Assembly (NCBI GenBank): GCA_017617235.1
Contig: JAFZWQ010000016.1
Span: forward strand, 1 to 57,080
Reading direction: 5' to 3'
DNA from: Bacteroidaceae bacterium
GTDB taxonomy: Bacteria; Bacteroidota; Bacteroidia; Bacteroidales; Bacteroidaceae
DNA: 57,080 bases
Shown here: positions 1-57,080 of the stretch, piece by piece
Layout: every line of letters begins with the position of its first letter
Numbering within the stretch: the stretch's first letter is position 1
The notes under the pieces: model-generated
Told to the model about the DNA's origin: nothing
Databases searched by the model: none
Seen by the model: the letters and a program-made list of their open reading frames with translations, nothing else
Made by a program: the position numbers and the translations under genes

Positions 1-319
1 GCCTCCTCTTGCCAATCTCCAACAGCAACTGCAGCAGGTCGCGGAAATCTGTGATACCCTCCGGTACAAATTCGTCCAGTTTCTCGCGAACCTCCTCGCA
101 GAACGTCTTCACCAGCGTGGCTTCCGCCTTGCGACCCACGAAGAAATAAAGGCCAGGAGCCTCCTCCTTGGTTTCCTCCATCAGTCGGTACACCAGACTT
201 GTCTTGCCCACACGCCTTCTGCCCGTCAGCACCACAAATCTGCTGTAATCTTCATACGCTTGCCGCTGCATTTCTCGCAGTCTTTGCATCTCCAGTTCCC
301 TGTCGTAAAACTTTTTCAT
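1..319 (-). CDS. ATP-binding protein, archaeal-ATPase-like (3' part outside window)
   Basis: Only the first 106 codons are inside the window. The protein starts MKKFYDRE and has a P-loop GRRRVGKTS at about residues 32-40, followed by a helical region (VKTFCEEVREKLDEF). This N-terminus is typical of the large AAA/STAND-like ATPase family of Bacteroidota and archaea (Pfam archaeal ATPase, often with a C-terminal nuclease-like DUF234 domain that cannot be seen here). The start at 319 is supported by GGAGAT just upstream and by a well-formed promoter at 369-400. It lies downstream of the TIR/RyR unit on the same strand, but its own promoter and a gap of 500 bases argue that it is a separate transcript. 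Substrate and role are unknown; the family is plain ATPase by sequence, and a defence link would be inference from location only. Confidence 0.75.
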   Translation of the reverse strand, partial: MKKFYDRELEMQRLREMQRQAYEDYSRFVVLTGRRRVGKTSLVYRLMEETKEEAPGLYFFVGRKAEATLVKTFCEEVREKLDEFVPEGITDFRDLLQLLLEIGKRR

Positions 320-337
320 ATCTCCATTCTTTTATAA

Positions 338-352
338 CTGTAAATTTTACAG
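338..352. promoter_or_regulatory. Perfect inverted repeat in the ATPase 5' leader
   Basis: CTGTAAATTTTACAG is a 15-base inverted repeat with 7-base arms around one central base. It lies between the -7 element (369-376) and the start codon (319) of the ATPase gene, a position that suits an operator for a dimeric repressor. The binding protein is unknown. Confidence 0.4.
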
Positions 353-368
353 CCGTTAAATTTCGATA

Positions 369-400
369 CAAAGATATGACATTAATTTTAATCCACCAAA
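369..400 (-). promoter_or_regulatory. Bacteroidota-type promoter for the ATPase gene
   Basis: On the minus strand TTTG (400-397) is followed after exactly 20 bases by TATCTTTG (376-369), matching the Bacteroidota housekeeping consensus TTTG / TAnnTTTG. It sits 50 bases upstream of the start codon at 319. Confidence 0.7.
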
Positions 401-818
401 TTATTTCTTCTCCATCGTATTATCAAATATTTTCTCGGCAGCTATATCCCCTGCATGAACATACTTAATCCCATGAATGTCAAGCCAGCATATAAGCCAG
501 AAAACATCAGATTATCTTCCTTCGGACAAGGCTTTATATGCTGCATATTATTGCTTTGAAAATGTATTTCGCTGAACAGAATCTTTATATTTTCTTTCAA
601 ATTTGGCTGGTTCTCTTTGAGAAGAAGCCCGTGTCGAGCTATTTAACCGAATCTATAATTCTAAATTAAAACCAGAGAATGATTGTCAGAAATGACTATT
701 CTAAATTTCCATGAACACTAGTGATTCTTTACACAACTACTTTCTATTCAATTATAATAAGATGTTGTTTTCTGACTCATTATTCCAGAAAAGATTTTTA
801 GGGGTCATAATGTGTTTA
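401..818. other. AT-rich spacer with no convincing gene
   Basis: The stretch between the ATPase promoter and the end of the TIR-WD40 gene has no long open frame on the minus strand. The only candidate is a 21-residue hydrophobic micro-ORF at 507-442 (minus, MFSGLYAGL...) preceded by AAGGAAGA; it is too short to call. No terminator hairpin was recognised after the TIR-WD40 stop. Confidence 0.4.
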
Positions 819-3506
819 TCAATCTATATAAAAACGCTTTCTTTCTTCACTCGTCAGTTGACGCGACTTCAATTGTTCCCTTGTATTAGAAATCAGTTCA
901 CCCAACAATGGGAAGTCCCACCAATATATAGCGCCTCCTTTCTCCGTAGAAATGACATATCGACCATCTTGCGAAAAAAATGCAGATTTAGGTTCGGACA
1001 GAACTCCGTCAAATGTAACAATCGTATCCCCATTATGCGTGTCAATAATGATAAGAGGGGTATTTATATCTGCTATTGTTGCCACGAGGTAATTCCCATC
1101 ACAACTACAGGTAATTGAATTTACGATGTCTCTTACTTCCTTTTTCCATTTAATTTGACCATCTTTTACATCCCAACAAATTATCTGTTTATCTTCTCCT
1201 CCAGAAATTAATAGTGAATTATCATTGCAAAAGACAACTGTTGTGATGACGTTTGTATGCCCTTCTAATGATTGTGCCATTTCCCCTGTTTGCACATCCC
1301 AGACTTGCACTTCTCTATCTAATAATCCGACAGCGAGATATTTTCCATCAGGGCTAAACGCAATAGAAAAAACATGATTGGTTGAAGATTTAATATCTCT
1401 AATAACACCCCATTTAACCGCATCCCATATAACTACACTTCCATTAGACAAAGATGCAGCGAGCTTGGTATTATCCGGACTATACACTGCACAAGTAAAT
1501 GCATATTTACCTTCGACCACCGACTCCGACTTCAACTGATATAAATGTTTATACGATTTTGCATCCCATATAGACACCGTTCCATCAGCAGACGCTGAAG
1601 CCATTTGCCGTCCGTCCACACTATATGCAATAGATGTAATAATGTCCTCATGCGCCTTAATTCTTTTCTCACAACTCCCAGAAGAAATATCCCATATCGC
1701 CATTTCTGCTTTTTCGTATCTAGAACCAATACTAGTTACTAATTGAGTTCTATCCGAATTGAGTGCGGCAGAAACCAAAGGCGATTCGTCTATTGCAATC
1801 ATTTTAATACAGGATGGCAATGTCTCCGCTACAACAATAGTATTATCCAATGCTTCCATCGCAATGTAATTGCCAAAAGTATCAAAATGCGCGTTTTTAA
1901 TTATTACGTCTGATATAACATCACCATTAATACATTTTTTCTTCGCGATATCCCAGATATATATCAAGCCATTGTCATGTACGGTAATAAGTCTACTTCC
2001 ATTATCGTGGAATGCTATTGATACTATTCCGCCTGAAGTCTCGCCTGTTTCCTCGTTTACATTAGATTCCCACTCTATTGTTTGAACTTGTTTAAGACTC
2101 GGTAGCTCCAATATTATAATATTACTTTTGATCGGTGTAGAGACAAAAAATGCCATATATCGGCTATCTGCACTAAATATAGCCTGAGTTTTATCCACAT
2201 ATTCTTCGGCATTTTTGTCCACATTGTTCTTTACATGCGCATCATTCTCTAAATCCCAAAGGATAAAACCCTTATCTGTCGCAGTTAACCTAAACCGACC
2301 ATCGGGACTATCTGTAATTCTATAAATTGGATCATCTAATTGAATTGTAGAAGAAGTGCCATTTTCAAAGTCCAAAACGCACATTTCACCCTCAAGAGTA
2401 GAAATGACCAATTGTCTGCCATTTGGAGTATATTCTATGGAACTAACCGATTGTATATGCGCATCATGAAATAATTCATTTGCTTCATATATCCATGTTT
2501 GCTTACCAGAGACGACATCCCACGATGCGATAGTCTCATCAGCAAAAAATACCACCACGTTGCCGTCATCAGGTGAGAATGTAATACATCTCCCAAATGG
2601 ATGCCGACAAGCAATTTGATTAACAACCCTCCCTGTTCTCACATCCCAAATCCATATTGTGAAGTCATTAGCCACGGACGCCACTAGTTTCCCGTCTGAA
2701 CTAAACGCTACATCCTCTATGCTAAGTTTGTGTCCTCGCAGCATTACTTTATGTTTGAATGACGCTTGACGCAAAGCACGTTCAGCCTCAACCACATAAG
2801 GACGATCCGGATCGCTAAGTTCTTTTGGCAACACCTCCAAAGACAATAATTGTGCTAAAACGGAGTCCTCATTTATGCCACATGCCTTTTCGGCAACAAA
2901 ACGAGATTGCATTCGTTGGAATCGCTCTATTTCTTCTCGTTTCTTTCGTTCTTCTTCTGCTTTATCATGTTCGTATCTATTCCATAGTTCATTAAAAGAA
3001 ACGTTCGGTAATAGCCCAGCAATAACCTTGATAAATGCCTTATCTCGGCCACTCTCCTGAACATTTCCACCTATGCGTTCTTCTATACCCTGCAATTGGT
3101 GCAACTGGCTTGGGAAGCATTCTTTTTCTTCATTTTGCGCATATGGAGTACCTTCTACAATAAACGGGAAAATTTGGTTAACATTATTTATTCCCTTATT
3201 CTTACCGATTTCTATAAAGTCTGAAATTTCTTTATTAACCCATACCGATTTTGCAGAGTTTGGGGAACAAATTACAATTAAGTTGGCCGAGTTTTCTAAA
3301 GCTTCATGTATCTGCTGAGGAAGATTTCCTGCTTTAAGTTCATCTACATCTCTGAAAACGGGTTTAAAACCTTTAGGGAGGTCCTCACGACCATTTAAAG
3401 TAGAAGGTAAATGGTAATACTCCATTTCGTGCTGAAACCATATAGCCCATTCTTCATCTTCTCTCTTATAACTGATGAAAGCAAAGTATTTGTTTTTTGT
3501 TCCCAT
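819..3506 (-). CDS. TIR-WD40 protein, last gene of the TIR/RyR/MscS unit
   Basis: 895 residues. An N-terminal TIR domain (about 6-150) begins YFAFISYKRED and contains SVWVNKEISDF, in which Glu93 aligns with the catalytic glutamate of NAD-cleaving TIRs (SARM1 has WVHKEI). A charged helical linker (about 180-200, EEERKKREEIERFQRM) leads to a long C-terminal WD40 region (about 250-875) with at least ten visible W-D blade ends (IWIWDVRTG, MAIWDISSG, VQVWDVQTG, IICWDVKDG), enough for two beta-propellers. The start lies 12 bases after the RyR gene stop, so it belongs to the same transcript. Known: prokaryotic TIRs hydrolyse NAD or make cyclic ADP-ribose isomers, and fused propellers usually sense or scaffold. 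Inferred: sensor-effector of an immune-type unit. There is no transmembrane segment, so it should be cytosolic. Confidence 0.9.
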   Translation of the reverse strand: MGTKNKYFAFISYKREDEEWAIWFQHEMEYYHLPSTLNGREDLPKGFKPVFRDVDELKAGNLPQQIHEALENSANLIVICSPNSAKSVWVNKEISDFIEIGKNKGINNVNQIFPFIVEGTPYAQNEEKECFPSQLHQLQGIEERIGGNVQESGRDKAFIKVIAGLLPNVSFNELWNRYEHDKAEEERKKREEIERFQRMQSRFVAEKACGINEDSVLAQLLSLEVLPKELSDPDRPYVVEAERALRQASFKHKVMLRGHKLSIEDVAFSSDGKLVASVANDFTIWIWDVRTGRVVNQIACRHPFGRCITFSPDDGNVVVFFADETIASWDVVSGKQTWIYEANELFHDAHIQSVSSIEYTPNGRQLVISTLEGEMCVLDFENGTSSTIQLDDPIYRITDSPDGRFRLTATDKGFILWDLENDAHVKNNVDKNAEEYVDKTQAIFSADSRYMAFFVSTPIKSNIIILELPSLKQVQTIEWESNVNEETGETSGGIVSIAFHDNGSRLITVHDNGLIYIWDIAKKKCINGDVISDVIIKNAHFDTFGNYIAMEALDNTIVVAETLPSCIKMIAIDESPLVSAALNSDRTQLVTSIGSRYEKAEMAIWDISSGSCEKRIKAHEDIITSIAYSVDGRQMASASADGTVSIWDAKSYKHLYQLKSESVVEGKYAFTCAVYSPDNTKLAASLSNGSVVIWDAVKWGVIRDIKSSTNHVFSIAFSPDGKYLAVGLLDREVQVWDVQTGEMAQSLEGHTNVITTVVFCNDNSLLISGGEDKQIICWDVKDGQIKWKKEVRDIVNSITCSCDGNYLVATIADINTPLIIIDTHNGDTIVTFDGVLSEPKSAFFSQDGRYVISTEKGGAIYWWDFPLLGELISNTREQLKSRQLTSEERKRFYID

Positions 3507-3518
3507 ATTACATTTCCA

Positions 3519-3815
3519 TTAATGATCTTTTATGATACAAAAACCTAATTTTATAATCAATTTAATGGTATTAATACATGTATTGCGATCATAATCTTTT
3601 TCCTCCTCGCTCAAATCCTCATAGGGCTTGATACTTGGATGTGTCTTTAATTTGTCATTTCTTTCTTCTCCCAACATCCATCCTTGCAGAACGCGATTAT
3701 AAGCCCACACCTCATGAATATTTTTCGCTAACTTTTCCGTCAGCGACTTCAATTCTTGTGATAAGGCAATATCTGAAACATCGATAGGATGTGGAATATA
3801 GTCGTTTGTTTTCAT
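3519..3815 (-). CDS. Stand-alone RyR-domain protein
   Basis: 98 residues made up almost entirely of one RyR domain (Pfam RyR, first seen in ryanodine receptors). Signature segments are YIPHPIDVSDIALSQEL at the start, LAKNIHEVWAYNRVLQGW in the middle, and THPSIKPYEDLSEEEKDYDRN near the end, all in the family order. The start ATG overlaps the stop of the preceding gene (ATGA, 3812-3815), so translation is coupled. Bacterial RyR domains occur alone, or fused to TrkA-N/Rossmann or channel parts, and are thought to bind a small ligand; the ligand is not established. Next to two TIR enzymes and a channel, a role as messenger sensor is a reasonable inference. Cytosolic, no signal peptide. Confidence 0.9.
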   Translation of the reverse strand: MKTNDYIPHPIDVSDIALSQELKSLTEKLAKNIHEVWAYNRVLQGWMLGEERNDKLKTHPSIKPYEDLSEEEKDYDRNTCINTIKLIIKLGFCIIKDH

Positions 3816-4939
3816 GCTCTTTCATTTTTAATAATTGTAGGGATACTAAGCATCAAAAAACTATCATACTTTAAATTATCTGGATCAATTCTAAGCAAGT
3901 CGGACAAGGAACAAATATCAATATGTGCTGGATCTTTTACTTTGCTCTTAAGTTGCTTACGATATTGTGTTTTTTCTTCTCCAAATAGACAATCATCCGT
4001 AAGACGCTCTTGCTCATTAAGTGGACGATAACCCATAATTAGTTTTTCTGAGACCCACCGGGCATGTTCGCTCATACATAATGCACTATTAAACGTCTTC
4101 CAATTGTCAATCTTCGTATTGCTTTTACTATAATATTGTTCAATAGCTTTGTACCGAGTTTCAAAACAATCTGAGCAGAAAATATTAGAAAGGCTTTCTT
4201 TGATAACATTAGTATTATATTTCACTTCCTTTGGTATTAATGGTGTTATTCCCCTTCTTATTTCTCTGTACTGGAAAATATTCAACGCTAATGAATAGCG
4301 TTCCACATCATGAATATCTTCATATGGCAGATTGTCAATTTCAGATCCAACATAATACAATCTTTGTGTCCATATAGCCCGGCGAGTATCTATAGAAAAT
4401 ATCTGTTGTGAATCATGAGAATCACAAAATGCCTTGACTTCATCCGGAGTAATCAAATATTCAAAATCGCCACTTATGCTCGGACAAGTTTTGACGATCT
4501 CTATTTCGATGTCAATATATGAATCTTTATTCCTCGGCTCTTTGTCCTCAATAGTGAGACTACAATATTTAGGCAGATTGCAGAGATATTCCTCTTTTTG
4601 AATTATATCCAAAATATTCGGATTGTTGGAGATGATCGTGATGCTTGTTCGTTTGCGACCTTTTATATCAGGAAAATTCTCATTATAATTTAAAAAATGG
4701 GCATACAAAGCTAATTGACGAACTACAGAAAGCATTAAGCCACATTCATTATCCACCATAACGATCGGGTGAAAATGATGCACATCACCGGGAAGGAAAG
4801 CAATATGGCTGAACTTGTTTAGCACGAATGCTCGTGCTTTGTACCAATTGGCAACAATCTCCGAGTCGAACGCTTCCCCATTCTTTCGCTTTAAATACTC
4901 AAATGGTTGTTCTAAATATTTTGCAGAATGATTTTTCAT
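3812..4939 (-). CDS. Protein with divergent RyR-like C-terminus and possible degenerate Rossmann core
   Basis: 375 residues. The C-terminal third contains SEHARWVSEKLIMGYRPL, then DPAHIDICSLSDLL and LKYDSFLMLSIPTI. This follows the RyR pattern of a W-containing helix, a gap, H-x-x-x-C/P-Y-x-x-L, then Y-D and a final hydrophobic helix, so I read it as a divergent RyR domain. The N-terminal two thirds (HFHPIVMVDNECGLMLSVV, TSITIISNN) alternates predicted strands and helices and may be a worn TrkA-N-type Rossmann domain, known in other bacterial RyR proteins, but no clear GxGxxG is seen. The stop overlaps the RyR gene start and its start overlaps the MscS stop, both by 4 bases. Function unknown; inferred partner of the 98-residue RyR protein. 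Confidence 0.65.
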   Translation of the reverse strand: MKNHSAKYLEQPFEYLKRKNGEAFDSEIVANWYKARAFVLNKFSHIAFLPGDVHHFHPIVMVDNECGLMLSVVRQLALYAHFLNYNENFPDIKGRKRTSITIISNNPNILDIIQKEEYLCNLPKYCSLTIEDKEPRNKDSYIDIEIEIVKTCPSISGDFEYLITPDEVKAFCDSHDSQQIFSIDTRRAIWTQRLYYVGSEIDNLPYEDIHDVERYSLALNIFQYREIRRGITPLIPKEVKYNTNVIKESLSNIFCSDCFETRYKAIEQYYSKSNTKIDNWKTFNSALCMSEHARWVSEKLIMGYRPLNEQERLTDDCLFGEEKTQYRKQLKSKVKDPAHIDICSLSDLLRIDPDNLKYDSFLMLSIPTIIKNERA

Positions 4940-6012
4940 ACAGATCCCTCCTTCTTTTCTTCACTTGTCTCCCTAACTTCAGAACGGCTCTGGAAGAGTT
5001 GCAAGCCGAACCAATCAAGTGAAGTTATGATATGTTCTATGATTTGCGACTGAGACCACTCAAACTCAGGAAGATCATACTTCTTTAAATAGATGTATAT
5101 TTGTAGCGGGGTGCCATGCTCATCCGGATCCATCCAACGCGCTAGCACCCACGGCTTGTGAGATACATCCGGGTGGCTCATTAACCAATGATAAATATAG
5201 AGACGAAATAGTTGAATATTGAGAACACCTTCACGTACTTCATTATCTTGTAAATAATGAGGCCCATCTCCAAGAACTAATCTCTTTCGAATATCTTCAG
5301 CATCTTTCAAAGATATAGGATGAATGAACTTATTGTTGATAGAAAAAGTTTTTATCATTTGACGACCATATGTTTTTCCTTCCGCCATTCTTTGAACATT
5401 AATAAAATGATCGGTAAGAAGAACGGAAGTAGGTAAGGATGATGTAGTTGTATCCCAATTATAAATGGTTACAGTTGTTAATGTTACTCGGCGGATTTCT
5501 CCATCAACGTTGTATTTTGGCACCTGTATCCAATCTCCAATTTTAAGAAGATGATTGATGCGAAGATGCACAAAAGCAGTTATTCCTTTGAGAGTGTCCT
5601 TGTATATCCACCCCAACATGGATCCTATAATAAGAAGGGCAAGATAGTAAGATTTATTCTGGTTAATATCGAAAATAAGTAAGAAACCAATAATCCACAA
5701 GCCGATAGCAAAAAGAATAGTTATTTGGCATCGTGTGAGAGCTTCCTCTTTTTTGAGAAGGCTATAAACGTCGGTTAAAGTAATGCATGTTGAAATAATA
5801 AATATCGTTAGAACCGTAATACATCCTAAATAATATAACTCCGTTGGAGTATCAATTAATTTCCAATATGCTTGGAGCATCAGAAGAATACCAAAACCAA
5901 TAACTATGAGCCATCCTGTCTTCGCTAATGCTGATGGTTTAATAAAAGCCCCTAGAATTTGGCAAAATGAATTTGGGGACGATAATAATCGATTGCTTAT
6001 TCTACTGCACAT
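4936..6012 (-). CDS. MscS-family channel, YbdG-like
   Basis: 358 residues. Four hydrophobic segments lie at about 32-50, 62-80, 96-113 and 122-136 (the last, YYLALLIIGSMLGWIY, runs into the pore-lining part), followed by the MscS beta domain: LLKIGDWIQVPKYNVDGEI, then TLTTVTIYNWDTTTSSLPT. The DGE...NWD...P layout is closest to the YbdG/MscM branch rather than small MscS. The cytoplasmic C-terminal alpha/beta domain is present and the tail is charged. The start overlaps the TIR-Sel1 gene by 11 bases and the end overlaps the next gene by 4. Known: the family releases ions and solutes across the inner membrane. Inferred: in this unit the pore is the likely effector, opened by a signal instead of, or in addition to, tension. 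Confidence 0.9.
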   Translation of the reverse strand: MCSRISNRLLSSPNSFCQILGAFIKPSALAKTGWLIVIGFGILLMLQAYWKLIDTPTELYYLGCITVLTIFIISTCITLTDVYSLLKKEEALTRCQITILFAIGLWIIGFLLIFDINQNKSYYLALLIIGSMLGWIYKDTLKGITAFVHLRINHLLKIGDWIQVPKYNVDGEIRRVTLTTVTIYNWDTTTSSLPTSVLLTDHFINVQRMAEGKTYGRQMIKTFSINNKFIHPISLKDAEDIRKRLVLGDGPHYLQDNEVREGVLNIQLFRLYIYHWLMSHPDVSHKPWVLARWMDPDEHGTPLQIYIYLKKYDLPEFEWSQSQIIEHIITSLDWFGLQLFQSRSEVRETSEEKKEGSV

Positions 6013-9000
6013 ATTTATTACTAATAAAAAGATAATCTTTTAAGGTTGCAGAAAAATCAAACATTGAGCTCTTCAAATCTTTTGTCGAGTCCGAAATATC
6101 CTCTTCTGTTGCTCTTGGAATATCATGTAAAACATTATTTTCTGACATTTCATCTATCACTGCATTTATCGTATCAACTATATAACTACAAGTCCCGTGC
6201 TCTAATTGTATATCAAACTTCAGCAACTCATTTCGAGCATCAATGAATTCGCAATATCTACAAAGCAGGTTCCGAACATCTTGGTCTGCAAATGATTTCG
6301 CTATCTCCGAAAGTTGTTTTACGTTGTCTAAATTCGCCACAACTTCTTGCCATCTCTTCCCATATGCAAAACGAGAAGCGATTAACATCTTCAGGGATTT
6401 TAGACCATAATACAAGGTTTCGTCTATTGAATAGCATACACAAGGAGATTGAATATTAAGAGTTTCGTCTATACTCTGCGCACAAGCTCTTATTTTTAAA
6501 TTCTCATAAGAATCTAACAAGCCTGTGTATGCTGAGAAAAATAATTTGATTTTGGTAGAATTACAGCCCTTTGGAAAAATTGCTTCTGACAAATAATTAT
6601 TTATCTCCCTAATGCTACCCTCCGGGTCATTTTCGTTAATCTCTAACAAATCAGGAAATGAGTTATCAATGACACCAGAAAATATTCTAAAATCTCTTTC
6701 ATTCGAGAAATCCCCAGCCAATATTTTTTCATTGCTGTAATCAGGCCAGATTTCTTGCACGAACTTTTTGAAATATGGGATTTTTGTTATAAATGATATG
6801 TCATTCTCTATGTCTACTATTTCCCTGATGTTCTGTATTATGGAGCTTTCTTTAGGGAATGGTTCTAAAGATAATTTTCTTCCTAAGAGATAGGCATAAA
6901 ATGGTACATATATTATTCCGATAGTAGTATCCGAATGATATTCTTCCAGGAAAGAATCCACTTGTTCATCTATCCAATCCTTCACATTTTCTTTTAAAAT
7001 TTCAATAGCATCTTTGAAGGATTTAAAGCAATCGAAAAATAGAACTACATCTTCCCAAACTAAGATTCTTAACGATCGATAAAGCCAATCAACATAAACT
7101 ACGGATGGCATATTTTTATGCAGGAAACATTCGATAACTCGTTTAGTCTCTTTTCCTGCATATAATTTACCATTAACTATTTTCTCAGACATTGCATACA
7201 TTTTTTGTGGCGATTCGTTTTTGAAATAATCAAATGCATAAATAATTGCATCCCTCTGCCCTTTTTCTGCTGCAGATTCCACAAAATCAATGCCTCTAAA
7301 TGGATTAAAAATATCTCCTTCACCCTCTAATAACAACCGACCATATATAAAAAGACTATCGCAATCTCCGCTATTAGCCCCCATGCGTAAAACTTCATAT
7401 GCATCAGGAATATTCTTTAACGTATCATAAGTGATTTTTTCTTCACCCTTTCCATTCTCAATTAATAATAGTTTGAGCAAGTATTTAACAGATTCCACAT
7501 CTTGCAATCTTACCGACAGCTCCAAGTCGCGTTTTAAATCCGTTAAATTATAGTTATTAGGGTGATAATTATAAACAAGATACAACTTTGCGAGACCTTC
7601 ATATCCGGTTCCAAACTTATTGATGCTCTGAGAATAATAATCCCAGGCCTTCATAAAATCTTTACGGTCTTCGCTCAAACGGGCAAGTACTTTGAACGAT
7701 ATAGAATCATTTTTCAAATAGCCCTTTAACGCGTATCTTTCTGCTTCTTCAGCTTTTTCACTCAGCAAAAATAAAACTGCGAGTTTGCCCCATGCCTTAT
7801 TTTCTTCACGTTTTGCTGCTTCATTATACCAAACTTCGGCTTGCTTTAGATTTTGTTCACAATAATAAAAGTAGTCCCCCATCACAGTATAGCCTCCTTT
7901 TATCTGCCTGTCAACCATTTTTGAGGCTATCTCTTGCGCCTTTTCGTATGTTCCTTCTTTAGCATATTTCTCGAACAAAAGGCTAAAGCAAGAATCTATC
8001 CCCATTTCAACCCCCTTTTTAAAATACTCTTCGGCCGCAATACTATTCTTTTCAATATCGTTGCCACCATATAAGTACAATTGTCCGAGATAACGACAAG
8101 CAAGACCATTTCCCTTTGCCAATGCAATTTCGTAATACCTTTTCGCAAGGACGTCACTCTGAGGCACCCCAATCCCCCATCCGTAACATATTCCCAATTG
8201 GAGATACGCCTCTGAAGAATCGTATTTTCTCATTGCATTCTTGAGATATTCAATAGCTTTCTCTTTTTCTGTACCCATTGAATAATACTTAAAATGCATA
8301 AGTAGCTCTGCATACCCTTCTCCCTCATCTGCTATCTTATTGACATCCTCCCAAATATTATCATCTAAAAATCGTGAGTTCTTGCAATTCCGTCTGGCGA
8401 TTTCAATTAATTTGTCTGCGGCAGCCTTATTTCCATTTTGCGCAGAACAAAGAAAGGCAAGAAAGGCCGCCTTATCATCACCTGAATCCAGAAGTGCTAT
8501 TCCATTGTCGTAATCAAAATCAAATTCATTACTTTGATCTATTTTGGCCAATGGCTTTTGGATTTCAACGCTAGTGACGACACGTCCAAGCAATTGCTGT
8601 ACATTCTTAAGCAATAAAGGGAATTTCTCTTCTGGATGCGGGTATGCAGTCACAATATGTAGGTCATCCAGACGCATACGCAAGCCATTACTTATAGAAA
8701 GTTCAGAGATTGCAAAAGGAATAATTCTCTTATTCTGTTTTTCCGCATAATTAACCTCATGCTTTACCCACTTTGCTTGCAAAGCAGCATCATTCAGCAC
8801 AACCACCACACAACGAGAGTGTTCTATGGCATACACAATCTCATCATCGTAATCTTTACCGGCACCCGTATTATCTAAATTACGCGGGGCATACCAGCAC
8901 TTGATGCCGTTTTCTTTTTCAAACCAATTCGCCAATTTCTCAACGAAAGGAAGCGAAGATTCTCTATTGTGACTTATAAAAACATCAAATAAATTAGTCT

Positions 9001-9022
9001 TTGAAGATATAATGTCCTGCAT
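6002..9022 (-). CDS. TIR-Sel1/TPR protein, first gene of the TIR/RyR/MscS unit
   Basis: 1006 residues. An N-terminal TIR domain (about 11-150) starts LFDVFISHNRES, has CWYAPRNL and DEIVYAIEHSRCVVVVL, and keeps the catalytic-type glutamate in KWVKHEVNYA (Glu89). From about 165 to 480 it carries Sel1/TPR repeats (YLQLGICYGWGIGVPQ, ACRYLGQLYLYGG, AAEEYFKKGVEMG). From about 500 to the end it is all-helical without a recognised family. Known: this TIR2 class is common in bacterial defence proteins, and TPR-type scaffolds near TIRs have been proposed to handle NAD-derived signals. It opens the five-gene unit, probably under its own control since a hairpin terminator (9103-9132) lies upstream. No canonical promoter was found in 9023-9102. 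Confidence 0.9.
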   Translation of the reverse strand: MQDIISSKTNLFDVFISHNRESSLPFVEKLANWFEKENGIKCWYAPRNLDNTGAGKDYDDEIVYAIEHSRCVVVVLNDAALQAKWVKHEVNYAEKQNKRIIPFAISELSISNGLRMRLDDLHIVTAYPHPEEKFPLLLKNVQQLLGRVVTSVEIQKPLAKIDQSNEFDFDYDNGIALLDSGDDKAAFLAFLCSAQNGNKAAADKLIEIARRNCKNSRFLDDNIWEDVNKIADEGEGYAELLMHFKYYSMGTEKEKAIEYLKNAMRKYDSSEAYLQLGICYGWGIGVPQSDVLAKRYYEIALAKGNGLACRYLGQLYLYGGNDIEKNSIAAEEYFKKGVEMGIDSCFSLLFEKYAKEGTYEKAQEIASKMVDRQIKGGYTVMGDYFYYCEQNLKQAEVWYNEAAKREENKAWGKLAVLFLLSEKAEEAERYALKGYLKNDSISFKVLARLSEDRKDFMKAWDYYSQSINKFGTGYEGLAKLYLVYNYHPNNYNLTDLKRDLELSVRLQDVESVKYLLKLLLIENGKGEEKITYDTLKNIPDAYEVLRMGANSGDCDSLFIYGRLLLEGEGDIFNPFRGIDFVESAAEKGQRDAIIYAFDYFKNESPQKMYAMSEKIVNGKLYAGKETKRVIECFLHKNMPSVVYVDWLYRSLRILVWEDVVLFFDCFKSFKDAIEILKENVKDWIDEQVDSFLEEYHSDTTIGIIYVPFYAYLLGRKLSLEPFPKESSIIQNIREIVDIENDISFITKIPYFKKFVQEIWPDYSNEKILAGDFSNERDFRIFSGVIDNSFPDLLEINENDPEGSIREINNYLSEAIFPKGCNSTKIKLFFSAYTGLLDSYENLKIRACAQSIDETLNIQSPCVCYSIDETLYYGLKSLKMLIASRFAYGKRWQEVVANLDNVKQLSEIAKSFADQDVRNLLCRYCEFIDARNELLKFDIQLEHGTCSYIVDTINAVIDEMSENNVLHDIPRATEEDISDSTKDLKSSMFDFSATLKDYLFISNKYVQ

Positions 9023-9102
9023 CTCAAATAGAGTATTTATGATTTATCTCATTCAATGCACTCCTCATATCATTTAATAAACTGAGGATGTGAATAAAAG
9101 GT

Positions 9103-9132
9103 TACGGCAGAGTAACATGTTACCCTGCCGTA
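9103..9132 (-). terminator. Hairpin terminator separating the small genes from the TIR unit
   Basis: TACGGCAG (9103-9110) pairs with CTGCCGTA (9125-9132) and the middle GTAACATGTTAC (9112-9123) is itself palindromic. Read on the minus strand the hairpin is followed by a T-rich stretch (ACCTTTTATT), as in an intrinsic terminator. It lies just after the stop of the 53-residue gene. Confidence 0.6.
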
Positions 9133-9141
9133 TAACTACTA

Positions 9142-9303
9142 CTAATCGCTAAGAGCTCTTTCCATGGCTTCATCCATGGCATTATTGCGATCCCAATCAG
9201 AACCATTATGTGATACTGTTTCGGAATGGACATCGCCATACTCATCACGACCCCAAACTGTTACAGAGTTCTCATCCTCTCTAATTCCTTCTAATATTGC
9301 CAT
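9142..9303 (-). CDS. 53-residue acidic small protein, shared leader
   Basis: Reads MAILEGIREDENSVTVWGRD at the start and ends EAMERALSD. Net acidic, no signal peptide or membrane segment; no family recognised. Its reality is supported by the leader element at 9312-9340, which has the same sequence core and the same 27-base spacing to ATG as in front of two other small genes nearby, and by a hairpin terminator directly after the stop. The V-x-V-W-G and D-E-Y-G-D segments suggest a small beta fold. It could be a regulatory or immunity-type protein linked to the TIR unit, but that is only a guess from position. Confidence 0.55.
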   Translation of the reverse strand: MAILEGIREDENSVTVWGRDEYGDVHSETVSHNGSDWDRNNAMDEAMERALSD

Positions 9304-9311
9304 AGTTCTAA

Positions 9312-9340
9312 CGCCCTATTATATCCCATCGGGCTTCGGT
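9312..9340 (-). repeat. Shared leader element, copy C
   Basis: On the minus strand: CCGAAGCCCGATGGGATATA then ATAGGG. GATGGG begins exactly 27 bases before the ATG of the 53-residue gene. Matches copies at 9521-9550 and 11630-11659. Confidence 0.6.
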
Positions 9341-9393
9341 TTTAGATTTTTCCTGCTCTTACGGCTTCACAGGTCTTGCCTTAAAAATGAAGA

Positions 9394-9510
9394 TTATCTT
9401 TGTCTTTGCAAACCAGCTTGATAACAAGCAGGACAACAATATCCTCCAAATTTGATTAAAATCTCTACTGGCATCTCTTTACCACAATTTTTACATCTTG
9501 CTGCAGCCAT
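9394..9510 (-). CDS. 38-residue zinc-ribbon-like protein
   Basis: The frame runs MAAARCKNCGKEMPVEILIK and then FGGYCCPACYQAGLQRQR. Two C-x-x-C pairs (Cys6/Cys9 and Cys26/Cys29, with an extra Cys25) make a minimal zinc knuckle of the kind seen in short ribbon proteins. It is preceded by the shared leader element at 9521-9550, 27 bases before ATG. It lies between the PP2C gene and the 53-residue gene on the same strand. No function can be assigned; small zinc ribbons often bind nucleic acid or act as adaptor modules. Confidence 0.6.
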   Translation of the reverse strand: MAAARCKNCGKEMPVEILIKFGGYCCPACYQAGLQRQR

Positions 9511-9520
9511 AATATTGGTT

Positions 9521-9550
9521 GCCTGTTATATCCCATCGGCACATCGGTTT
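9521..9550 (-). repeat. Shared leader element, copy B
   Basis: On the minus strand: ACCGATGTGCCGATGGGATA, then TAACAGGC. GATGGG begins 27 bases before the ATG of the 38-residue gene. It also opens a short frame starting MGYNR that overlaps the gene out of frame. Confidence 0.6.
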
Positions 9551-9690
9551 CATATTGGAATTTATCGTTTTTTGGTATTAATCGAGTGCAATTTATCGAT
9601 TTTAGGTCAATGAAACAAATTTTTCAGTGAGAAAAATCTAATTTCCCCCCAAAAAACCATATACTTCACAATCAGTCTTCTTTTATTGTA

Positions 9691-9840
9691 TCAACACAGA
9701 TAAATATTGTAGTTTTACATCATCTATTAACCAAATTTCTTAGCTTCTATCAAGTTTAATAAAACATGCAGTTCTTGGGGCGGTAAGAATGTCGGATTAA
9801 GAATAATAATTGCCTGAATGTTTCCAGAATCTTTGTTTCT
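9691..9840 (-). pseudogene. Coding debris after the PP2C gene, including a KptA 3'-end remnant
   Basis: Directly after the PP2C stop, in the +1 frame, 37 codons are open to TAA at 9727-9729 (RNKDSGNIQAIIILNPTFLP, then PQELHVLLNLIEAKKFG) with no start codon of their own. Overlapping its end, 9691-9736 aligns to the last 46 bases of the kptA gene (10591-10636): by hand about 34 of 46 positions match, with one extra base that breaks the frame. The rest of 9511-9690 is AT-rich and holds nothing that I recognise apart from the leader element. Either old gene debris or a +1 extension of PP2C (see findings). Confidence 0.45.
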
Positions 9841-10516
9841 AAAGTTTTACGACAACAGCTGTTATATTATCAGTCCCACCTTTTTCATTAGCCCTAGAAA
9901 TTAGGCGGTTACAGATACTTTTTGATGAAAGTCGTAATGATAGGATTTCTATTATCTCTTTTTCGTCTAACATCTTCCAAAGTCCGTCGGAACAAAACAG
10001 AAGAGTGGTATCCGCCTTAAGTCGTTTTTTTTGAGCTTTGCAAAAAGGAGTTTCAGGCATAATAGGCCGCTTCCCAATATAATTCTTGACCAATCTTCCT
10101 TGGGCTTCATCGCGTGTCAGAAGGTCCAACTGTCCATCTTGCAGAGTATAGATTCGTGTATCTCCAATATGTACGAAATGCAAGCACCTGTCTTTGATAT
10201 TTATGACCCCGCCACTCATTACACAGCCCATTTCACGATATTTGGGAATTGCACGTTGATAATAAATCACATTATTATTGGTTTCTGTGACAGCTCGCTG
10301 GAGACATTCAGAAAGATTCCATACAGGAAAGTCCTCCAGATGACTAATCATCGTTTTATGAGTAATCTCAGCAGCAACATCTCCTCCCCAATTACCACCA
10401 ATACCATCGATGGCAGCACACAACAAATGAGTATCATTCCATATCGACTGGGCGATAAACGTATCTTCATTATGCTGTCTCAGACGTCCAATGTCTGTTT
10501 TTCCGTAATAAGTCAT
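9839..10516 (-). CDS. PP2C-family Ser/Thr protein phosphatase
   Basis: 225 residues, a single compact PP2C domain. Metal-binding and signature motifs are in order: RLRQHNEDTF (Glu17-Asp18), AAIDGIGGNWGG (Asp37), HFVHIGDTRIY, LLFCSDGLW and GGTDNITAVVV at the very end. These motifs match the bacterial Stp/PrpC type that removes phosphate from Ser/Thr of proteins using two metal ions; DGIGG replaces the commoner DGMGG. No partner Hanks kinase is visible in the window. It lies 75 bases after kptA on the same strand. The stop codon context is CTT TAG A, with open +1 frame beyond it. Likely role is signalling inside the island; target unknown. Confidence 0.92.
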   Translation of the reverse strand: MTYYGKTDIGRLRQHNEDTFIAQSIWNDTHLLCAAIDGIGGNWGGDVAAEITHKTMISHLEDFPVWNLSECLQRAVTETNNNVIYYQRAIPKYREMGCVMSGGVINIKDRCLHFVHIGDTRIYTLQDGQLDLLTRDEAQGRLVKNYIGKRPIMPETPFCKAQKKRLKADTTLLFCSDGLWKMLDEKEIIEILSLRLSSKSICNRLISRANEKGGTDNITAVVVKL

Positions 10517-10590
10517 GGAATATCAAATTTAATAGAGTAAATCTTTAAAATATTTTCTATACATGGGAACCTCAGCTTTCACCTTTTAGG

Positions 10591-11085
10591 CTAACACGGA
10601 TAAACATCGTAAATTACATCATGTGTAAGCCAAATGCCATGGGGTAATCTATAGAAACATCCACCATTGTCGATGACTTTTTGTGTATCAATAGCTAATA
10701 CAACAGGCTCCCCATGACGCCTACCAACTTGAATAGCGTCTTCTTTAGTCTCTGACAGATGGACATAATTACGATTCATCCCTTTCAAGCCATCCTTTAA
10801 GATGGAATCTATGGACCGCTTTGCTGTTCCATGAAAAAGGGTTGCTGGTGGGATAGCTGCGTTCCACTTAATACGCACATGGTTGGAATGTCCGTAGAGT
10901 GCTCGTACATACTTAAAGTCTGCCGAGAACTCGTAACGATGCTTTACGTCGCTGCTGACAATTTGCCTCAAGTTTTTTTCTGTATATCCAAACTCTTTAA
11001 CCAGTTTCTCAACAGGAATCCAACCCTGTTCATTTGGCACATCAGAATGCCGTAGTAGATATGATAGTTTCTTAGAGGTACCCAT
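10591..11085 (-). CDS. kptA: RNA 2'-phosphotransferase, KptA/Tpt1 family
   Basis: 164 residues, slightly shorter than the usual 180. It transfers a 2'-phosphate from RNA to NAD, giving ADP-ribose 1'',2''-cyclic phosphate and nicotinamide. The Arg-His-Arg-Arg set typical of the family is visible: LSYLLRH (Arg12, His13), YVRALYG (Arg61) and VGRRHGEP (Arg122/123), plus LFHGT and YVHLS of the ADP-ribosyltransferase-like lobe. The N-terminal winged-helix part is trimmed but present (GWIPVEKLV). Bacterial KptA has no known tRNA-splicing substrate and is often found in mobile or defence regions. Here it adds a third NAD-using protein to a window segment with two TIRs. Start at 11085 gives the full LRH motif. 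Confidence 0.92.
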   Translation of the reverse strand: MGTSKKLSYLLRHSDVPNEQGWIPVEKLVKEFGYTEKNLRQIVSSDVKHRYEFSADFKYVRALYGHSNHVRIKWNAAIPPATLFHGTAKRSIDSILKDGLKGMNRNYVHLSETKEDAIQVGRRHGEPVVLAIDTQKVIDNGGCFYRLPHGIWLTHDVIYDVYPC

Positions 11086-11109
11086 AATTATTTATATTTA
11101 TGAAGTAAG

Positions 11110-11140
11110 CGACAATGGCAGAAAAAAACTGCCACTGTCG
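11110..11140. other. Strong hairpin upstream of kptA
   Basis: CGACAATGGCAG and CTGCCACTGTCG pair with one mismatch around a loop of seven A (plus strand). On the minus strand the T-rich run is in the loop and not after the stem, so this is a weak terminator at best; it could shape or attenuate the kptA leader. Confidence 0.4.
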
Positions 11141-11215
11141 TGTCTTGTCTTGCTATATGTTGATACCAAAAGGAACACTATTATGAGAAATAAATTGGTA
11201 CAAACATTTATTAAT

Positions 11216-11338
11216 CTAACAATGCCCCCACTTCTTCTCTTTGATACTTTCGTAGATAACGCTATTTCTTGCATTGTCAACTCTTTGCTTCACTTCTTCA
11301 AACTGTTTGAGAAGTTCTTCTTTAGATTGTATATTCAT
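11216..11338 (-). CDS. 40-residue helical small protein
   Basis: Reads MNIQSKEELLKQFEEVKQRV and then DNARNSVIYESIKEKKWGHC. Highly charged, with leucine/valine spacing that fits one or two amphipathic helices; no family recognised. Support is moderate: good codon composition, tight position (44 bases after the 78-residue gene stop, counting on the minus strand) and no competing frame. The gap to kptA (11086-11215) holds only a hairpin. Confidence 0.45.
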   Translation of the reverse strand: MNIQSKEELLKQFEEVKQRVDNARNSVIYESIKEKKWGHC

Positions 11339-11382
11339 ATTCTAATGCTTTAAAATTTGTCAATTTATTGATCGAAAAGAAT

Positions 11383-11619
11383 TTAACTATATGGATAGTA
11401 TTTATAAACTCCACGATGCTCGCGGCAGATACTAGCTGCCAATTCGGGATTTGAACATTGATCCATAATGCTTATTACATACTCATCGCCATAGCTCCCT
11501 TCAAAATACAAGCAATCAGAGTCTCGTTGATCTTGATACATTTTGTTGTAAAAATGTTCACGTGCTTTCTCATAATCTTCTCTCGTTGGAAAGAAATAAG
11601 TACTCCTGCGGTTTGCCAT
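11383..11619 (-). CDS. 78-residue hypothetical protein, shared leader
   Basis: Starts MANRRSTYFFPTREDYEKAR and is rich in Tyr, Asp and Glu, with three Cys (DSDCLYF, MDQCSNPE, SICREHRG). No signal peptide or membrane helix. The pattern suggests a small soluble alpha/beta protein; I do not recognise the family. It is the first gene of the minus-strand island and is preceded by the shared leader element (11630-11659), with ATG 27 bases after GATGGG, as for two other small genes. Function unknown. Confidence 0.65.
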   Translation of the reverse strand: MANRRSTYFFPTREDYEKAREHFYNKMYQDQRDSDCLYFEGSYGDEYVISIMDQCSNPELAASICREHRGVYKYYPYS

Positions 11620-11629
11620 AATTATTGTT

Positions 11630-11659
11630 GCCAGTTATATCCCATCAGCCCATCGGGTT
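11630..11659 (-). repeat. Shared leader element, copy A
   Basis: On the minus strand: AACCCGATGGGCTGATGGGA, then TATAACTGGC. The second GATGGG begins 27 bases before the ATG of the 78-residue gene. Two GATGGG/CGATG units occur in tandem, as in copy B. Confidence 0.6.
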
Positions 11660-11744
11660 AAATTAAATTGTTTGTTAATTGGTTATATTTTATCTTCTTC
11701 TAATCGTTAATGACGGAATATTGTATAAAGTAACCATAACAATC

Positions 11745-11782
11745 AAAAAAATTTAACTAATATCCCGTGAGACATTAGTTAA
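11745..11782 (-). terminator. Terminator of the two-component operon
   Basis: TTAACTAAT (11754-11762) pairs with ATTAGTTAA (11774-11782), extended by further pairs around the loop CCGTGA. On the minus strand the stem is followed by ATTTTTTT, a classical T-run. It ends transcripts of the kinase gene that stops at 11926. The remaining bases of 11660-11925 are AT-rich and hold no supported gene. Confidence 0.75.
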
Positions 11783-11925
11783 TATAAATAATCTAATCTT
11801 TAATATATTGAAGTATATATGAAACTTATTATCGAATAAGGATATAAGCGATATGGATTTAAAAGTTGACAATAAAAAGGCGGTCCAATCAGGAAGCAGA
11901 ACTTCCGAAGTCGGAATAAAAGAAA

Positions 11926-12975
11926 TCAAAGGAAGGGGAGGCGGACGGTGAAGCAGGAGCCGTCGTTGGATATGTTGATATCCTTGCCGAAGATGGCGTA
12001 TTGCTGGCGCAAGTTGTTCAATCCGCGACCTGGGGAATCCTCTGTAGAATGCTGCTGGATGTTATTGATAACGGTGACGCCTATCAAATCGCACCGGACA
12101 ACTACCTTCAAGGGGCTTTCAGCGGTCATCGCATTATGCTTTATGGCATTCTCCACGAGCATCTGGATGCTGCCCGGTATAACCATACGATTCATCAAGG
12201 ATTCATCGAATTTCATGTCCACATCCAGTTTATCCTCGAAACGAACCTTCTCCAGATAGATGTAGGAATTCACAAATTCAAATTCCTTTGCCAACGGGAC
12301 ACTTTGCTCATCACTCGTTTGTAAAAGATAACGATAAGTGGCTCCCAAATGTTTGATAAACTGGCTGGTACGCTCAGCATCCTCAAAAGGTAGCGATGCA
12401 GCCACGTTCAGTGCATTAAAAAGAAAGTGTGGATTCATCTGGTTCTTCAACAGATGAAACTGGAACTGGGCCTTTTCGCGCTCCGAGTCAAGCCATCGCA
12501 ACCGCATCTGCGTATTACGAATGTAAAGGTAGAAAGCACTGAAAGCCAGCATCTGCAGGGCATTCGTCAAGATGGCCAGGCCATACAGCATATTGCGGTT
12601 TTCGGGTACACCGATGTAATTGATAAGAATGGGATGAACAATCAGCAAGTGTGTGACGATGTATGTGCTTAAACATGTCATTACAAAGGTGACAAAGAAG
12701 GACTTGCGGGACTGGTTCCAGTTCTTCGAACGCGTATATCGATACCACCACATAAAAAAGACAGATAGCAACGCCGGCAGGTTGAACAGGAACGTTACTG
12801 GCAGTTTGTCCAATCTAAATGGGAACTGTCCTCGATTTACCCAAAATATAACCATCCACACCGTTATAAGCACCCATGAGACATGGGTTATAGAAAGTAC
12901 GAGGTATGGACGAAGCCGCCTTTGTACAAACCGGTATATTTTGTTGCTGATACTCATATCTACATGTCTAGCCAT
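11926..12975 (-). CDS. LytS/YehU-type sensor histidine kinase
   Basis: 349 residues. Four hydrophobic segments in the first 155 residues (about 25-45, 58-76, 92-113, 130-152) are followed by the His_kinase domain: KNQMNPHFLFNALN (phospho-acceptor His183), LVENAIKHN as the N-box, and GRGLNNLRQQY as the G-box. No periplasmic sensor domain of any size, so the signal is probably sensed within the membrane. The gene overlaps the regulator gene by 16 bases if it starts at 12975; ATG at 12957 (MSISNKIY) would abolish the overlap. It phosphorylates the LytTR regulator encoded just upstream. A terminator follows at 11745-11782. Confidence 0.93.
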   Translation of the reverse strand: MARHVDMSISNKIYRFVQRRLRPYLVLSITHVSWVLITVWMVIFWVNRGQFPFRLDKLPVTFLFNLPALLSVFFMWWYRYTRSKNWNQSRKSFFVTFVMTCLSTYIVTHLLIVHPILINYIGVPENRNMLYGLAILTNALQMLAFSAFYLYIRNTQMRLRWLDSEREKAQFQFHLLKNQMNPHFLFNALNVAASLPFEDAERTSQFIKHLGATYRYLLQTSDEQSVPLAKEFEFVNSYIYLEKVRFEDKLDVDMKFDESLMNRMVIPGSIQMLVENAIKHNAMTAESPLKVVVRCDLIGVTVINNIQQHSTEDSPGRGLNNLRQQYAIFGKDINISNDGSCFTVRLPFL

Positions 12976-13745
12976 TCCAGATATGCTTTTCTACGTTCAC
13001 GTGCTACAGGCACTTGCTCGCCGTTACTGGTGCCGCCCTTGATTGCCCTGTTCAGCGGCACTTTCAGCACCGCCTCCAAACGATCTTTCTGGTTGCTAGT
13101 TTCCTTGATGTTGTTGATGTTCAGTATGACTCCCCGACTGACACGGAAGAATATCGCGGGGTCCAGCATATGCTCCAATTCTTCGATGGTGTAGTTTATC
13201 GTATACGTAGCACCCTTAATGGTTATCAAATCAGTGGTCTTATTATCGGCATAAATAGCTGCCACGCCTTTGTCTATTACATATTTATATTTTTTACCCG
13301 CGTGTAAAAGGAATCGTTTCTTCCATCGTTTTTCCATGTAGCTGCGGCGCAGTTGGTCGAAACGTTCCGAGTCCGCAGTCAGTCCGGCATTGTGCTCAAA
13401 TTTCCGTAATGCAGTCTCCAACTCCGCATCGCTAATAGGCTTCAGCAGATAATCCACGCCGTTCACTTTGAAAGCGCGCAAAGCATACTCGTCGTAAGCA
13501 GTTGTAAAGATGATGGGCAGGACTGTCCCCGACTGGTCGAACAGGTCGAAGCTAAGTCCGTCCTCCAGGCGGATGTCCGAAATCAGCAGGTCGCATTCCG
13601 TCTCATGCAACATCAGCGCCCCCTGCTCCACCCCCTGTGCCCAGCCCACCAGCTGGTAGTCGGGACGCAGACGCTCCATCATTCGCCTCACGTCCTCGTA
13701 GGCCAGTCGTTCATCCTCGATGATAATGTATCGCATGTCTGTCAT
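12960..13745 (-). CDS. LytTR-family response regulator
   Basis: 261 residues from the chosen start. The receiver domain (1-125) shows YIIIEDE, the acceptor Asp57 in LLISDIRLEDG, FTTAYDEYAL and the LLKP lysine. The LytTR DNA-binding domain (about 160-255) has FFRVSRGVILNINNI. I prefer ATG at 13745 (MTDMRYII) to 13763 because AGGGA lies 8-10 bases before it. LytTR proteins bind direct repeats about 21 bases apart; several such repeats lie in front of genes in this window (13936-14030, 15190-15223, 25162-25195), so target genes may be close by. Partner of the kinase at 11926-12975. Confidence 0.93.
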   Translation of the reverse strand: MTDMRYIIIEDERLAYEDVRRMMERLRPDYQLVGWAQGVEQGALMLHETECDLLISDIRLEDGLSFDLFDQSGTVLPIIFTTAYDEYALRAFKVNGVDYLLKPISDAELETALRKFEHNAGLTADSERFDQLRRSYMEKRWKKRFLLHAGKKYKYVIDKGVAAIYADNKTTDLITIKGATYTINYTIEELEHMLDPAIFFRVSRGVILNINNIKETSNQKDRLEAVLKVPLNRAIKGGTSNGEQVPVARERRKAYLEWLDM

Positions 13746-13935
13746 GATATAGATTCCCTGCAAATGTAGCGAAACATCCCGAATCCGTCAAATCTTTCCT
13801 GGCTTTTCTTTCATTCCCGACCTTAAAAAGCATTACAGGCCCGAGGGCAACGTGTTGGCTCCAACCCTGCAACCTGTCATTTCCCCAGCTCCGGCACGTC
13901 GTTCTCTTGGAAACAATGTATTGTTATTGAACATG

Positions 13936-14030
13936 AACCGCAGTCTTAAAATCTAAGACCGCGGTCATAATGTTGTTGAACCGCGGTCCTAAAATTAAGA
14001 CCGCGGTCTTATGAAAGAAAGACCATGGTT
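13936..14030. repeat. Five palindromes GACCGCGGTC at two-turn spacing
   Basis: Units lie at 13936-13945 (AACCGCAGTC), 13957-13966 (GACCGCGGTC), 13979-13988 (AACCGCGGTC), 13999-14008 (GACCGCGGTC) and 14021-14030 (GACCATGGTT). Start-to-start distances are 21, 22, 20 and 22 bases. The array ends 13 bases before the -33 element of the HU-like gene. The preceding part of the spacer (13764-13935) shows nothing that I can name. Confidence 0.75.
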
Positions 14031-14043
14031 CTTTTATAAAAAC

Positions 14044-14074
14044 TTTGTATTGTCGAAAGAAATACTTAACTTTG
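14044..14074 (+). promoter_or_regulatory. Promoter of the HU-like gene
   Basis: TTTG at 14044-14047 and TAACTTTG at 14067-14074 are separated by exactly 19 bases, an ideal Bacteroidota promoter. It lies directly downstream of the palindrome array and 42 bases before the start codon at 14116. Confidence 0.8.
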
Positions 14075-14115
14075 CATCGTGAATAACAATGTGTCACTCT
14101 GTAACACGCTTAACT

Positions 14116-14571
14116 ATGGCTATAAACTACGCACTCGTACCTATTACGACAAACGCCCGAAACAAACGTGCGAAATGGACCATACATGCTGCAGCGCAAG
14201 GCAAGGAAACGCTGACGACACGCGACATTGCCGAGCATCTCGCCAGCCATAACTCCCCCTTCTCCGTGGGCACCATCATGGGAATATTAGAGGACATGCA
14301 GAAATGCATCCTGGAACAACTCCAGAAAGGAAACCATGTAAAGTTGGACACGCTGGGAACTTTCTACACCACCCTGAAGAGTCGAGGAGCCAATAGCAGT
14401 GAGGAGTGGTCGGACGACTACGTGGAGCGCATCAACCTGCGTTGGAAACCCTCGAAACGAATGACGCGCGACATGCAGGGAACTCCACTGCGCATGGTGG
14501 CCAACCGTGCCGAGCAGCACCGCGCGCTGAAAAAAATGGCCGAACAAGCCAACGAAGAAATCAATTCATAA
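14116..14571 (+). CDS. HU/IHF-like DNA-binding protein
   Basis: 151 residues from MAINYALVP; an in-frame ATG nine codons upstream is possible but lies very close to the promoter. The fold follows the Bacteroidota HU-related family: N-terminal strand INYALVPIT, helical part LTTRDIAEHLASHNSPFSVG, the dimer helix GILEDMQKCILEQLQKG, the HU-type turn NHVKLDTLGTFYTTLKSRG and a C-terminal extension rich in basic residues. Members bend DNA or act as nucleoid proteins; they differ from canonical 90-residue HU by longer ends. The palindrome array in front of its promoter could be an autoregulatory site. Cytosolic. Confidence 0.85.
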   Translation: MAINYALVPITTNARNKRAKWTIHAAAQGKETLTTRDIAEHLASHNSPFSVGTIMGILEDMQKCILEQLQKGNHVKLDTLGTFYTTLKSRGANSSEEWSDDYVERINLRWKPSKRMTRDMQGTPLRMVANRAEQHRALKKMAEQANEEINS

Positions 14572-14590
14572 AGGCGAAAACGCTAAATTC

Positions 14591-14608
14591 AAATAACCCG
14601 GGTTATTT
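14591..14608. terminator. Palindrome between convergent genes
   Basis: AAATAACCCGGGTTATTT is an 18-base perfect palindrome ending in T's on both strands, between the HU-like gene and the DKNYY gene, and it includes the stop codon of the latter. It may serve as a bidirectional terminator. Confidence 0.45.
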
Positions 14609-15124
14609 TAACTTGCGGCCGCGGTAGTAGGCATCGAAGGCGTCTTCGGCATAGCCGTCGCGCGTGTATTTAAAGGAGGAAGCCACGGCGCCCTCTACCT
14701 TGTCGCCATAATAGTACACATTGAAGGCATCCTTGGCATAGCCGCCACCCAGCTCCTTGAAAGTACTGGGCATTGCATCTAGTTTGCGGTCACCGAAGTA
14801 CACGTTCCACTTTGTCTTGTAATAGCCTCTGTTCTGCACCGGTTGTTCACCGTTATGACGGCTCCAGACGCTGCGCTCCTTCAGGCGGAAGTAGCGCGGG
14901 TCGACATTCACCAGCACACGTCCCATCATATACACATTATTCCGGTCCTTGGCATATCCACAACCCAGGTCCTCGAAGCTTCGCACATCGGCATTCACCA
15001 CCAGTTCGCTACCGAAATACACACGACCGTGGTCCGTCTCGTAACGTTGGGCATTTGCCGTCACGGCCCATCCTATCATTGCCACCAACAAGAGGGTTTT
15101 CTGTAAAAAATTAGTCTTTTTCAT
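14603..15124 (-). CDS. Secreted DKNYY-repeat protein
   Basis: 173 residues from the MKKTNFLQK start, chosen over an ATG 12 bases upstream because it begins a proper signal peptide (ending TANAQ). The mature part repeats the DKNYY unit: LGCGYAKDRNNVYMMGR, then GGGYAKDAFNVYYYGD, then DGYAEDAFDAYYRGR, with VYFGSEL/VYFGDRKL between. DKNYY proteins are periplasmic or surface proteins of unknown function in Bacteroidota and other Gram-negatives. Its promoter shares a direct-repeat architecture with the lipoprotein at 25257, suggesting a common regulator. Confidence 0.85.
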   Translation of the reverse strand: MKKTNFLQKTLLLVAMIGWAVTANAQRYETDHGRVYFGSELVVNADVRSFEDLGCGYAKDRNNVYMMGRVLVNVDPRYFRLKERSVWSRHNGEQPVQNRGYYKTKWNVYFGDRKLDAMPSTFKELGGGYAKDAFNVYYYGDKVEGAVASSFKYTRDGYAEDAFDAYYRGRKLK

Positions 15125-15158
15125 CGTTGTAAACATTAGAATGGTTATTACTTTGGCA

Positions 15159-15223
15159 CAAAGTTACAGTTTCCTCACAATATAAAAAATAGGAAATCCC
15201 TATTTATGCATAGGAATTCCCTA
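15159..15223 (-). promoter_or_regulatory. DKNYY promoter with tandem TAGGGA operator
   Basis: The -7 element TAACTTTG lies at 15166-15159 (minus). Upstream are two near-palindromes, TAGGGAATTCCTA (15223-15211) and TAGGGATTTCCTA (15202-15190), 21 bases apart. The second TAGGGA begins exactly 36 bases before the -7 element, the same distance as in front of the lipoprotein gene at 25257. Confidence 0.65.
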
Positions 15224-15246
15224 TTCTATTCGAAACCGCGCGGGGA

Positions 15247-16959
15247 TTAGGCCTGGCGGTAGTTTTCGATGCTTTCAGTAGTCATACGGGCAACGAGGGC
15301 GTTGTTCTTCTCGACATCAGCCTCGGCCAGGTTGACATACACCTGCAGGCTCTTGGCGAAGAGCTCGGGAGCCTTGGTGGCGTTCTGCATGAGGAGCAGC
15401 GACATGATGACGTCGCCCGTCATTTCATAGAGGTGACGTGCACAGAGGTCGTGCAGTTCGTCGTTCTGGGCATCCTTGACGGCAGCGATGCTGGCATTCA
15501 GTTTCTCTGCCATCTGTTGGATGCGGGCCTTATAGCCCTCGAACTCAGGAGCCACGGGTGCTTCGAGCATCTCCTCGATGACCTGGCTGTACATGCCGTT
15601 GGTGACGTAGCGGATGGCGGCAACGGTCTGCAGCTGGGTGGTACCCTCGTAGATGCTGGTGATGCGGGCGTCGCGATAGATGCGCTGACAGGCATATTCG
15701 AGCATGAAGCCCGAACCGCCGTGCACCTGGATGCAGTCGTAGCAGTTCTGGTTGGCATACTCCGAGTTCATACCCTTGGCCAGCGGAGTGAAGGCATCGG
15801 CCAGACGGCTGTACTTCTTCAGCTCGGCACGCTCTTCGGGTTCCAGCTTGCGCTCGCGGGCAATGTCCTCCAATGCCTTGTAGATATCGACGTAACGGGC
15901 GGTCTGGTACAACAGGGCACGACCTGCGTCCAACTTAGCCTTGATGTTGCTAATCATCTCGGCAACAGCGGGGAACTCGATGATGGCCTTGCCAAACTGC
16001 TTACGGTCGCGAGCGTATGCAATAGCCTCGTTGTAAGCCGTCTGCGAGAGGCCGACACTCTGAGCAGCGATACCCAAACGGGCACCGTTCATCAGCGACA
16101 TTACATATTTGATAAGACCCAGCTTGCGGTCGCCACAAAGTTCGCACTTGGCGTTCTTGTAGACGAGTTCGCAGGTTGGACTGCCGTGAATACCCAGCTT
16201 ATTCTCGATGCGGCGCACATCTACCCCACCGTCGCGCTTGTCGTAAATGAACATCGACAGGCCACGACCGTCGCGTGTACCAGCCTCACTGCGAGCCAGC
16301 ACGAGGTGGATGTCCGAGTCGCCATTGGTGATGAAGCGCTTGGCACCGTTCAGTCGCCAGCACTGCTCCTGCTCGTCGTAGGTGGCCTTCAGCATCACGC
16401 TCTGCAGGTCACTACCGGCATCGGGCTCAGTGAGATCCATACTCATGGTCTCGCCCTTGCAGACACGGGGAATGTACTTCTGGCGCTGTTCCTCGTTACC
16501 AAAGCAATACAGCGTCTCGATGCAGTCCTGCAACGACCAGATGTTCTCGAAACCGGCATCGGCAGCCGACACGATTTCGTTGGCAGCGGTATAAACCGTA
16601 ACAGGCAGATTCAAACCGCCATAGCGACGGGGCATGGTCATACCGTTCAGACCGGCACTGCGCATAGCTGCCAGGTTCTCATAGGTCTTCGAGGCATAGC
16701 GCACACGACCACCCTCGCAGTGGGGGCCTTCGGCATCCACATCCTCGGCATTCACGGCAATCACGTTGCCCGTGATGTCACCCACGATGTCGAGCACTTT
16801 GTCGTAGCTGTCCATAGCGTCGGCAAAGTCCTGCGGTGCCTCGTCGTACTGGTCCTTATCCTCGAAGTTGCGTTCCTTGAGCTCGACAATACGCTGCATG
16901 AGCGCACTGTTCTCCAGCTCGAACTTTATCTCTTTTATGTCACTATAATAGTTTGCCAT
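15247..16959 (-). CDS. Acyl-CoA dehydrogenase
   Basis: 570 residues, longer than the 380 of classical members because of a C-terminal helical extension typical of one Bacteroidota subgroup. It oxidises acyl-CoA to enoyl-CoA with FAD and hands electrons to electron-transfer flavoprotein. Visible motifs: MSMDLTEPDAGSDLQS, AKRFITNGDSD, LGIHGSPTCELVY, and YARDRKQFGKAI; IYEGTTQLQ holds the usual catalytic-base region. It is co-oriented with EtfA and EtfB, the expected redox partner, but separated from them by an inserted S23 gene. The exact acyl chain length cannot be read from the sequence. Cytosolic. Confidence 0.93.
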   Translation of the reverse strand: MANYYSDIKEIKFELENSALMQRIVELKERNFEDKDQYDEAPQDFADAMDSYDKVLDIVGDITGNVIAVNAEDVDAEGPHCEGGRVRYASKTYENLAAMRSAGLNGMTMPRRYGGLNLPVTVYTAANEIVSAADAGFENIWSLQDCIETLYCFGNEEQRQKYIPRVCKGETMSMDLTEPDAGSDLQSVMLKATYDEQEQCWRLNGAKRFITNGDSDIHLVLARSEAGTRDGRGLSMFIYDKRDGGVDVRRIENKLGIHGSPTCELVYKNAKCELCGDRKLGLIKYVMSLMNGARLGIAAQSVGLSQTAYNEAIAYARDRKQFGKAIIEFPAVAEMISNIKAKLDAGRALLYQTARYVDIYKALEDIARERKLEPEERAELKKYSRLADAFTPLAKGMNSEYANQNCYDCIQVHGGSGFMLEYACQRIYRDARITSIYEGTTQLQTVAAIRYVTNGMYSQVIEEMLEAPVAPEFEGYKARIQQMAEKLNASIAAVKDAQNDELHDLCARHLYEMTGDVIMSLLLMQNATKAPELFAKSLQVYVNLAEADVEKNNALVARMTTESIENYRQA

Positions 16960-16982
16960 TGTTTTTCTTTTTTTTGTAGGAA

Positions 16983-17007
16983 GTAGTTATGTAGTTAAGT
17001 AGTTAAG
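16983..17007. repeat. GTAGTTA tandem repeat, left flank of the S23 cassette
   Basis: Three units GTAGTTAT/GTAGTTAAGTAGTTAAG lie between the S23 gene and the acyl-CoA dehydrogenase start. The inverted counterpart lies at 17408-17444. Confidence 0.7.
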
Positions 17008-17019
17008 CCGATACATTTG

Positions 17020-17397
17020 CTACAGGGCTTTACTGAAATCATTATCAACAACACCCTTGCAATAGCCGTTTAGCAACTTGCTTGTTTCTTCTACTTTATT
17101 AAATAAAAGATTATAGTGCTCTTCATTAATGTAGCCCAGATCTCTTGAAAGCAATACATAGTACCTGCATTCTTCCAGACTACCCTGAGCTATGTTATAA
17201 AAGCGGAGTTTGTCTGCCTTACTCAATTTCTTATAACCTTCCGCTATATTCGCGGGAATAGAAACGGCAGCTCGTTGGAACTGTGAGCACAATCCAAACT
17301 TTTCGAAGTCCGGAAAATGCTTTGTCTCCCTGTAAACCATCAGCACAAATTCATGTGCCATCTGCCATGCTACTATTCCATGAAAGTTATTCGTCAT
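17020..17397 (-). CDS. Four-helix-bundle protein, S23 (23S rRNA intervening sequence) family
   Basis: 125 residues with the family hallmarks: IVAWQMAHEFVLMVYRETKHFP, the loop FGLCSQFQRAAVSIPANIAEGY, and GSLEECRYYVLLSRDLGYI. (Segments given in part.) These proteins form homopentameric four-helix bundles; they were first found in rRNA insertions and are related in fold to Avd of diversity-generating retroelements. Cellular role is unknown. The gene sits inside the acyl-CoA dehydrogenase/Etf operon, AT-richer than its neighbours and bracketed by inverted CTTAACTACT repeats, which suggests that it arrived as a small cassette. Confidence 0.9.
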   Translation of the reverse strand: MTNNFHGIVAWQMAHEFVLMVYRETKHFPDFEKFGLCSQFQRAAVSIPANIAEGYKKLSKADKLRFYNIAQGSLEECRYYVLLSRDLGYINEEHYNLLFNKVEETSKLLNGYCKGVVDNDFSKAL

Positions 17398-17407
17398 AAA
17401 GTATTGG

Positions 17408-17444
17408 CTTAACTACTATTTACTTAACTACTGGCTACTTAACT
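17408..17444. repeat. CTTAACTACT tandem repeat, right flank of the S23 cassette
   Basis: Three CTTAACT units separated by short spacers lie between etfA and the S23 gene; they are the reverse complement of the units at 16983-17007, so the S23 gene is flanked by inverted repeats. Confidence 0.7.
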
Positions 17445-17449
17445 CCTGA

Positions 17450-18472
17450 TTACTTTGAATTCTGTTTGTAGTACTTGATGAGTTTGGGAACGACCTCTTC
17501 GACTGTGCCGTTGATGACGTAGTCAGCGATGGTGTTGATGGGGGCATTCTCGTCGCTGTTGATGCTGATGATGATGCCCGACTCCTTCATACCAGCCACG
17601 TGCTGGATGGCACCGCTGATGCCGCAGGCGATATAAACCTTGGGACGAACGGTAACACCCGTCTGACCAATCTGCAGGTCGTGGTCGGCAAAGCCGGCAT
17701 CCACGGCAGCACGACTGGCACCCACCTCGGCATGCAGCACACGAGCCAGTTCATAAAGCTGGGCGAAACCTTCCTTCGAGCCCACACCGTAACCACCGGC
17801 CACGATGATGCTGGCACCCTTCAGGTTGTTCTTGGCAGCCTGTACATGGCGATCGAGCACCTTGGTAACATACTCCGTCTCAGGCACGAACTTAGCCACA
17901 TCCTCTACGATGACCTCGCCCTTGTAGTTGGGGTCGAGCACCTCGGCCTTCATGACACCGCTGCGCACGGTAGCCATCTGGGGACGGTTCTCGGGATTCA
18001 CAATCGTGGCCACGATGTTACCACCAAAGGCGGGACGAATCTGATAGAGCAGGTTCTCGTAGGTCTTACCCAGTTTCTTGTCCTCGTGAGGACCAATCTC
18101 CAAGGCTGTGCAGTCAGCAGTAAGACCGCTGTGCAGAGCCGAAGAGACGCGAGGTCCCAGGTCGCGACCTACCACGTCGGCACCCATCAGGCAAATCTGC
18201 GGCTGCTCCTGCTTGAACAGGTTCACCAACACGGCTGTATGGGGCTTCGAGGTGTAGGGCGCAAGTCCCTCGGCATCGAAGATGTGCAACTTATCCACGC
18301 CATAAGGAAGAATCTGACTCTCCACCTTACCCGTGATACCGCTGCCGGCTGCAACGGCTTCCAACTGCACACCCAGCGTGTTGGCCAACTTGCGGCCTTT
18401 GGTGAGCAGTTCCTGACTTACTTCGGCAACTTTCGTGCCTTCAAGTTCACAATATACAAATACGTTATTCAT
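17450..18472 (-). CDS. etfA: Electron-transfer flavoprotein alpha subunit
   Basis: 340 residues. With EtfB it accepts electrons from acyl-CoA dehydrogenase through FAD. The C-terminal FAD domain is clear: IIVAGGYGVGSKEGF, GASRAAVDAGF, QIGQTGVTVRPKVYIACGIS (read as pieces), and ISINSDENAPI. The N-terminal half starts NNVFVYCELEGTKV. The start codon shares one base with the etfB stop (TAATG), so translation is coupled. The last residues are YYKQNSK. Cytosolic; usual length for the family. Confidence 0.95.
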   Translation of the reverse strand: MNNVFVYCELEGTKVAEVSQELLTKGRKLANTLGVQLEAVAAGSGITGKVESQILPYGVDKLHIFDAEGLAPYTSKPHTAVLVNLFKQEQPQICLMGADVVGRDLGPRVSSALHSGLTADCTALEIGPHEDKKLGKTYENLLYQIRPAFGGNIVATIVNPENRPQMATVRSGVMKAEVLDPNYKGEVIVEDVAKFVPETEYVTKVLDRHVQAAKNNLKGASIIVAGGYGVGSKEGFAQLYELARVLHAEVGASRAAVDAGFADHDLQIGQTGVTVRPKVYIACGISGAIQHVAGMKESGIIISINSDENAPINTIADYVINGTVEEVVPKLIKYYKQNSK

Positions 18473-19359
18473 TATCCAATCGTATGACTTGCCAATAATT
18501 CCTGAACCAGAGCGTTGATATCCTCGTCGCTACCGGTCAGCACTTTACTCTCTTTGGCCTTGAAGACAATGTTCTCGACATTCTTCACCTTGGTGGGTGA
18601 ACCTGCCAAACCACACTGCTGCAGGTCGGCATTCACGTCGGCAGTCGTCAGTTGACCAATCTTCAGGTAAGCCTTCTTTCCATACTGGTCGGCATAGGGC
18701 AGTTCCTCGTAGGTGGTACCCTGCGGCAACTCCATGGGAGCCAGCGCACGCTTGTACTTCATCACCAGCTTGGCATTGCGGGGACGACAGGGAGCAGCAC
18801 TTCCGTTCACCGTCAGCACACAGGGAATGGGGCTTTCCACCGTCTCTACACCACCATCGATGTGGCGGGTGGCAGTGATGCTTCCATCCTTCACACTGAG
18901 AATTTCTTCGGTGTATGTGATTTGGTTCAGACCCAGTTTCTCGGCCACCTGGGGACCTACCTGAGCCGTATCGCCGTCGATGGCCTGACGACCACCGATG
19001 ATGAGGTCAACCTTGGGACATACATGCTTGATGGCCGTAGCCAACGCATAACTGGTTGCCAAAGTGTCGGCACCGGCAAAAGCACGGTCGGTGAGCAACC
19101 AGCCGCCATCGGCACCGCGATACATAGCCTCGCGTATAACCTCAGCAGCACGGCCAGGGCCCATGGTGAGCACATTTACCGTTGTGCCGGGGAATTGATC
19201 TTTTAGTCGGAGAGCCTGCTCCAAAGCATTCAAATCCTCGGGATTGAAGATGGCAGGCAGCGCGCTGCGGTTCACCGTGCCTTCGGGAGTCATGGCATCG
19301 GGGCCCACGTTGCGCGTGTCAGGTACCTGTTTTGCAAGTACGATAATGTTCAATTTCAT
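18472..19359 (-). CDS. etfB: Electron-transfer flavoprotein beta subunit
   Basis: 295 residues from MKLNIIVLAKQVPDT, the family N-terminus; longer upstream reading frame is rejected because it has no family similarity and covers the promoter. Motifs: LNALEQALRLKD, VLTMGPGRAAEVIREAMYRG and LIIGGRQAIDGDTAQVGPQ. EtfB holds AMP and supports the FAD domain of EtfA. First gene of the Etf/acyl-CoA dehydrogenase operon. Shares the stop/start TAATG with etfA. Confidence 0.95.
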   Translation of the reverse strand: MKLNIIVLAKQVPDTRNVGPDAMTPEGTVNRSALPAIFNPEDLNALEQALRLKDQFPGTTVNVLTMGPGRAAEVIREAMYRGADGGWLLTDRAFAGADTLATSYALATAIKHVCPKVDLIIGGRQAIDGDTAQVGPQVAEKLGLNQITYTEEILSVKDGSITATRHIDGGVETVESPIPCVLTVNGSAAPCRPRNAKLVMKYKRALAPMELPQGTTYEELPYADQYGKKAYLKIGQLTTADVNADLQQCGLAGSPTKVKNVENIVFKAKESKVLTGSDEDINALVQELLASHTIG

Positions 19360-19414
19360 GCTTTTTATATATATTATATAATGTATATTTCGCTGTTTCT
19401 CTCGAAAAGTCGTG

Positions 19415-19422
19415 CAAAGGTA
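19415..19422 (-). promoter_or_regulatory. -7 element upstream of etfB
   Basis: TACCTTTG on the minus strand matches TAnnTTTG and lies 56 bases before the etfB start. The -33 TTTG is found only at a poor distance (24 bases), so the call is tentative. Confidence 0.4.
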
Positions 19423-19569
19423 CAAAAAAACCACGACATAAAGGCACAAATGACTGATATTTATGCAAAATATTGCACACTTTTGCCTTTTTTATGCAAT
19501 TTTACATCCCGTATGAAACCTTATGGGCCATTCCGTGTCTATATTAAGGATACAAATAAAACATTTCCT

Positions 19570-20538
19570 ATGAAGAAACTACTCACTCTGCTGCTGCTTT
19601 TCAATCTGAGTACTGCCTTTGGCAAATGGACCACCATTCGCAACGGAATACTTTGGACCGATACCGACGGGAATACCGTACAGGCCCATGCCCCTGGATT
19701 TGTCTATCTGGACGGACGTTGGTATATGGTGGGTGAAGACCGTGCGAATGCCTTCCACCCCGATGTGAATCTCTATTCCAGTCCCGACCTGGTGAATTGG
19801 AAGTTCGAGCGGAAAATCATACAGAATGGAGTCACCACACCCAGGTTGGGCCGTTCACGCATGATAGAACGCGCTAAGCTGCTTTACAATGAAGCCACCC
19901 AAAAGTTCGTTGTCTGGTGTCATTATGAATCGGGGAACTATGCAGCCAGCGAGGCGGCCTGTTTCGAAAGCGACTCCATTGCCGGCACCTATCGTCTGAT
20001 TTGGAGCGGGCGCCCTATGGGCATCAAAAGTCGCGACTGCAACGTATTCCAGGATACCGACGGCACCACCTACTTCGTCTCCACCACCGAGGAGAACCAA
20101 CATCTGGGGCTGTTCCTCCTGTCCGAAGACTACCACGAAACCGTTGCACACACCCAATTGCTGCCCTACCAACGTCGCGAGGCACCTGTCATTGTGCACG
20201 TAGGCGAGCGCTATTTCATGTTCAGTTCCGCATGCACGGGCTGGGCGCCCAACCAATGCAAGGTTTGCCACAGCAACAGCCTCACACAAGGATGGTCGCC
20301 CCTCGAGAACATTGGCGACGAAACGGCTTTCCGCACCCAGGCAGCGGCCATACTGACCATCCGCGGCACCAAACAGACTACCTACCTGTATGTGGGCGAC
20401 CGTTGGATGGACCCAACCCTGCCCGAGTCGAAAATCATCATCTTCCCCATCACCTTCCAGGATGACCAGTGTCAGTTCCACTATTGTGAACAATTCGACA
20501 TAGACTTCCGCACCGGCCGTTGGCGCATAACCAAGTAA
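19570..20538 (+). CDS. Secreted GH43-like glycoside hydrolase
   Basis: 322 residues from MKKLLTLLLLFNLSTAFG, a clear signal peptide; the 63 codons open upstream have no support. The five-bladed-propeller GH43 pattern is visible: HAPGFVYLDGRWYMVGEDR, VNLYSSPDLVNWKFE, the blade SRDCNVFQDTDGTTYFVS, and RREAPVIVHVGERYFMFSS. It resembles the subfamilies acting on galactan or arabinan side chains, but the exact substrate is not readable. It heads a plus-strand set with a GH10 xylanase and several esterases, so action on plant cell-wall hemicellulose or pectin is likely. An intrinsic terminator follows at once. Confidence 0.8.
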   Translation: MKKLLTLLLLFNLSTAFGKWTTIRNGILWTDTDGNTVQAHAPGFVYLDGRWYMVGEDRANAFHPDVNLYSSPDLVNWKFERKIIQNGVTTPRLGRSRMIERAKLLYNEATQKFVVWCHYESGNYAASEAACFESDSIAGTYRLIWSGRPMGIKSRDCNVFQDTDGTTYFVSTTEENQHLGLFLLSEDYHETVAHTQLLPYQRREAPVIVHVGERYFMFSSACTGWAPNQCKVCHSNSLTQGWSPLENIGDETAFRTQAAAILTIRGTKQTTYLYVGDRWMDPTLPESKIIIFPITFQDDQCQFHYCEQFDIDFRTGRWRITK

Positions 20539-20555
20539 ATACTTACAGGAATACT

Positions 20556-20587
20556 AATCCCACACTTCCGCGTGTGGGATTTTTTTC
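20556..20587 (+). terminator. Intrinsic terminator after the GH43 gene
   Basis: AATCCCACAC (20556-20565) pairs with GTGTGGGATT (20572-20581), followed by a run of T to 20587. Confidence 0.85.
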
Positions 20588-20588
20588 T

Positions 20589-20596
20589 TAACTTTG
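20589..20596 (+). promoter_or_regulatory. -7 element of the xylanase gene
   Basis: TAACTTTG, a perfect Bacteroidota -7 box, starts right after the terminator T-run and lies 24 bases before the ATG at 20620. No TTTG is seen at -33; that place is occupied by the terminator stem. Confidence 0.6.
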
Positions 20597-20619
20597 TATT
20601 CTGGAAACAATAAAAAGGT

Positions 20620-25133
<4,514 letters not shown>

Positions 25134-25161
25134 GGACCGGAACACACATCCCTCCCATCTT

Positions 25162-25227
25162 TAGGGATTTTCCCCTCACGGAATAGGGATAATACTTTGC
25201 GACCCGTACGAGAAGTGCCTAACTTTG
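25162..25227 (+). promoter_or_regulatory. Lipoprotein promoter with tandem TAGGGA operator
   Basis: TTTG (25196-25199) and TAACTTTG (25220-25227) are 20 bases apart. TAGGGATTTTCCC starts at 25162 and TAGGGATAAT at 25184, 22 bases apart; the second starts exactly 36 bases before the -7 box. The same layout precedes the DKNYY gene (15159-15223). Confidence 0.7.
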
Positions 25228-25256
25228 CAGCATCAAAACATTTAAAACGTACGACT

Positions 25257-25844
25257 ATGAAAACGATGAAGAAAAATTTTTGGATGCTGGGAATGATGTT
25301 TGTAACCCTCTTCGGTTTCACAAGTTGTGAATACGAACTGGCACAGGCTATAGGTTACGAAGTTAGTGGACGCTGGTTCGGCGACATGGACATGTACATA
25401 AATGGCACCAAGTGCTATGACTCTGAAATCGAGTTCATGCCGCAGGGCTGGGGATACCGCAAGGGACGTGGTGTCGAAGTAGATCACCTGTGGTCTTATC
25501 ATATCACTCACTATTTCGACTACGAGATTCTGAACGGAGCCATCTATCTGTACTTCGATGATCCCGAGCTCGACTGCGTCATCCGCGACTATCGCATCGA
25601 CGACCAATACTTCACGGGATACATGGACGGAGCCTATGACTGTTCGAAATTCCGCCTGAAGAACTACGAGCACTTCCGGAACGAGTGGGGATACAACGAC
25701 TACTTCTACGCCAAGGCCGACAAGGGATTCAACGATGTTTGGGACGAGGATTGCGACAGCCTGAGCACCGACAGTATCGCCAGCGTCAGCCTCAGCGACG
25801 ACAAGATTATCTGCAGCAGAGGTATAAACAAGGCTAAAGACTAA
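25257..25844 (+). CDS. Small lipoprotein of unknown function
   Basis: 195 residues from MKTMKKNFWMLGMM, with a lipobox FGFTSCEYE (Cys near residue 24), so it is lipid-anchored. The mature part is rich in Tyr, Asp and Trp (SGRWFGDMDMYING, DHLWSYHITHYFDYEIL, GAIYLYFDD) and looks like a lipocalin-type small beta-barrel, a fold common in Bacteroidota lipoproteins of the DUF class. The family is not recognised with certainty. It has its own promoter with a tandem operator shared with the DKNYY gene, so it is probably regulated apart from the polysaccharide enzymes on both sides. The tail after about residue 165 is low complexity (SLSTDSIASVSLSDD). Confidence 0.75.
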   Translation: MKTMKKNFWMLGMMFVTLFGFTSCEYELAQAIGYEVSGRWFGDMDMYINGTKCYDSEIEFMPQGWGYRKGRGVEVDHLWSYHITHYFDYEILNGAIYLYFDDPELDCVIRDYRIDDQYFTGYMDGAYDCSKFRLKNYEHFRNEWGYNDYFYAKADKGFNDVWDEDCDSLSTDSIASVSLSDDKIICSRGINKAKD

Positions 25845-25891
25845 TAAGTAAATTAATTGACATTGAACTTGCTTCGTTCATTGCTTTTCAC

Positions 25892-25899
25892 TATCTTTG
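25892..25899 (+). promoter_or_regulatory. -7 element upstream of the tandem SGNH gene
   Basis: TATCTTTG matches TAnnTTTG and lies 18 bases before the ATG at 25917. TTGC about 20 bases further upstream may be a weak -33 element. Confidence 0.55.
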
Positions 25900-25916
25900 T
25901 GCGCGAAATTAGCGAA

Positions 25917-27560
25917 ATGTCCATGAAACGAGTACTATTTTTCCTCATCATACTTAATACGAGTCTGGTTTGCCAGGCACAGGACAACTTCCGTCCGATG
26001 GAGGATGTAAACAAGGTAGTTGACCTGACACTGGACTCGCTGGAGAAAGCAGCCACAGCACGCCCCGTAGCCGGTAGCAGCCGACACGGGGCGAATCCCG
26101 TTTTATTCTTGGTGGGCAACAGCACCATGCGTACAGGCACACTAGGTAACGGCGACAACGGTCAGTGGGGATGGGGATTCTTTGCCCACGAATACTTCGA
26201 TGAGAACCAAATCACCGTCGAGAACCATGCATTGGGCGGAACATCCAGTCGTACGTTCTACCGCCGTCTGTGGCCCGATGTAAAGAAAGGCATACGTCCA
26301 GGCGACTACGTCATCATAGAACTCGGACATAACGACAATGGCCCCTTCGACTCGGGCCGGGCACGTGCCACTATCCGCGGCATCTCGGCAACGGACAGTC
26401 TCGAAGTAACCATCAAGGAGACTGGTGTAAAGGAAACCGTCTACAGCTACGGCGAATACATGCGACGCTTCGTTCGCGAAACACGCGAACTGGGGGCTCA
26501 CCCTATCCTGATGAGCCTGACACCACGCAATGCCTATGAACCTGGAAGAAAGGGACACGTGGCACGTGTAAACGAGACTTTCGGACTATGGGCCCGTCAG
26601 ATTGCCGAAGAGATGAACTGTCCCTTCGTGGACCTGAACGACATCTCTGCACGCAAATACGAACGGATGTCGGAGTGGAAATTCAACTACCACTTCTATC
26701 TCGACCACATACACACCTCGGCCTTCGGTGCCCAACTGAATGCCCGCTCGGCAGCCGACGGACTGCTGCAATGCAACCACCCCGAAGTGCAACCGCTGAA
26801 AGGAATGATGAAGACGGAACGCCCCACCACAGGCGTGAAGCGTCAGAAAGGTAAGCCCGTAGTTTTCATTACCGGCGATTCTACTGTCAAGAATACTGAT
26901 AAGGACGAGGACGGCATGTGGGGATGGGGCAGCCAGGCCGCAACCATCTTCGATACCGACAAGATTGTGATACAGAACTCGGCACAGGCCGGACGCTCGT
27001 GTCGCTCCTATATCCGCGAGGGACGATGGGACAAAGTGATTAACGATGTGCAGCCGGGCGACTTTGTACTGATTCAATTCGGCCATAACGATGCCGGTAA
27101 CGAACTGGCGCATGGCAAGGCCCGCAACGATATTACGGGTACCGCAGACTCCAGTCACGTCTATCGCGTACGCACCGATAAAGAGGTATGGAACGAAGTC
27201 GTGTACACCTTCGGATGGTATCTGCGGAAGATGATTGACGATGTGCGCGAGAAGGGCGCTACCCCCATCCTGGTGAGCCTGACCCCACGAAACGAGTGGA
27301 CGAACGGCAAGATAGAACGTCGCAACGACTCGTTTGGACGTTGGTATCGCGATGTGGCAGAACTGACGCGAGTAACGTTTGTGGACCTGCACAACATATC
27401 GGCAGACGCCTTTGATGCCATGGGACAGGAAAAGACACAAGCCTATTACAAAAATGACCATACGCACACCAGCAAGCTGGGTGCACAACTGAATGCCCAA
27501 GGCATAGCCAAGGGACTGAGAGAAACGAATAGTGAACTGGCAAAATACTTGAAACAATGA
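25917..27560 (+). CDS. Secreted tandem SGNH esterase, rhamnogalacturonan acetylesterase-like (CE12)
   Basis: 547 residues from ATG 25917 (or 25923, MKRVLFF), with a signal peptide ending CQAQ. Two SGNH domains in tandem: the first (about 50-275) has FLVGNSTMRTG, NHALGGTSSRTFY, IIELGHNDNGPF and DHIHTSAFGAQLNA; the second (about 300-545) has FITGDSTVKNT, NSAQAGRSCRSY, IQFGHNDAGN and DHTHTSKLGAQLNA. Domain 2 has the full GDST/GHND/DxTH set of CE12 enzymes; in domain 1 the Ser block is GNST instead of GDST, yet Ser, Asn and Asp/His are kept. These enzymes remove acetyl groups from pectin or xylan. The stop overlaps the CotH gene start by ATGA. Confidence 0.88.
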   Translation: MSMKRVLFFLIILNTSLVCQAQDNFRPMEDVNKVVDLTLDSLEKAATARPVAGSSRHGANPVLFLVGNSTMRTGTLGNGDNGQWGWGFFAHEYFDENQITVENHALGGTSSRTFYRRLWPDVKKGIRPGDYVIIELGHNDNGPFDSGRARATIRGISATDSLEVTIKETGVKETVYSYGEYMRRFVRETRELGAHPILMSLTPRNAYEPGRKGHVARVNETFGLWARQIAEEMNCPFVDLNDISARKYERMSEWKFNYHFYLDHIHTSAFGAQLNARSAADGLLQCNHPEVQPLKGMMKTERPTTGVKRQKGKPVVFITGDSTVKNTDKDEDGMWGWGSQAATIFDTDKIVIQNSAQAGRSCRSYIREGRWDKVINDVQPGDFVLIQFGHNDAGNELAHGKARNDITGTADSSHVYRVRTDKEVWNEVVYTFGWYLRKMIDDVREKGATPILVSLTPRNEWTNGKIERRNDSFGRWYRDVAELTRVTFVDLHNISADAFDAMGQEKTQAYYKNDHTHTSKLGAQLNAQGIAKGLRETNSELAKYLKQ

Positions 27561-30127
27561 AATATCTGTTAACCCTCGCTGCCCTGATTTTCGGAATGGC
27601 AGCACGTGCAGGAGAGGCCAAAGACACTCTCTTCCTTGAACTCACAGACAGCTCCACCCTCATCATCCCCAGGAGCTATATCGACCAGTGGGACGAGGAT
27701 GACAATGTTGTAAACATTCACCTCTCGGGCGACACCACAGTCAGCATCTTGAAGTGTCACATCGCCAGTCAGGGCAATACCTATCAGCGTGAACGCCCCA
27801 AGTTCGAGAGTTTCAAGTTCAACAACAAGTTCAACGACCAGTTGTACACCGATGCCGAGGGCGACATCAATGAATTCACAGGCGAGATAACCGCAGAAGT
27901 AGGTTGCATCGGCAAACGACTGACTCCCTCGTTCAAACTGACGGACGGGGCAAGTGCCTACATCAACGGCAAACATCAGTACAGCAAGAAGAGCCGCCTG
28001 CGCTTCGATGAGCCGGTGAAATACACCGTAGCCTTCCCCAAGCAATACATTTACAAGAGCGAGAAGGTGAAGGACGAGGTATGGAGTGTCCCTGAACTCA
28101 ACGAAGACCAGTGGATAAAAACAAAGATTGAGCTGACCGAGGATATGCTCGAAACCAATGCCCCCAATAACCGCAACAACGAGGGTCTTTCACAGATGCT
28201 CGACGGCAGCCACGAAACATTCTTCCATTCCACTTGGGGCAGCGGAGCATACACACCCCTGACATGGTACGATGGTGCATACTATGGTGATGGCATGAGC
28301 GAATGGCCCTACATTCAGATTCAGATGCCCAAGCTATACAGCCGCATTCAATTCGAATACACCACACGTAATCTGGACAATTACGCCCCGTTGGGATTCA
28401 TCCTGCAAGGCAGTAACAACAAAGTCGATTGGGATGAGGTGCAGACCTTTACTGCCGAGAAAGACGGACTGCCCACTATAAAGGATGCCACCTACCTGAG
28501 TCCCATCATCAACGTGCCAGCTCCCTACTACAAATGGTTCCGTCTGCAGATGACCTCGTCGCAAAAGAAGAACTACCTCGTATTCAGTGAATTTGCCATG
28601 TACGAAGTTACGGAGAATCCCAACTTCGATACAGATGAACCCGTACTCATCTCGCCTGCCGAATACCTGAAGGGCTTCTACCCCTATGGAACCGACTACA
28701 ATGTAAAAGTGGACTTCCTGACCGACCATCCAACTACGCCCTACAATGTACCCCGAATCGACATTTGGTTCGGCGACGGCGAGACATGGGGCTACAGCAT
28801 GTGGATTGGCCGTAACGGCAAGACGTTCTACGAGGATGCCACCATAAAGATTGATGGTGCCGGTGTTTATCCCGATATGGACGAGACGCCCATGCAAATC
28901 CGCGGACGTGGCAATTCATCGTGGTCCAACAGTGCATGGAGCAAGAACCCCTACCGCATAAAGTTCGAAGAGAAGCAGAAGCCCTTCGGCATGACGAAAG
29001 GAAAGTCGTGGGTACTGCTGGCCAACAAGCAGACAGGTTCCATGACAACCAACGCCATTGCTATGAAGGTGGCCGACATGGTGGAGAGCCGCGGATGTAA
29101 CCACATTATTCCCGTAGAACTGTACATCAACAACCAATATCGTGGTTCTTACAACTTTACCGAGAAAGTGGGCTTCAGCAACAACAGCATCGACATTTCC
29201 GACGAATCGAATGCCACCATGCTGGAGTTGGATTCGTATTACGACGAAACATACAAGTTCAAAGACAAGTCATACAACCTGCCTGTCAACATCAAGGCGC
29301 CCGACTTCTCAGACCCCACCGAATACACCAACCTCATGAAGAGCGACATCGAAAGTGCCTTCAACGAGTTCACCAGCTATGTGAAGAGCGATGCCGAATA
29401 TGCCAACTTCGATGTCCAGTCCGTCATCCGGGCCATGCTCGTCACCGACCTGGTGCGTAACGAGGAGTTGATGCATCCCAAGAGCTGGTTCATCTATAAC
29501 GAAGACATCATGGCCGACTCGCTGTGGAACCTGGGCCCGGTTTGGGACTTCGACTGGTCGTTTGGCTACGAACGCGGTCACAACTATTTCATCACCGGTG
29601 CCGATGTGGGCCTCTTCTACTACATGGGTAACAACAATATCGGCTACCCGTTCTTCCGCGATTTGCTACGAGGCAGCGAAAGAGTGAAGAAGGAATATTA
29701 CCGTCTGTGGACCAACTTCCTTCAGAGCGGACAGTTAGATGAACTCATTGAATACTGCGACGACTATTTCGAATATGCACGTATGTCGTTCGAGCACAAC
29801 CAGAATGGCGACCAGGGATACCTGTGGGGCGATGGCGGAAACTATGACACGCAGACCACGAATGCCAAGAACTGGCTTACGAAACGTGCGAACTACATCT
29901 ACACCCACCTGACGGAATACGACCTGGGCGATGATATCATAGACCCGGAAGATGACTATGGACAACCCGACCGTGTTGACCTGAGCAAGGAGGCAAACAA
30001 ACTGGTGGATGTGTACACCATCAACGGAGTCCTTGTCCGCAAGCAGGTGCCTTACATTCAGTTCAACCAGGGTCTGATGCCCGGTATCTATATTGTAAAC
30101 GGACGTAAAATTGCTATCGGACGATGA
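27557..30127 (+). CDS. Secreted CotH-family protein with discoidin-like domain
   Basis: 856 residues, signal peptide (MKYLLTLAALIFGMAARAG). After a 170-residue N-terminal part there is a region like an F5/8 type C (discoidin) domain (about 205-355: SQMLDGSHETFFHSTWGSG, YIQIQMPKLYSRIQFEY), then CotH from about 430: IRGRGNSSWSNSAWSKNPYR, SWVLLANKQTGSMTTNAIAM, LVRNEELMHPKSWFIYNE and GPVWDFDWSFGYE. CotH proteins are atypical protein kinases in spore formers; in gut Bacteroidota they are common secreted proteins of unknown substrate. The tail GIYIVNGRKIAIGR is type IX-like. Overlaps both neighbours by ATGA, so it is co-translated with the esterase and exonuclease genes. Confidence 0.88.
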   Translation: MKYLLTLAALIFGMAARAGEAKDTLFLELTDSSTLIIPRSYIDQWDEDDNVVNIHLSGDTTVSILKCHIASQGNTYQRERPKFESFKFNNKFNDQLYTDAEGDINEFTGEITAEVGCIGKRLTPSFKLTDGASAYINGKHQYSKKSRLRFDEPVKYTVAFPKQYIYKSEKVKDEVWSVPELNEDQWIKTKIELTEDMLETNAPNNRNNEGLSQMLDGSHETFFHSTWGSGAYTPLTWYDGAYYGDGMSEWPYIQIQMPKLYSRIQFEYTTRNLDNYAPLGFILQGSNNKVDWDEVQTFTAEKDGLPTIKDATYLSPIINVPAPYYKWFRLQMTSSQKKNYLVFSEFAMYEVTENPNFDTDEPVLISPAEYLKGFYPYGTDYNVKVDFLTDHPTTPYNVPRIDIWFGDGETWGYSMWIGRNGKTFYEDATIKIDGAGVYPDMDETPMQIRGRGNSSWSNSAWSKNPYRIKFEEKQKPFGMTKGKSWVLLANKQTGSMTTNAIAMKVADMVESRGCNHIIPVELYINNQYRGSYNFTEKVGFSNNSIDISDESNATMLELDSYYDETYKFKDKSYNLPVNIKAPDFSDPTEYTNLMKSDIESAFNEFTSYVKSDAEYANFDVQSVIRAMLVTDLVRNEELMHPKSWFIYNEDIMADSLWNLGPVWDFDWSFGYERGHNYFITGADVGLFYYMGNNNIGYPFFRDLLRGSERVKKEYYRLWTNFLQSGQLDELIEYCDDYFEYARMSFEHNQNGDQGYLWGDGGNYDTQTTNAKNWLTKRANYIYTHLTEYDLGDDIIDPEDDYGQPDRVDLSKEANKLVDVYTINGVLVRKQVPYIQFNQGLMPGIYIVNGRKIAIGR

Positions 30128-30879
30128 AATTCATCAGTTGGAACGTTAACGGCCTGCGCGCCGTAGCAGGTAAGAATTTCGAAGAGGCCTTCAACACCTT
30201 GGATGCCGACTTCTTCTGCCTGCAGGAAACCAAGATGCAGGCAGGTCAGCTAGACATGGCCTTCCTCGGTTACCAAAGCTACTGGAACTATGCCGACAAG
30301 AAAGGATACTCGGGTACAGCCATCTACACCAAGCATACCCCGCTCTCCGTACAATACGGCATGGGAATCGACGAACACGACCACGAGGGACGACTCATCA
30401 CATTGGAATACGCCGACTTCTACCTTGTTTGCTGCTACACGCCGAACAGTCAGGACGGACTGAAGCGTCTGGACTACCGCATGCAGTGGGAGGACGATTT
30501 CCGTCGTTACCTGATGGCCTTGGATGAGAAGAAGCCCGTAATCCTGTGCGGCGACCTGAATGTGGCCCACGAGGAGATTGACCTGAAGAATCCCAAGTCG
30601 AACCGAATGAACGCAGGTTTCACCGATCAGGAACGCGAGAAGATGACCACATTGTTGGGAAGCGGATTCACGGATTCCTTCCGCCACTTCTACCCCACAC
30701 TCGAGGGGGCCTATTCGTGGTGGAGTTATCGCTTCCACGCCCGCGAGAAGAATGCCGGCTGGCGCATCGATTACTTCATCGTATCGAACCGACTGGTTCC
30801 CCAACTCGAGTCGGCCAGCATCCACAACGAAATCTTCGGCAGCGACCACTGTCCTGTCGAAATCCGATTAAATCAATAA
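30124..30879 (+). CDS. xth: Exodeoxyribonuclease III
   Basis: 251 residues, the usual length. The AP-endonuclease/ExoIII fold is complete: MKFISWNVNGLRA, FFCLQETKMQ (metal Glu), GYSGTAIYTK, YTPNSQDGLKRLDYR, CGDLNVAHEEIDLKNPKSN, RIDYFIVS and GSDHCPVEI at the end. It repairs abasic sites and trims 3' ends of DNA. It starts within the stop of the CotH gene (ATGA), an odd housekeeping partner for secreted enzymes, and is followed by a strong bidirectional terminator. Cytosolic. Confidence 0.96.
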   Translation: MKFISWNVNGLRAVAGKNFEEAFNTLDADFFCLQETKMQAGQLDMAFLGYQSYWNYADKKGYSGTAIYTKHTPLSVQYGMGIDEHDHEGRLITLEYADFYLVCCYTPNSQDGLKRLDYRMQWEDDFRRYLMALDEKKPVILCGDLNVAHEEIDLKNPKSNRMNAGFTDQEREKMTTLLGSGFTDSFRHFYPTLEGAYSWWSYRFHAREKNAGWRIDYFIVSNRLVPQLESASIHNEIFGSDHCPVEIRLNQ

Positions 30880-30932
30880 CGTTATTCCGAAATACCGATA
30901 TACCGGTATAACGACATATCGTCATTACGAAA

Positions 30933-30971
30933 AAAACGGCCCCTGTCCTTCATTGCGACAGGGGCCGTTTT
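30933..30971. terminator. Bidirectional terminator between xth and the C1 protease gene
   Basis: AAAACGGCCCCTGTC (30933-30947) pairs perfectly with GACAGGGGCCGTTTT (30957-30971); A/T tails serve both strands, as expected for convergent genes. Confidence 0.9.
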
Positions 30972-30979
30972 CGTATTCG

Positions 30980-33900
30980 TTACTTAATCACTTGCTTGCG
31001 ACCGTCGATGATGTAGAGACCGGGCTTCGGGGTTCCCGAAATGCGGCGGCCACTCATATCGTAAACACCCACAGCAGCATTTCTCATTGTCTCAGTTTCT
31101 CCATTTCTTAATTCATCGATGCCATCGATGATGATATCGTCCTGCTTATGTCCGAAGTTCAGGCAGAAGACGCCCTTCGAAAGGCCCCACGAGTCGCCTT
31201 CGGGACCGAATCCCGCACGCAGACCCGTATTGCCGTACGAGGTAGCATCCTCTACATCGCCCATGCTCTGGTTGAACGGATAGTAAAGGCGCAGGCCGTA
31301 TTTGCTCTTCTCGCCTGTGATGTAGAGTTCCGTATCCTCGATAGGCTGGTTGCAGAGGGATTGCAGGATGGAGATGGTGAGCGAACTGTTCCAGATGCGG
31401 AACTCGTCGATGCTGCCGGACAGGGCCAATGCGAACGACTCGGGAGTAGCTATCGTGCTACCTGCACCGCTGGTTGAGCTTATCGACTTACCGTCGCGAT
31501 AGAACGTCACACTGCCACCGTTATAGACCACAGCATAGTGGTGCCACTGACCTGCAACGATGTAGTTCTCGCTACTGGACACTTCCTTGCTTCCGTTGCG
31601 GAAAATCAGCTTGCCCTTGGGGTCTGAATAAATCAGGAAGGTGCTGTATCCCTCGCCAAAACCTATCGGTGCAGACAGGGTTTCGGGGTGCATCCACCAA
31701 TCAATGGTCAGCTTCTTGATGCTGGCCTCGTCGCTGATGGGTTTCGACAACGTGAGGATGGCCGACGAACTGAAGGTGAGTCCGTTCCGCGAATCGGCAT
31801 TGGTCACGATGATGGCACGCTCCTGCGTCTTGCTGTTCGTTCCCTTCACATTCGTTGCTTCCAAGGTTACGTCGTAAACACCCGGTTCCTCTGGCGTAAA
31901 GTCGAATAAATCGCCGCCGTTGTTCACGATATATTTCTGGATTGAGCTGTTCAGCACCCAGCGCAGGCTGGAAGGATGATGCTTCGAGCGGTTTGTAAGC
32001 TGTGTAGTCTCGCCCTTCATGATAATGGCCTCGCTGACGTCGAAGTCGGCTTCGGGAATGATGGGTGTAACGGAAACCACCTTGGTGTTCTGCTTCGTTG
32101 CACCTGTGGGCGAAGTCACGGTCAGGGTCACCTCATAGTCGCCAGGCTTCTGGAAGGTGGCACCCGCAATGGGGGTATTCGCCGTTTCCACATCGGCACC
32201 GGGCATCGACCAGCCGTAGCTATAGCCCTGCACGAAGTTGCTTACCTGGAAGCTGACATGTTCGCCGCTACCCACTTCGGTGGCGCTAACAGTGAAATCG
32301 GCATCCAGAGCCGGAGCCTCGCCCACCTTCACGATTAGCGTGTCGGATATCTCGCCTGCCTGAGGATTATCGCCAGAGGCAAATCCCTCGTAGTCGTAAC
32401 CCGTTGCCATCACTTCGTATTCACCGGCTTCGGGGAAGGTAACCGTGGGGGAAGTGATGTGCCAATCCTTGATACCCAAGGCGGGAATGTTCCAGACAAG
32501 GGTGCGGATGGCATCGCCGCGTTTCGTGGTCAGCTTCACAGGCACGTTGGCACTCACCGTCTCCGTCGGCTCATTAATGCTCAGCACATTGGGCTTGTCC
32601 TTCGGACGGTTGGTAGAGGGCTGTGTCGACTGTTGCTGCTTGAAGTTGACATTCGTCATCATTGCATGGTGTCCACCCACACAATCGTGCAGATAGCTCT
32701 GTCCGTCCAGCTCTATGATGTCGCCCTTGTAATAGGCCATCAGGCCGTCGGGCAACACTTCGCCATGGAACTCGCGGTTATAGCAAGCCTTCACCTCAGC
32801 AGCCGTACGGGCGCGATTCCATATACGAATCTCGTCGTACAAAGCATCCTGATAGTTCTTTCCGCTGTTGTAGAAAACCAGATTGCCGAAGCCGCCGACT
32901 CCGCTATAGGTGGAACTGGTTACCGAACCCACGCTAGCGCCATTGAAATAGGCCACCATCTTGTTCTTGTTTACCACGATGGCCACATGCGTCCACGTGC
33001 CCACCTTCAGGTTTCCGCTGGTGGCACCGATACGGTCGTTGGGAGTGTTCCAGCCGATGGACATTGTGCCGTCACTGTTGCAATGTCCGTGGAAGGTTCC
33101 CCATCCCGGTCCGAACATGTTGTTATAGTTTATCAGGCTGATGGGCTTGATATAGAACTCGATGGTGCATTCTTCGTAACTGGAGTTGAAGATGTCGGGA
33201 ATGCTGAAACCGCCCTTATCGAAACGAGTCACCTGATTGGGGCTCTGCTTCTCTACGGCAGTATTGGCCGTCACCTGCTTGCTTTCTACCCCACCCTCGT
33301 AAAGGGCCGTAACACCGAAGATACCGCTTTCGGGCAGTGCATAGGTGCGAGTGTCCTTACCCAGCGTTTCCAACTTCTCGCTGCCCTGATATACAGCATA
33401 GCCCTGCAGGGTATGTCCCGAATTCACAGGAGCGTCCCACAACAGGTTGCCCTCGGATATGGCTACATTCTGCGGAGCATTGAATGAAGCACCATAGACA
33501 ACGACACTGATAATGGTCTTTGCCCCTGCGCTCTTCACCTCGACAACTCCTTCCTCGCCCAGGTCGAAGGGAGTTTCCACACCTTCGCGGTCGTATTCGT
33601 AATCCATGATGCTGGCTCTGTAGATGTGTCCTTCGCCCAGTCCCCAAGAACGGGTGTTGACGATGAAGAAGTACTTGAGCGGCTGATTGCAGTCGAAGCC
33701 CGAGGACAGGTCGGTCAGGTCGTATCCGAACTCCATAGGTTCCGTATGCATCTTGCCGTCGGCCCATTTGCCCAGCATCGGGGTTTCGGGTGCGGGGTTG
33801 GTATTGCCGTTATGTCCGTCGCCGGCATATTTGAAGTGGTCCATCGAGATGACGCTTTCGGGCTCGGTAGCCGTGAGGTCGGCACTGACACCTGCCTGCA

Positions 33901-34975
33901 GGAGCATCTCGCTGCGACGCGTGTAGTCCATCTTCAGCTTGATGGTGCGCAAGGGACGATAGTCCTTGCGAGTATGGTACAGTTCGCCTGTCCAGAAGCC
34001 AGTGAGCTTGCCTTCGCTGTTTACCGACGGGCCGCCCATAGCGTAGGGACAATAGATGAAGCCGTTGTTGCACCAACCCGAGCCCCACGAGTTCACGATA
34101 ATCCAAGCACCCTTTTCGTCCTTGTCCTCCTCACCATAAACACCATTACCATCGATGTCGAACTCGATGCGGTCGTCGTAACCCACCATCGTCAAGGCAT
34201 GGTCCACACTGGTGCCCCAGGCCTTCACATAGTATTTGCCCGTCACACCCAGCGCATCGTTGCTTTCCGTCTTGGGAATCTTCTGCCAGTTTCCGCCCGA
34301 GGCAACACCCAGACCTATCAGTCCGCCACATTTGAACGAGGTGTCGCCACCGTGGTTATAAAGCCATGATTTGGCAGCCAGGCGTCCCTCCTCGGTTCCC
34401 AGATTATAGGGAACCTGCGTGGGGGCAGTCATGCGGTTGCCAAAGGCCGAGAACCATTTGTCGTAACCTTGCATCCATCCGAAGCAGTCGCTGTCCCAGT
34501 CGTAGTTACCGTAGGTGCGGCTGTAGGTACGACCTCCGTAGGTTGCCGAGGTGGGCACACCCACGTTGGTCACGAACTCGTCCTTTCCCGAGTTGCCGTA
34601 GGTGAGCAACCACACGAAATGGCTGGGATAGTTGTTGTCCATCGTGCTGCTGTTGATGTCGCGATACGAATTGATTTCGTGGGTGAACATATAGCAGATG
34701 CGGGAAGCCGAGCCGCACGAGCCGCCATCCTGGTTGAAGACGGGCGGGAAGTATTTGCTCTCGGCATTGTTCACATGGTCGGGCAGCCCCGCAGCAGCCT
34801 GCAGGGCACGGGCCTTCTTACGGGTCGTTGCCGCACCGAATTTCACGAGCGAGGGTTCCGGATTCGTAATGTTGGGATTGTAATCGGGATATGCTTCGCG
34901 GTTCCAGTCCTGGGCATTCAGGACGGCCGGACATACGATAAAAAATGCCAGCCACAAGGTCATAAGTTTCTTCAT
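30980..34975 (-). CDS. Secreted papain-like (C1) cysteine protease with LamG and PKD domains
   Basis: 1331 residues, signal peptide ending LNAQ. The C1 peptidase domain (about 70-330) has NQDGGSCGSASRI with catalytic Cys87, SVDHALTMVGYDD with the His, and WIIVNSWGSGW with the Asn. A concanavalin/LamG domain follows (about 590-760, TIEFYIKPIS ... DALYDEIRIWNRARTAAEV), then two or three PKD-like domains (about 800-1080, DADFTVSATEVGSGEHVSF, ADFDVSEAIIMKGETTQL) and a second LamG (about 1090-1260, GSIDEFRIWNSSL). The tail GVYDMSGRRI ... GLYIIDGRKQVIK is a type IX-like sorting signal. A large surface protease that binds sugars or proteins; substrate unknown. -7 box TATATTTG at 35023-35016. Confidence 0.9.
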   Translation of the reverse strand: MKKLMTLWLAFFIVCPAVLNAQDWNREAYPDYNPNITNPEPSLVKFGAATTRKKARALQAAAGLPDHVNNAESKYFPPVFNQDGGSCGSASRICYMFTHEINSYRDINSSTMDNNYPSHFVWLLTYGNSGKDEFVTNVGVPTSATYGGRTYSRTYGNYDWDSDCFGWMQGYDKWFSAFGNRMTAPTQVPYNLGTEEGRLAAKSWLYNHGGDTSFKCGGLIGLGVASGGNWQKIPKTESNDALGVTGKYYVKAWGTSVDHALTMVGYDDRIEFDIDGNGVYGEEDKDEKGAWIIVNSWGSGWCNNGFIYCPYAMGGPSVNSEGKLTGFWTGELYHTRKDYRPLRTIKLKMDYTRRSEMLLQAGVSADLTATEPESVISMDHFKYAGDGHNGNTNPAPETPMLGKWADGKMHTEPMEFGYDLTDLSSGFDCNQPLKYFFIVNTRSWGLGEGHIYRASIMDYEYDREGVETPFDLGEEGVVEVKSAGAKTIISVVVYGASFNAPQNVAISEGNLLWDAPVNSGHTLQGYAVYQGSEKLETLGKDTRTYALPESGIFGVTALYEGGVESKQVTANTAVEKQSPNQVTRFDKGGFSIPDIFNSSYEECTIEFYIKPISLINYNNMFGPGWGTFHGHCNSDGTMSIGWNTPNDRIGATSGNLKVGTWTHVAIVVNKNKMVAYFNGASVGSVTSSTYSGVGGFGNLVFYNSGKNYQDALYDEIRIWNRARTAAEVKACYNREFHGEVLPDGLMAYYKGDIIELDGQSYLHDCVGGHHAMMTNVNFKQQQSTQPSTNRPKDKPNVLSINEPTETVSANVPVKLTTKRGDAIRTLVWNIPALGIKDWHITSPTVTFPEAGEYEVMATGYDYEGFASGDNPQAGEISDTLIVKVGEAPALDADFTVSATEVGSGEHVSFQVSNFVQGYSYGWSMPGADVETANTPIAGATFQKPGDYEVTLTVTSPTGATKQNTKVVSVTPIIPEADFDVSEAIIMKGETTQLTNRSKHHPSSLRWVLNSSIQKYIVNNGGDLFDFTPEEPGVYDVTLEATNVKGTNSKTQERAIIVTNADSRNGLTFSSSAILTLSKPISDEASIKKLTIDWWMHPETLSAPIGFGEGYSTFLIYSDPKGKLIFRNGSKEVSSSENYIVAGQWHHYAVVYNGGSVTFYRDGKSISSTSGAGSTIATPESFALALSGSIDEFRIWNSSLTISILQSLCNQPIEDTELYITGEKSKYGLRLYYPFNQSMGDVEDATSYGNTGLRAGFGPEGDSWGLSKGVFCLNFGHKQDDIIIDGIDELRNGETETMRNAAVGVYDMSGRRISGTPKPGLYIIDGRKQVIK

Positions 34976-35015
34976 GATATTGTGTTTTAAGGTTTTTTAT
35001 AATTTATAACGGCTA

Positions 35016-35023
35016 CAAATATA
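35016..35023 (-). promoter_or_regulatory. -7 element of the C1 protease gene
   Basis: TATATTTG on the minus strand, 41 bases before the ATG at 34975; no clear TTTG at -33. A possible divergent -7 box for queA, TAATTTTG, lies at 35038-35045 on the plus strand. Confidence 0.45.
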
Positions 35024-35077
35024 AGGCTTTTTGCCGATAATTTTGTATCTTCGTATCGATTTTTGCGAAAAAAGAGC

Positions 35078-36346
35078 ATGATTGACCCAAGAAACATACA
35101 AATTCGCGACTTTAACTATCCGTTGACGGACGACAGAATTGCGAAATATCCGTTGCCCCAGCGCGACCAAAGTAAGCTGTTGGTTTACGACCAGGGGAAC
35201 ATCGGCGAACGCCGTTTCTTTGAACTTCCCGAACTATTGCCCGAGGGCAGTCTGTTAGTGATGAACAACACACGCGTCATACAGGCTCGCCTCTTTTTTT
35301 ATAAGGAGACAGGCGCGCGCGTAGAGATTCTCGTCCTGGAGCCTGCCGCACCTGCCGAATATCAGGAAAACTTTGCCCAGCGCGGACAGACGGCTTGGTA
35401 CTGCATGGTGGGCGGCCTGAAGAAATGGAAGCAAGGGCCCCTGACGGCTAAAGTTCAGATTAACGGCGAAGAGATAGAAATCACAGCAGAACGAGAGACC
35501 CTCCCCCTACCCCCTCCCAAGGAGGGGGCACAGACGCTTTACATTACTTTCAAATGGACGGGCGACTGGACGTGGTCGGAAGTGCTGGAGGCTATGGGCG
35601 AACTGCCCATTCCGCCATACCTGAACCGCAAGAGCGAAGAGAGCGACAAGCGCACCTATCAGACGGTTTACTCGAAGATTGAAGGCAGCGTGGCAGCTCC
35701 CACCGCAGGACTGCACTTCACCCAGAGCGTGCTGGACGAAATAGACAAGCGCGGCATCGAACGCGAGGAAGTTACGTTGCACGTGGGGGCAGGAACGTTC
35801 CGTCCCGTAAAGTCGGAGGACATCGGCGGACACGACATGCATACGGAACACATTGCCGTACGTCGGCAGACCATCGAAAAGCTCATCGCCCACGGCGGAC
35901 GGGCCATTGCCGTTGGCACCACCAGCGTACGCACCCTCGAGAGCCTCTACTGGATTGGGCGCAAACTGGTTAATGGGGAGGGTGACCCTCTGCACGTCAG
36001 CCAGTGGGAACCTTATGAATTTTCAATCTTCAATCTTCAATTTTCAATTGAGGAAGCCCTCAAGGCTCTCCTCGCCTATATGGACGAGCAGGAGCTGGAC
36101 GTGCTGCACGCCTCCACGCAAATCATCATCGCCCCTGGCTACCAATACCGCATTGTGGAACGCATGATTACCAACTTCCACCAGCCGCAGTCGACGCTGT
36201 TGCTGCTGGTAAGTGCCTTCATTGGCGACGACTGGCATCGGGTTTACGACTACGCCCTGTCGCACGACTTCCGTTTTCTCAGTTATGGCGACTCATCGAT
36301 ACTTATCCCCAAACGGAACGACGCGTCGCAACGGGCTGTGCCATAG
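35078..36346 (+). CDS. queA: S-adenosylmethionine:tRNA ribosyltransferase-isomerase
   Basis: 422 residues from ATG 35078 (MIDPRNIQIRDFNYPL); an upstream TTG is rejected. QueA moves the ribosyl part of SAM to preQ1 in tRNA on the path to queuosine. Motifs: LLVMNNTRVIQARLF, GSVAAPTAGLHFT, VTLHVGAGTFRPVKSEDI, HTEHIAVR, AVGTTSVRTLES and TNFHQPQSTLLLLVSAF. The protein is about 70 residues longer than classical QueA. Part of this comes from two in-frame insertions of intergenic-type repeats: LPLPPPKEGA near residue 142 (35499-35529) and FSIFNLQFSI near residue 315 (36018-36050), both apparently in surface loops. Its stop codon lies inside the first palindrome of the 36337-36400 array. Confidence 0.94.
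   Translation: MIDPRNIQIRDFNYPLTDDRIAKYPLPQRDQSKLLVYDQGNIGERRFFELPELLPEGSLLVMNNTRVIQARLFFYKETGARVEILVLEPAAPAEYQENFAQRGQTAWYCMVGGLKKWKQGPLTAKVQINGEEIEITAERETLPLPPPKEGAQTLYITFKWTGDWTWSEVLEAMGELPIPPYLNRKSEESDKRTYQTVYSKIEGSVAAPTAGLHFTQSVLDEIDKRGIEREEVTLHVGAGTFRPVKSEDIGGHDMHTEHIAVRRQTIEKLIAHGGRAIAVGTTSVRTLESLYWIGRKLVNGEGDPLHVSQWEPYEFSIFNLQFSIEEALKALLAYMDEQELDVLHASTQIIIAPGYQYRIVERMITNFHQPQSTLLLLVSAFIGDDWHRVYDYALSHDFRFLSYGDSSILIPKRNDASQRAVP
35499..35529 (+). repeat. C/G-rich hairpin repeat inserted in frame in queA
   Basis: CCCTCCCCCTACCCCCTCCC followed by AAGGAGGGGGC. It resembles the intergenic element at 53882-53915 (CCCCCTCCC ... GAGGGGAG) and encodes LPLPPPKEGA. Confidence 0.6.
36018..36050 (+). 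repeat. TTCAATC-type tandem repeat inserted in frame in queA
   Basis: Four units of the type CAATCTT/CAATTTT encode FSIFNLQFSI inside QueA, just before a helix EEALKALLAY. This kind of simple repeat is otherwise seen between genes. Confidence 0.65.
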
Positions 36347-36400
36347 TATGGCACAACATTGTTCCATAGTATGGCACACATCTGTTCCATAGTATGGCAC
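36337..36400. repeat. Three palindromes CCATAGTATGG at 23-base spacing
   Basis: CCATAGTATGG at 36341-36351, 36364-36374 and 36387-36397, each in a wider TG(T/C)CATAGTATGGCACA context; centres are exactly 23 bases apart. The first unit contains the queA stop. They precede the metalloprotease gene (ATG 36464), for which no canonical -7 box was found. Confidence 0.75.
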
Positions 36401-36463
36401 AAACGGAAGGAACACAACGTTCGAAACAAAACATTACCTAACTAACCCCTATACAACTAATTA

Positions 36464-39262
36464 ATGAAAAAACTATTAACCTTGATGCTTGCCCTTGCGC
36501 TGATAAGCACGACGGCAGGCGCTAAAGACAAGAAGGACTCGGACAAGAAGAAGACCGAGCAAGTGAAAACAGACAAGAAGGCCAAGAATCCCAACGGGTT
36601 CCGCAACGACAAGCTGTACACGCTGAGCTGCCGCCGCGGACAGTTGGTGATGGATGCCAGCGGGATGACACTCTCGTCAAGCATCCTCCGTGCCGATGCA
36701 CCGAAGGAGGACAAGCAGTTTGCCATCATCACCTTCAACGGTCAGCAGTACCTCTACAGCCCGAAGGCCAAGAAGTTCCTGTTTGGCGACGGAAAGTTCG
36801 TCGACAACCTGGGTACACCCTTCACCTTCGACACCAAACAGTCCGACGGCAAGTACAAGTACATGATGTCGGTAAAAGCCCCCAATGGCTCTACCCTCTT
36901 CATGAACATGAACGACGGCGGATTCATCGTCATCAACACCTGGGATACTGCCGACAACGGTAACCGTTGGCAGATAGAGGAAGCAGGTAAGTTCGACCCG
37001 AAGGATGCCTTGCAGCTGGCCCAGAAGCCCAGCCCCTCAGCCGGCCAGAAAGGAAAGGTGGAGCGCAAGGGCATGTTCAACGTGTCGAAAGTGGAGAACG
37101 ACTGGTTCTTCGAGATTCCCGACTCACTCATCGGCCGCGACTTCCTCACCACCACCCGCTACACCTCGACACCTGCCGGCAGCGGCAAGTTCGGCGGCGA
37201 GATGCTGAACCAGCAGACCGTTTACTTCCAGCCCACCGTGAACGACCAGCTGTTGCTGCGCGTGCGCCTCTTCGTCAACGTCAGCGACACCACACAGCAG
37301 ATTAACAAGGCCATCACCGTGTCGAACGAGAACCCCATCATCGCCTCGTTCAAAATCGAGAGTCACAAGGACAGCCTCTATAAGATTAAGGTAACACAGT
37401 TCCTCTACGAGGACAATCCAACAACGGCTCTGCCCCAGTCCGTGAAGTCCAACTTCCAGTTGAACAACTACATGGGCAACCTGTCGTACATCGAGGACAT
37501 CAAGTCCTTCCCCCTGAACACCGAAGTGCGCATGGTGAAGACGTACAACTCGTTCGGAAATCTGGCCTCGGCTCGCAGCACGGGCAAAGTAACCTTCGGC
37601 ATTAACCTGTCGTTCGTACTGCTGCCCTCCGAGCCCATGAAGACCCGCTACTACGACCCACGCGTCGGCTTCTTCACACACGGATACAACAGTTATTCCG
37701 ACGACCAGCAACGCGTGAAGGAAAAGATTTTCATCAGCCGCTGGCGCCTCGAACCCAAACCCGAAGATGTCGAGAAGATGCGCAACGGCGAACTGGTTGA
37801 ACCCATTAAGCCCATCGTCTATTACATCGACCCCGCAACGCCCAAACAGTGGCGCAAGTACCTGATTGCCGGTGTGAACGACTGGCAGAAGGCTTTCGAG
37901 AAGGCAGGCTTCAAGAATGCCATCTACGCGCTGGAATGGCCCGAAGGCGAGGACAGCATCATGTCGATGGAGGACGCCCGTTACTCGGTTATCCGCTACC
38001 TGGCCAGCCCCATCCCCAATGCCTACGGCCCTCACGTCAGCGACCCCCGCACAGGTGAAATCCTCGAGAGCCACATCTGCTGGTACCACAACGTAATGTC
38101 CCTCGTCCACGATTGGTACATGGTACAGGCCAGCTCTATCGACGAAGCCGCCCGCAAGATGCACTACGACGAGGAACTGATGGGTCAGCTCATCCGTTTC
38201 GTCTCGAGCCACGAGGTGGGCCACACCCTGGGTCTGCGCCACAACTTCGGCTCTTCCAGCACCGTTCCCGTTGACAGCCTGCGCAGCAAGGCATGGGTAG
38301 CCGAACACGGACACACCCCCTCCATCATGGACTATGCACGCTTCAACTACGTGGCACAGCCCGAGGACGGCTTGACGCAGAACGAAATCTTCCCCCGCAT
38401 CAACGACTACGACTGCTGGGCTATCGAATGGGGCTACACACCCATGCTCGACGCACAGACTCCCGAAGAGGACTACAAGGCCCTGAAGGCCCTGTTCGAG
38501 AAGGAGAACGTAAAGAACAACCCGCGTCTGTGGTGGGGCGACGGCGAAACCTATAACGACGACCCACGCCGTCAGACCGAAGACCTGGGCGACAACGCCA
38601 TGAAGGCCAGCGAATACGGCATTATGAACCTGAAGCGCGAACTGAAGGAACTGCAGAACTGGACCTACGACGAAGAGGACATCTACAACGAGAACCTGCA
38701 GACGATGTACAACCAGATTCAGAACCAGTTCATGCGCTACATCGGTCACGTCATCAGCAACATCGGCGGACAGCTGGAAAACTTCAAGACCATCGACGAG
38801 CCGGGCGACGTTTACCGTCCACAGCCCCGCGAGAAGCAGATGGAAGCCATGAAGTTCGTAGAACGCCATATCATGAACGAACCCACCTGGCTGCGCGACC
38901 TGCCCTATGCCAAGCGCCTGGCAGCCGATCCCAACACGCTGACCACCAACATTGCCCAGTTGGGAGCCATCTACCTCATCATGCGTGCATCCGACCTCAA
39001 CGACCTGTACAAGGCCGACGAGTACTTCCGCGACCTGAACCGCATGATTATGAAGGATGCCAATGCCAGCAACCTGTCGAAGTATCGCCAGTCGTTACAG
39101 AAATACTACGTCGACTATATGGTAGCCCGTGTGAGCCGGAGCGATATTCGTCCCTACGTGCTGCAGGCCCTGAAGCAACTGCAGCGCCAGTTGGCCGGTG
39201 CAAGCACGCCACACGCCCAGGCCCTGAAGGACACCATCGACCGCGAGCTTGTCATCAAGTAA
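36464..39262 (+). CDS. Secreted zinc metalloprotease of the DUF5117/DUF5118 type
   Basis: 932 residues, signal peptide (MKKLLTLMLALALISTTAGA) followed by a Lys/Asp-rich stretch (KDKKDSDKKKTEQVKTDKK). The metzincin zinc motif HEVGHTLGLRH has His583, Glu584, His587 and His593. Family-typical blocks include FFEIPDSLIGRDFL, YYDPRVGFFTHGY, ISRWRLEPKPED, PIVYYIDPATPKQWRKYL and IMDYARFNYVAQPEDG. This architecture is widespread in Bacteroidota and annotated as zinc-dependent metalloprotease; natural substrates are unknown. Likely periplasmic or outer-membrane. Preceded by the 23-base palindrome array and followed by a strong terminator, so it is a single-gene transcript. Confidence 0.92.
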   Translation: MKKLLTLMLALALISTTAGAKDKKDSDKKKTEQVKTDKKAKNPNGFRNDKLYTLSCRRGQLVMDASGMTLSSSILRADAPKEDKQFAIITFNGQQYLYSPKAKKFLFGDGKFVDNLGTPFTFDTKQSDGKYKYMMSVKAPNGSTLFMNMNDGGFIVINTWDTADNGNRWQIEEAGKFDPKDALQLAQKPSPSAGQKGKVERKGMFNVSKVENDWFFEIPDSLIGRDFLTTTRYTSTPAGSGKFGGEMLNQQTVYFQPTVNDQLLLRVRLFVNVSDTTQQINKAITVSNENPIIASFKIESHKDSLYKIKVTQFLYEDNPTTALPQSVKSNFQLNNYMGNLSYIEDIKSFPLNTEVRMVKTYNSFGNLASARSTGKVTFGINLSFVLLPSEPMKTRYYDPRVGFFTHGYNSYSDDQQRVKEKIFISRWRLEPKPEDVEKMRNGELVEPIKPIVYYIDPATPKQWRKYLIAGVNDWQKAFEKAGFKNAIYALEWPEGEDSIMSMEDARYSVIRYLASPIPNAYGPHVSDPRTGEILESHICWYHNVMSLVHDWYMVQASSIDEAARKMHYDEELMGQLIRFVSSHEVGHTLGLRHNFGSSSTVPVDSLRSKAWVAEHGHTPSIMDYARFNYVAQPEDGLTQNEIFPRINDYDCWAIEWGYTPMLDAQTPEEDYKALKALFEKENVKNNPRLWWGDGETYNDDPRRQTEDLGDNAMKASEYGIMNLKRELKELQNWTYDEEDIYNENLQTMYNQIQNQFMRYIGHVISNIGGQLENFKTIDEPGDVYRPQPREKQMEAMKFVERHIMNEPTWLRDLPYAKRLAADPNTLTTNIAQLGAIYLIMRASDLNDLYKADEYFRDLNRMIMKDANASNLSKYRQSLQKYYVDYMVARVSRSDIRPYVLQALKQLQRQLAGASTPHAQALKDTIDRELVIK

Positions 39263-39275
39263 CCGGTCTTCGCAT

Positions 39276-39316
39276 AAAAAGAAATGCCCGCTCGAATTCG
39301 AGCGGGCATTCTTTTT
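39276..39316. terminator. Bidirectional terminator between metalloprotease and wzc genes
   Basis: GAATGCCCGCTCGAATTCGA region: AATGCCCGCTCGAA pairs with TTCGAGCGGGCATT, flanked by AAAAAGA and TCTTTTT, serving both convergent genes. Confidence 0.9.
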
Positions 39317-39335
39317 ATATGCACCTATGCTTTAC

Positions 39336-41801
39336 TTACCCCCCCCCGAACAGGCGGAAGCCACGTTTGCGGGAAGCTGTGGGATTACCGTAACCATAGC
39401 CATAACCGTAGTTATAACCGTAACGATAACCGTAGGCATAGTTGCCATAGCCATAACCGTAGTTACGCTTCTCAAGATGCACGTCGTTCAGCAGGATAGT
39501 CAGGTTGTTGAACTTGTTCTCTTTGTGCAGACGCTCCAGGTCGGTCAGATAACGACGGTCGATTCTGCGGTCGCGGATGACGTAGATGGTCAGCTCGGCC
39601 ACACGGTTCACGATACCGGCATCGGCCACAACCAAGGCAGGCACGTTGTCGATGATGATGTAATCGTAGGTCTTCTTCAACTCGTCAATCAGCGTTTCCA
39701 GACGCTCGCTCATCAGCAACTCGGCAGGGTTTGGCGGACGCACACCTGCAGGCAGCAGGTCAACGCTGTACTTGGCATCGCCCGGAATAATCAGGCTCTG
39801 CAGGTCGTCCTCGGAACCGTTCAGATACGAGGTCAGTCCCTCCTTGCGCTGTGCTTGGTACAGGTGGGTCTGCGTACGCTTACGGATATCGGAGTCTATC
39901 AGGATAACACGCTTACCGGCCAGGGCCAACGTCTGAGCGAAGTTACGGCTGATGAATGTCTTACCTTCGTTAGGAATGGTACTGGTGAACATTATCACGC
40001 GGGCATCCTTGTTTACGAAGCTTAGGTTGAAGCGCAACAGACGGAATGCCTCGCTCAGGGTGTCTGTACTCTTCTCGCTGACCATAATCTTGGTCTTGTC
40101 GAAGCCTTCCATCACATGAGGAATCTCGCCGATGACGGGAATCGTGGTGTAGGCCTCGATGTCGCGACGTCCGCGAACGCTCATGTTCAGCAGATTCAAC
40201 AGATAGAAGATTCCGAAGGGCAGCACAATACCGATGACGAACGAAGCCAGGGCAATGATGCTACGCTTGGGCGAAATGGGGATATTGCTGCCGTAGGGCT
40301 GTTCCACGATGCGGATGTTTGCCTCGCTGATAGCCAACTGCAGGGCCGTTTCCTCGCGCTTGTTCAACAGATAGGTGTACAGGGTTTCCTTGATGGCCTG
40401 CTGACGGGCAATGTCCAACACCTTCTTCTCCTTCTGGGGAACGCTGGACAGCATGCCTTCCATCTGTTTCTCCTCGTTCTTGGCCTGACGCACCTGCAAG
40501 TCTATGCTGGACAGGAATCCCTGCAACGAAGTCAGGATGGCCTGCTTCATCTGGCGCAGGTTGGCATCGGCCTCACGGATGGGTGTTGCATTGTCGCCCG
40601 AATTGGCAGCCAGACGGTTACGTTCCAACATCATGGTGTTGTACGTGCCAATCTGTGTCTGTATGCCGGCATCAGCCACACCGCTGATATTGGGAATCAG
40701 GCTGTTGCCTTCGCTCTGCGACTTCAGGTGATCTATCATGAACTTCACGGTGCTCTGCTGTGCCATCAGCTGGATGGTACGCTGGCGGGCCGTGGTGCTC
40801 TGCTGCAGGAATGCCTGTGCATTCTGCGAGATGTCCACCAGATTGTTGCTCTGCTTGAATGCGGCCATGTTACCTTCCACCTCGTCCAGTTCGCGGCTGA
40901 TGAGGGCGATACGGTCGTCGATGAAGGCTGCCGTACTCTGTGCCAACAGGTTCTTGTCCTCGATAATGCTGCGCTTGTAGGCATCGAGCAGGGCGCTCAG
41001 GATGTCTTCGGCACGCTTGGTGTTGGTGTCGGTACAAATCAGGTTCACCAATGAACTCATCTTCGAGAACTCGCTGGTCTTCACACGTCCACGAACGAAG
41101 TTGGCAGCGCGGTCCTCGTCCAGATGACTGACGATGATGTCCTCGCCGATGAATTTCTTCAGGTAACGGGGCTCGGCAGTAATGGTGAACACACCCATAG
41201 GCGACAGCACACGTTCGCCGAACTTAACGGTCTTCGTGAAGTCCACGTTCTCCATGCCAGCAACGGCACATTCCGTAATCTTCACCTCGTTCTTGTTCTC
41301 CACATGAACACGGAAGGCGGAAAGGCGCACGCTATCGGGATTCTCGAAGGTTACAGTGAAGGGACGAACATCATAGAGCGACTCGTCACACAACATCTTG
41401 TCCTGCGTGTACAGCACATCGAAGTGCAGGTCCTTGGCGGCCTGCTTCGACAACTGATGGCTGTTCAGGATGTACACCTCGTTGGCAATCGAAGCACCGG
41501 AGATGACACCGTTCAACTGCATCAAGGCATCCGTTCCCATAGCAGAACTGCTGCGGCGACCACCGCTACCGCCATCTTCCTTCACCAGCATCATAGCCTG
41601 ACGCTGATAAACCTTGGGTTGGGTCTTCAGATACAGATAGCCCAAACCACAGCACACAATTACGGACAGGGCAAACCACATCCAATTAAAGAGGAACATG
41701 TCGAATATCTCGCGCAGAGACATTCCGCTCTCTTCTTCCTGTACGGCAGTCTGTGCGGCGTTGCCTGTTACATTCTGGTTTACGTTATTTATCGTTTCCA
41801 T
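39336..41801 (-). CDS. Wzc-type capsule/exopolysaccharide tyrosine autokinase
   Basis: 821 residues. N-terminal Wzz domain with one membrane helix (about 38-58, FNWMWFALSVIVCCGLGYLY) and a long periplasmic coiled-coil part; a second helix at about 515-535 (SIIALASFVIGIVLPFGIFY) is followed by a cytosolic BY-kinase: Walker A STIPNEGKTFISRNFA, Walker A' VILIDSDIRK and Walker B YIIIDNVPALV. The C-terminal tail is an unusually regular Tyr-Gly stretch (YGYGYGNYAYGYRYGYNYGYG, residues about 780-805) ending RKRGFRLFGGG; tyrosine clusters here are autophosphorylated in the family. It regulates chain length and export together with the Wza-like protein encoded 20 bases upstream. Confidence 0.94.
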   Translation of the reverse strand: METINNVNQNVTGNAAQTAVQEEESGMSLREIFDMFLFNWMWFALSVIVCCGLGYLYLKTQPKVYQRQAMMLVKEDGGSGGRRSSSAMGTDALMQLNGVISGASIANEVYILNSHQLSKQAAKDLHFDVLYTQDKMLCDESLYDVRPFTVTFENPDSVRLSAFRVHVENKNEVKITECAVAGMENVDFTKTVKFGERVLSPMGVFTITAEPRYLKKFIGEDIIVSHLDEDRAANFVRGRVKTSEFSKMSSLVNLICTDTNTKRAEDILSALLDAYKRSIIEDKNLLAQSTAAFIDDRIALISRELDEVEGNMAAFKQSNNLVDISQNAQAFLQQSTTARQRTIQLMAQQSTVKFMIDHLKSQSEGNSLIPNISGVADAGIQTQIGTYNTMMLERNRLAANSGDNATPIREADANLRQMKQAILTSLQGFLSSIDLQVRQAKNEEKQMEGMLSSVPQKEKKVLDIARQQAIKETLYTYLLNKREETALQLAISEANIRIVEQPYGSNIPISPKRSIIALASFVIGIVLPFGIFYLLNLLNMSVRGRRDIEAYTTIPVIGEIPHVMEGFDKTKIMVSEKSTDTLSEAFRLLRFNLSFVNKDARVIMFTSTIPNEGKTFISRNFAQTLALAGKRVILIDSDIRKRTQTHLYQAQRKEGLTSYLNGSEDDLQSLIIPGDAKYSVDLLPAGVRPPNPAELLMSERLETLIDELKKTYDYIIIDNVPALVVADAGIVNRVAELTIYVIRDRRIDRRYLTDLERLHKENKFNNLTILLNDVHLEKRNYGYGYGNYAYGYRYGYNYGYGYGYGNPTASRKRGFRLFGGG
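39385..39465 (-). repeat. Imperfect tandem repeat coding the Tyr-Gly tail of Wzc
   Basis: About twelve units of 6 bases of the type CCGTAA/CCATAG (plus strand), encoding alternating Tyr and Gly or other residues. Such arrays can gain or lose units by slippage. Confidence 0.7.
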
Positions 41802-41821
41802 ATATGCTATTCCTTATTATG

Positions 41822-42676
41822 CTATTTCTTTACGTTGATAAGTGCAATCACCAGTGAAGTTATAGATACCAGCATGCTGACGATGGTGGCACCGATAGTG
41901 AGCAGCAGGTAACCCGTAGAACCCTTCACACGTACGCTCTTGTTGGGACGAACATAGACGATGTCGTTCTGCTGCATGTAGTAGGCAGGACTGTTGAACA
42001 CCTGTTCGGGGTCGCGCAGGTCGATTTGGTATGTAATACGGTTGTCGGCAATCTCGCGCACAACAAGCACATTGTCGCGGCGGGCCGAAGCATTCAGGTC
42101 GCCGGCACGTCCGATGGCTTCGAGCAAGGTCAGTCGCTCACCCTGGAACGTCTGGGTACCCGGGTTCTTAACGTCGCCCAAAACAGTAACCTTGAAGGAC
42201 ATTACCTTAACGTTCACAATGGCGTCGGACACCTTTTCCTCGCCGTTGCGGAAACGCTCCTGCAACTCCTCGGCCAGTTGGCGACAGGTCTTGCCCTTGG
42301 TGCTGATGGTTCCGAATACGGGGAACTCGATGTTGCCCTTCTTGTCCACCAGGAAGTAAACAACGTGGCTCTGCAAGTTACTTTGGCTACCATAAGAATT
42401 GCTTAAACCCGTTGATGTATTCGTAGTACCACCACCAATCAGGGTTTTGTTGTTGTAGGGACGCAGCAATTCGGGCGTCTTGGTATCGACGGATATAGCC
42501 AGCTCGTCGTCGGGCTGTATTTCCAGTTCGAAAGCCTGAGTTATCTGTTTCGGCACAGCATACAACGTATCGGCACCTTGCAGATAGACAATTGTCTTAT
42601 CGCTCATGCATGCGGAGGTCGAAATCAGGGTTGCCACCGCCAGCACAAAAAACAAATACTTAAAGATTCGTACCAT
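41822..42676 (-). CDS. Polysaccharide export lipoprotein, Wza-like
   Basis: 284 residues, lipoprotein signal (LISTSACMSD, Cys near residue 23). The Poly_export domain (VYLQGADTLYAVPK, FELEIQPDDELAISVDT) is followed by SLBB-type parts: VLGDVKNPGTQTFQGERLTLLEAIGRAGDL and VYVRPNKSVRVKGSTGY (quoted in part). A C-terminal membrane helix (YLLLTIGATIVSMLVSITSLVIAL) is present, as usual in Bacteroidota members. It forms the outer-membrane export channel for capsule or exopolysaccharide together with Wzc. No glycosyltransferases follow in the window, so the sugar genes lie elsewhere. Confidence 0.92.
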   Translation of the reverse strand: MVRIFKYLFFVLAVATLISTSACMSDKTIVYLQGADTLYAVPKQITQAFELEIQPDDELAISVDTKTPELLRPYNNKTLIGGGTTNTSTGLSNSYGSQSNLQSHVVYFLVDKKGNIEFPVFGTISTKGKTCRQLAEELQERFRNGEEKVSDAIVNVKVMSFKVTVLGDVKNPGTQTFQGERLTLLEAIGRAGDLNASARRDNVLVVREIADNRITYQIDLRDPEQVFNSPAYYMQQNDIVYVRPNKSVRVKGSTGYLLLTIGATIVSMLVSITSLVIALINVKK

Positions 42677-42706
42677 TTTAAAGAAAATATGTCGTTATTA
42701 GCGTTG

Positions 42707-42714
42707 CAAAGTTA
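42707..42714 (-). promoter_or_regulatory. -7 element of the wza-wzc operon
   Basis: TAACTTTG on the minus strand, 31 bases before the ATG at 42676. No well-spaced TTTG at -33. Confidence 0.5.
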
Positions 42715-42815
42715 CAAAAAATATTTCAATACGTACCACACAAAGGCCTTTTAATTAAAGAAAAAGGATTAAACCCTTGATTAGTAAGGAAAAAATTATT
42801 TACTTTGTATTCGTT

Positions 42816-43328
42816 ATGTCCATGGGAAGCACCAAATATTGGGCATGGGTGATAGCCTTCTGGGCCATTTTCAGTATCACCTTCGAGGGTCGCGCCGAGC
42901 GTGGCATTGCTTCGTACTATCACGACAAATTTCACGGCCGCAAGATGGCAAACGGAAAACCGTACAATCGCGACAGTTTTACGTGTGCCCACCGTCGCTA
43001 CGCCCTGGGCTCATGGTTGCGGGTGGTGAATCCTAAGAACGGACGTGCCGTTGTGGTGCAAGTTACCGACCGCGGTCCCTATTCGAAACGATTTACGATT
43101 GATTTGAGTCGTGCGGCAGCCCGCCATCTCGACATCATTGCCCGTGGACATGCCCCAGTGGAAATTACCCAGGTTTCGTCGCGCGAAGGCGGCATTGTGC
43201 CTTTCCCGTTAGAAGAGGAGGAACCTGTGGAACTGGTGGATATCGAACTGGACTTTGTGCCGGCGCCTAAATATCCCTTCCCCGATTTCCCCGACTGGGA
43301 CAACGACACCATTCCCCCCGCGGATTAG
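42816..43328 (+). CDS. RlpA-like double-psi beta-barrel protein
   Basis: 170 residues from ATG 42816 (MSMGSTKYW; 42822 also possible). Signal-like hydrophobic start (YWAWVIAFWAIFSITFEG), then the RlpA DPBB domain: GIASYYHDKFHGRKMANGKPYN, FTCAHRRYALGSWLRVVN, VVVQVTDRGPYSKRFTIDLSRAAARHLD (partial quotes). RlpA proteins bind or cleave denuded peptidoglycan glycan strands; the aspartate in VTDRGPY and the tyrosine region are conserved. There is no SPOR domain; the tail is acidic and proline-rich. TTTACTTTG at 42800-42808 may be a poor -7 box. Single gene on the plus strand. Confidence 0.85.
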   Translation: MSMGSTKYWAWVIAFWAIFSITFEGRAERGIASYYHDKFHGRKMANGKPYNRDSFTCAHRRYALGSWLRVVNPKNGRAVVVQVTDRGPYSKRFTIDLSRAAARHLDIIARGHAPVEITQVSSREGGIVPFPLEEEEPVELVDIELDFVPAPKYPFPDFPDWDNDTIPPAD

Positions 43329-43391
43329 GGCTAAGGGCTAAGGGCTAAAGGCTAACACGCGCTTCGCGCTGGCAAAAGTCGTTAGCCGTTC
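43327..43391. repeat. GGGCTAA / GCCGTT simple repeat block, copy 1
   Basis: GGGCTAAGGGCTAAGGGCTA then AAGGCTAAC, later GTTAGCCGTTCGCCGTTA. The two halves can pair (GGCTAAC with GTTAGCC) around CGCGCTTCGCGC. A related block lies at 45728-45796. Confidence 0.7.
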
Positions 43392-43395
43392 GCCG

Positions 43396-44577
43396 TTACC
43401 CCTTTCGGGTTCGCCACATCACGATGCTGGCGATGACAAAGTATGCCGCAGCCTGAATCCACAGCGCATGATATTCGAACCGACAGTCGCTGATGGAGGC
43501 TCCCATGGTGGCAATGCGCACATAGGCCCGTACGGCATAGGTAGAAGGAATCAGTCCGCCCACGCCCTGCCAGAAAGCGGGAATGGAACTGAGGGGCCAC
43601 GAAATGCCCGTCAGCAACAGGAAGGGAACGGAGGTGAACACTACCAGCAACAACACATTCTCGCGATAACGCACCACCCACGAAAGCATGAGTGCGAACG
43701 AGATGCAGGCCAGCAGATAGGGGAACATCAGGGTTAAAAGGTCCTGCCATTGGGCAATCATGACCAGTCCGAACAGACGGGGAATCACGATGGACAGATA
43801 GGCAGCCCAAATGCTATATACCATAAAGTAGGCCAGTCCTTTGCCGAATGCCAGACGGATGCCATAGCCCCTGCTGGGAATGGTGCGAGCCACAGTAATC
43901 AGACGACGTTTCTCGCGACGTGTGCCCTCGGAAAGGCCGATTCCCAACATCAAAGTCTGCTGCAGCACCAACATCAGCACACAGGGCAGAATGAATCCCG
44001 CATAGCCGCCCGTGGGGTTGAAGATGGGAACCTCGACAAAGTTCAGGGGAGCCGCAGAAACGTCCTCGTCGCGACTGGTGGTCAGCTTGTTCATCCGACT
44101 GATGCGGATGTCCTTGTTCATCTTGGTGACCACACTGTTTGCCGTCATATAGATGGATTTATACTGCAGGGTCATGGCCATATCGGCATAGACACCGATG
44201 AACGTGCGTCGTCCCTCGTACACCCCGTCGGCCAGTTCGGCAGGCAGGTAATAGATGCCGCGTGCCTCCTGCTGTTCCACCAGGTGTCGGGCTTCGTCCA
44301 TGCTGGCTGCCTGCTGGGTAATCCGCACATCGGGCGAGGCATCGGCCATCTGGATGAACTGTCGGCTCAGGGCCGAATGGCTGTCATCGACCACCACCAC
44401 AGGCACCTCGCGAACCATCTCGTTGTTATAAATCCACGCATATAGCAAGGGATAGACAGCAGGCATGAGCAGGCAGAAGAGGAAGACACCTTCGTCGTGA
44501 ACGAAGGACTTCATCTCGTCGCGCCACACGGCCGCCACATCGCACAATATCTGAGATAGTTTACGGAACATAAACAT
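43396..44577 (-). CDS. ABC-2 type permease (second of two)
   Basis: 393 residues (ATG 44571, MFRKLSQIL, is an equal start). One N-terminal membrane helix (about 31-48), a large external loop of about 150 residues (VVVVDDSHSALSRQFIQMADAS), then five helices in the C-terminal half (GFILPCVLMLVLQQTLMLG, FMVYSIWAAYLSIVIP, LLLVVFTSVPFLLLTGISWP). This is the YhhJ/DrrB-like layout with an extracytoplasmic domain, typical of Bacteroidota efflux operons. Overlaps the preceding permease gene by 17 bases. It forms the inner-membrane part of a tripartite exporter; cargo unknown. No ABC ATPase is encoded in this operon. Confidence 0.9.
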   Translation of the reverse strand: MFMFRKLSQILCDVAAVWRDEMKSFVHDEGVFLFCLLMPAVYPLLYAWIYNNEMVREVPVVVVDDSHSALSRQFIQMADASPDVRITQQAASMDEARHLVEQQEARGIYYLPAELADGVYEGRRTFIGVYADMAMTLQYKSIYMTANSVVTKMNKDIRISRMNKLTTSRDEDVSAAPLNFVEVPIFNPTGGYAGFILPCVLMLVLQQTLMLGIGLSEGTRREKRRLITVARTIPSRGYGIRLAFGKGLAYFMVYSIWAAYLSIVIPRLFGLVMIAQWQDLLTLMFPYLLACISFALMLSWVVRYRENVLLLVVFTSVPFLLLTGISWPLSSIPAFWQGVGGLIPSTYAVRAYVRIATMGASISDCRFEYHALWIQAAAYFVIASIVMWRTRKG

Positions 44578-45721
44578 AGTATTTCAGGGCCTTTTTGATG
44601 CGTGGGAACACGAACAGCGGTAACAGGGCAAACCCGATGAGCATGACCACATGAATCCACACTCCCGTAACGGGATAACCATTGAACACAACCGCCTGGT
44701 ACACCATGAAATAGTGACGCAGGGGGAACAGCCACGTCATGGCCTGCAGGGGGGTATCCATATTCTCCACGGGGAAGATAGAACCTGCTGCCGAGAAGCT
44801 GAGCACAGCCCACAACGAACATATACTCATGGACATACGCAACTGGGGGAACATGCCGAACATGAAGATGCCGAAGCCCAGCGAGGCGTGCACCGTCAGC
44901 AATCCCAACCACAATATGGGCCACGGGCCACCCAGATGGGGGAAGCCCAGGAAGTAATAGACATAAATCTCGTAGAAGAAGAAGATGGCCAGCGACACCA
45001 GGTACAGCGGCAACAGTTTGCCCGTGAGGGCCACCCAGATGTTGTCGCCTGCCTCCAGCAACAGGTTACGTCCCGTTTCGAACTTCAGTTCCGTACCCAG
45101 CGAATAGGCCGCAAGCAGGAACAGGAACAGGGTGAGTACACCCGGCACCAGCGTGGTGCTCAGGTACGCGTTGTAATCCAGCGTGGGGTTGGCTATCTGG
45201 TGCAGGTCGATGGTGATGGGCTGCAGATAGGTCATTATCTGGTCGTCCGTAGCGCCCCGCATGCGCAGGGTGGCCTGCATCAGTCCCGCATTTCCCAACG
45301 ACGAGATAGTCTTCAGGTCGCGGAACAAGAGCGAGCCGCTGGTCATCGACGTCATGGAATAATAGAACGAGATGGTGGGTTTGCGGCTGGCCAACAGCTT
45401 GGCCGACGTACCCTTGGGCACATACAGGAAGGCGTAGATTTCGCCTCGCTGAACGGCCCGACGTGCATCGCTCACCGTTGCATACTGCCCCACAATCCGC
45501 GTGGTTTGGAAGGCATCCAGCAGTCGGGCCATGCGACGTGTGATGGGCGTATAGTCCTGGTCCACAATACCCACGGGCATCTCTGTCGGCTGTCCGTTGC
45601 TGAGCAATGTGGTAAAGAACAGCACGGCCACGATGGGCATCACCACCATGAACAGCATGTAGATGGGGTTCCGTCTGAGGATTCCCATCTCCCTCCGCAC
45701 TATCTTATATATCCTTCTCAT
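44561..45721 (-). CDS. ABC-2 type permease (first of two)
   Basis: 386 residues. Same layout as its neighbour: first helix at about 20-40 (PIYMLFMVVMPIVAVLFFTTLL), an external loop with VGIVDQDYTPITRRMARLLDA, then five helices (LVPGVLTLFLFLLAAYSLG, LYLVSLAIFFFYEIYVYYFLG, WVHVVMLIGFALLPLFVFP region). The two permeases probably pair as a heterodimer. It follows the HlyD gene after a repeat block (45728-45796). Overlap with the next gene indicates coupled translation. Confidence 0.9.
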   Translation of the reverse strand: MRRIYKIVRREMGILRRNPIYMLFMVVMPIVAVLFFTTLLSNGQPTEMPVGIVDQDYTPITRRMARLLDAFQTTRIVGQYATVSDARRAVQRGEIYAFLYVPKGTSAKLLASRKPTISFYYSMTSMTSGSLLFRDLKTISSLGNAGLMQATLRMRGATDDQIMTYLQPITIDLHQIANPTLDYNAYLSTTLVPGVLTLFLFLLAAYSLGTELKFETGRNLLLEAGDNIWVALTGKLLPLYLVSLAIFFFYEIYVYYFLGFPHLGGPWPILWLGLLTVHASLGFGIFMFGMFPQLRMSMSICSLWAVLSFSAAGSIFPVENMDTPLQAMTWLFPLRHYFMVYQAVVFNGYPVTGVWIHVVMLIGFALLPLFVFPRIKKALKYYVYVP

Positions 45722-45727
45722 TTCTTG

Positions 45728-45796
45728 ACTAAGGGCTAAAGGCTAAGGGCTAACGACCTTTGCCATTTGCCGTTTGCCGTTTGCCGTTCGCCGTTA
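45728..45796. repeat. GGGCTAA / GCCGTTT simple repeat block, copy 2
   Basis: AAGGGCTAAAGGCTAAGGGC then TAACGACC and TTTGCCGTTTGCCGTTTGCC, GTTCGCCGTTA. Same two heptamer families as at 43327-43391; together the two blocks bracket the pair of permease genes. Confidence 0.7.
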
Positions 45797-46777
45797 TTTA
45801 ATAACGACCGACATGCCGGGACGGAGACCTTCCAGCGCCTTCACGGGCCGTGCCTTCACCTCGAACGTCTTCAGGTCGTAGCGTCCGTTTGCCTTTGTGG
45901 CCTTCCACACGGCATACGCGCCCAGGTCCTTCATATAGTACACGCGCATCTTCATCGTCTGGTCGAAGGCAGGCACATAGGCTTCTATCTCGTCGCCCAC
46001 CTTCATGCCGCGCAACTGGTCCTCGCGCACATTGAAAGAACCCCACATGTCCGACATCACGGCCACGCTCATGATGGGGGAACCTGTACCCACGAGTTCG
46101 CCCACCTGGGGATACACGTCGGTAACCTCGCCCTCCATCTGGGCAATCTGCACGGTTTCGCCGATGTACGAGCTGACCTCGGCCACTACGCCACGGGCCT
46201 GTTGCACCTTGGCGGCAGCGGCAGCCTTCTCCTCACGACGGGCACCGTTCACAGCCATGTTGTACTGACTTTCGGCAGCCTTAGCTTGAGCCTGGGCAGC
46301 GGTGTACTGGGCGTAGGCCTCATCGCGTTTCTGTTCACTCAGCACGCCCTGGTCGAACAGGCGCTGCACACGCTGGTACGATTTCTCGTGAATCTCCAGC
46401 GCAGCCTTAGCCTGCTGCCATAACTGGTAGGCGCCCTGCACCTGTTCCTGACGGGCACCGCTCTGTGCCATCTCGCTCAGGGCCGATGCAGCGTCCTCGA
46501 CGGCATTGGCCTGCGCACTCTTGGCACGCACCTCGGGGGCATCCAGAATGGCCAGTGTGTCGCCCACGTGCACATAGTCGCCCTCGTGCTTACAAATCTT
46601 CAGGATACGTCCGGGCACCTTGCTTGACACACGGTACTCCGTAACGTCCATCTGTCCCTGAATATACTCGGGCTCGTTGCCCAGTGCAAAGAAGCCGATG
46701 ACGGCAACTGCAATGACCACCACTACGAAGCACAGGATGGCCAGCAATACATTGGTATGTTGCGATCTCTCACTCAT
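45794..46777 (-). CDS. HlyD/EmrA-type membrane fusion protein
   Basis: 327 residues. N-terminal membrane anchor (about 9-30, VLLAILCFVVVVIAVAVIGFF), biotinyl-lipoyl-like half VSSKVPGRILKICKHEGDYV, a coiled-coil hairpin (about 75-190, rich in Ala, Gln and Glu) and the second lipoyl/beta-barrel part (GEVTDVYPQVGELVGTGSPI). It bridges the inner-membrane ABC-2 permeases and the TolC-like channel encoded on either side. The C-terminus ends GLRPGMSVVIK, as in the family. The cargo of the exporter cannot be read from the sequence. Confidence 0.93.
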   Translation of the reverse strand: MSERSQHTNVLLAILCFVVVVIAVAVIGFFALGNEPEYIQGQMDVTEYRVSSKVPGRILKICKHEGDYVHVGDTLAILDAPEVRAKSAQANAVEDAASALSEMAQSGARQEQVQGAYQLWQQAKAALEIHEKSYQRVQRLFDQGVLSEQKRDEAYAQYTAAQAQAKAAESQYNMAVNGARREEKAAAAAKVQQARGVVAEVSSYIGETVQIAQMEGEVTDVYPQVGELVGTGSPIMSVAVMSDMWGSFNVREDQLRGMKVGDEIEAYVPAFDQTMKMRVYYMKDLGAYAVWKATKANGRYDLKTFEVKARPVKALEGLRPGMSVVIK

Positions 46778-46790
46778 AATATATCACCTC

Positions 46791-46815
46791 TTTTAATTTT
46801 TCACTTTTCATTTTT
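46791..46815. repeat. TTTTAATTTTTCA-type repeat between hlyD and tolC
   Basis: TTTTAATTTTTCACTTTTCA then TTTTT. The same repeat type is inserted inside the tolC coding region at 47387-47417. Confidence 0.6.
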
Positions 46816-46817
46816 AC

Positions 46818-48284
46818 TTACCGTAGGATGCCCAGCGCCTTGCGCAGCGTAACCTCCGCCATCTTCAACTCAATCTCAGCCTCTATGCGCTGTGTCTCGG
46901 CCTGCTGCCAGGCGGTTTGTGCCTGCATCACCGTGGTGGCGTCCATCACACCCTCATGGAATCCGGCATCTGCACAACGCAGGTTCTCGCGTGCGCTTTC
47001 AATATTCTTTCGTGCACGAGCCACACGTTTGTCGGCCTCAGCCACCTTGAATCGGCTCTGAGCCACCTGCAGGTCTATCTTCTCACGGGCCTCGTCCAGA
47101 TTCAGTCGCGCCATCTGCGTAGCAGTACGGGCGGCACGCACCTTGAACTTACCTTCCATCCAGTTCCACACGGGCACGTGAACCATTACGCCCACGTTCC
47201 ACATGCCGCCCACTTTCTGCTGGAAGCCGTTGAGCACATTGGGGTTCGAAAACGAGTATCCGGCCACCAGACCCACATGGGGCAGATAGGGTGACATCGC
47301 CAGTTTCTCGGTCTGCTTGCCTATCTCCACAGCCTTCTCCAACAGCTGCAGCTCAGGCCTCTCCCCCACATTGGATACATCCTCCACTTTTAATTTTTCA
47401 TTTTTAATTTTTAATTCCCCTTCGGGCGTCTCGTCCTCCAGGACGAACTCCGTATCCAGCGGCATTCCGCACAACTGGCACAGCAGCATACGCGACAGGC
47501 TCAGGCCGTTTTCTACCTGAGTGATTTGCATCTCGGCCTCGTTCACCTTCACGTCCACCTTCAGTCCGTCGGCCCGTGTGGCCACGCCTTCCTGAATCAT
47601 CTTCTGCACGTCGCCCGACAGCTTCACCACCAGGTCGCGATAGCTCTCGGCCAAGCGCTGTTTCTGGCGCAGGGAGACAACCAGCCAATAGGCTTTGTCT
47701 ATATCGTACAGGGTTTCCTGGGTCTGGTGGTCGATGCGTATTTCGGCCATTTCGCCACTGAGGTCCGCCATGCGGTTTGCAGCACGTATGGCACCACCCA
47801 TGTACAGCGGCTGGCGCAACTGCACCGTTCCGGCCCATATCGAGCGAGTGTCGGTGTGGAAAGCGTCCACAATGCCCTGTCCCGTCTGGTTCAGCGAACC
47901 GGCAAGGGTGGGCAGCACCGTTGCGGGGTTCAGTCCCAGCGAGGTCAGCACCGTGGCTAACTGGGTTCCCAGACCTGATGTGGTGAGGCTCGTCATTGTG
48001 TTCGTACCCAGGTTGTTCAGCTTCGATTGCTGTTCGTCGCTCAGCAACTTCACCTCGCGACTCAGGTACGTGTATCCGCCCAGGGCGTCCACCTTGGGCA
48101 TGTACTTCGTACGGGCGGCCTTCTTCACGTCGCGAGCCAAGTCCTGACTCAGCCGTGTCGAGGCCAATTGTTTGTTACCCTGCAGAGCCATAGCGCGGCA
48201 ACTGTCCAGCGAAAGCACACGCTGTGCCCCCACCGTTCCCAGGCATCCGACCCACAAAATCAGGGAAAATAAAATGCGTCTCAT
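46818..48284 (-). CDS. TolC-family outer-membrane efflux protein
   Basis: 488 residues, signal peptide ending VGAQ. Two OEP repeats with long helices: LSLDSCRAMALQGNKQLAST, YDIDKAYWLVVSLRQKQRLAES, then DLQVAQSRFKVAEADKRVARARK-type second half ending EVTLRKALGILR. It supplies the outer-membrane duct of the exporter; order in the operon is tolC-hlyD-permease-permease. Near residue 290-301 the protein contains ELKIKNEKLKVED, coded by an AT-rich simple repeat (47387-47417) that also occurs between genes. This looks like an in-frame insertion within a loop between the two halves. Start chosen at the signal peptide. Confidence 0.93.
   Translation of the reverse strand: MRRILFSLILWVGCLGTVGAQRVLSLDSCRAMALQGNKQLASTRLSQDLARDVKKAARTKYMPKVDALGGYTYLSREVKLLSDEQQSKLNNLGTNTMTSLTTSGLGTQLATVLTSLGLNPATVLPTLAGSLNQTGQGIVDAFHTDTRSIWAGTVQLRQPLYMGGAIRAANRMADLSGEMAEIRIDHQTQETLYDIDKAYWLVVSLRQKQRLAESYRDLVVKLSGDVQKMIQEGVATRADGLKVDVKVNEAEMQITQVENGLSLSRMLLCQLCGMPLDTEFVLEDETPEGELKIKNEKLKVEDVSNVGERPELQLLEKAVEIGKQTEKLAMSPYLPHVGLVAGYSFSNPNVLNGFQQKVGGMWNVGVMVHVPVWNWMEGKFKVRAARTATQMARLNLDEAREKIDLQVAQSRFKVAEADKRVARARKNIESARENLRCADAGFHEGVMDATTVMQAQTAWQQAETQRIEAEIELKMAEVTLRKALGILR
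47387..47417 (-). repeat. AATTAAAAA-type repeat inserted in frame in tolC
   Basis: On the minus strand AATTAAAAATTAAAAATGAA then AAATTAAAAG; it encodes ELKIKNEKLK. Composition breaks sharply from the GC-rich gene around it. Confidence 0.7.
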
Positions 48285-48296
48285 TCTGTTTGCTTT

Positions 48297-48333
48297 ATTG
48301 CATTATTGCTTAGTAGCTTATTAGCTTAATGGC
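48297..48333. repeat. AGCTTATT-type simple repeat upstream of tolC
   Basis: Units TTGCATTATTGCTTAGTAGC, TTATTAGCTTAATGGCTTA. It lies between the toxin stub and the tolC start and resembles the other locus-specific simple repeats of this genome. Confidence 0.5.
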
Positions 48334-48417
48334 TTATTTATCGTCGTAATGGCCCCAGGCAGAGAGTATGTCAACATATACCTCTGTTTCAAAAATCTCG
48401 TATACCAAACGATGTTT
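48334..48417 (-). pseudogene. C-terminal stub of a YoeB/RelE-type toxin
   Basis: Immediately after the antitoxin stop an open frame without start reads KHRLVYEIFETEVYVDILSA then WGHYDDK and stop at 48334. KHRLVY and GHYDDK are the hallmark C-terminal segments of YoeB/Txe-type mRNA-cleaving toxins. An ATG overlapping the antitoxin end (GATG) is followed at once by TGA, so nearly the whole toxin gene has been deleted. The remaining 27 codons cannot make an active toxin. Confidence 0.7.
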
Positions 48418-48422
48418 TCACA

Positions 48423-48674
48423 TCAGCCTACTCTTTGCAGAAATTCATCCAACGACTCATTAGGCAGCATCTCTATGCCCTCGCCACGTTTAATCTGTTC
48501 CCTTGCCTCATCTATACGGGCAAAGAACTCTTCTTTACTAAGGAGAGTAGGATCTACTTCTTTTTCGGATACTAGTTTGCGCAGATATTTGGCAACACGC
48601 TTCAGCATGCTTTCATCTTCGGCAAGAGCACCAAGATTGCGCAGTATTTCGGCGTTCAGTTGAATGGCTGTCAT
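48423..48674 (-). CDS. Antitoxin of a type II toxin-antitoxin pair, partner deleted
   Basis: 83 residues: MTAIQLNAEILRNLGALAED at the start, then helical VAKYLRKLVSEKEVDPTLLSKEEFFARI and the acidic, flexible end ESLDEFLQRVG. The sequence type (helical dimer part followed by a toxin-wrapping tail) is common in Bacteroidota next to RelE/YoeB toxins. Its toxin is reduced to the stub at 48334-48417, so it now is an orphan antitoxin; it could still neutralise a related toxin elsewhere. Upstream TAACTTCG at 48705-48698 is one base off a -7 box. Confidence 0.75.
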   Translation of the reverse strand: MTAIQLNAEILRNLGALAEDESMLKRVAKYLRKLVSEKEVDPTLLSKEEFFARIDEAREQIKRGEGIEMLPNESLDEFLQRVG

Positions 48675-48774
48675 AACAGTTAATTTTGGTTTTACGACGC
48701 GAAGTTACAAATAATATTGAAAAGTAAAAAATAAATCAAGGAATTTATGAAGGGCTGTAGGCGCTAAACACAAG

Positions 48775-48803
48775 AAGGCCTCCCGCAGTTGCAGGAGGCC
48801 TTT
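48775..48803 (-). terminator. Hairpin after the MKKTYI small gene
   Basis: AAGGCCTCC (48775-48783) pairs with GGAGGCCTT (48794-48802) around a GCAGTTGC loop; weak T-run (TTCTTG) on the minus strand. Confidence 0.65.
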
Positions 48804-48824
48804 ATCTGGTAATGAAAGGGAGTA

Positions 48825-49013
48825 TCAATAATCGTCTTCCCAATCCTCGTCGTTCGACGCCTCACCCCATATATCCCAATCTCTATCTTGACGAACGAAT
48901 TTCATACTACCTGAATCAAAATCTCCCATTCCCTTAGGAAGACTTTCTGCAATAACACATCCTGGAGCAACGGGTGTTACGAACAAAGCAGGAGCAATAT
49001 ATGTCTTTTTCAT
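48825..49013 (-). CDS. Small MKKTYIxPAL-type protein, possible secreted peptide or RiPP precursor
   Basis: 62 residues: MKKTYIAPALFVTPVAPGCV, then IAESLPKGMGDFDSGSMKF and an acidic, Trp-rich end (DWDIWGEASNDEDWEDDY). The N-terminal pattern MKKxYxxPxxxV followed by a small-residue region recurs in many tiny Bacteroidota genes near surface proteins; function is unknown. The short leader-like first half and distinct acidic tail would fit a precursor peptide or a short chaperone. It follows the 1195-residue secreted protein gene by 39 bases on the same strand and has a terminator after it, so the two are probably co-transcribed. Confidence 0.7.
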   Translation of the reverse strand: MKKTYIAPALFVTPVAPGCVIAESLPKGMGDFDSGSMKFVRQDRDWDIWGEASNDEDWEDDY

Positions 49014-49052
49014 AATATAAGCATTTTAATAGTTTATAATTCTATAATATCC

Positions 49053-52000
49053 TCACTTTACCAACATTTTCTTGCCATTTACGATGTAAAGGCCCTTCTT
49101 AACAGTCGAAACACGACGGCCCTGCAAATCGTAAATTGCTGTTTGGCTCTCGGAGGTCTTTATCTCCTGCAAAGCAGTCTCGTCGCCGAAGGACAAAGAG
49201 AGGCTCTTCACACCACCGCTACCACTTGGCAAATATGCCTTGTTGGCAGGAACGACAAAGCCACTTGCTCCGATTGCATAGAACTTAGCAATCTCATCAG
49301 TAGAACTGTATGCCAGCATAAAGTTACCAGCAGCAACATTTGTTGAACCATCACCTGCAACAAGGGAATTATTACTTATTAAGTTCGCATCATTTACCCC
49401 ACTGATAGGACGAATATTGACCGTAGCGGCCTTCTTGGCTTTTAGGATAACACCTATTCCAGCAGGAACATAATTGTTTGTAGCCTGCTCGATATGGGCT
49501 GTCGATGCTGTCTGTGTAGTAATGTAATATACATCTGCATTGGCAATCTGGCAATCGTATGGATTAGCAAAGGTCTGATATACATCTGCATCTGCTGCTA
49601 CGGCATCTGGCTCAATAGCAGAAACTGATTCAACAATCGGAGCAATATACCATGCTGATGCACCATCCTTTCCACCAGACCAGTTCGTAATAGTGCCACT
49701 AACTCCTGCTCCGCTACTATGGCCACCAGTATGTAATGAATGGTAATCCGTGGTTAAGTCTTTAATATTCCACTGAGCAAAGCCCAAATCCGAGAAAGTG
49801 AATGTGACAGGATCATCTCCGGCATTGCTTGAAGCATAACACTGAGTAAGATACTTGTTTGCACTCGGATTGAAGATATTCCAATCAGAGCCTGTTTTTT
49901 TGAGCTGGAAAGTGAAGGCCTCATCTGAGGAATCATATGTTTTCCACTTGAAGATACCACCTGTCGAATCGTAATAAAGAGCCTTCTTAACACCTTGTTT
50001 CTTCTGATATTCAGGATATGCGCTGACTATGTGATATTTGGCATTCTCTACAGGCTGTACTTTTGCTGCATTGAGATTTGAAACGAATGTGTTGTATCCA
50101 GCAATAGTTGGTGCTGTATATACTGCTGCATATTCTTCTGCCAAATCACTTGTTACGAGGGCATCATCCCAGCTCAAACCACCCATATAGCCAATATTCT
50201 GTACAAAATAGGGTAAATAGTTGTTATATAAGTCTTCAACGATAGACTCATCAATTGGTTCAAATGTAAATTCCGATCCGCAATCAGAATTACTCCACTT
50301 TTTCACTGCGTTTCCACTATAATTAGGCCTATTCGATGTTCCTGAAAATACAAATGTAGGAGCACCTGTCGTCCACCCAATCTCATGCCAAGTACTATGA
50401 GCCATAGTAAACAACGATGCAGACTCATTCCCAGAAAGGTCGCTCATATAAGCACCATTTGCACCATCAAAAGTCATCACTTTTGTAGCACCAGCTCGTT
50501 TATTATATAAACGATAACCTGTAGTATTATCACCAGTAATACACCAAAGGAAACTGTCATCGTATGACTTTGTTGTTGTATTCGCAGGTATCAAATTACT
50601 ATAATTAAATTCTGCAGGTATGTTAAGATAATAATGATATCCCGAATGAATATCGAGGAGATGCCAATAAGTATTCACAGCAAACTCTCCAGCTGCAGGT
50701 TCGTCAGATACTTTAAAGGGGCATTTGAAGACCCACTCTATTACGTCACCATTCGAAATTGTTTTAGTACCAACACTACTGCTGGTTCCGTTCACCTTTA
50801 TATCCTTCAACTTTAGAATAGGTGTTTCATAGCCTTCTTCGAAGCCTATAGTCAAGGAACTTCCACTTGCCACATCTCGCTCTTCATCAGAAGAAGTGAT
50901 GTTTGTATCAGTGTCGCCATTCACTTTACGGAATGTATAAGAAATGGAATTGTCCAGAGCTGCAAGCGCTTCTGTGGGATCAAAAGCTATAGCAGGAATT
51001 TCCTCAATAATCCAACCATTACCGAGATTACCTGCACCATCTGCCGACGCCCAACCATTTATCGTAAACGAACCATCACCTGAATTATATGTTCTTTCGC
51101 GTCCACTCTGCACATCTTTAAGCCAAAATCTGCCTTCAGTAGTTCCATAAGCAGAAACCCGTACTTCATGCGTGGTATAAGGTTCTAGGAAGTTGTGATT
51201 ATTTGAATATTGTGCATAACCAGATGTATTATAATCTACATAAGGCGAAGTCTTTACAAACTTTTTTGCACCTACGTTATACAAATATTTCTTACTATTC
51301 TTCTCTACAAAAGCCCATTGATTCAGAGGTTCCTCTACATTCAAAGTACTTGCATTAGCTTTAGCTGTTGCCGAAACGGCCGTTGCACTAGCTGATGCTG
51401 CATAAATAGCAGTACGGTCAGTACGCAGGCGATAAACCTTGGTACTCGAAATTGAAGCAGCATCAGTCAGCTGAACTGGGCTAAGGGTATAGTTTACAGT
51501 GATGGTCTTTGTAGTAGTATTAACTGTAATATCTCCAGGTGTACAGTTATCTACTGCCTTTGCACTAAAGTTACTTGCTTCTGGATTTGAAGCAAATACA
51601 AAGAATCCACCCTTAGTCTGTGTGGCTGTACCTGTATAAGCAGGTGTATAAGTAACACCGCCTTCATCAATATTTGATTCTACAGTATATACATCAACGG
51701 CAACTTTTTCAAACTTATAGTCTGTTGAACCACCATCTGCAAATGCAGAGCTACCATTTCTGTCCCATCCATTTGTTCCACCAGAATTTTTATAGACGTA
51801 TAGATAACGCCCACCGCCAGTTGTTTCATGTGAATACAAGCTCAAACATGTTGCAGTGTTAGATGACGAAGCAAAATGTAAATCAAAAGTGTAGGGCGTT
51901 GAGCTCACTCCGAACCATCCAAGGTATTTGCCATCACCCATCGCACTTTCAAAGGTATAGACGCCGCCACTCTCATGGCAAATCCAATAGCCTTGGTTTG

Positions 52001-52640
52001 TATTTATCACATCCCCTTTATTTATAACTTCACCGGCTGTAGCAGAGTTGATGATTTGATATGAAGCAGGAGTGTTCTGATAGCTCGAAATCTTATATAC
52101 CTTCCCATCTTCTACACAGAGACCGCTGGCAATTGCAATAGTCCAACGAGAACCTGTATTGCCTTCTGAGTGGGTATAGAATTTGCAGTCGCCACCAGCA
52201 CCACCATACATATTCAATGACATACTAGTATTACCTGACAGACAAATACCATATCCAGGTGTCGTATGCTCTGCATAGGTCTCTTCCAAAGTCCATGTGC
52301 TTGCACTTGCAGGATCGACCCATGAGACAGCTGTTCCATTATTAGAATTAGCTGCATATAGAGCCTTGCTGGAGCCATTGCTATAGCTGTAAATTTTAAA
52401 GCTTGACTTAGTGCCCACGAAAGCGACCTGCTGCCAAGCACCATAATTCGTAGAGGTTTTCGAACGAGTTCCCATTGTGGAACTAGTTGCAAACATTACA
52501 TAACTGCTGTTGCTCGCATTGGTAAGACTAAGCCATACAGCATGCTCATAGTCCGTTGAGAAATAATCATCGGGAACCGTTGCCCACGCCCCGCTGAAAG
52601 AGGCCAGCAAGGCACACATAAGTAGAAATAGTTTTTTCAT
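49053..52640 (-). CDS. Large secreted repeat protein with type IX-like tail
   Basis: 1195 residues, signal peptide (MKKLFLLMCALLASFSGAWA). The body is Ser/Thr/Tyr/Asn-rich and holds several loosely repeated units of beta-trefoil or lectin flavour: SRWTIAIASGLCVEDGKVY, YFVSNEG-like blocks, GKYLGWFGVS, NQWAFVEKNSKKYLYNVGAKKF, and WHLLDIHSGYHYYLNIP. I do not recognise a catalytic domain. The C-terminus (IYDLQGRRVSTVKKGLYIVNGKK) matches the sorting tails of three other proteins here. Base composition is AT-richer than the ribosomal genes and region 3, suggesting transfer or a different selection. Promoter at 52718-52749. Likely a surface adhesin or glycan-binding protein; confidence in function is low. 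Confidence 0.8.
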   Translation of the reverse strand: MKKLFLLMCALLASFSGAWATVPDDYFSTDYEHAVWLSLTNASNSSYVMFATSSTMGTRSKTSTNYGAWQQVAFVGTKSSFKIYSYSNGSSKALYAANSNNGTAVSWVDPASASTWTLEETYAEHTTPGYGICLSGNTSMSLNMYGGAGGDCKFYTHSEGNTGSRWTIAIASGLCVEDGKVYKISSYQNTPASYQIINSATAGEVINKGDVINTNQGYWICHESGGVYTFESAMGDGKYLGWFGVSSTPYTFDLHFASSSNTATCLSLYSHETTGGGRYLYVYKNSGGTNGWDRNGSSAFADGGSTDYKFEKVAVDVYTVESNIDEGGVTYTPAYTGTATQTKGGFFVFASNPEASNFSAKAVDNCTPGDITVNTTTKTITVNYTLSPVQLTDAASISSTKVYRLRTDRTAIYAASASATAVSATAKANASTLNVEEPLNQWAFVEKNSKKYLYNVGAKKFVKTSPYVDYNTSGYAQYSNNHNFLEPYTTHEVRVSAYGTTEGRFWLKDVQSGRERTYNSGDGSFTINGWASADGAGNLGNGWIIEEIPAIAFDPTEALAALDNSISYTFRKVNGDTDTNITSSDEERDVASGSSLTIGFEEGYETPILKLKDIKVNGTSSSVGTKTISNGDVIEWVFKCPFKVSDEPAAGEFAVNTYWHLLDIHSGYHYYLNIPAEFNYSNLIPANTTTKSYDDSFLWCITGDNTTGYRLYNKRAGATKVMTFDGANGAYMSDLSGNESASLFTMAHSTWHEIGWTTGAPTFVFSGTSNRPNYSGNAVKKWSNSDCGSEFTFEPIDESIVEDLYNNYLPYFVQNIGYMGGLSWDDALVTSDLAEEYAAVYTAPTIAGYNTFVSNLNAAKVQPVENAKYHIVSAYPEYQKKQGVKKALYYDSTGGIFKWKTYDSSDEAFTFQLKKTGSDWNIFNPSANKYLTQCYASSNAGDDPVTFTFSDLGFAQWNIKDLTTDYHSLHTGGHSSGAGVSGTITNWSGGKDGASAWYIAPIVESVSAIEPDAVAADADVYQTFANPYDCQIANADVYYITTQTASTAHIEQATNNYVPAGIGVILKAKKAATVNIRPISGVNDANLISNNSLVAGDGSTNVAAGNFMLAYSSTDEIAKFYAIGASGFVVPANKAYLPSGSGGVKSLSLSFGDETALQEIKTSESQTAIYDLQGRRVSTVKKGLYIVNGKKMLVK

Positions 52641-52717
52641 TGATATTAGTTTTTAGTTAATAATTTTCTTAAAACGTTCATACTCCGCTGAGTATCCGTT
52701 GTGTATTCATGTTGTTG

Positions 52718-52749
52718 CAAATATACGACTAAGTCCGCAAATCACCAAA
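52718..52749 (-). promoter_or_regulatory. Promoter of the large secreted protein gene
   Basis: On the minus strand TTTG (52749-52746), 20 bases, TATATTTG (52725-52718). It lies 78 bases before the ATG at 52640. Confidence 0.7.
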
Positions 52750-52877
52750 AATTTCCCCGTTTTTCGCTCCCACATACATTAAATAATGTATTTACGTTCC
52801 GCAAACGGCCCTTCAAGCCGCACGAAACAGGGAGAATCTTATACAAAAACAATTATTTATTTGCTGAGATGCATTCA

Positions 52878-52911
52878 TAAAAAAATCCCGAACCATGAAT
52901 AGTTCGAGATT
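52878..52911 (-). terminator. Terminator of the DUF4160/DUF2442 pair
   Basis: AATCCCGAAC (52884-52893) pairs with GTTCGAGATT (52902-52911) with one mismatch; on the minus strand it is followed by seven T. Confidence 0.8.
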
Positions 52912-52926
52912 ATAATGAGTTTAGGA

Positions 52927-53169
52927 TTATGCTACCTTTAACAAATCAAGTACAGAATAAACACGTGTCATGTTCTCGAAAGTGAAATACTGGTCGTCGA
53001 GCACCATCCACTTCTCGCGTTCCTTCACTGGCATGTGCTGAATGTCGGGAAAGAACGAAACGGGAACCAGCACCTCGCGGCCGTCTGTCAAACGAGCTAG
53101 TAACTTTCCACGATGGGCCGTAAAATTCAGATCCTTAATACCTAATGTCACTCCTTTAATCTTACACAT
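52927..53169 (-). CDS. DUF2442 protein
   Basis: 80 residues. The DUF2442 core is clear: GVTLGIKDLNFTAHRGKLLARLTDGREVLVPVSFFPDIQHM (quoted in pieces: KLLARLTDGREVLVPVS, FFPDIQHMPVKER), then WMVLDDQYFTFEN in place of the usual W...G...I.W.E. Members are small cytosolic proteins commonly found beside DUF4160 genes, as here (14 bases downstream), and the pair is often considered toxin-antitoxin-like without firm proof. Terminator follows at 52878-52911. Confidence 0.8.
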   Translation of the reverse strand: MCKIKGVTLGIKDLNFTAHRGKLLARLTDGREVLVPVSFFPDIQHMPVKEREKWMVLDDQYFTFENMTRVYSVLDLLKVA

Positions 53170-53183
53170 ACCTTGTCCTCCTA

Positions 53184-53480
53184 TTACTTTTCAATATTAA
53201 TAGAGATTGTCTTTTCGCCGTTGAATACCTTCGTAATCTGTTTGTTTATAAACTTCCAATGACGATTGATGGCAGCGACCAACATCTCGTTATCCTTCTG
53301 AGACAATTCCGACTCTGCTATCTCCACACATTGCTCACCATTCTTTTCAATCCAAATCTTTGCGAGCGAATGCTGGTGCCGTCTGCCCTTCCGAAATACA
53401 TGCACATGGCGACGATTATCATTAACATCAAGTGAAATTGCCACCAGGATGAACATTCTAAGGAATGCCAATTGTCCCAT
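53184..53480 (-). CDS. DUF4160 protein
   Basis: 98 residues. After FLRMFILVAISLDVNDNRRHVHV comes the hallmark H-x-H segment (RHVHVFRKG) and AKIWIEKNGEQCVEIAES, ending with a helix LVAAINRHWKFINKQI, matching the DUF4160 order strand-HVH-strand-helix. The first eight residues may not be translated if ATG at 53456 is used. Pair partner of the DUF2442 gene 14 bases downstream. Role unknown, toxin-antitoxin-like by association. Promoter at 53501-53532. Confidence 0.75.
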   Translation of the reverse strand: MGQLAFLRMFILVAISLDVNDNRRHVHVFRKGRRHQHSLAKIWIEKNGEQCVEIAESELSQKDNEMLVAAINRHWKFINKQITKVFNGEKTISINIEK

Positions 53481-53500
53481 AGTCCTCTATTCTTTGCTGA

Positions 53501-53532
53501 CAAAGGTACGATTATGCAAGCAAACCACCAAA
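53501..53532 (-). promoter_or_regulatory. Promoter of the DUF4160/DUF2442 pair
   Basis: Minus strand TTTG (53532-53529), 20 bases, TACCTTTG (53508-53501), 21 bases before the ATG at 53480. Confidence 0.7.
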
Positions 53533-53639
53533 AATATTTGATTATTTTTGAACATAGGTATCTAAAAATGCAGTTAAAGTAGTGCATCTTCCGAACTTCC
53601 ACCTGTCATTTTAGAAAAAAGAGTTTTCGAAAAAGACCT

Positions 53640-54165
53640 CACCTCCTCATGCAACGAGGGCGTATCCCTTTATTTATCGGCATTCCACCCACATGAGGTA
53701 TTGCTCCAACACCTCATATAGACCTCATAAACATCTCATAGAGGTTGTCCAACTTTTTGGGGTCACTTCAGGTGTTGATGAGGTGTTGGTGAGGTGTTAC
53801 GTATACACCTCATAGGTCTCCATCCCTTTATTCATCGGCCTTCGAGGCTTGTTACATGAGGTGTTAGTATCTTTTTATAAGAACCCCCTCCCTTCCTCCC
53901 CGAGGGGAGATGGGAAAAATGATCATGTAAAAAAGTCTGAATCAAAAATGGAATTAATTTCCGCATACAAACCAAAATATAATGACATAAATCATATTTA
54001 TGCACTAATATTGTGTAGCAATAAATACCTCTTTGATTCAACCATTCTTAAAAAAGACAAAAGGATTCCAGCGAAGCGTTGCAACGCTAGGCGGGGAGGG
54101 ATAGTAACGCTTGGCTTGTCACACAATTGTGTGTCAAGGGGAACGATGCGTCGCTTGGTGGGGAA
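53640..54165. repeat. Repeat-rich intergenic region
   Basis: No gene is supported here. It holds about ten copies of ACCTCAT/GAGGTGTT in both orientations (53640-53865), two copies of ATCCCTTTATTYATCGGC (53664 and 53822, 158 bases apart), a CCCCCTCCC...GAGGGGAG element (53882-53915), a 14-base palindrome AGCGTTGCAACGCT (about 54075-54088) and a near-perfect 24-base palindrome around ACACAATTGTGT (54121-54132). Confidence 0.65.
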
Positions 54166-54172
54166 TAAAATA

Positions 54173-54204
54173 AGCACCCCGGCCTGGTGAGAGGTCGGGG
54201 TGCT
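54173..54204 (-). terminator. Terminator of the ribosomal-protein/rpoA operon
   Basis: AGCACCCCGGCCT (54173-54185) pairs with AGGTCGGGGTGCT (54192-54204); TTATTTTATT follows on the minus strand. It lies 24 bases after the rplQ stop. Confidence 0.9.
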
Positions 54205-54227
54205 CGGTGTATGGTGGAAATTAGAAT

Positions 54228-54749
54228 TTACTCGGCAGCGGCTTCGGCGGGTGCCTCGGCTGCGGGAGCTTCCTCCACAGCTGCTTCCTCGGCGGCTACG
54301 GGAGCCTCCTGAGCGGGAGCCGCTTCGGCAGCGGCGTTCTTCTTGGAACGACGCGTGCGCTTGGTCTTCTTCTGGGTCTTGGCCATGTTCTCGTCAAAGT
54401 CCACGAGTTCGATGAAGCAGGTGGCGGCGTTGTCGCCCTGACGGAAACCGGTCTTGATGATGCGGGTGTAGCCACCGGGACGGTCGGCAACCTTCTCAGA
54501 GATTACCTGGAAGAGTTCGGTGACAGCATACTTGTTCTGCAGGTAGCTGAACACTACGCGGCGGCTGGCCGTGGTGTCCTGCTTCGAGCGGTTGATGAGG
54601 GGCTCTACGTACTTGCGCAGGGCCTTAGCCTTTGCCACAGTGGTGTTGATTCGCTTGTGCATGATGAGCGAAATGGCCATGTTGGCGAGCATAGCATCGC
54701 GATGGGATGCGGTGCGGCTAAGATGGTTGAATTTCTTATTGTGTCTCAT
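54228..54749 (-). CDS. rplQ: Ribosomal protein L17
   Basis: 173 residues; the first 115 are the conserved L17 fold ([58 protein letters not shown]). The C-terminal 45 residues are a Lys/Arg patch followed by an Ala/Glu/Pro-rich acidic tail, a Bacteroidota feature absent in E. coli L17. Last gene of the operon, 9 bases after rpoA, followed by the terminator. Part of the large ribosomal subunit near the exit tunnel. Confidence 0.98.
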
Positions 54750-54758
54750 TTTCTGTGA

Positions 54759-55751
54759 TTAATCTTTGTCAAGTTTATACTTTGAGATGTCGGTCCCGAA
54801 GGAGAGGTTGAGGCGCTCGAACATGTCGTCGAGCTCCATGAGGGACTTCTTACCGAAGTTGCGGAACTTCAGCAGGTCGGTCTTGTTGAACTGTACCAGG
54901 TCGCCGAGTGTATCGACGTTGGCTGCCTTCAGGCAGTTCAGGGCACGGACGCTGAGGTCCATGTCTACCAACTTGGTCTTCAACAGCTGACGCATGTGCA
55001 GAATCTCCTCGTCAAACTCTTCGTTGCCATCGGCATCGCTGTTCTCCAGCGTAATCTTCTCGTCGGAGAAGAGCATGAAGTGGTAAATCAGGATCTTGGC
55101 GGCTTCCTTCAGGGCGTCCTTCGGGTGGATGCTGCCATCGGTGGTGATTTCCAGCACGAGCTTCTCGTAGTCGGTCTTCTGCTCGACACGATAGTTCTCG
55201 ACTGCGTACTTCACGTTACGGATGGGAGTGTAAATAGAATCGATGGGGATGACGTTAACGTCGGTGCAGAAATCGCGGTTCTCCTCAGCGGGCACGTAAC
55301 CACGGCCCTTGTTGACAGAGATTTCAATCTGCATCGAGGCTTTGGGATCCAAATGGCAAATTACCAACTCGGGGTTTAACACTTCAAATCCAGTCAGATA
55401 CTTATTGAAGTCACCAGCACGCAGCTCAGTGGTCTTTTCGACGGTGACCGTAATTTTCTCGTTCTCGAATTCGTCTACTAACTTTTTGAATCGAACTTGC
55501 TTCAGATTCAGTATAATGTTGGTAACGTCTTCCTTCACACCGGGAACGGTTGCGAACTCGTGCTCGACACCGCTGATGGAAATGGTGTTGATGGCATAAC
55601 CATCGAGGGAAGAAAGAAGTATTCGGCGCAAAGCATTACCTACGGTAGTACCAAAGCCACCTTCGAGGGGACGAAACTCGAACTTGCCGTACTTTTCGTC
55701 CGCGGCCAACATTATAACTTTTTCAGGTTTTTGAAATGCTAATATCGCCAT
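54759..55751 (-). CDS. rpoA: RNA polymerase alpha subunit
   Basis: 330 residues from [15 protein letters not shown]; the 11 codons open upstream overlap rpsD and are rejected. The N-terminal dimerisation domain ([20 protein letters not shown]) and C-terminal domain ([42 protein letters not shown]) are complete. It lies 10 bases after rpsD and before rplQ in the usual order. Confidence 0.98.
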
Positions 55752-55761
55752 TATGATCTTA

Positions 55762-56367
55762 TTATTTAGAGTAAAACTCAACAATCAACTGCTCCTTGAT
55801 GTTCTCGGGCACATCGGCACGCTCGGGCTTGTGCAGGTACTTACCAGACTTGCTGTTCTGGTCCCACTCCAACCAGGGGTACTTAGAGTGATTGAAACCA
55901 GCCAAGGCTGCCTCGATAACCTCGAGGGACTTGCTGCGCTCGCGCACACCAACAATCTGACCGGGCTGTACGCTGTAGGAAGCAATGCCTACAACCTTGC
56001 CGTCAACTACGATGTGACGGTGGTTTACCAACTGACGGGCAGCGGCACGCGTGGGGGCGATGCCAAGACGGTATACGATGTTGTCGAGACGGCTCTCGAG
56101 GTTCTGAATCAGGATCTCACCAGTAATGCCACTGGTACGGGCTGCCTTCTCGAACATGTTGCGGAACTGCTTCTCCAGCACACCATAGGTGTAGCGGGCC
56201 TTCTGCTTCTCGGCCAACATGATGCCGTATTCCGATGTCTTTCTGCGGCGATTATTACCGTGCTGACCAGGAGGATAGTTACGCTTTGCGAGAACTTTGT
56301 CAGCACCAAAGATGGGCTCGCCAAAACGGCGGGCAATTCTTGATTTTGGTCCAGTATATCTAGCCAT
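55762..56367 (-). CDS. rpsD: Ribosomal protein S4
   Basis: 201 residues: [20 protein letters not shown], an N-terminus without the zinc cysteines of some S4, then the S4 RNA-binding domain [34 protein letters not shown]. Binds 16S rRNA early in assembly and may control its operon, as known in other bacteria. The 109-base gap to rpsK (56368-56476) shows no gene. Confidence 0.98.
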
Positions 56368-56476
56368 AATTTTTTTTGTTTATCAGCGAACATTCAGGGT
56401 AGCAGCCGCGGCCACAGAAAGGAAATGTAAGCCAAAAGACCTGTTTGTTGCTGGATTGTACTGTGTCTGTGTGTTA

Positions 56477-56866
56477 TTAAACTCTTCTTCTCTTGGGAGG
56501 ACGGCAGCCATTGTGGGGCAGCGGAGTAACGTCTACGATCTCGACAACCTCGATACCGGCACCATGCACGGTACGGATGGCAGACTCGCGACCATTACCG
56601 GGACCCTTGACGTAGGCCTTTACCTTTCTCAAACCCAGGTCATATGCAACCTTTGCACAATCCTGAGCGGCCATCTGGGCAGCATACGGAGTGTTCTTCT
56701 TGGAACCACGGAAGCCCATCTTACCAGCGCTGGACCAAGAGATAACCTGACCCTCGCTGTTGGCCAAAGACACAATAATGTTGTTGAAAGAGCTGTGTAC
56801 GTGAAGCTGACCCATTGCGTCAACCTTCACAACACGCTTTTTTGCTGCGACTGTTTTCTTTGCCAT
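56477..56866 (-). CDS. rpsK: Ribosomal protein S11
   Basis: 129 residues: lysine-rich start [20 protein letters not shown], then [37 protein letters not shown] and the end [18 protein letters not shown]. Complete and of usual length. Sits in the small-subunit platform; between rpsM and rpsD as in other Bacteroidota. Confidence 0.98.
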
Positions 56867-56878
56867 ATTCTTTATCTA

Positions 56879-57080
56879 TTATTTAGTAGCCTTTTTCTTG
56901 TTTGCAACGGTCTTCTTCTTACCCTTGCGAGTACGGGCGTTGTTCTTCGTGCTCTGACCACGAACGGGAAGCCCATTACGGTGACGTACACCACGGTAGC
57001 AACCGATATCCATCAGACGCTTGATGTTCATAGCAATCTCACTGCGGAGATCACCCTCTACCTTAAACTCAGCACCAATA
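56879..57080 (-). CDS. rpsM: Ribosomal protein S13 (5' part outside window)
   Basis: The last 66 codons are present: [20 protein letters not shown], then [40 protein letters not shown] and a lysine-rich end. GCYRGxRHRxGLPVRGQxTxxNARTRKG is the S13 signature. First visible gene of the operon. Confidence 0.97.

Follow-up and report, generated by a model that had tools for sequence, protein, structure and literature searches.

A TIR, MscS and RyR-domain gene cassette of a Bacteroidaceae bacterium as a candidate Thoeris-like signalling system with an ion-channel effector

The window analysed here (57,080 nucleotides of Bacteroidaceae bacterium assembly GCA_017617235.1, contig JAFZWQ010000016.1, positions 1 to 57,080) carries a five-gene cassette at 819-9022, to which we assign, with a probability of roughly 0.57, the role of a Thoeris-like system in which TIRs drive nucleotide signalling and an ion channel is the effector. 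The cassette was confirmed with ORF calls. All five genes lie on the minus strand; in the order of rising coordinates they encode a TIR-WD40 protein, a standalone RyR-domain protein, a divergent RyR-like protein (hereafter RyRL), an MscS-type channel and a TIR-Sel1 protein, and the junctions in the same order are a 12-base gap followed by overlaps of 4, 4 and 11 bases. The ORFs, the strand and the junctions were all as given in an earlier reading made from the sequence alone (the sequence-only reading). A terminator-like hairpin with a 13-bp stem (9103..9132, minus strand) was found by a consensus scan, which returned 6 sites against 6.3 expected; the hairpin may, as a weak indication from the sequence, mark the boundary between the cassette and the upstream genes. 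The KptA and PP2C genes upstream (9839-11085) were considered as cassette parts and rejected, as phmmer detected no relatives of them in the 25 other loci searched (a set separate from L091-L108).

The two TIR proteins occupy the ends of the cassette. TIR-Sel1 (1006 aa; 6002..9022, minus strand) matched Pfam TIR_2 (2.7e-17), Sel1 (2.5e-11) and PF08937 ThsB_TIR (2.4e-7); its TIR part covers approximately residues 1-145 (8588-9022, minus strand), and E89 in the motif WVKHE aligns with the WxxxE of the solved bacterial TIRs 7uwg (E 0.009) and 7uxr (E 0.0021), which we take to be AbTIR and AaTIR, respectively. TIR-WD40 (895 aa; 819..3506, minus strand) matched Pfam WD40 at 5.9e-50. No TIR family was among the 25 of its 64 matching Pfam families that were listed, and the TIR match (PF13676, 3.1e-13, at 3147-3479) was obtained separately; the TIR part covers approximately residues 1-175 (2982-3506, minus strand), and E93 in WVNKE aligns, weakly in both cases, with RUN1 (E 0.029) and SARM1 (E 0.15). 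The glutamates noted in the sequence-only reading are thus present and align with those of NADase TIRs, the second match being weak. The glutamate, presumably the catalytic residue, was retained in 32 of the 33 aligned TIR domains. Both TIR parts gave weak matches to ThsB-type and other TIR models in PADLOC-DB.

The channel gene (358 aa; 4936..6012, minus strand) matched the PF00924 beta domain (MS_channel_2nd) at 1.2e-9, with 38.5 bits against a cut-off of 20.2. Its best solved relatives were YnaI (E 0.0013), to which it aligns across the pore and beta parts, and, at E 0.04, a channel whose entry carries the name MscM; the assignment to MscS-type channels therefore holds, but the earlier label YbdG-like is loose, YnaI being closer. 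An MscS gene was located directly upstream of RyRL in all 18 RyRL loci by a six-frame check (two of these, L092 and L093, belong to one genome and are identical there), and an ATG creating the 4-base MscS/RyRL overlap was available in 12 of the 17 loci checked. In a set of 295 genomes, MscS at E<1e-150 and full-length RyRL were found in the same three. The MscS gene is a dedicated partner of RyRL, and this pair is the only one fixed among the 18 loci. RyRL was not matched on plasmids (72,556 records).

RyRL (375 aa; 3812..4939, minus strand) is a putative soluble sensor, apparently composed of a Rossmann/RCK-like N-terminal part (approximately residues 47-185; 4385..4801, minus strand) and a divergent RyR-like C-terminal part (approximately residues 284-375; 3815..4090, minus strand). 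It had no match at E<=0.1 in Pfam, PADLOC or NCBIfam. A profile search, however, matched it to columns 361-738 of the alignment of the TM-RCK-RyR family (A5) with E 1e-23 and a probability of 99.6, and the part matched is the C-terminal half of that family (Rossmann/RCK-like region and divergent RyR domain). The members of A5 matched Pfam RyR in 4 of 8 cases and Slo-like_RCK in 5 of 8 (E<=1), and the RyR profile A7 matched A5 at 1.3e-5 and A6 at 6e-10. Direct profile comparison between the RyRL C-terminus and RyR gave E 0.34 and 0.031, and the relationship was strong only via the relatives. The TM-RCK-RyR relatives bear hydrophobic segments in cis; since RyRL matches the sensor half of this family, its pore seems, from the sequences, to have been replaced by MscS.

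The AF2 model of RyRL (pLDDT 76.6, pTM 0.83) had no Foldseek match at E<=0.001, and PDB sequence searches yielded nothing at E<=0.01 with A5 and, with A3, 11 rows, all weaker than E 0.01 (0.017 at best), among which there was no RyR or RCK chain. The C-terminal domain folded alone matched no RyR in two fold searches (22 chains were compared in the second), and this result counts against the RyR identity of the C-terminus. Together with the missing direct Pfam match, it is what could be said for regarding the cassette as nothing more than an operon of unconnected stress proteins in which RyRL is no relative of RyR; we regard this as very improbable in view of the profile chain, the residue pattern described below, and the MscS-RyRL pairing in 18 of 18 loci. 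The description of the 375-aa protein as divergent RyR-like in the sequence-only reading is consequently upheld by the profile chain and the residue conservation, although Pfam gives no direct match.

The standalone RyR-domain protein (98 aa; 3519..3815, minus strand) is a clear member of its family, with a PF02026 match of 4e-33 (114 bits; cut-off, 27.4), and the solved chains matching it include animal RyR and bacterial 3nrt. In phage RyDEP, residues H75, W78, H100 and D117 bind or cleave 2'/3'cADPR, H75 and D117 constituting the catalytic dyad (PMC13232231). H292, W295, H339 and D359 of RyRL, invariant in an 18-sequence alignment, align with these four residues, and H34, W37, H59 and D76 of the standalone RyR likewise fall at the RyDEP ligand positions. 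In a 13-sequence alignment of hand-picked RyDEP, RyR, channel C-terminal and RyRL sequences, only five columns were invariant (H, W, H, L and D), four of which correspond to H75, W78, H100 and D117 of RyDEP.

The same residues allow the proteins to be read differently: the TIRs would kill by NAD depletion, RyR and RyRL would be immunity or tuning proteins sequestering or hydrolysing a cADPR by-product, and MscS would handle the osmotic consequences. The phage RyDEP proteins are indeed degraders or sponges of 2'/3'cADPR with anti-Thoeris activity (PMC13232231), and RyR and RyRL retain the equivalents of the dyad. However, among the RyDEP homologues otherwise tested, six of eight bound signals and none hydrolysed them (PMC13232231), and RyRL is paired in all 18 loci with a channel gene in trans, its relatives having hydrophobic segments in cis, because of which RyRL suits a receptor better than an eraser. 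We consider this explanation improbable for the cassette as a whole; the small RyR could, by analogy with phage RyDEP, nevertheless buffer or degrade the signal instead of sensing it.

Comparison across genomes altered the picture of the cassette as a unit. Of 25 RyR genomes (including that of the window), 12 had a TIR no more than 5 kb from RyR, against 0.14 under a uniform expectation. Near MscS-RyRL, a TIR was present in 10 of the 18 loci and not seen in 8, and a standalone RyR was present in 7; the TIR partners vary in architecture between loci and include TIR-NACHT and Macro-TIR. The five genes as one fixed unit are thus rejected, and the loss of cohesion that the sequence-only reading named as refuting its system idea is seen in part: MscS and RyRL alone are constant. 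As separate observations, locus L046 carries a standalone RyR, and on a Priestia plasmid RyR adjoins a Pycsar-like locus.

This distribution also bears on whether MscS-RyRL is a self-standing osmotic or metabolic channel gated by NAD(H), ADPR or adenine nucleotides, at whose chromosomal sites TIR and RyR genes gather as at a hotspot, without signalling to it. Neither TIR nor RyR was near MscS-RyRL in 5 of the 18 loci (L094, L095, L097, L102 and L108), one and the same kind of gene lies immediately upstream in 8 of the 18 at a site of otherwise variable content, and adenine-containing ligands are known for the RyR repeats of animals (PMC13232231). On the other hand, four of the eight TIR-lacking loci represent one near-identical clade, a well supported branch (98/96) separates seven rows that all have a TIR, with differing architectures, and TIRs adjoin TM-RCK-RyR relatives too (e.g., L043, L044 and L056). 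We therefore regard a self-standing channel as unlikely, though less so than killing by the TIRs themselves.

For the signalling system that we prefer, the following course is proposed. An infection or stress cue would act via the Sel1 and WD40 parts and switch on the TIR NADases, which, because their glutamate is retained, would convert NAD+ into an ADP-ribose-type messenger, e.g., 2'cADPR or 3'cADPR. The messenger would be bound by RyRL in an RyR-type H-W-H-D pocket, predicted because these residues are conserved with RyDEP. RyRL, viewed as an RCK-RyR half that has become separated from a channel-like protein, would then open or close the MscS pore, a step proposed because of the homology and the strict pairing, and gating would stop growth as the cell loses ions or depolarises. 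The small RyR (98 aa) would either join the sensor or buffer or hydrolyse the messenger as an off-switch. The sequence-only reading had likewise led from a TIR product through binding by a RyR protein to opening of MscS; the ligand residues, the MscS-RyRL pairing, the TIR-RyR co-location and the RyRL homology favour this course, whereas the five-gene set on which it was built is not fixed. The sensor of the gate, earlier given as a RyR protein, is likely RyRL. More generally, and more tentatively, we suggest with slightly less than even confidence that bacterial RyR-repeat receptors gate ion channels on TIR-made cyclic ADP-ribose, with the RyR in cis on TM-RCK-RyR proteins elsewhere in the order and, in this lineage, detached and linked to an MscS pore, the standalone RyR being a co-sensor or eraser. 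A sensor akin to the ryanodine receptor may let bacteria open a channel under attack.

What is new is the homology of RyRL to TM-RCK-RyR, the retention of H-W-H-D, the MscS-RyRL pairing and the TIR-RyR co-location. TIR signalling systems are distinguished by messenger and effector, and a channel-gating receptor with an RyR domain, if true, would bring TIR immunity a new class of receptor as well as a new class of effector. Binding of cADPR by animal ryanodine receptors has long been argued; the cassette would be a prokaryotic counterpart of this disputed link and would offer a simple bacterial system for asking whether RyR repeats bind cADPR isomers, the cassettes being small and tractable in laboratory strains. 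It would also help to account for the RyR-domain enzymes and sponges of phages (PMC13232231). In our literature search, the terms "RyR domain" and "TIR domain" occurred together only in PMC13232231, and a term search of the main text of PMC9503650 returned no mention of RyR.

In PADLOC-DB, no model matched MscS, RyRL or RyR at E<=0.1, so that in the comparison proposed with the sequence-only reading the TIR parts alone were matched, and ten further proteins of the window had no PADLOC match at E<=0.001. SIR2, SLOG and Macro were absent from the Pfam matches listed for the five proteins (for TIR-WD40, 25 of 64 families), and no nucleotide cyclase was found in the five genes with Pfam, PADLOC or NCBIfam. 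The earlier statement that ThsA, CBASS and Cas components are missing is accordingly in line with the matches listed for the five cassette proteins and, with PADLOC, for the ten further proteins. A STALD search of the genome gave 0 matches, as did its controls. With Pycsar and CBASS, the cassette shares the logic of nucleotide, receptor and effector, but its five genes include neither a cyclase nor a CD-NTase. Thoeris consists of the TIR protein ThsB and the effector ThsA, with cADPR-type messengers. As there, a TIR with an NADase-type glutamate is accompanied by an effector part and by a protein for which an ADPR-nucleotide pocket is predicted; in contrast, the five genes contain no SIR2-SLOG or Macro-TM effector, the proposed receptor is of the RyR type and the proposed effector an MscS channel, and the cassette has two TIRs, one joined to Sel1 and the other to WD40. 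Phage RyDEP shares the RyR domain family and the H-W-H-D ligand residues, whereas the cassette RyRs are host-encoded beside TIR and channel genes, and in one of the two, RyRL, the domain is fused to a Rossmann/RCK-like part and paired with a channel gene. The link to the CASTOR, POLLUX and Slo types of RCK-gated channel runs through the Slo-like_RCK matches of the TM-RCK-RyR relatives, the pore region of which, we assume, resembles CASTOR/POLLUX pores; TM-RCK-RyR differs in adding a C-terminal RyR-like domain, and in the window the pore is a separate MscS gene. Finally, the cassette channel shares the PF00924 beta domain and its kinship with YnaI with the MscS superfamily (YnaI, MscM/YbdG), of which the bCNG channels are presumably the ligand-gated members that resemble it, but it belongs to a distinct RyRL-associated subfamily, for which the ligand sensor is proposed to act in trans.

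The five minus-strand genes that had been read from the sequence at 819-9022 of the window were recovered as open reading frames at the claimed positions: TIR-WD40 (819-3506), RyR (3519-3815), RyRL (3812-4939), MscS (4936-6012), and TIR-Sel1 (6002-9022), the junctions being one 12-base gap and three overlaps (4, 4, and 11 bases). Domain scans bore out the identity of TIR-Sel1 and the MscS beta domain, identified TIR-WD40 as a WD40 protein with TIR at its N-terminus (PF13676, 3.1e-13), and placed the 98-aa RyR protein in PF02026 as a bona fide member (114 bits; cut-off, 27.4). The 375-aa RyRL gave no Pfam, PADLOC, or NCBIfam match at E<=0.1. Both TIRs had been said to keep the catalytic glutamate. 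E89 of TIR-Sel1 aligned with the WxxxE of the solved TIRs 7uwg (E 0.009) and 7uxr (E 0.0021); in TIR-WD40 the Glu (E93) is kept but its matches to the WxxxE of RUN1 (E 0.029) and SARM1 (E 0.15) are weak. The cassette holds the single RyR match and both TIR_2 matches of the window's genome (2.54 Mb, 50 contigs, 85.5% complete). Just upstream of it are a PP2C-type phosphatase gene (9839-10516, minus strand) and a KptA/Tpt1 RNA 2'-phosphotransferase gene (10591-11085, minus strand), the latter likewise of an NAD+-using enzyme family; no relatives of these two were found in the 25 other loci searched.

Scanning of genome contigs gave RyRL relatives (44-68% identical) at 18 loci in 17 genomes (L091-L108; L092 and L093 come from one assembly and are identical there). 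Their titles give Bacteroidales, Bacteroidia, or Prevotella, with one labelled only 'Bacterium', and the sources, where named, were ruminants (water buffalo, sheep, red deer, yak, and goat). The expectation that the set stays together elsewhere held for MscS, which lay directly upstream of RyRL in the window and in 18/18 loci (six-frame HMM search), but not for TIR (10/18) or standalone RyR (7/18). With the ATG starts listed for 17 loci (without L092), a 4-base overlap of MscS and RyRL was possible in 12 and a 1- or 8-base overlap in 4; a 60-base gap occurred in L106, the nearest relative. Full-length RyRL relatives (E<=1e-100) were present in 3 of the 295 genomes of the order, and the MscS profile A4 at E<1e-150 retrieved the same three (next best genome, 6.3e-53), some MscS being found at E<=1e-20 in 215 of the 295. 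The A4 scores of the three genomes are high by construction because all three contributed to the profile; despite this, the gap between RyRL-linked and other MscS copies is still clear.

TIR genes were found in L091, L092, L093, L098, L099, L100, L101, L103, L104, and L106, and standalone RyR in L096, L098, L099, L101, L105, L106, and L107; RyR fused to another part occurs in L098 and L100. No TIR was seen in L094, L095, L096, L097, L102, L105, L107, and L108. Note that a contig end within 10 kb cuts six loci (L091, L092, L094, L096, L099, and L104); in L096 it lies ~3 kb downstream, and a different contig of the genome concerned (G003) carries a TIR 3.9 kb from where it begins. The TIR partners differ. 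L106 has TIR-NACHT (TIR_2 scored 26.3 bits in one scan, slightly below the cut-off, and 30.0, above it, in another) and L104 has Macro-TIR; the TIR of L100 shows weak coiled-coil-type matches, TIR in L098 and L103 carries no other named domain, and in L093 TIR adjoins a CHAT protein. Of the 33 TIR domains aligned from the RyRL and wider loci (three duplicate loci removed beforehand), 32 retain the Glu, the exception being a gap. L098 (941-21101; genome G690) is a dense cluster, in which all 10 TIR_2 matches of the genome, some sharing an ORF, fall within C1:53.6-76.8 kb around MscS-RyRL, and which includes a PARP-type ADP-ribosyltransferase (13594-14640). RyR is fused behind an N-terminal part of ~200 aa, putatively peptidase-C39-like, in L051 (8871-9959), L052 (8535-9536), L098 (15868-16848), and L100 (5801-6856), two of these fusions falling in MscS-RyRL loci.

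PF02026 was found in 25/295 genomes of the order and 27/395 of the phylum. Among the 25, a TIR_2 match was present in 20 and lay within 5 kb of RyR in 12 (window's genome included); uniform placement, which ignores defence-gene clustering, gave 0.14 genomes expected and a maximum of 3 in 20,000 simulations. Beside the constant MscS-RyRL pair, the view that the genes are unrelated seems very improbable. In genus g240 of the same phylum (L063, L065, L067, and others), RyR matches were found in 20 genomes, with two or more in 19 of them and many within one ~900-aa ORF.

In the RyRL tree (L092 left out; window row counted as TIR), the window paired with L106 (support 100/100), and the TIR label required 2 changes versus 6.2 for shuffled labels. 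All seven rows on one side of a 98/96 branch had TIR, and a single near-identical clade accounted for four of the eight rows lacking it. A common gene, identified as DUF4301 in the locus scanned (L009, which covers the stretch of L101), lies just upstream in 8/18 loci (L091, L094, L095, L097, L099, L101, L102, and L107), and a relative of it ~7 kb upstream in L092/L093. This site carries MscS-RyRL alone (L094, L095, L097, and L102), MscS-RyRL-RyR (L107), or MscS-RyRL-RyR-TPR-TPR-TIR (L099 and L101). A modular cassette that acquires or loses its TIR arm would show such content, which is also compatible with TIR-independent use of MscS-RyRL; that the pair works by itself as a ligand-gated channel and merely sits at a hotspot is a rival that we regard as unlikely, set beside the TIR distribution on the tree. 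A 626-aa transketolase with weak SLOG/lysine-decarboxylase matches in its second half borders the cassette in L101 (16409-18289), L099 (9678-11558), L107 (11442-13322), and L091 (8058-9938); in L094, L095, and L097, which are without the TIR arm, the match covers the transketolase half only.

Outside the RyRL family, RyR genes of the order often adjoin a larger TM-RCK-RyR-type protein. A simple hydropathy scan shows several hydrophobic segments in its N-terminal part; its middle is Rossmann/RCK-like, and an 'EHNRW' region lies towards the C-terminus. The immediate neighbour was this protein in 10 and RyRL in 3 of the 16 loci with a called standalone RyR (window in; L091-L108 and L046, its RyR uncalled, out), the alignments A5 and A6 being built from these same proteins. 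By profile comparison, RyRL aligned with the second half of the TM-RCK-RyR proteins (A5 columns 361-738, E 1e-23, prob 99.6), and at E<=1 Slo-like_RCK was matched in 5/8 A5 members (best, 4.6e-4) and Pfam RyR in 4/8 (best, 8.5e-5); because of these matches, RyRL looks, at the sequence level, like the detached sensor half of such a channel-like protein. A RyR profile (21 sequences) matched A5 at 1.3e-5 and A6 at 6e-10; direct comparison of RyR with RyRL was weak (E 0.34 and 0.031), so that RyRL is assigned to RyR transitively. In 13 author-chosen sequences (the phage anti-Thoeris protein RyDEP, three RyR proteins, six channel C-termini, and three RyRL C-termini), five columns were invariant (H, W, H, L, and D), and H, W, H, and D coincide exactly with H75, W78, H100, and D117 of RyDEP, given as ligand residues in the preprint PMC13232231. 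Their counterparts in the window are H34, W37, H59, and D76 of RyR and H292, W295, H339, and D359 of RyRL, the latter invariant across 18 RyRL sequences.

As a whole, the best reading (probability, about 0.57) is that an activation cue would cause the TIRs to produce an ADPR-type messenger, which RyRL would bind to gate MscS, standalone RyR possibly serving as co-sensor, buffer, or eraser; of this, the gene content, residues, pairing, and co-location are shown, and the cue, messenger, binding, gating, and outcome are inferred. The kept ligand residues would likewise suit RyR proteins acting as erasers beside TIR toxins, an alternative we consider quite improbable next to the MscS-RyRL pairing.

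As for known systems, PADLOC-DB 2023, with which a comparison had been proposed, has no model matching RyR, RyRL, or the cassette MscS. 'RyR domain' and 'TIR domain' occurred together only in PMC13232231 in a literature search whose reach did not extend to the survey preprint likeliest to cover such systems (Yirmiya 2025); in the accessible part of PMC13232231, a bacterial RyR-like protein is mentioned only as a structural homologue. RyR is absent from the main text of the NAD-ADPR systems survey PMC9503650 (term search), and RyR partners are not described in the available portions of papers citing Yirmiya 2025. MT837259.1 and MT836850.1 (putative phage; unannotated human-fecal contigs labelled 'Bacteriophage sp.') encode RyR proteins that share 54-56% identity with that of the window, and DyoEdafos RyDEP is more distant (30.8%). 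On a Priestia plasmid (L109, NZ_CP128553.1; 3656-11865), what looks like an operon combines a RyR protein (54% identity to that of the window), a PycTM effector, and a TPR-S protein whose annotation is nucleotide cyclase and whose Pfam cyclase match falls below the cut-off; the opposite strand encodes a TIR protein. RyR may also be part of Pycsar-type systems. Thoeris has a ThsA-type effector, whereas none was found when it was looked for among the five genes, as the sequence-only reading had stated, and for this reason the cassette is not classed as Thoeris; we file it as a variant of TIR-effector signalling, set apart from Thoeris.
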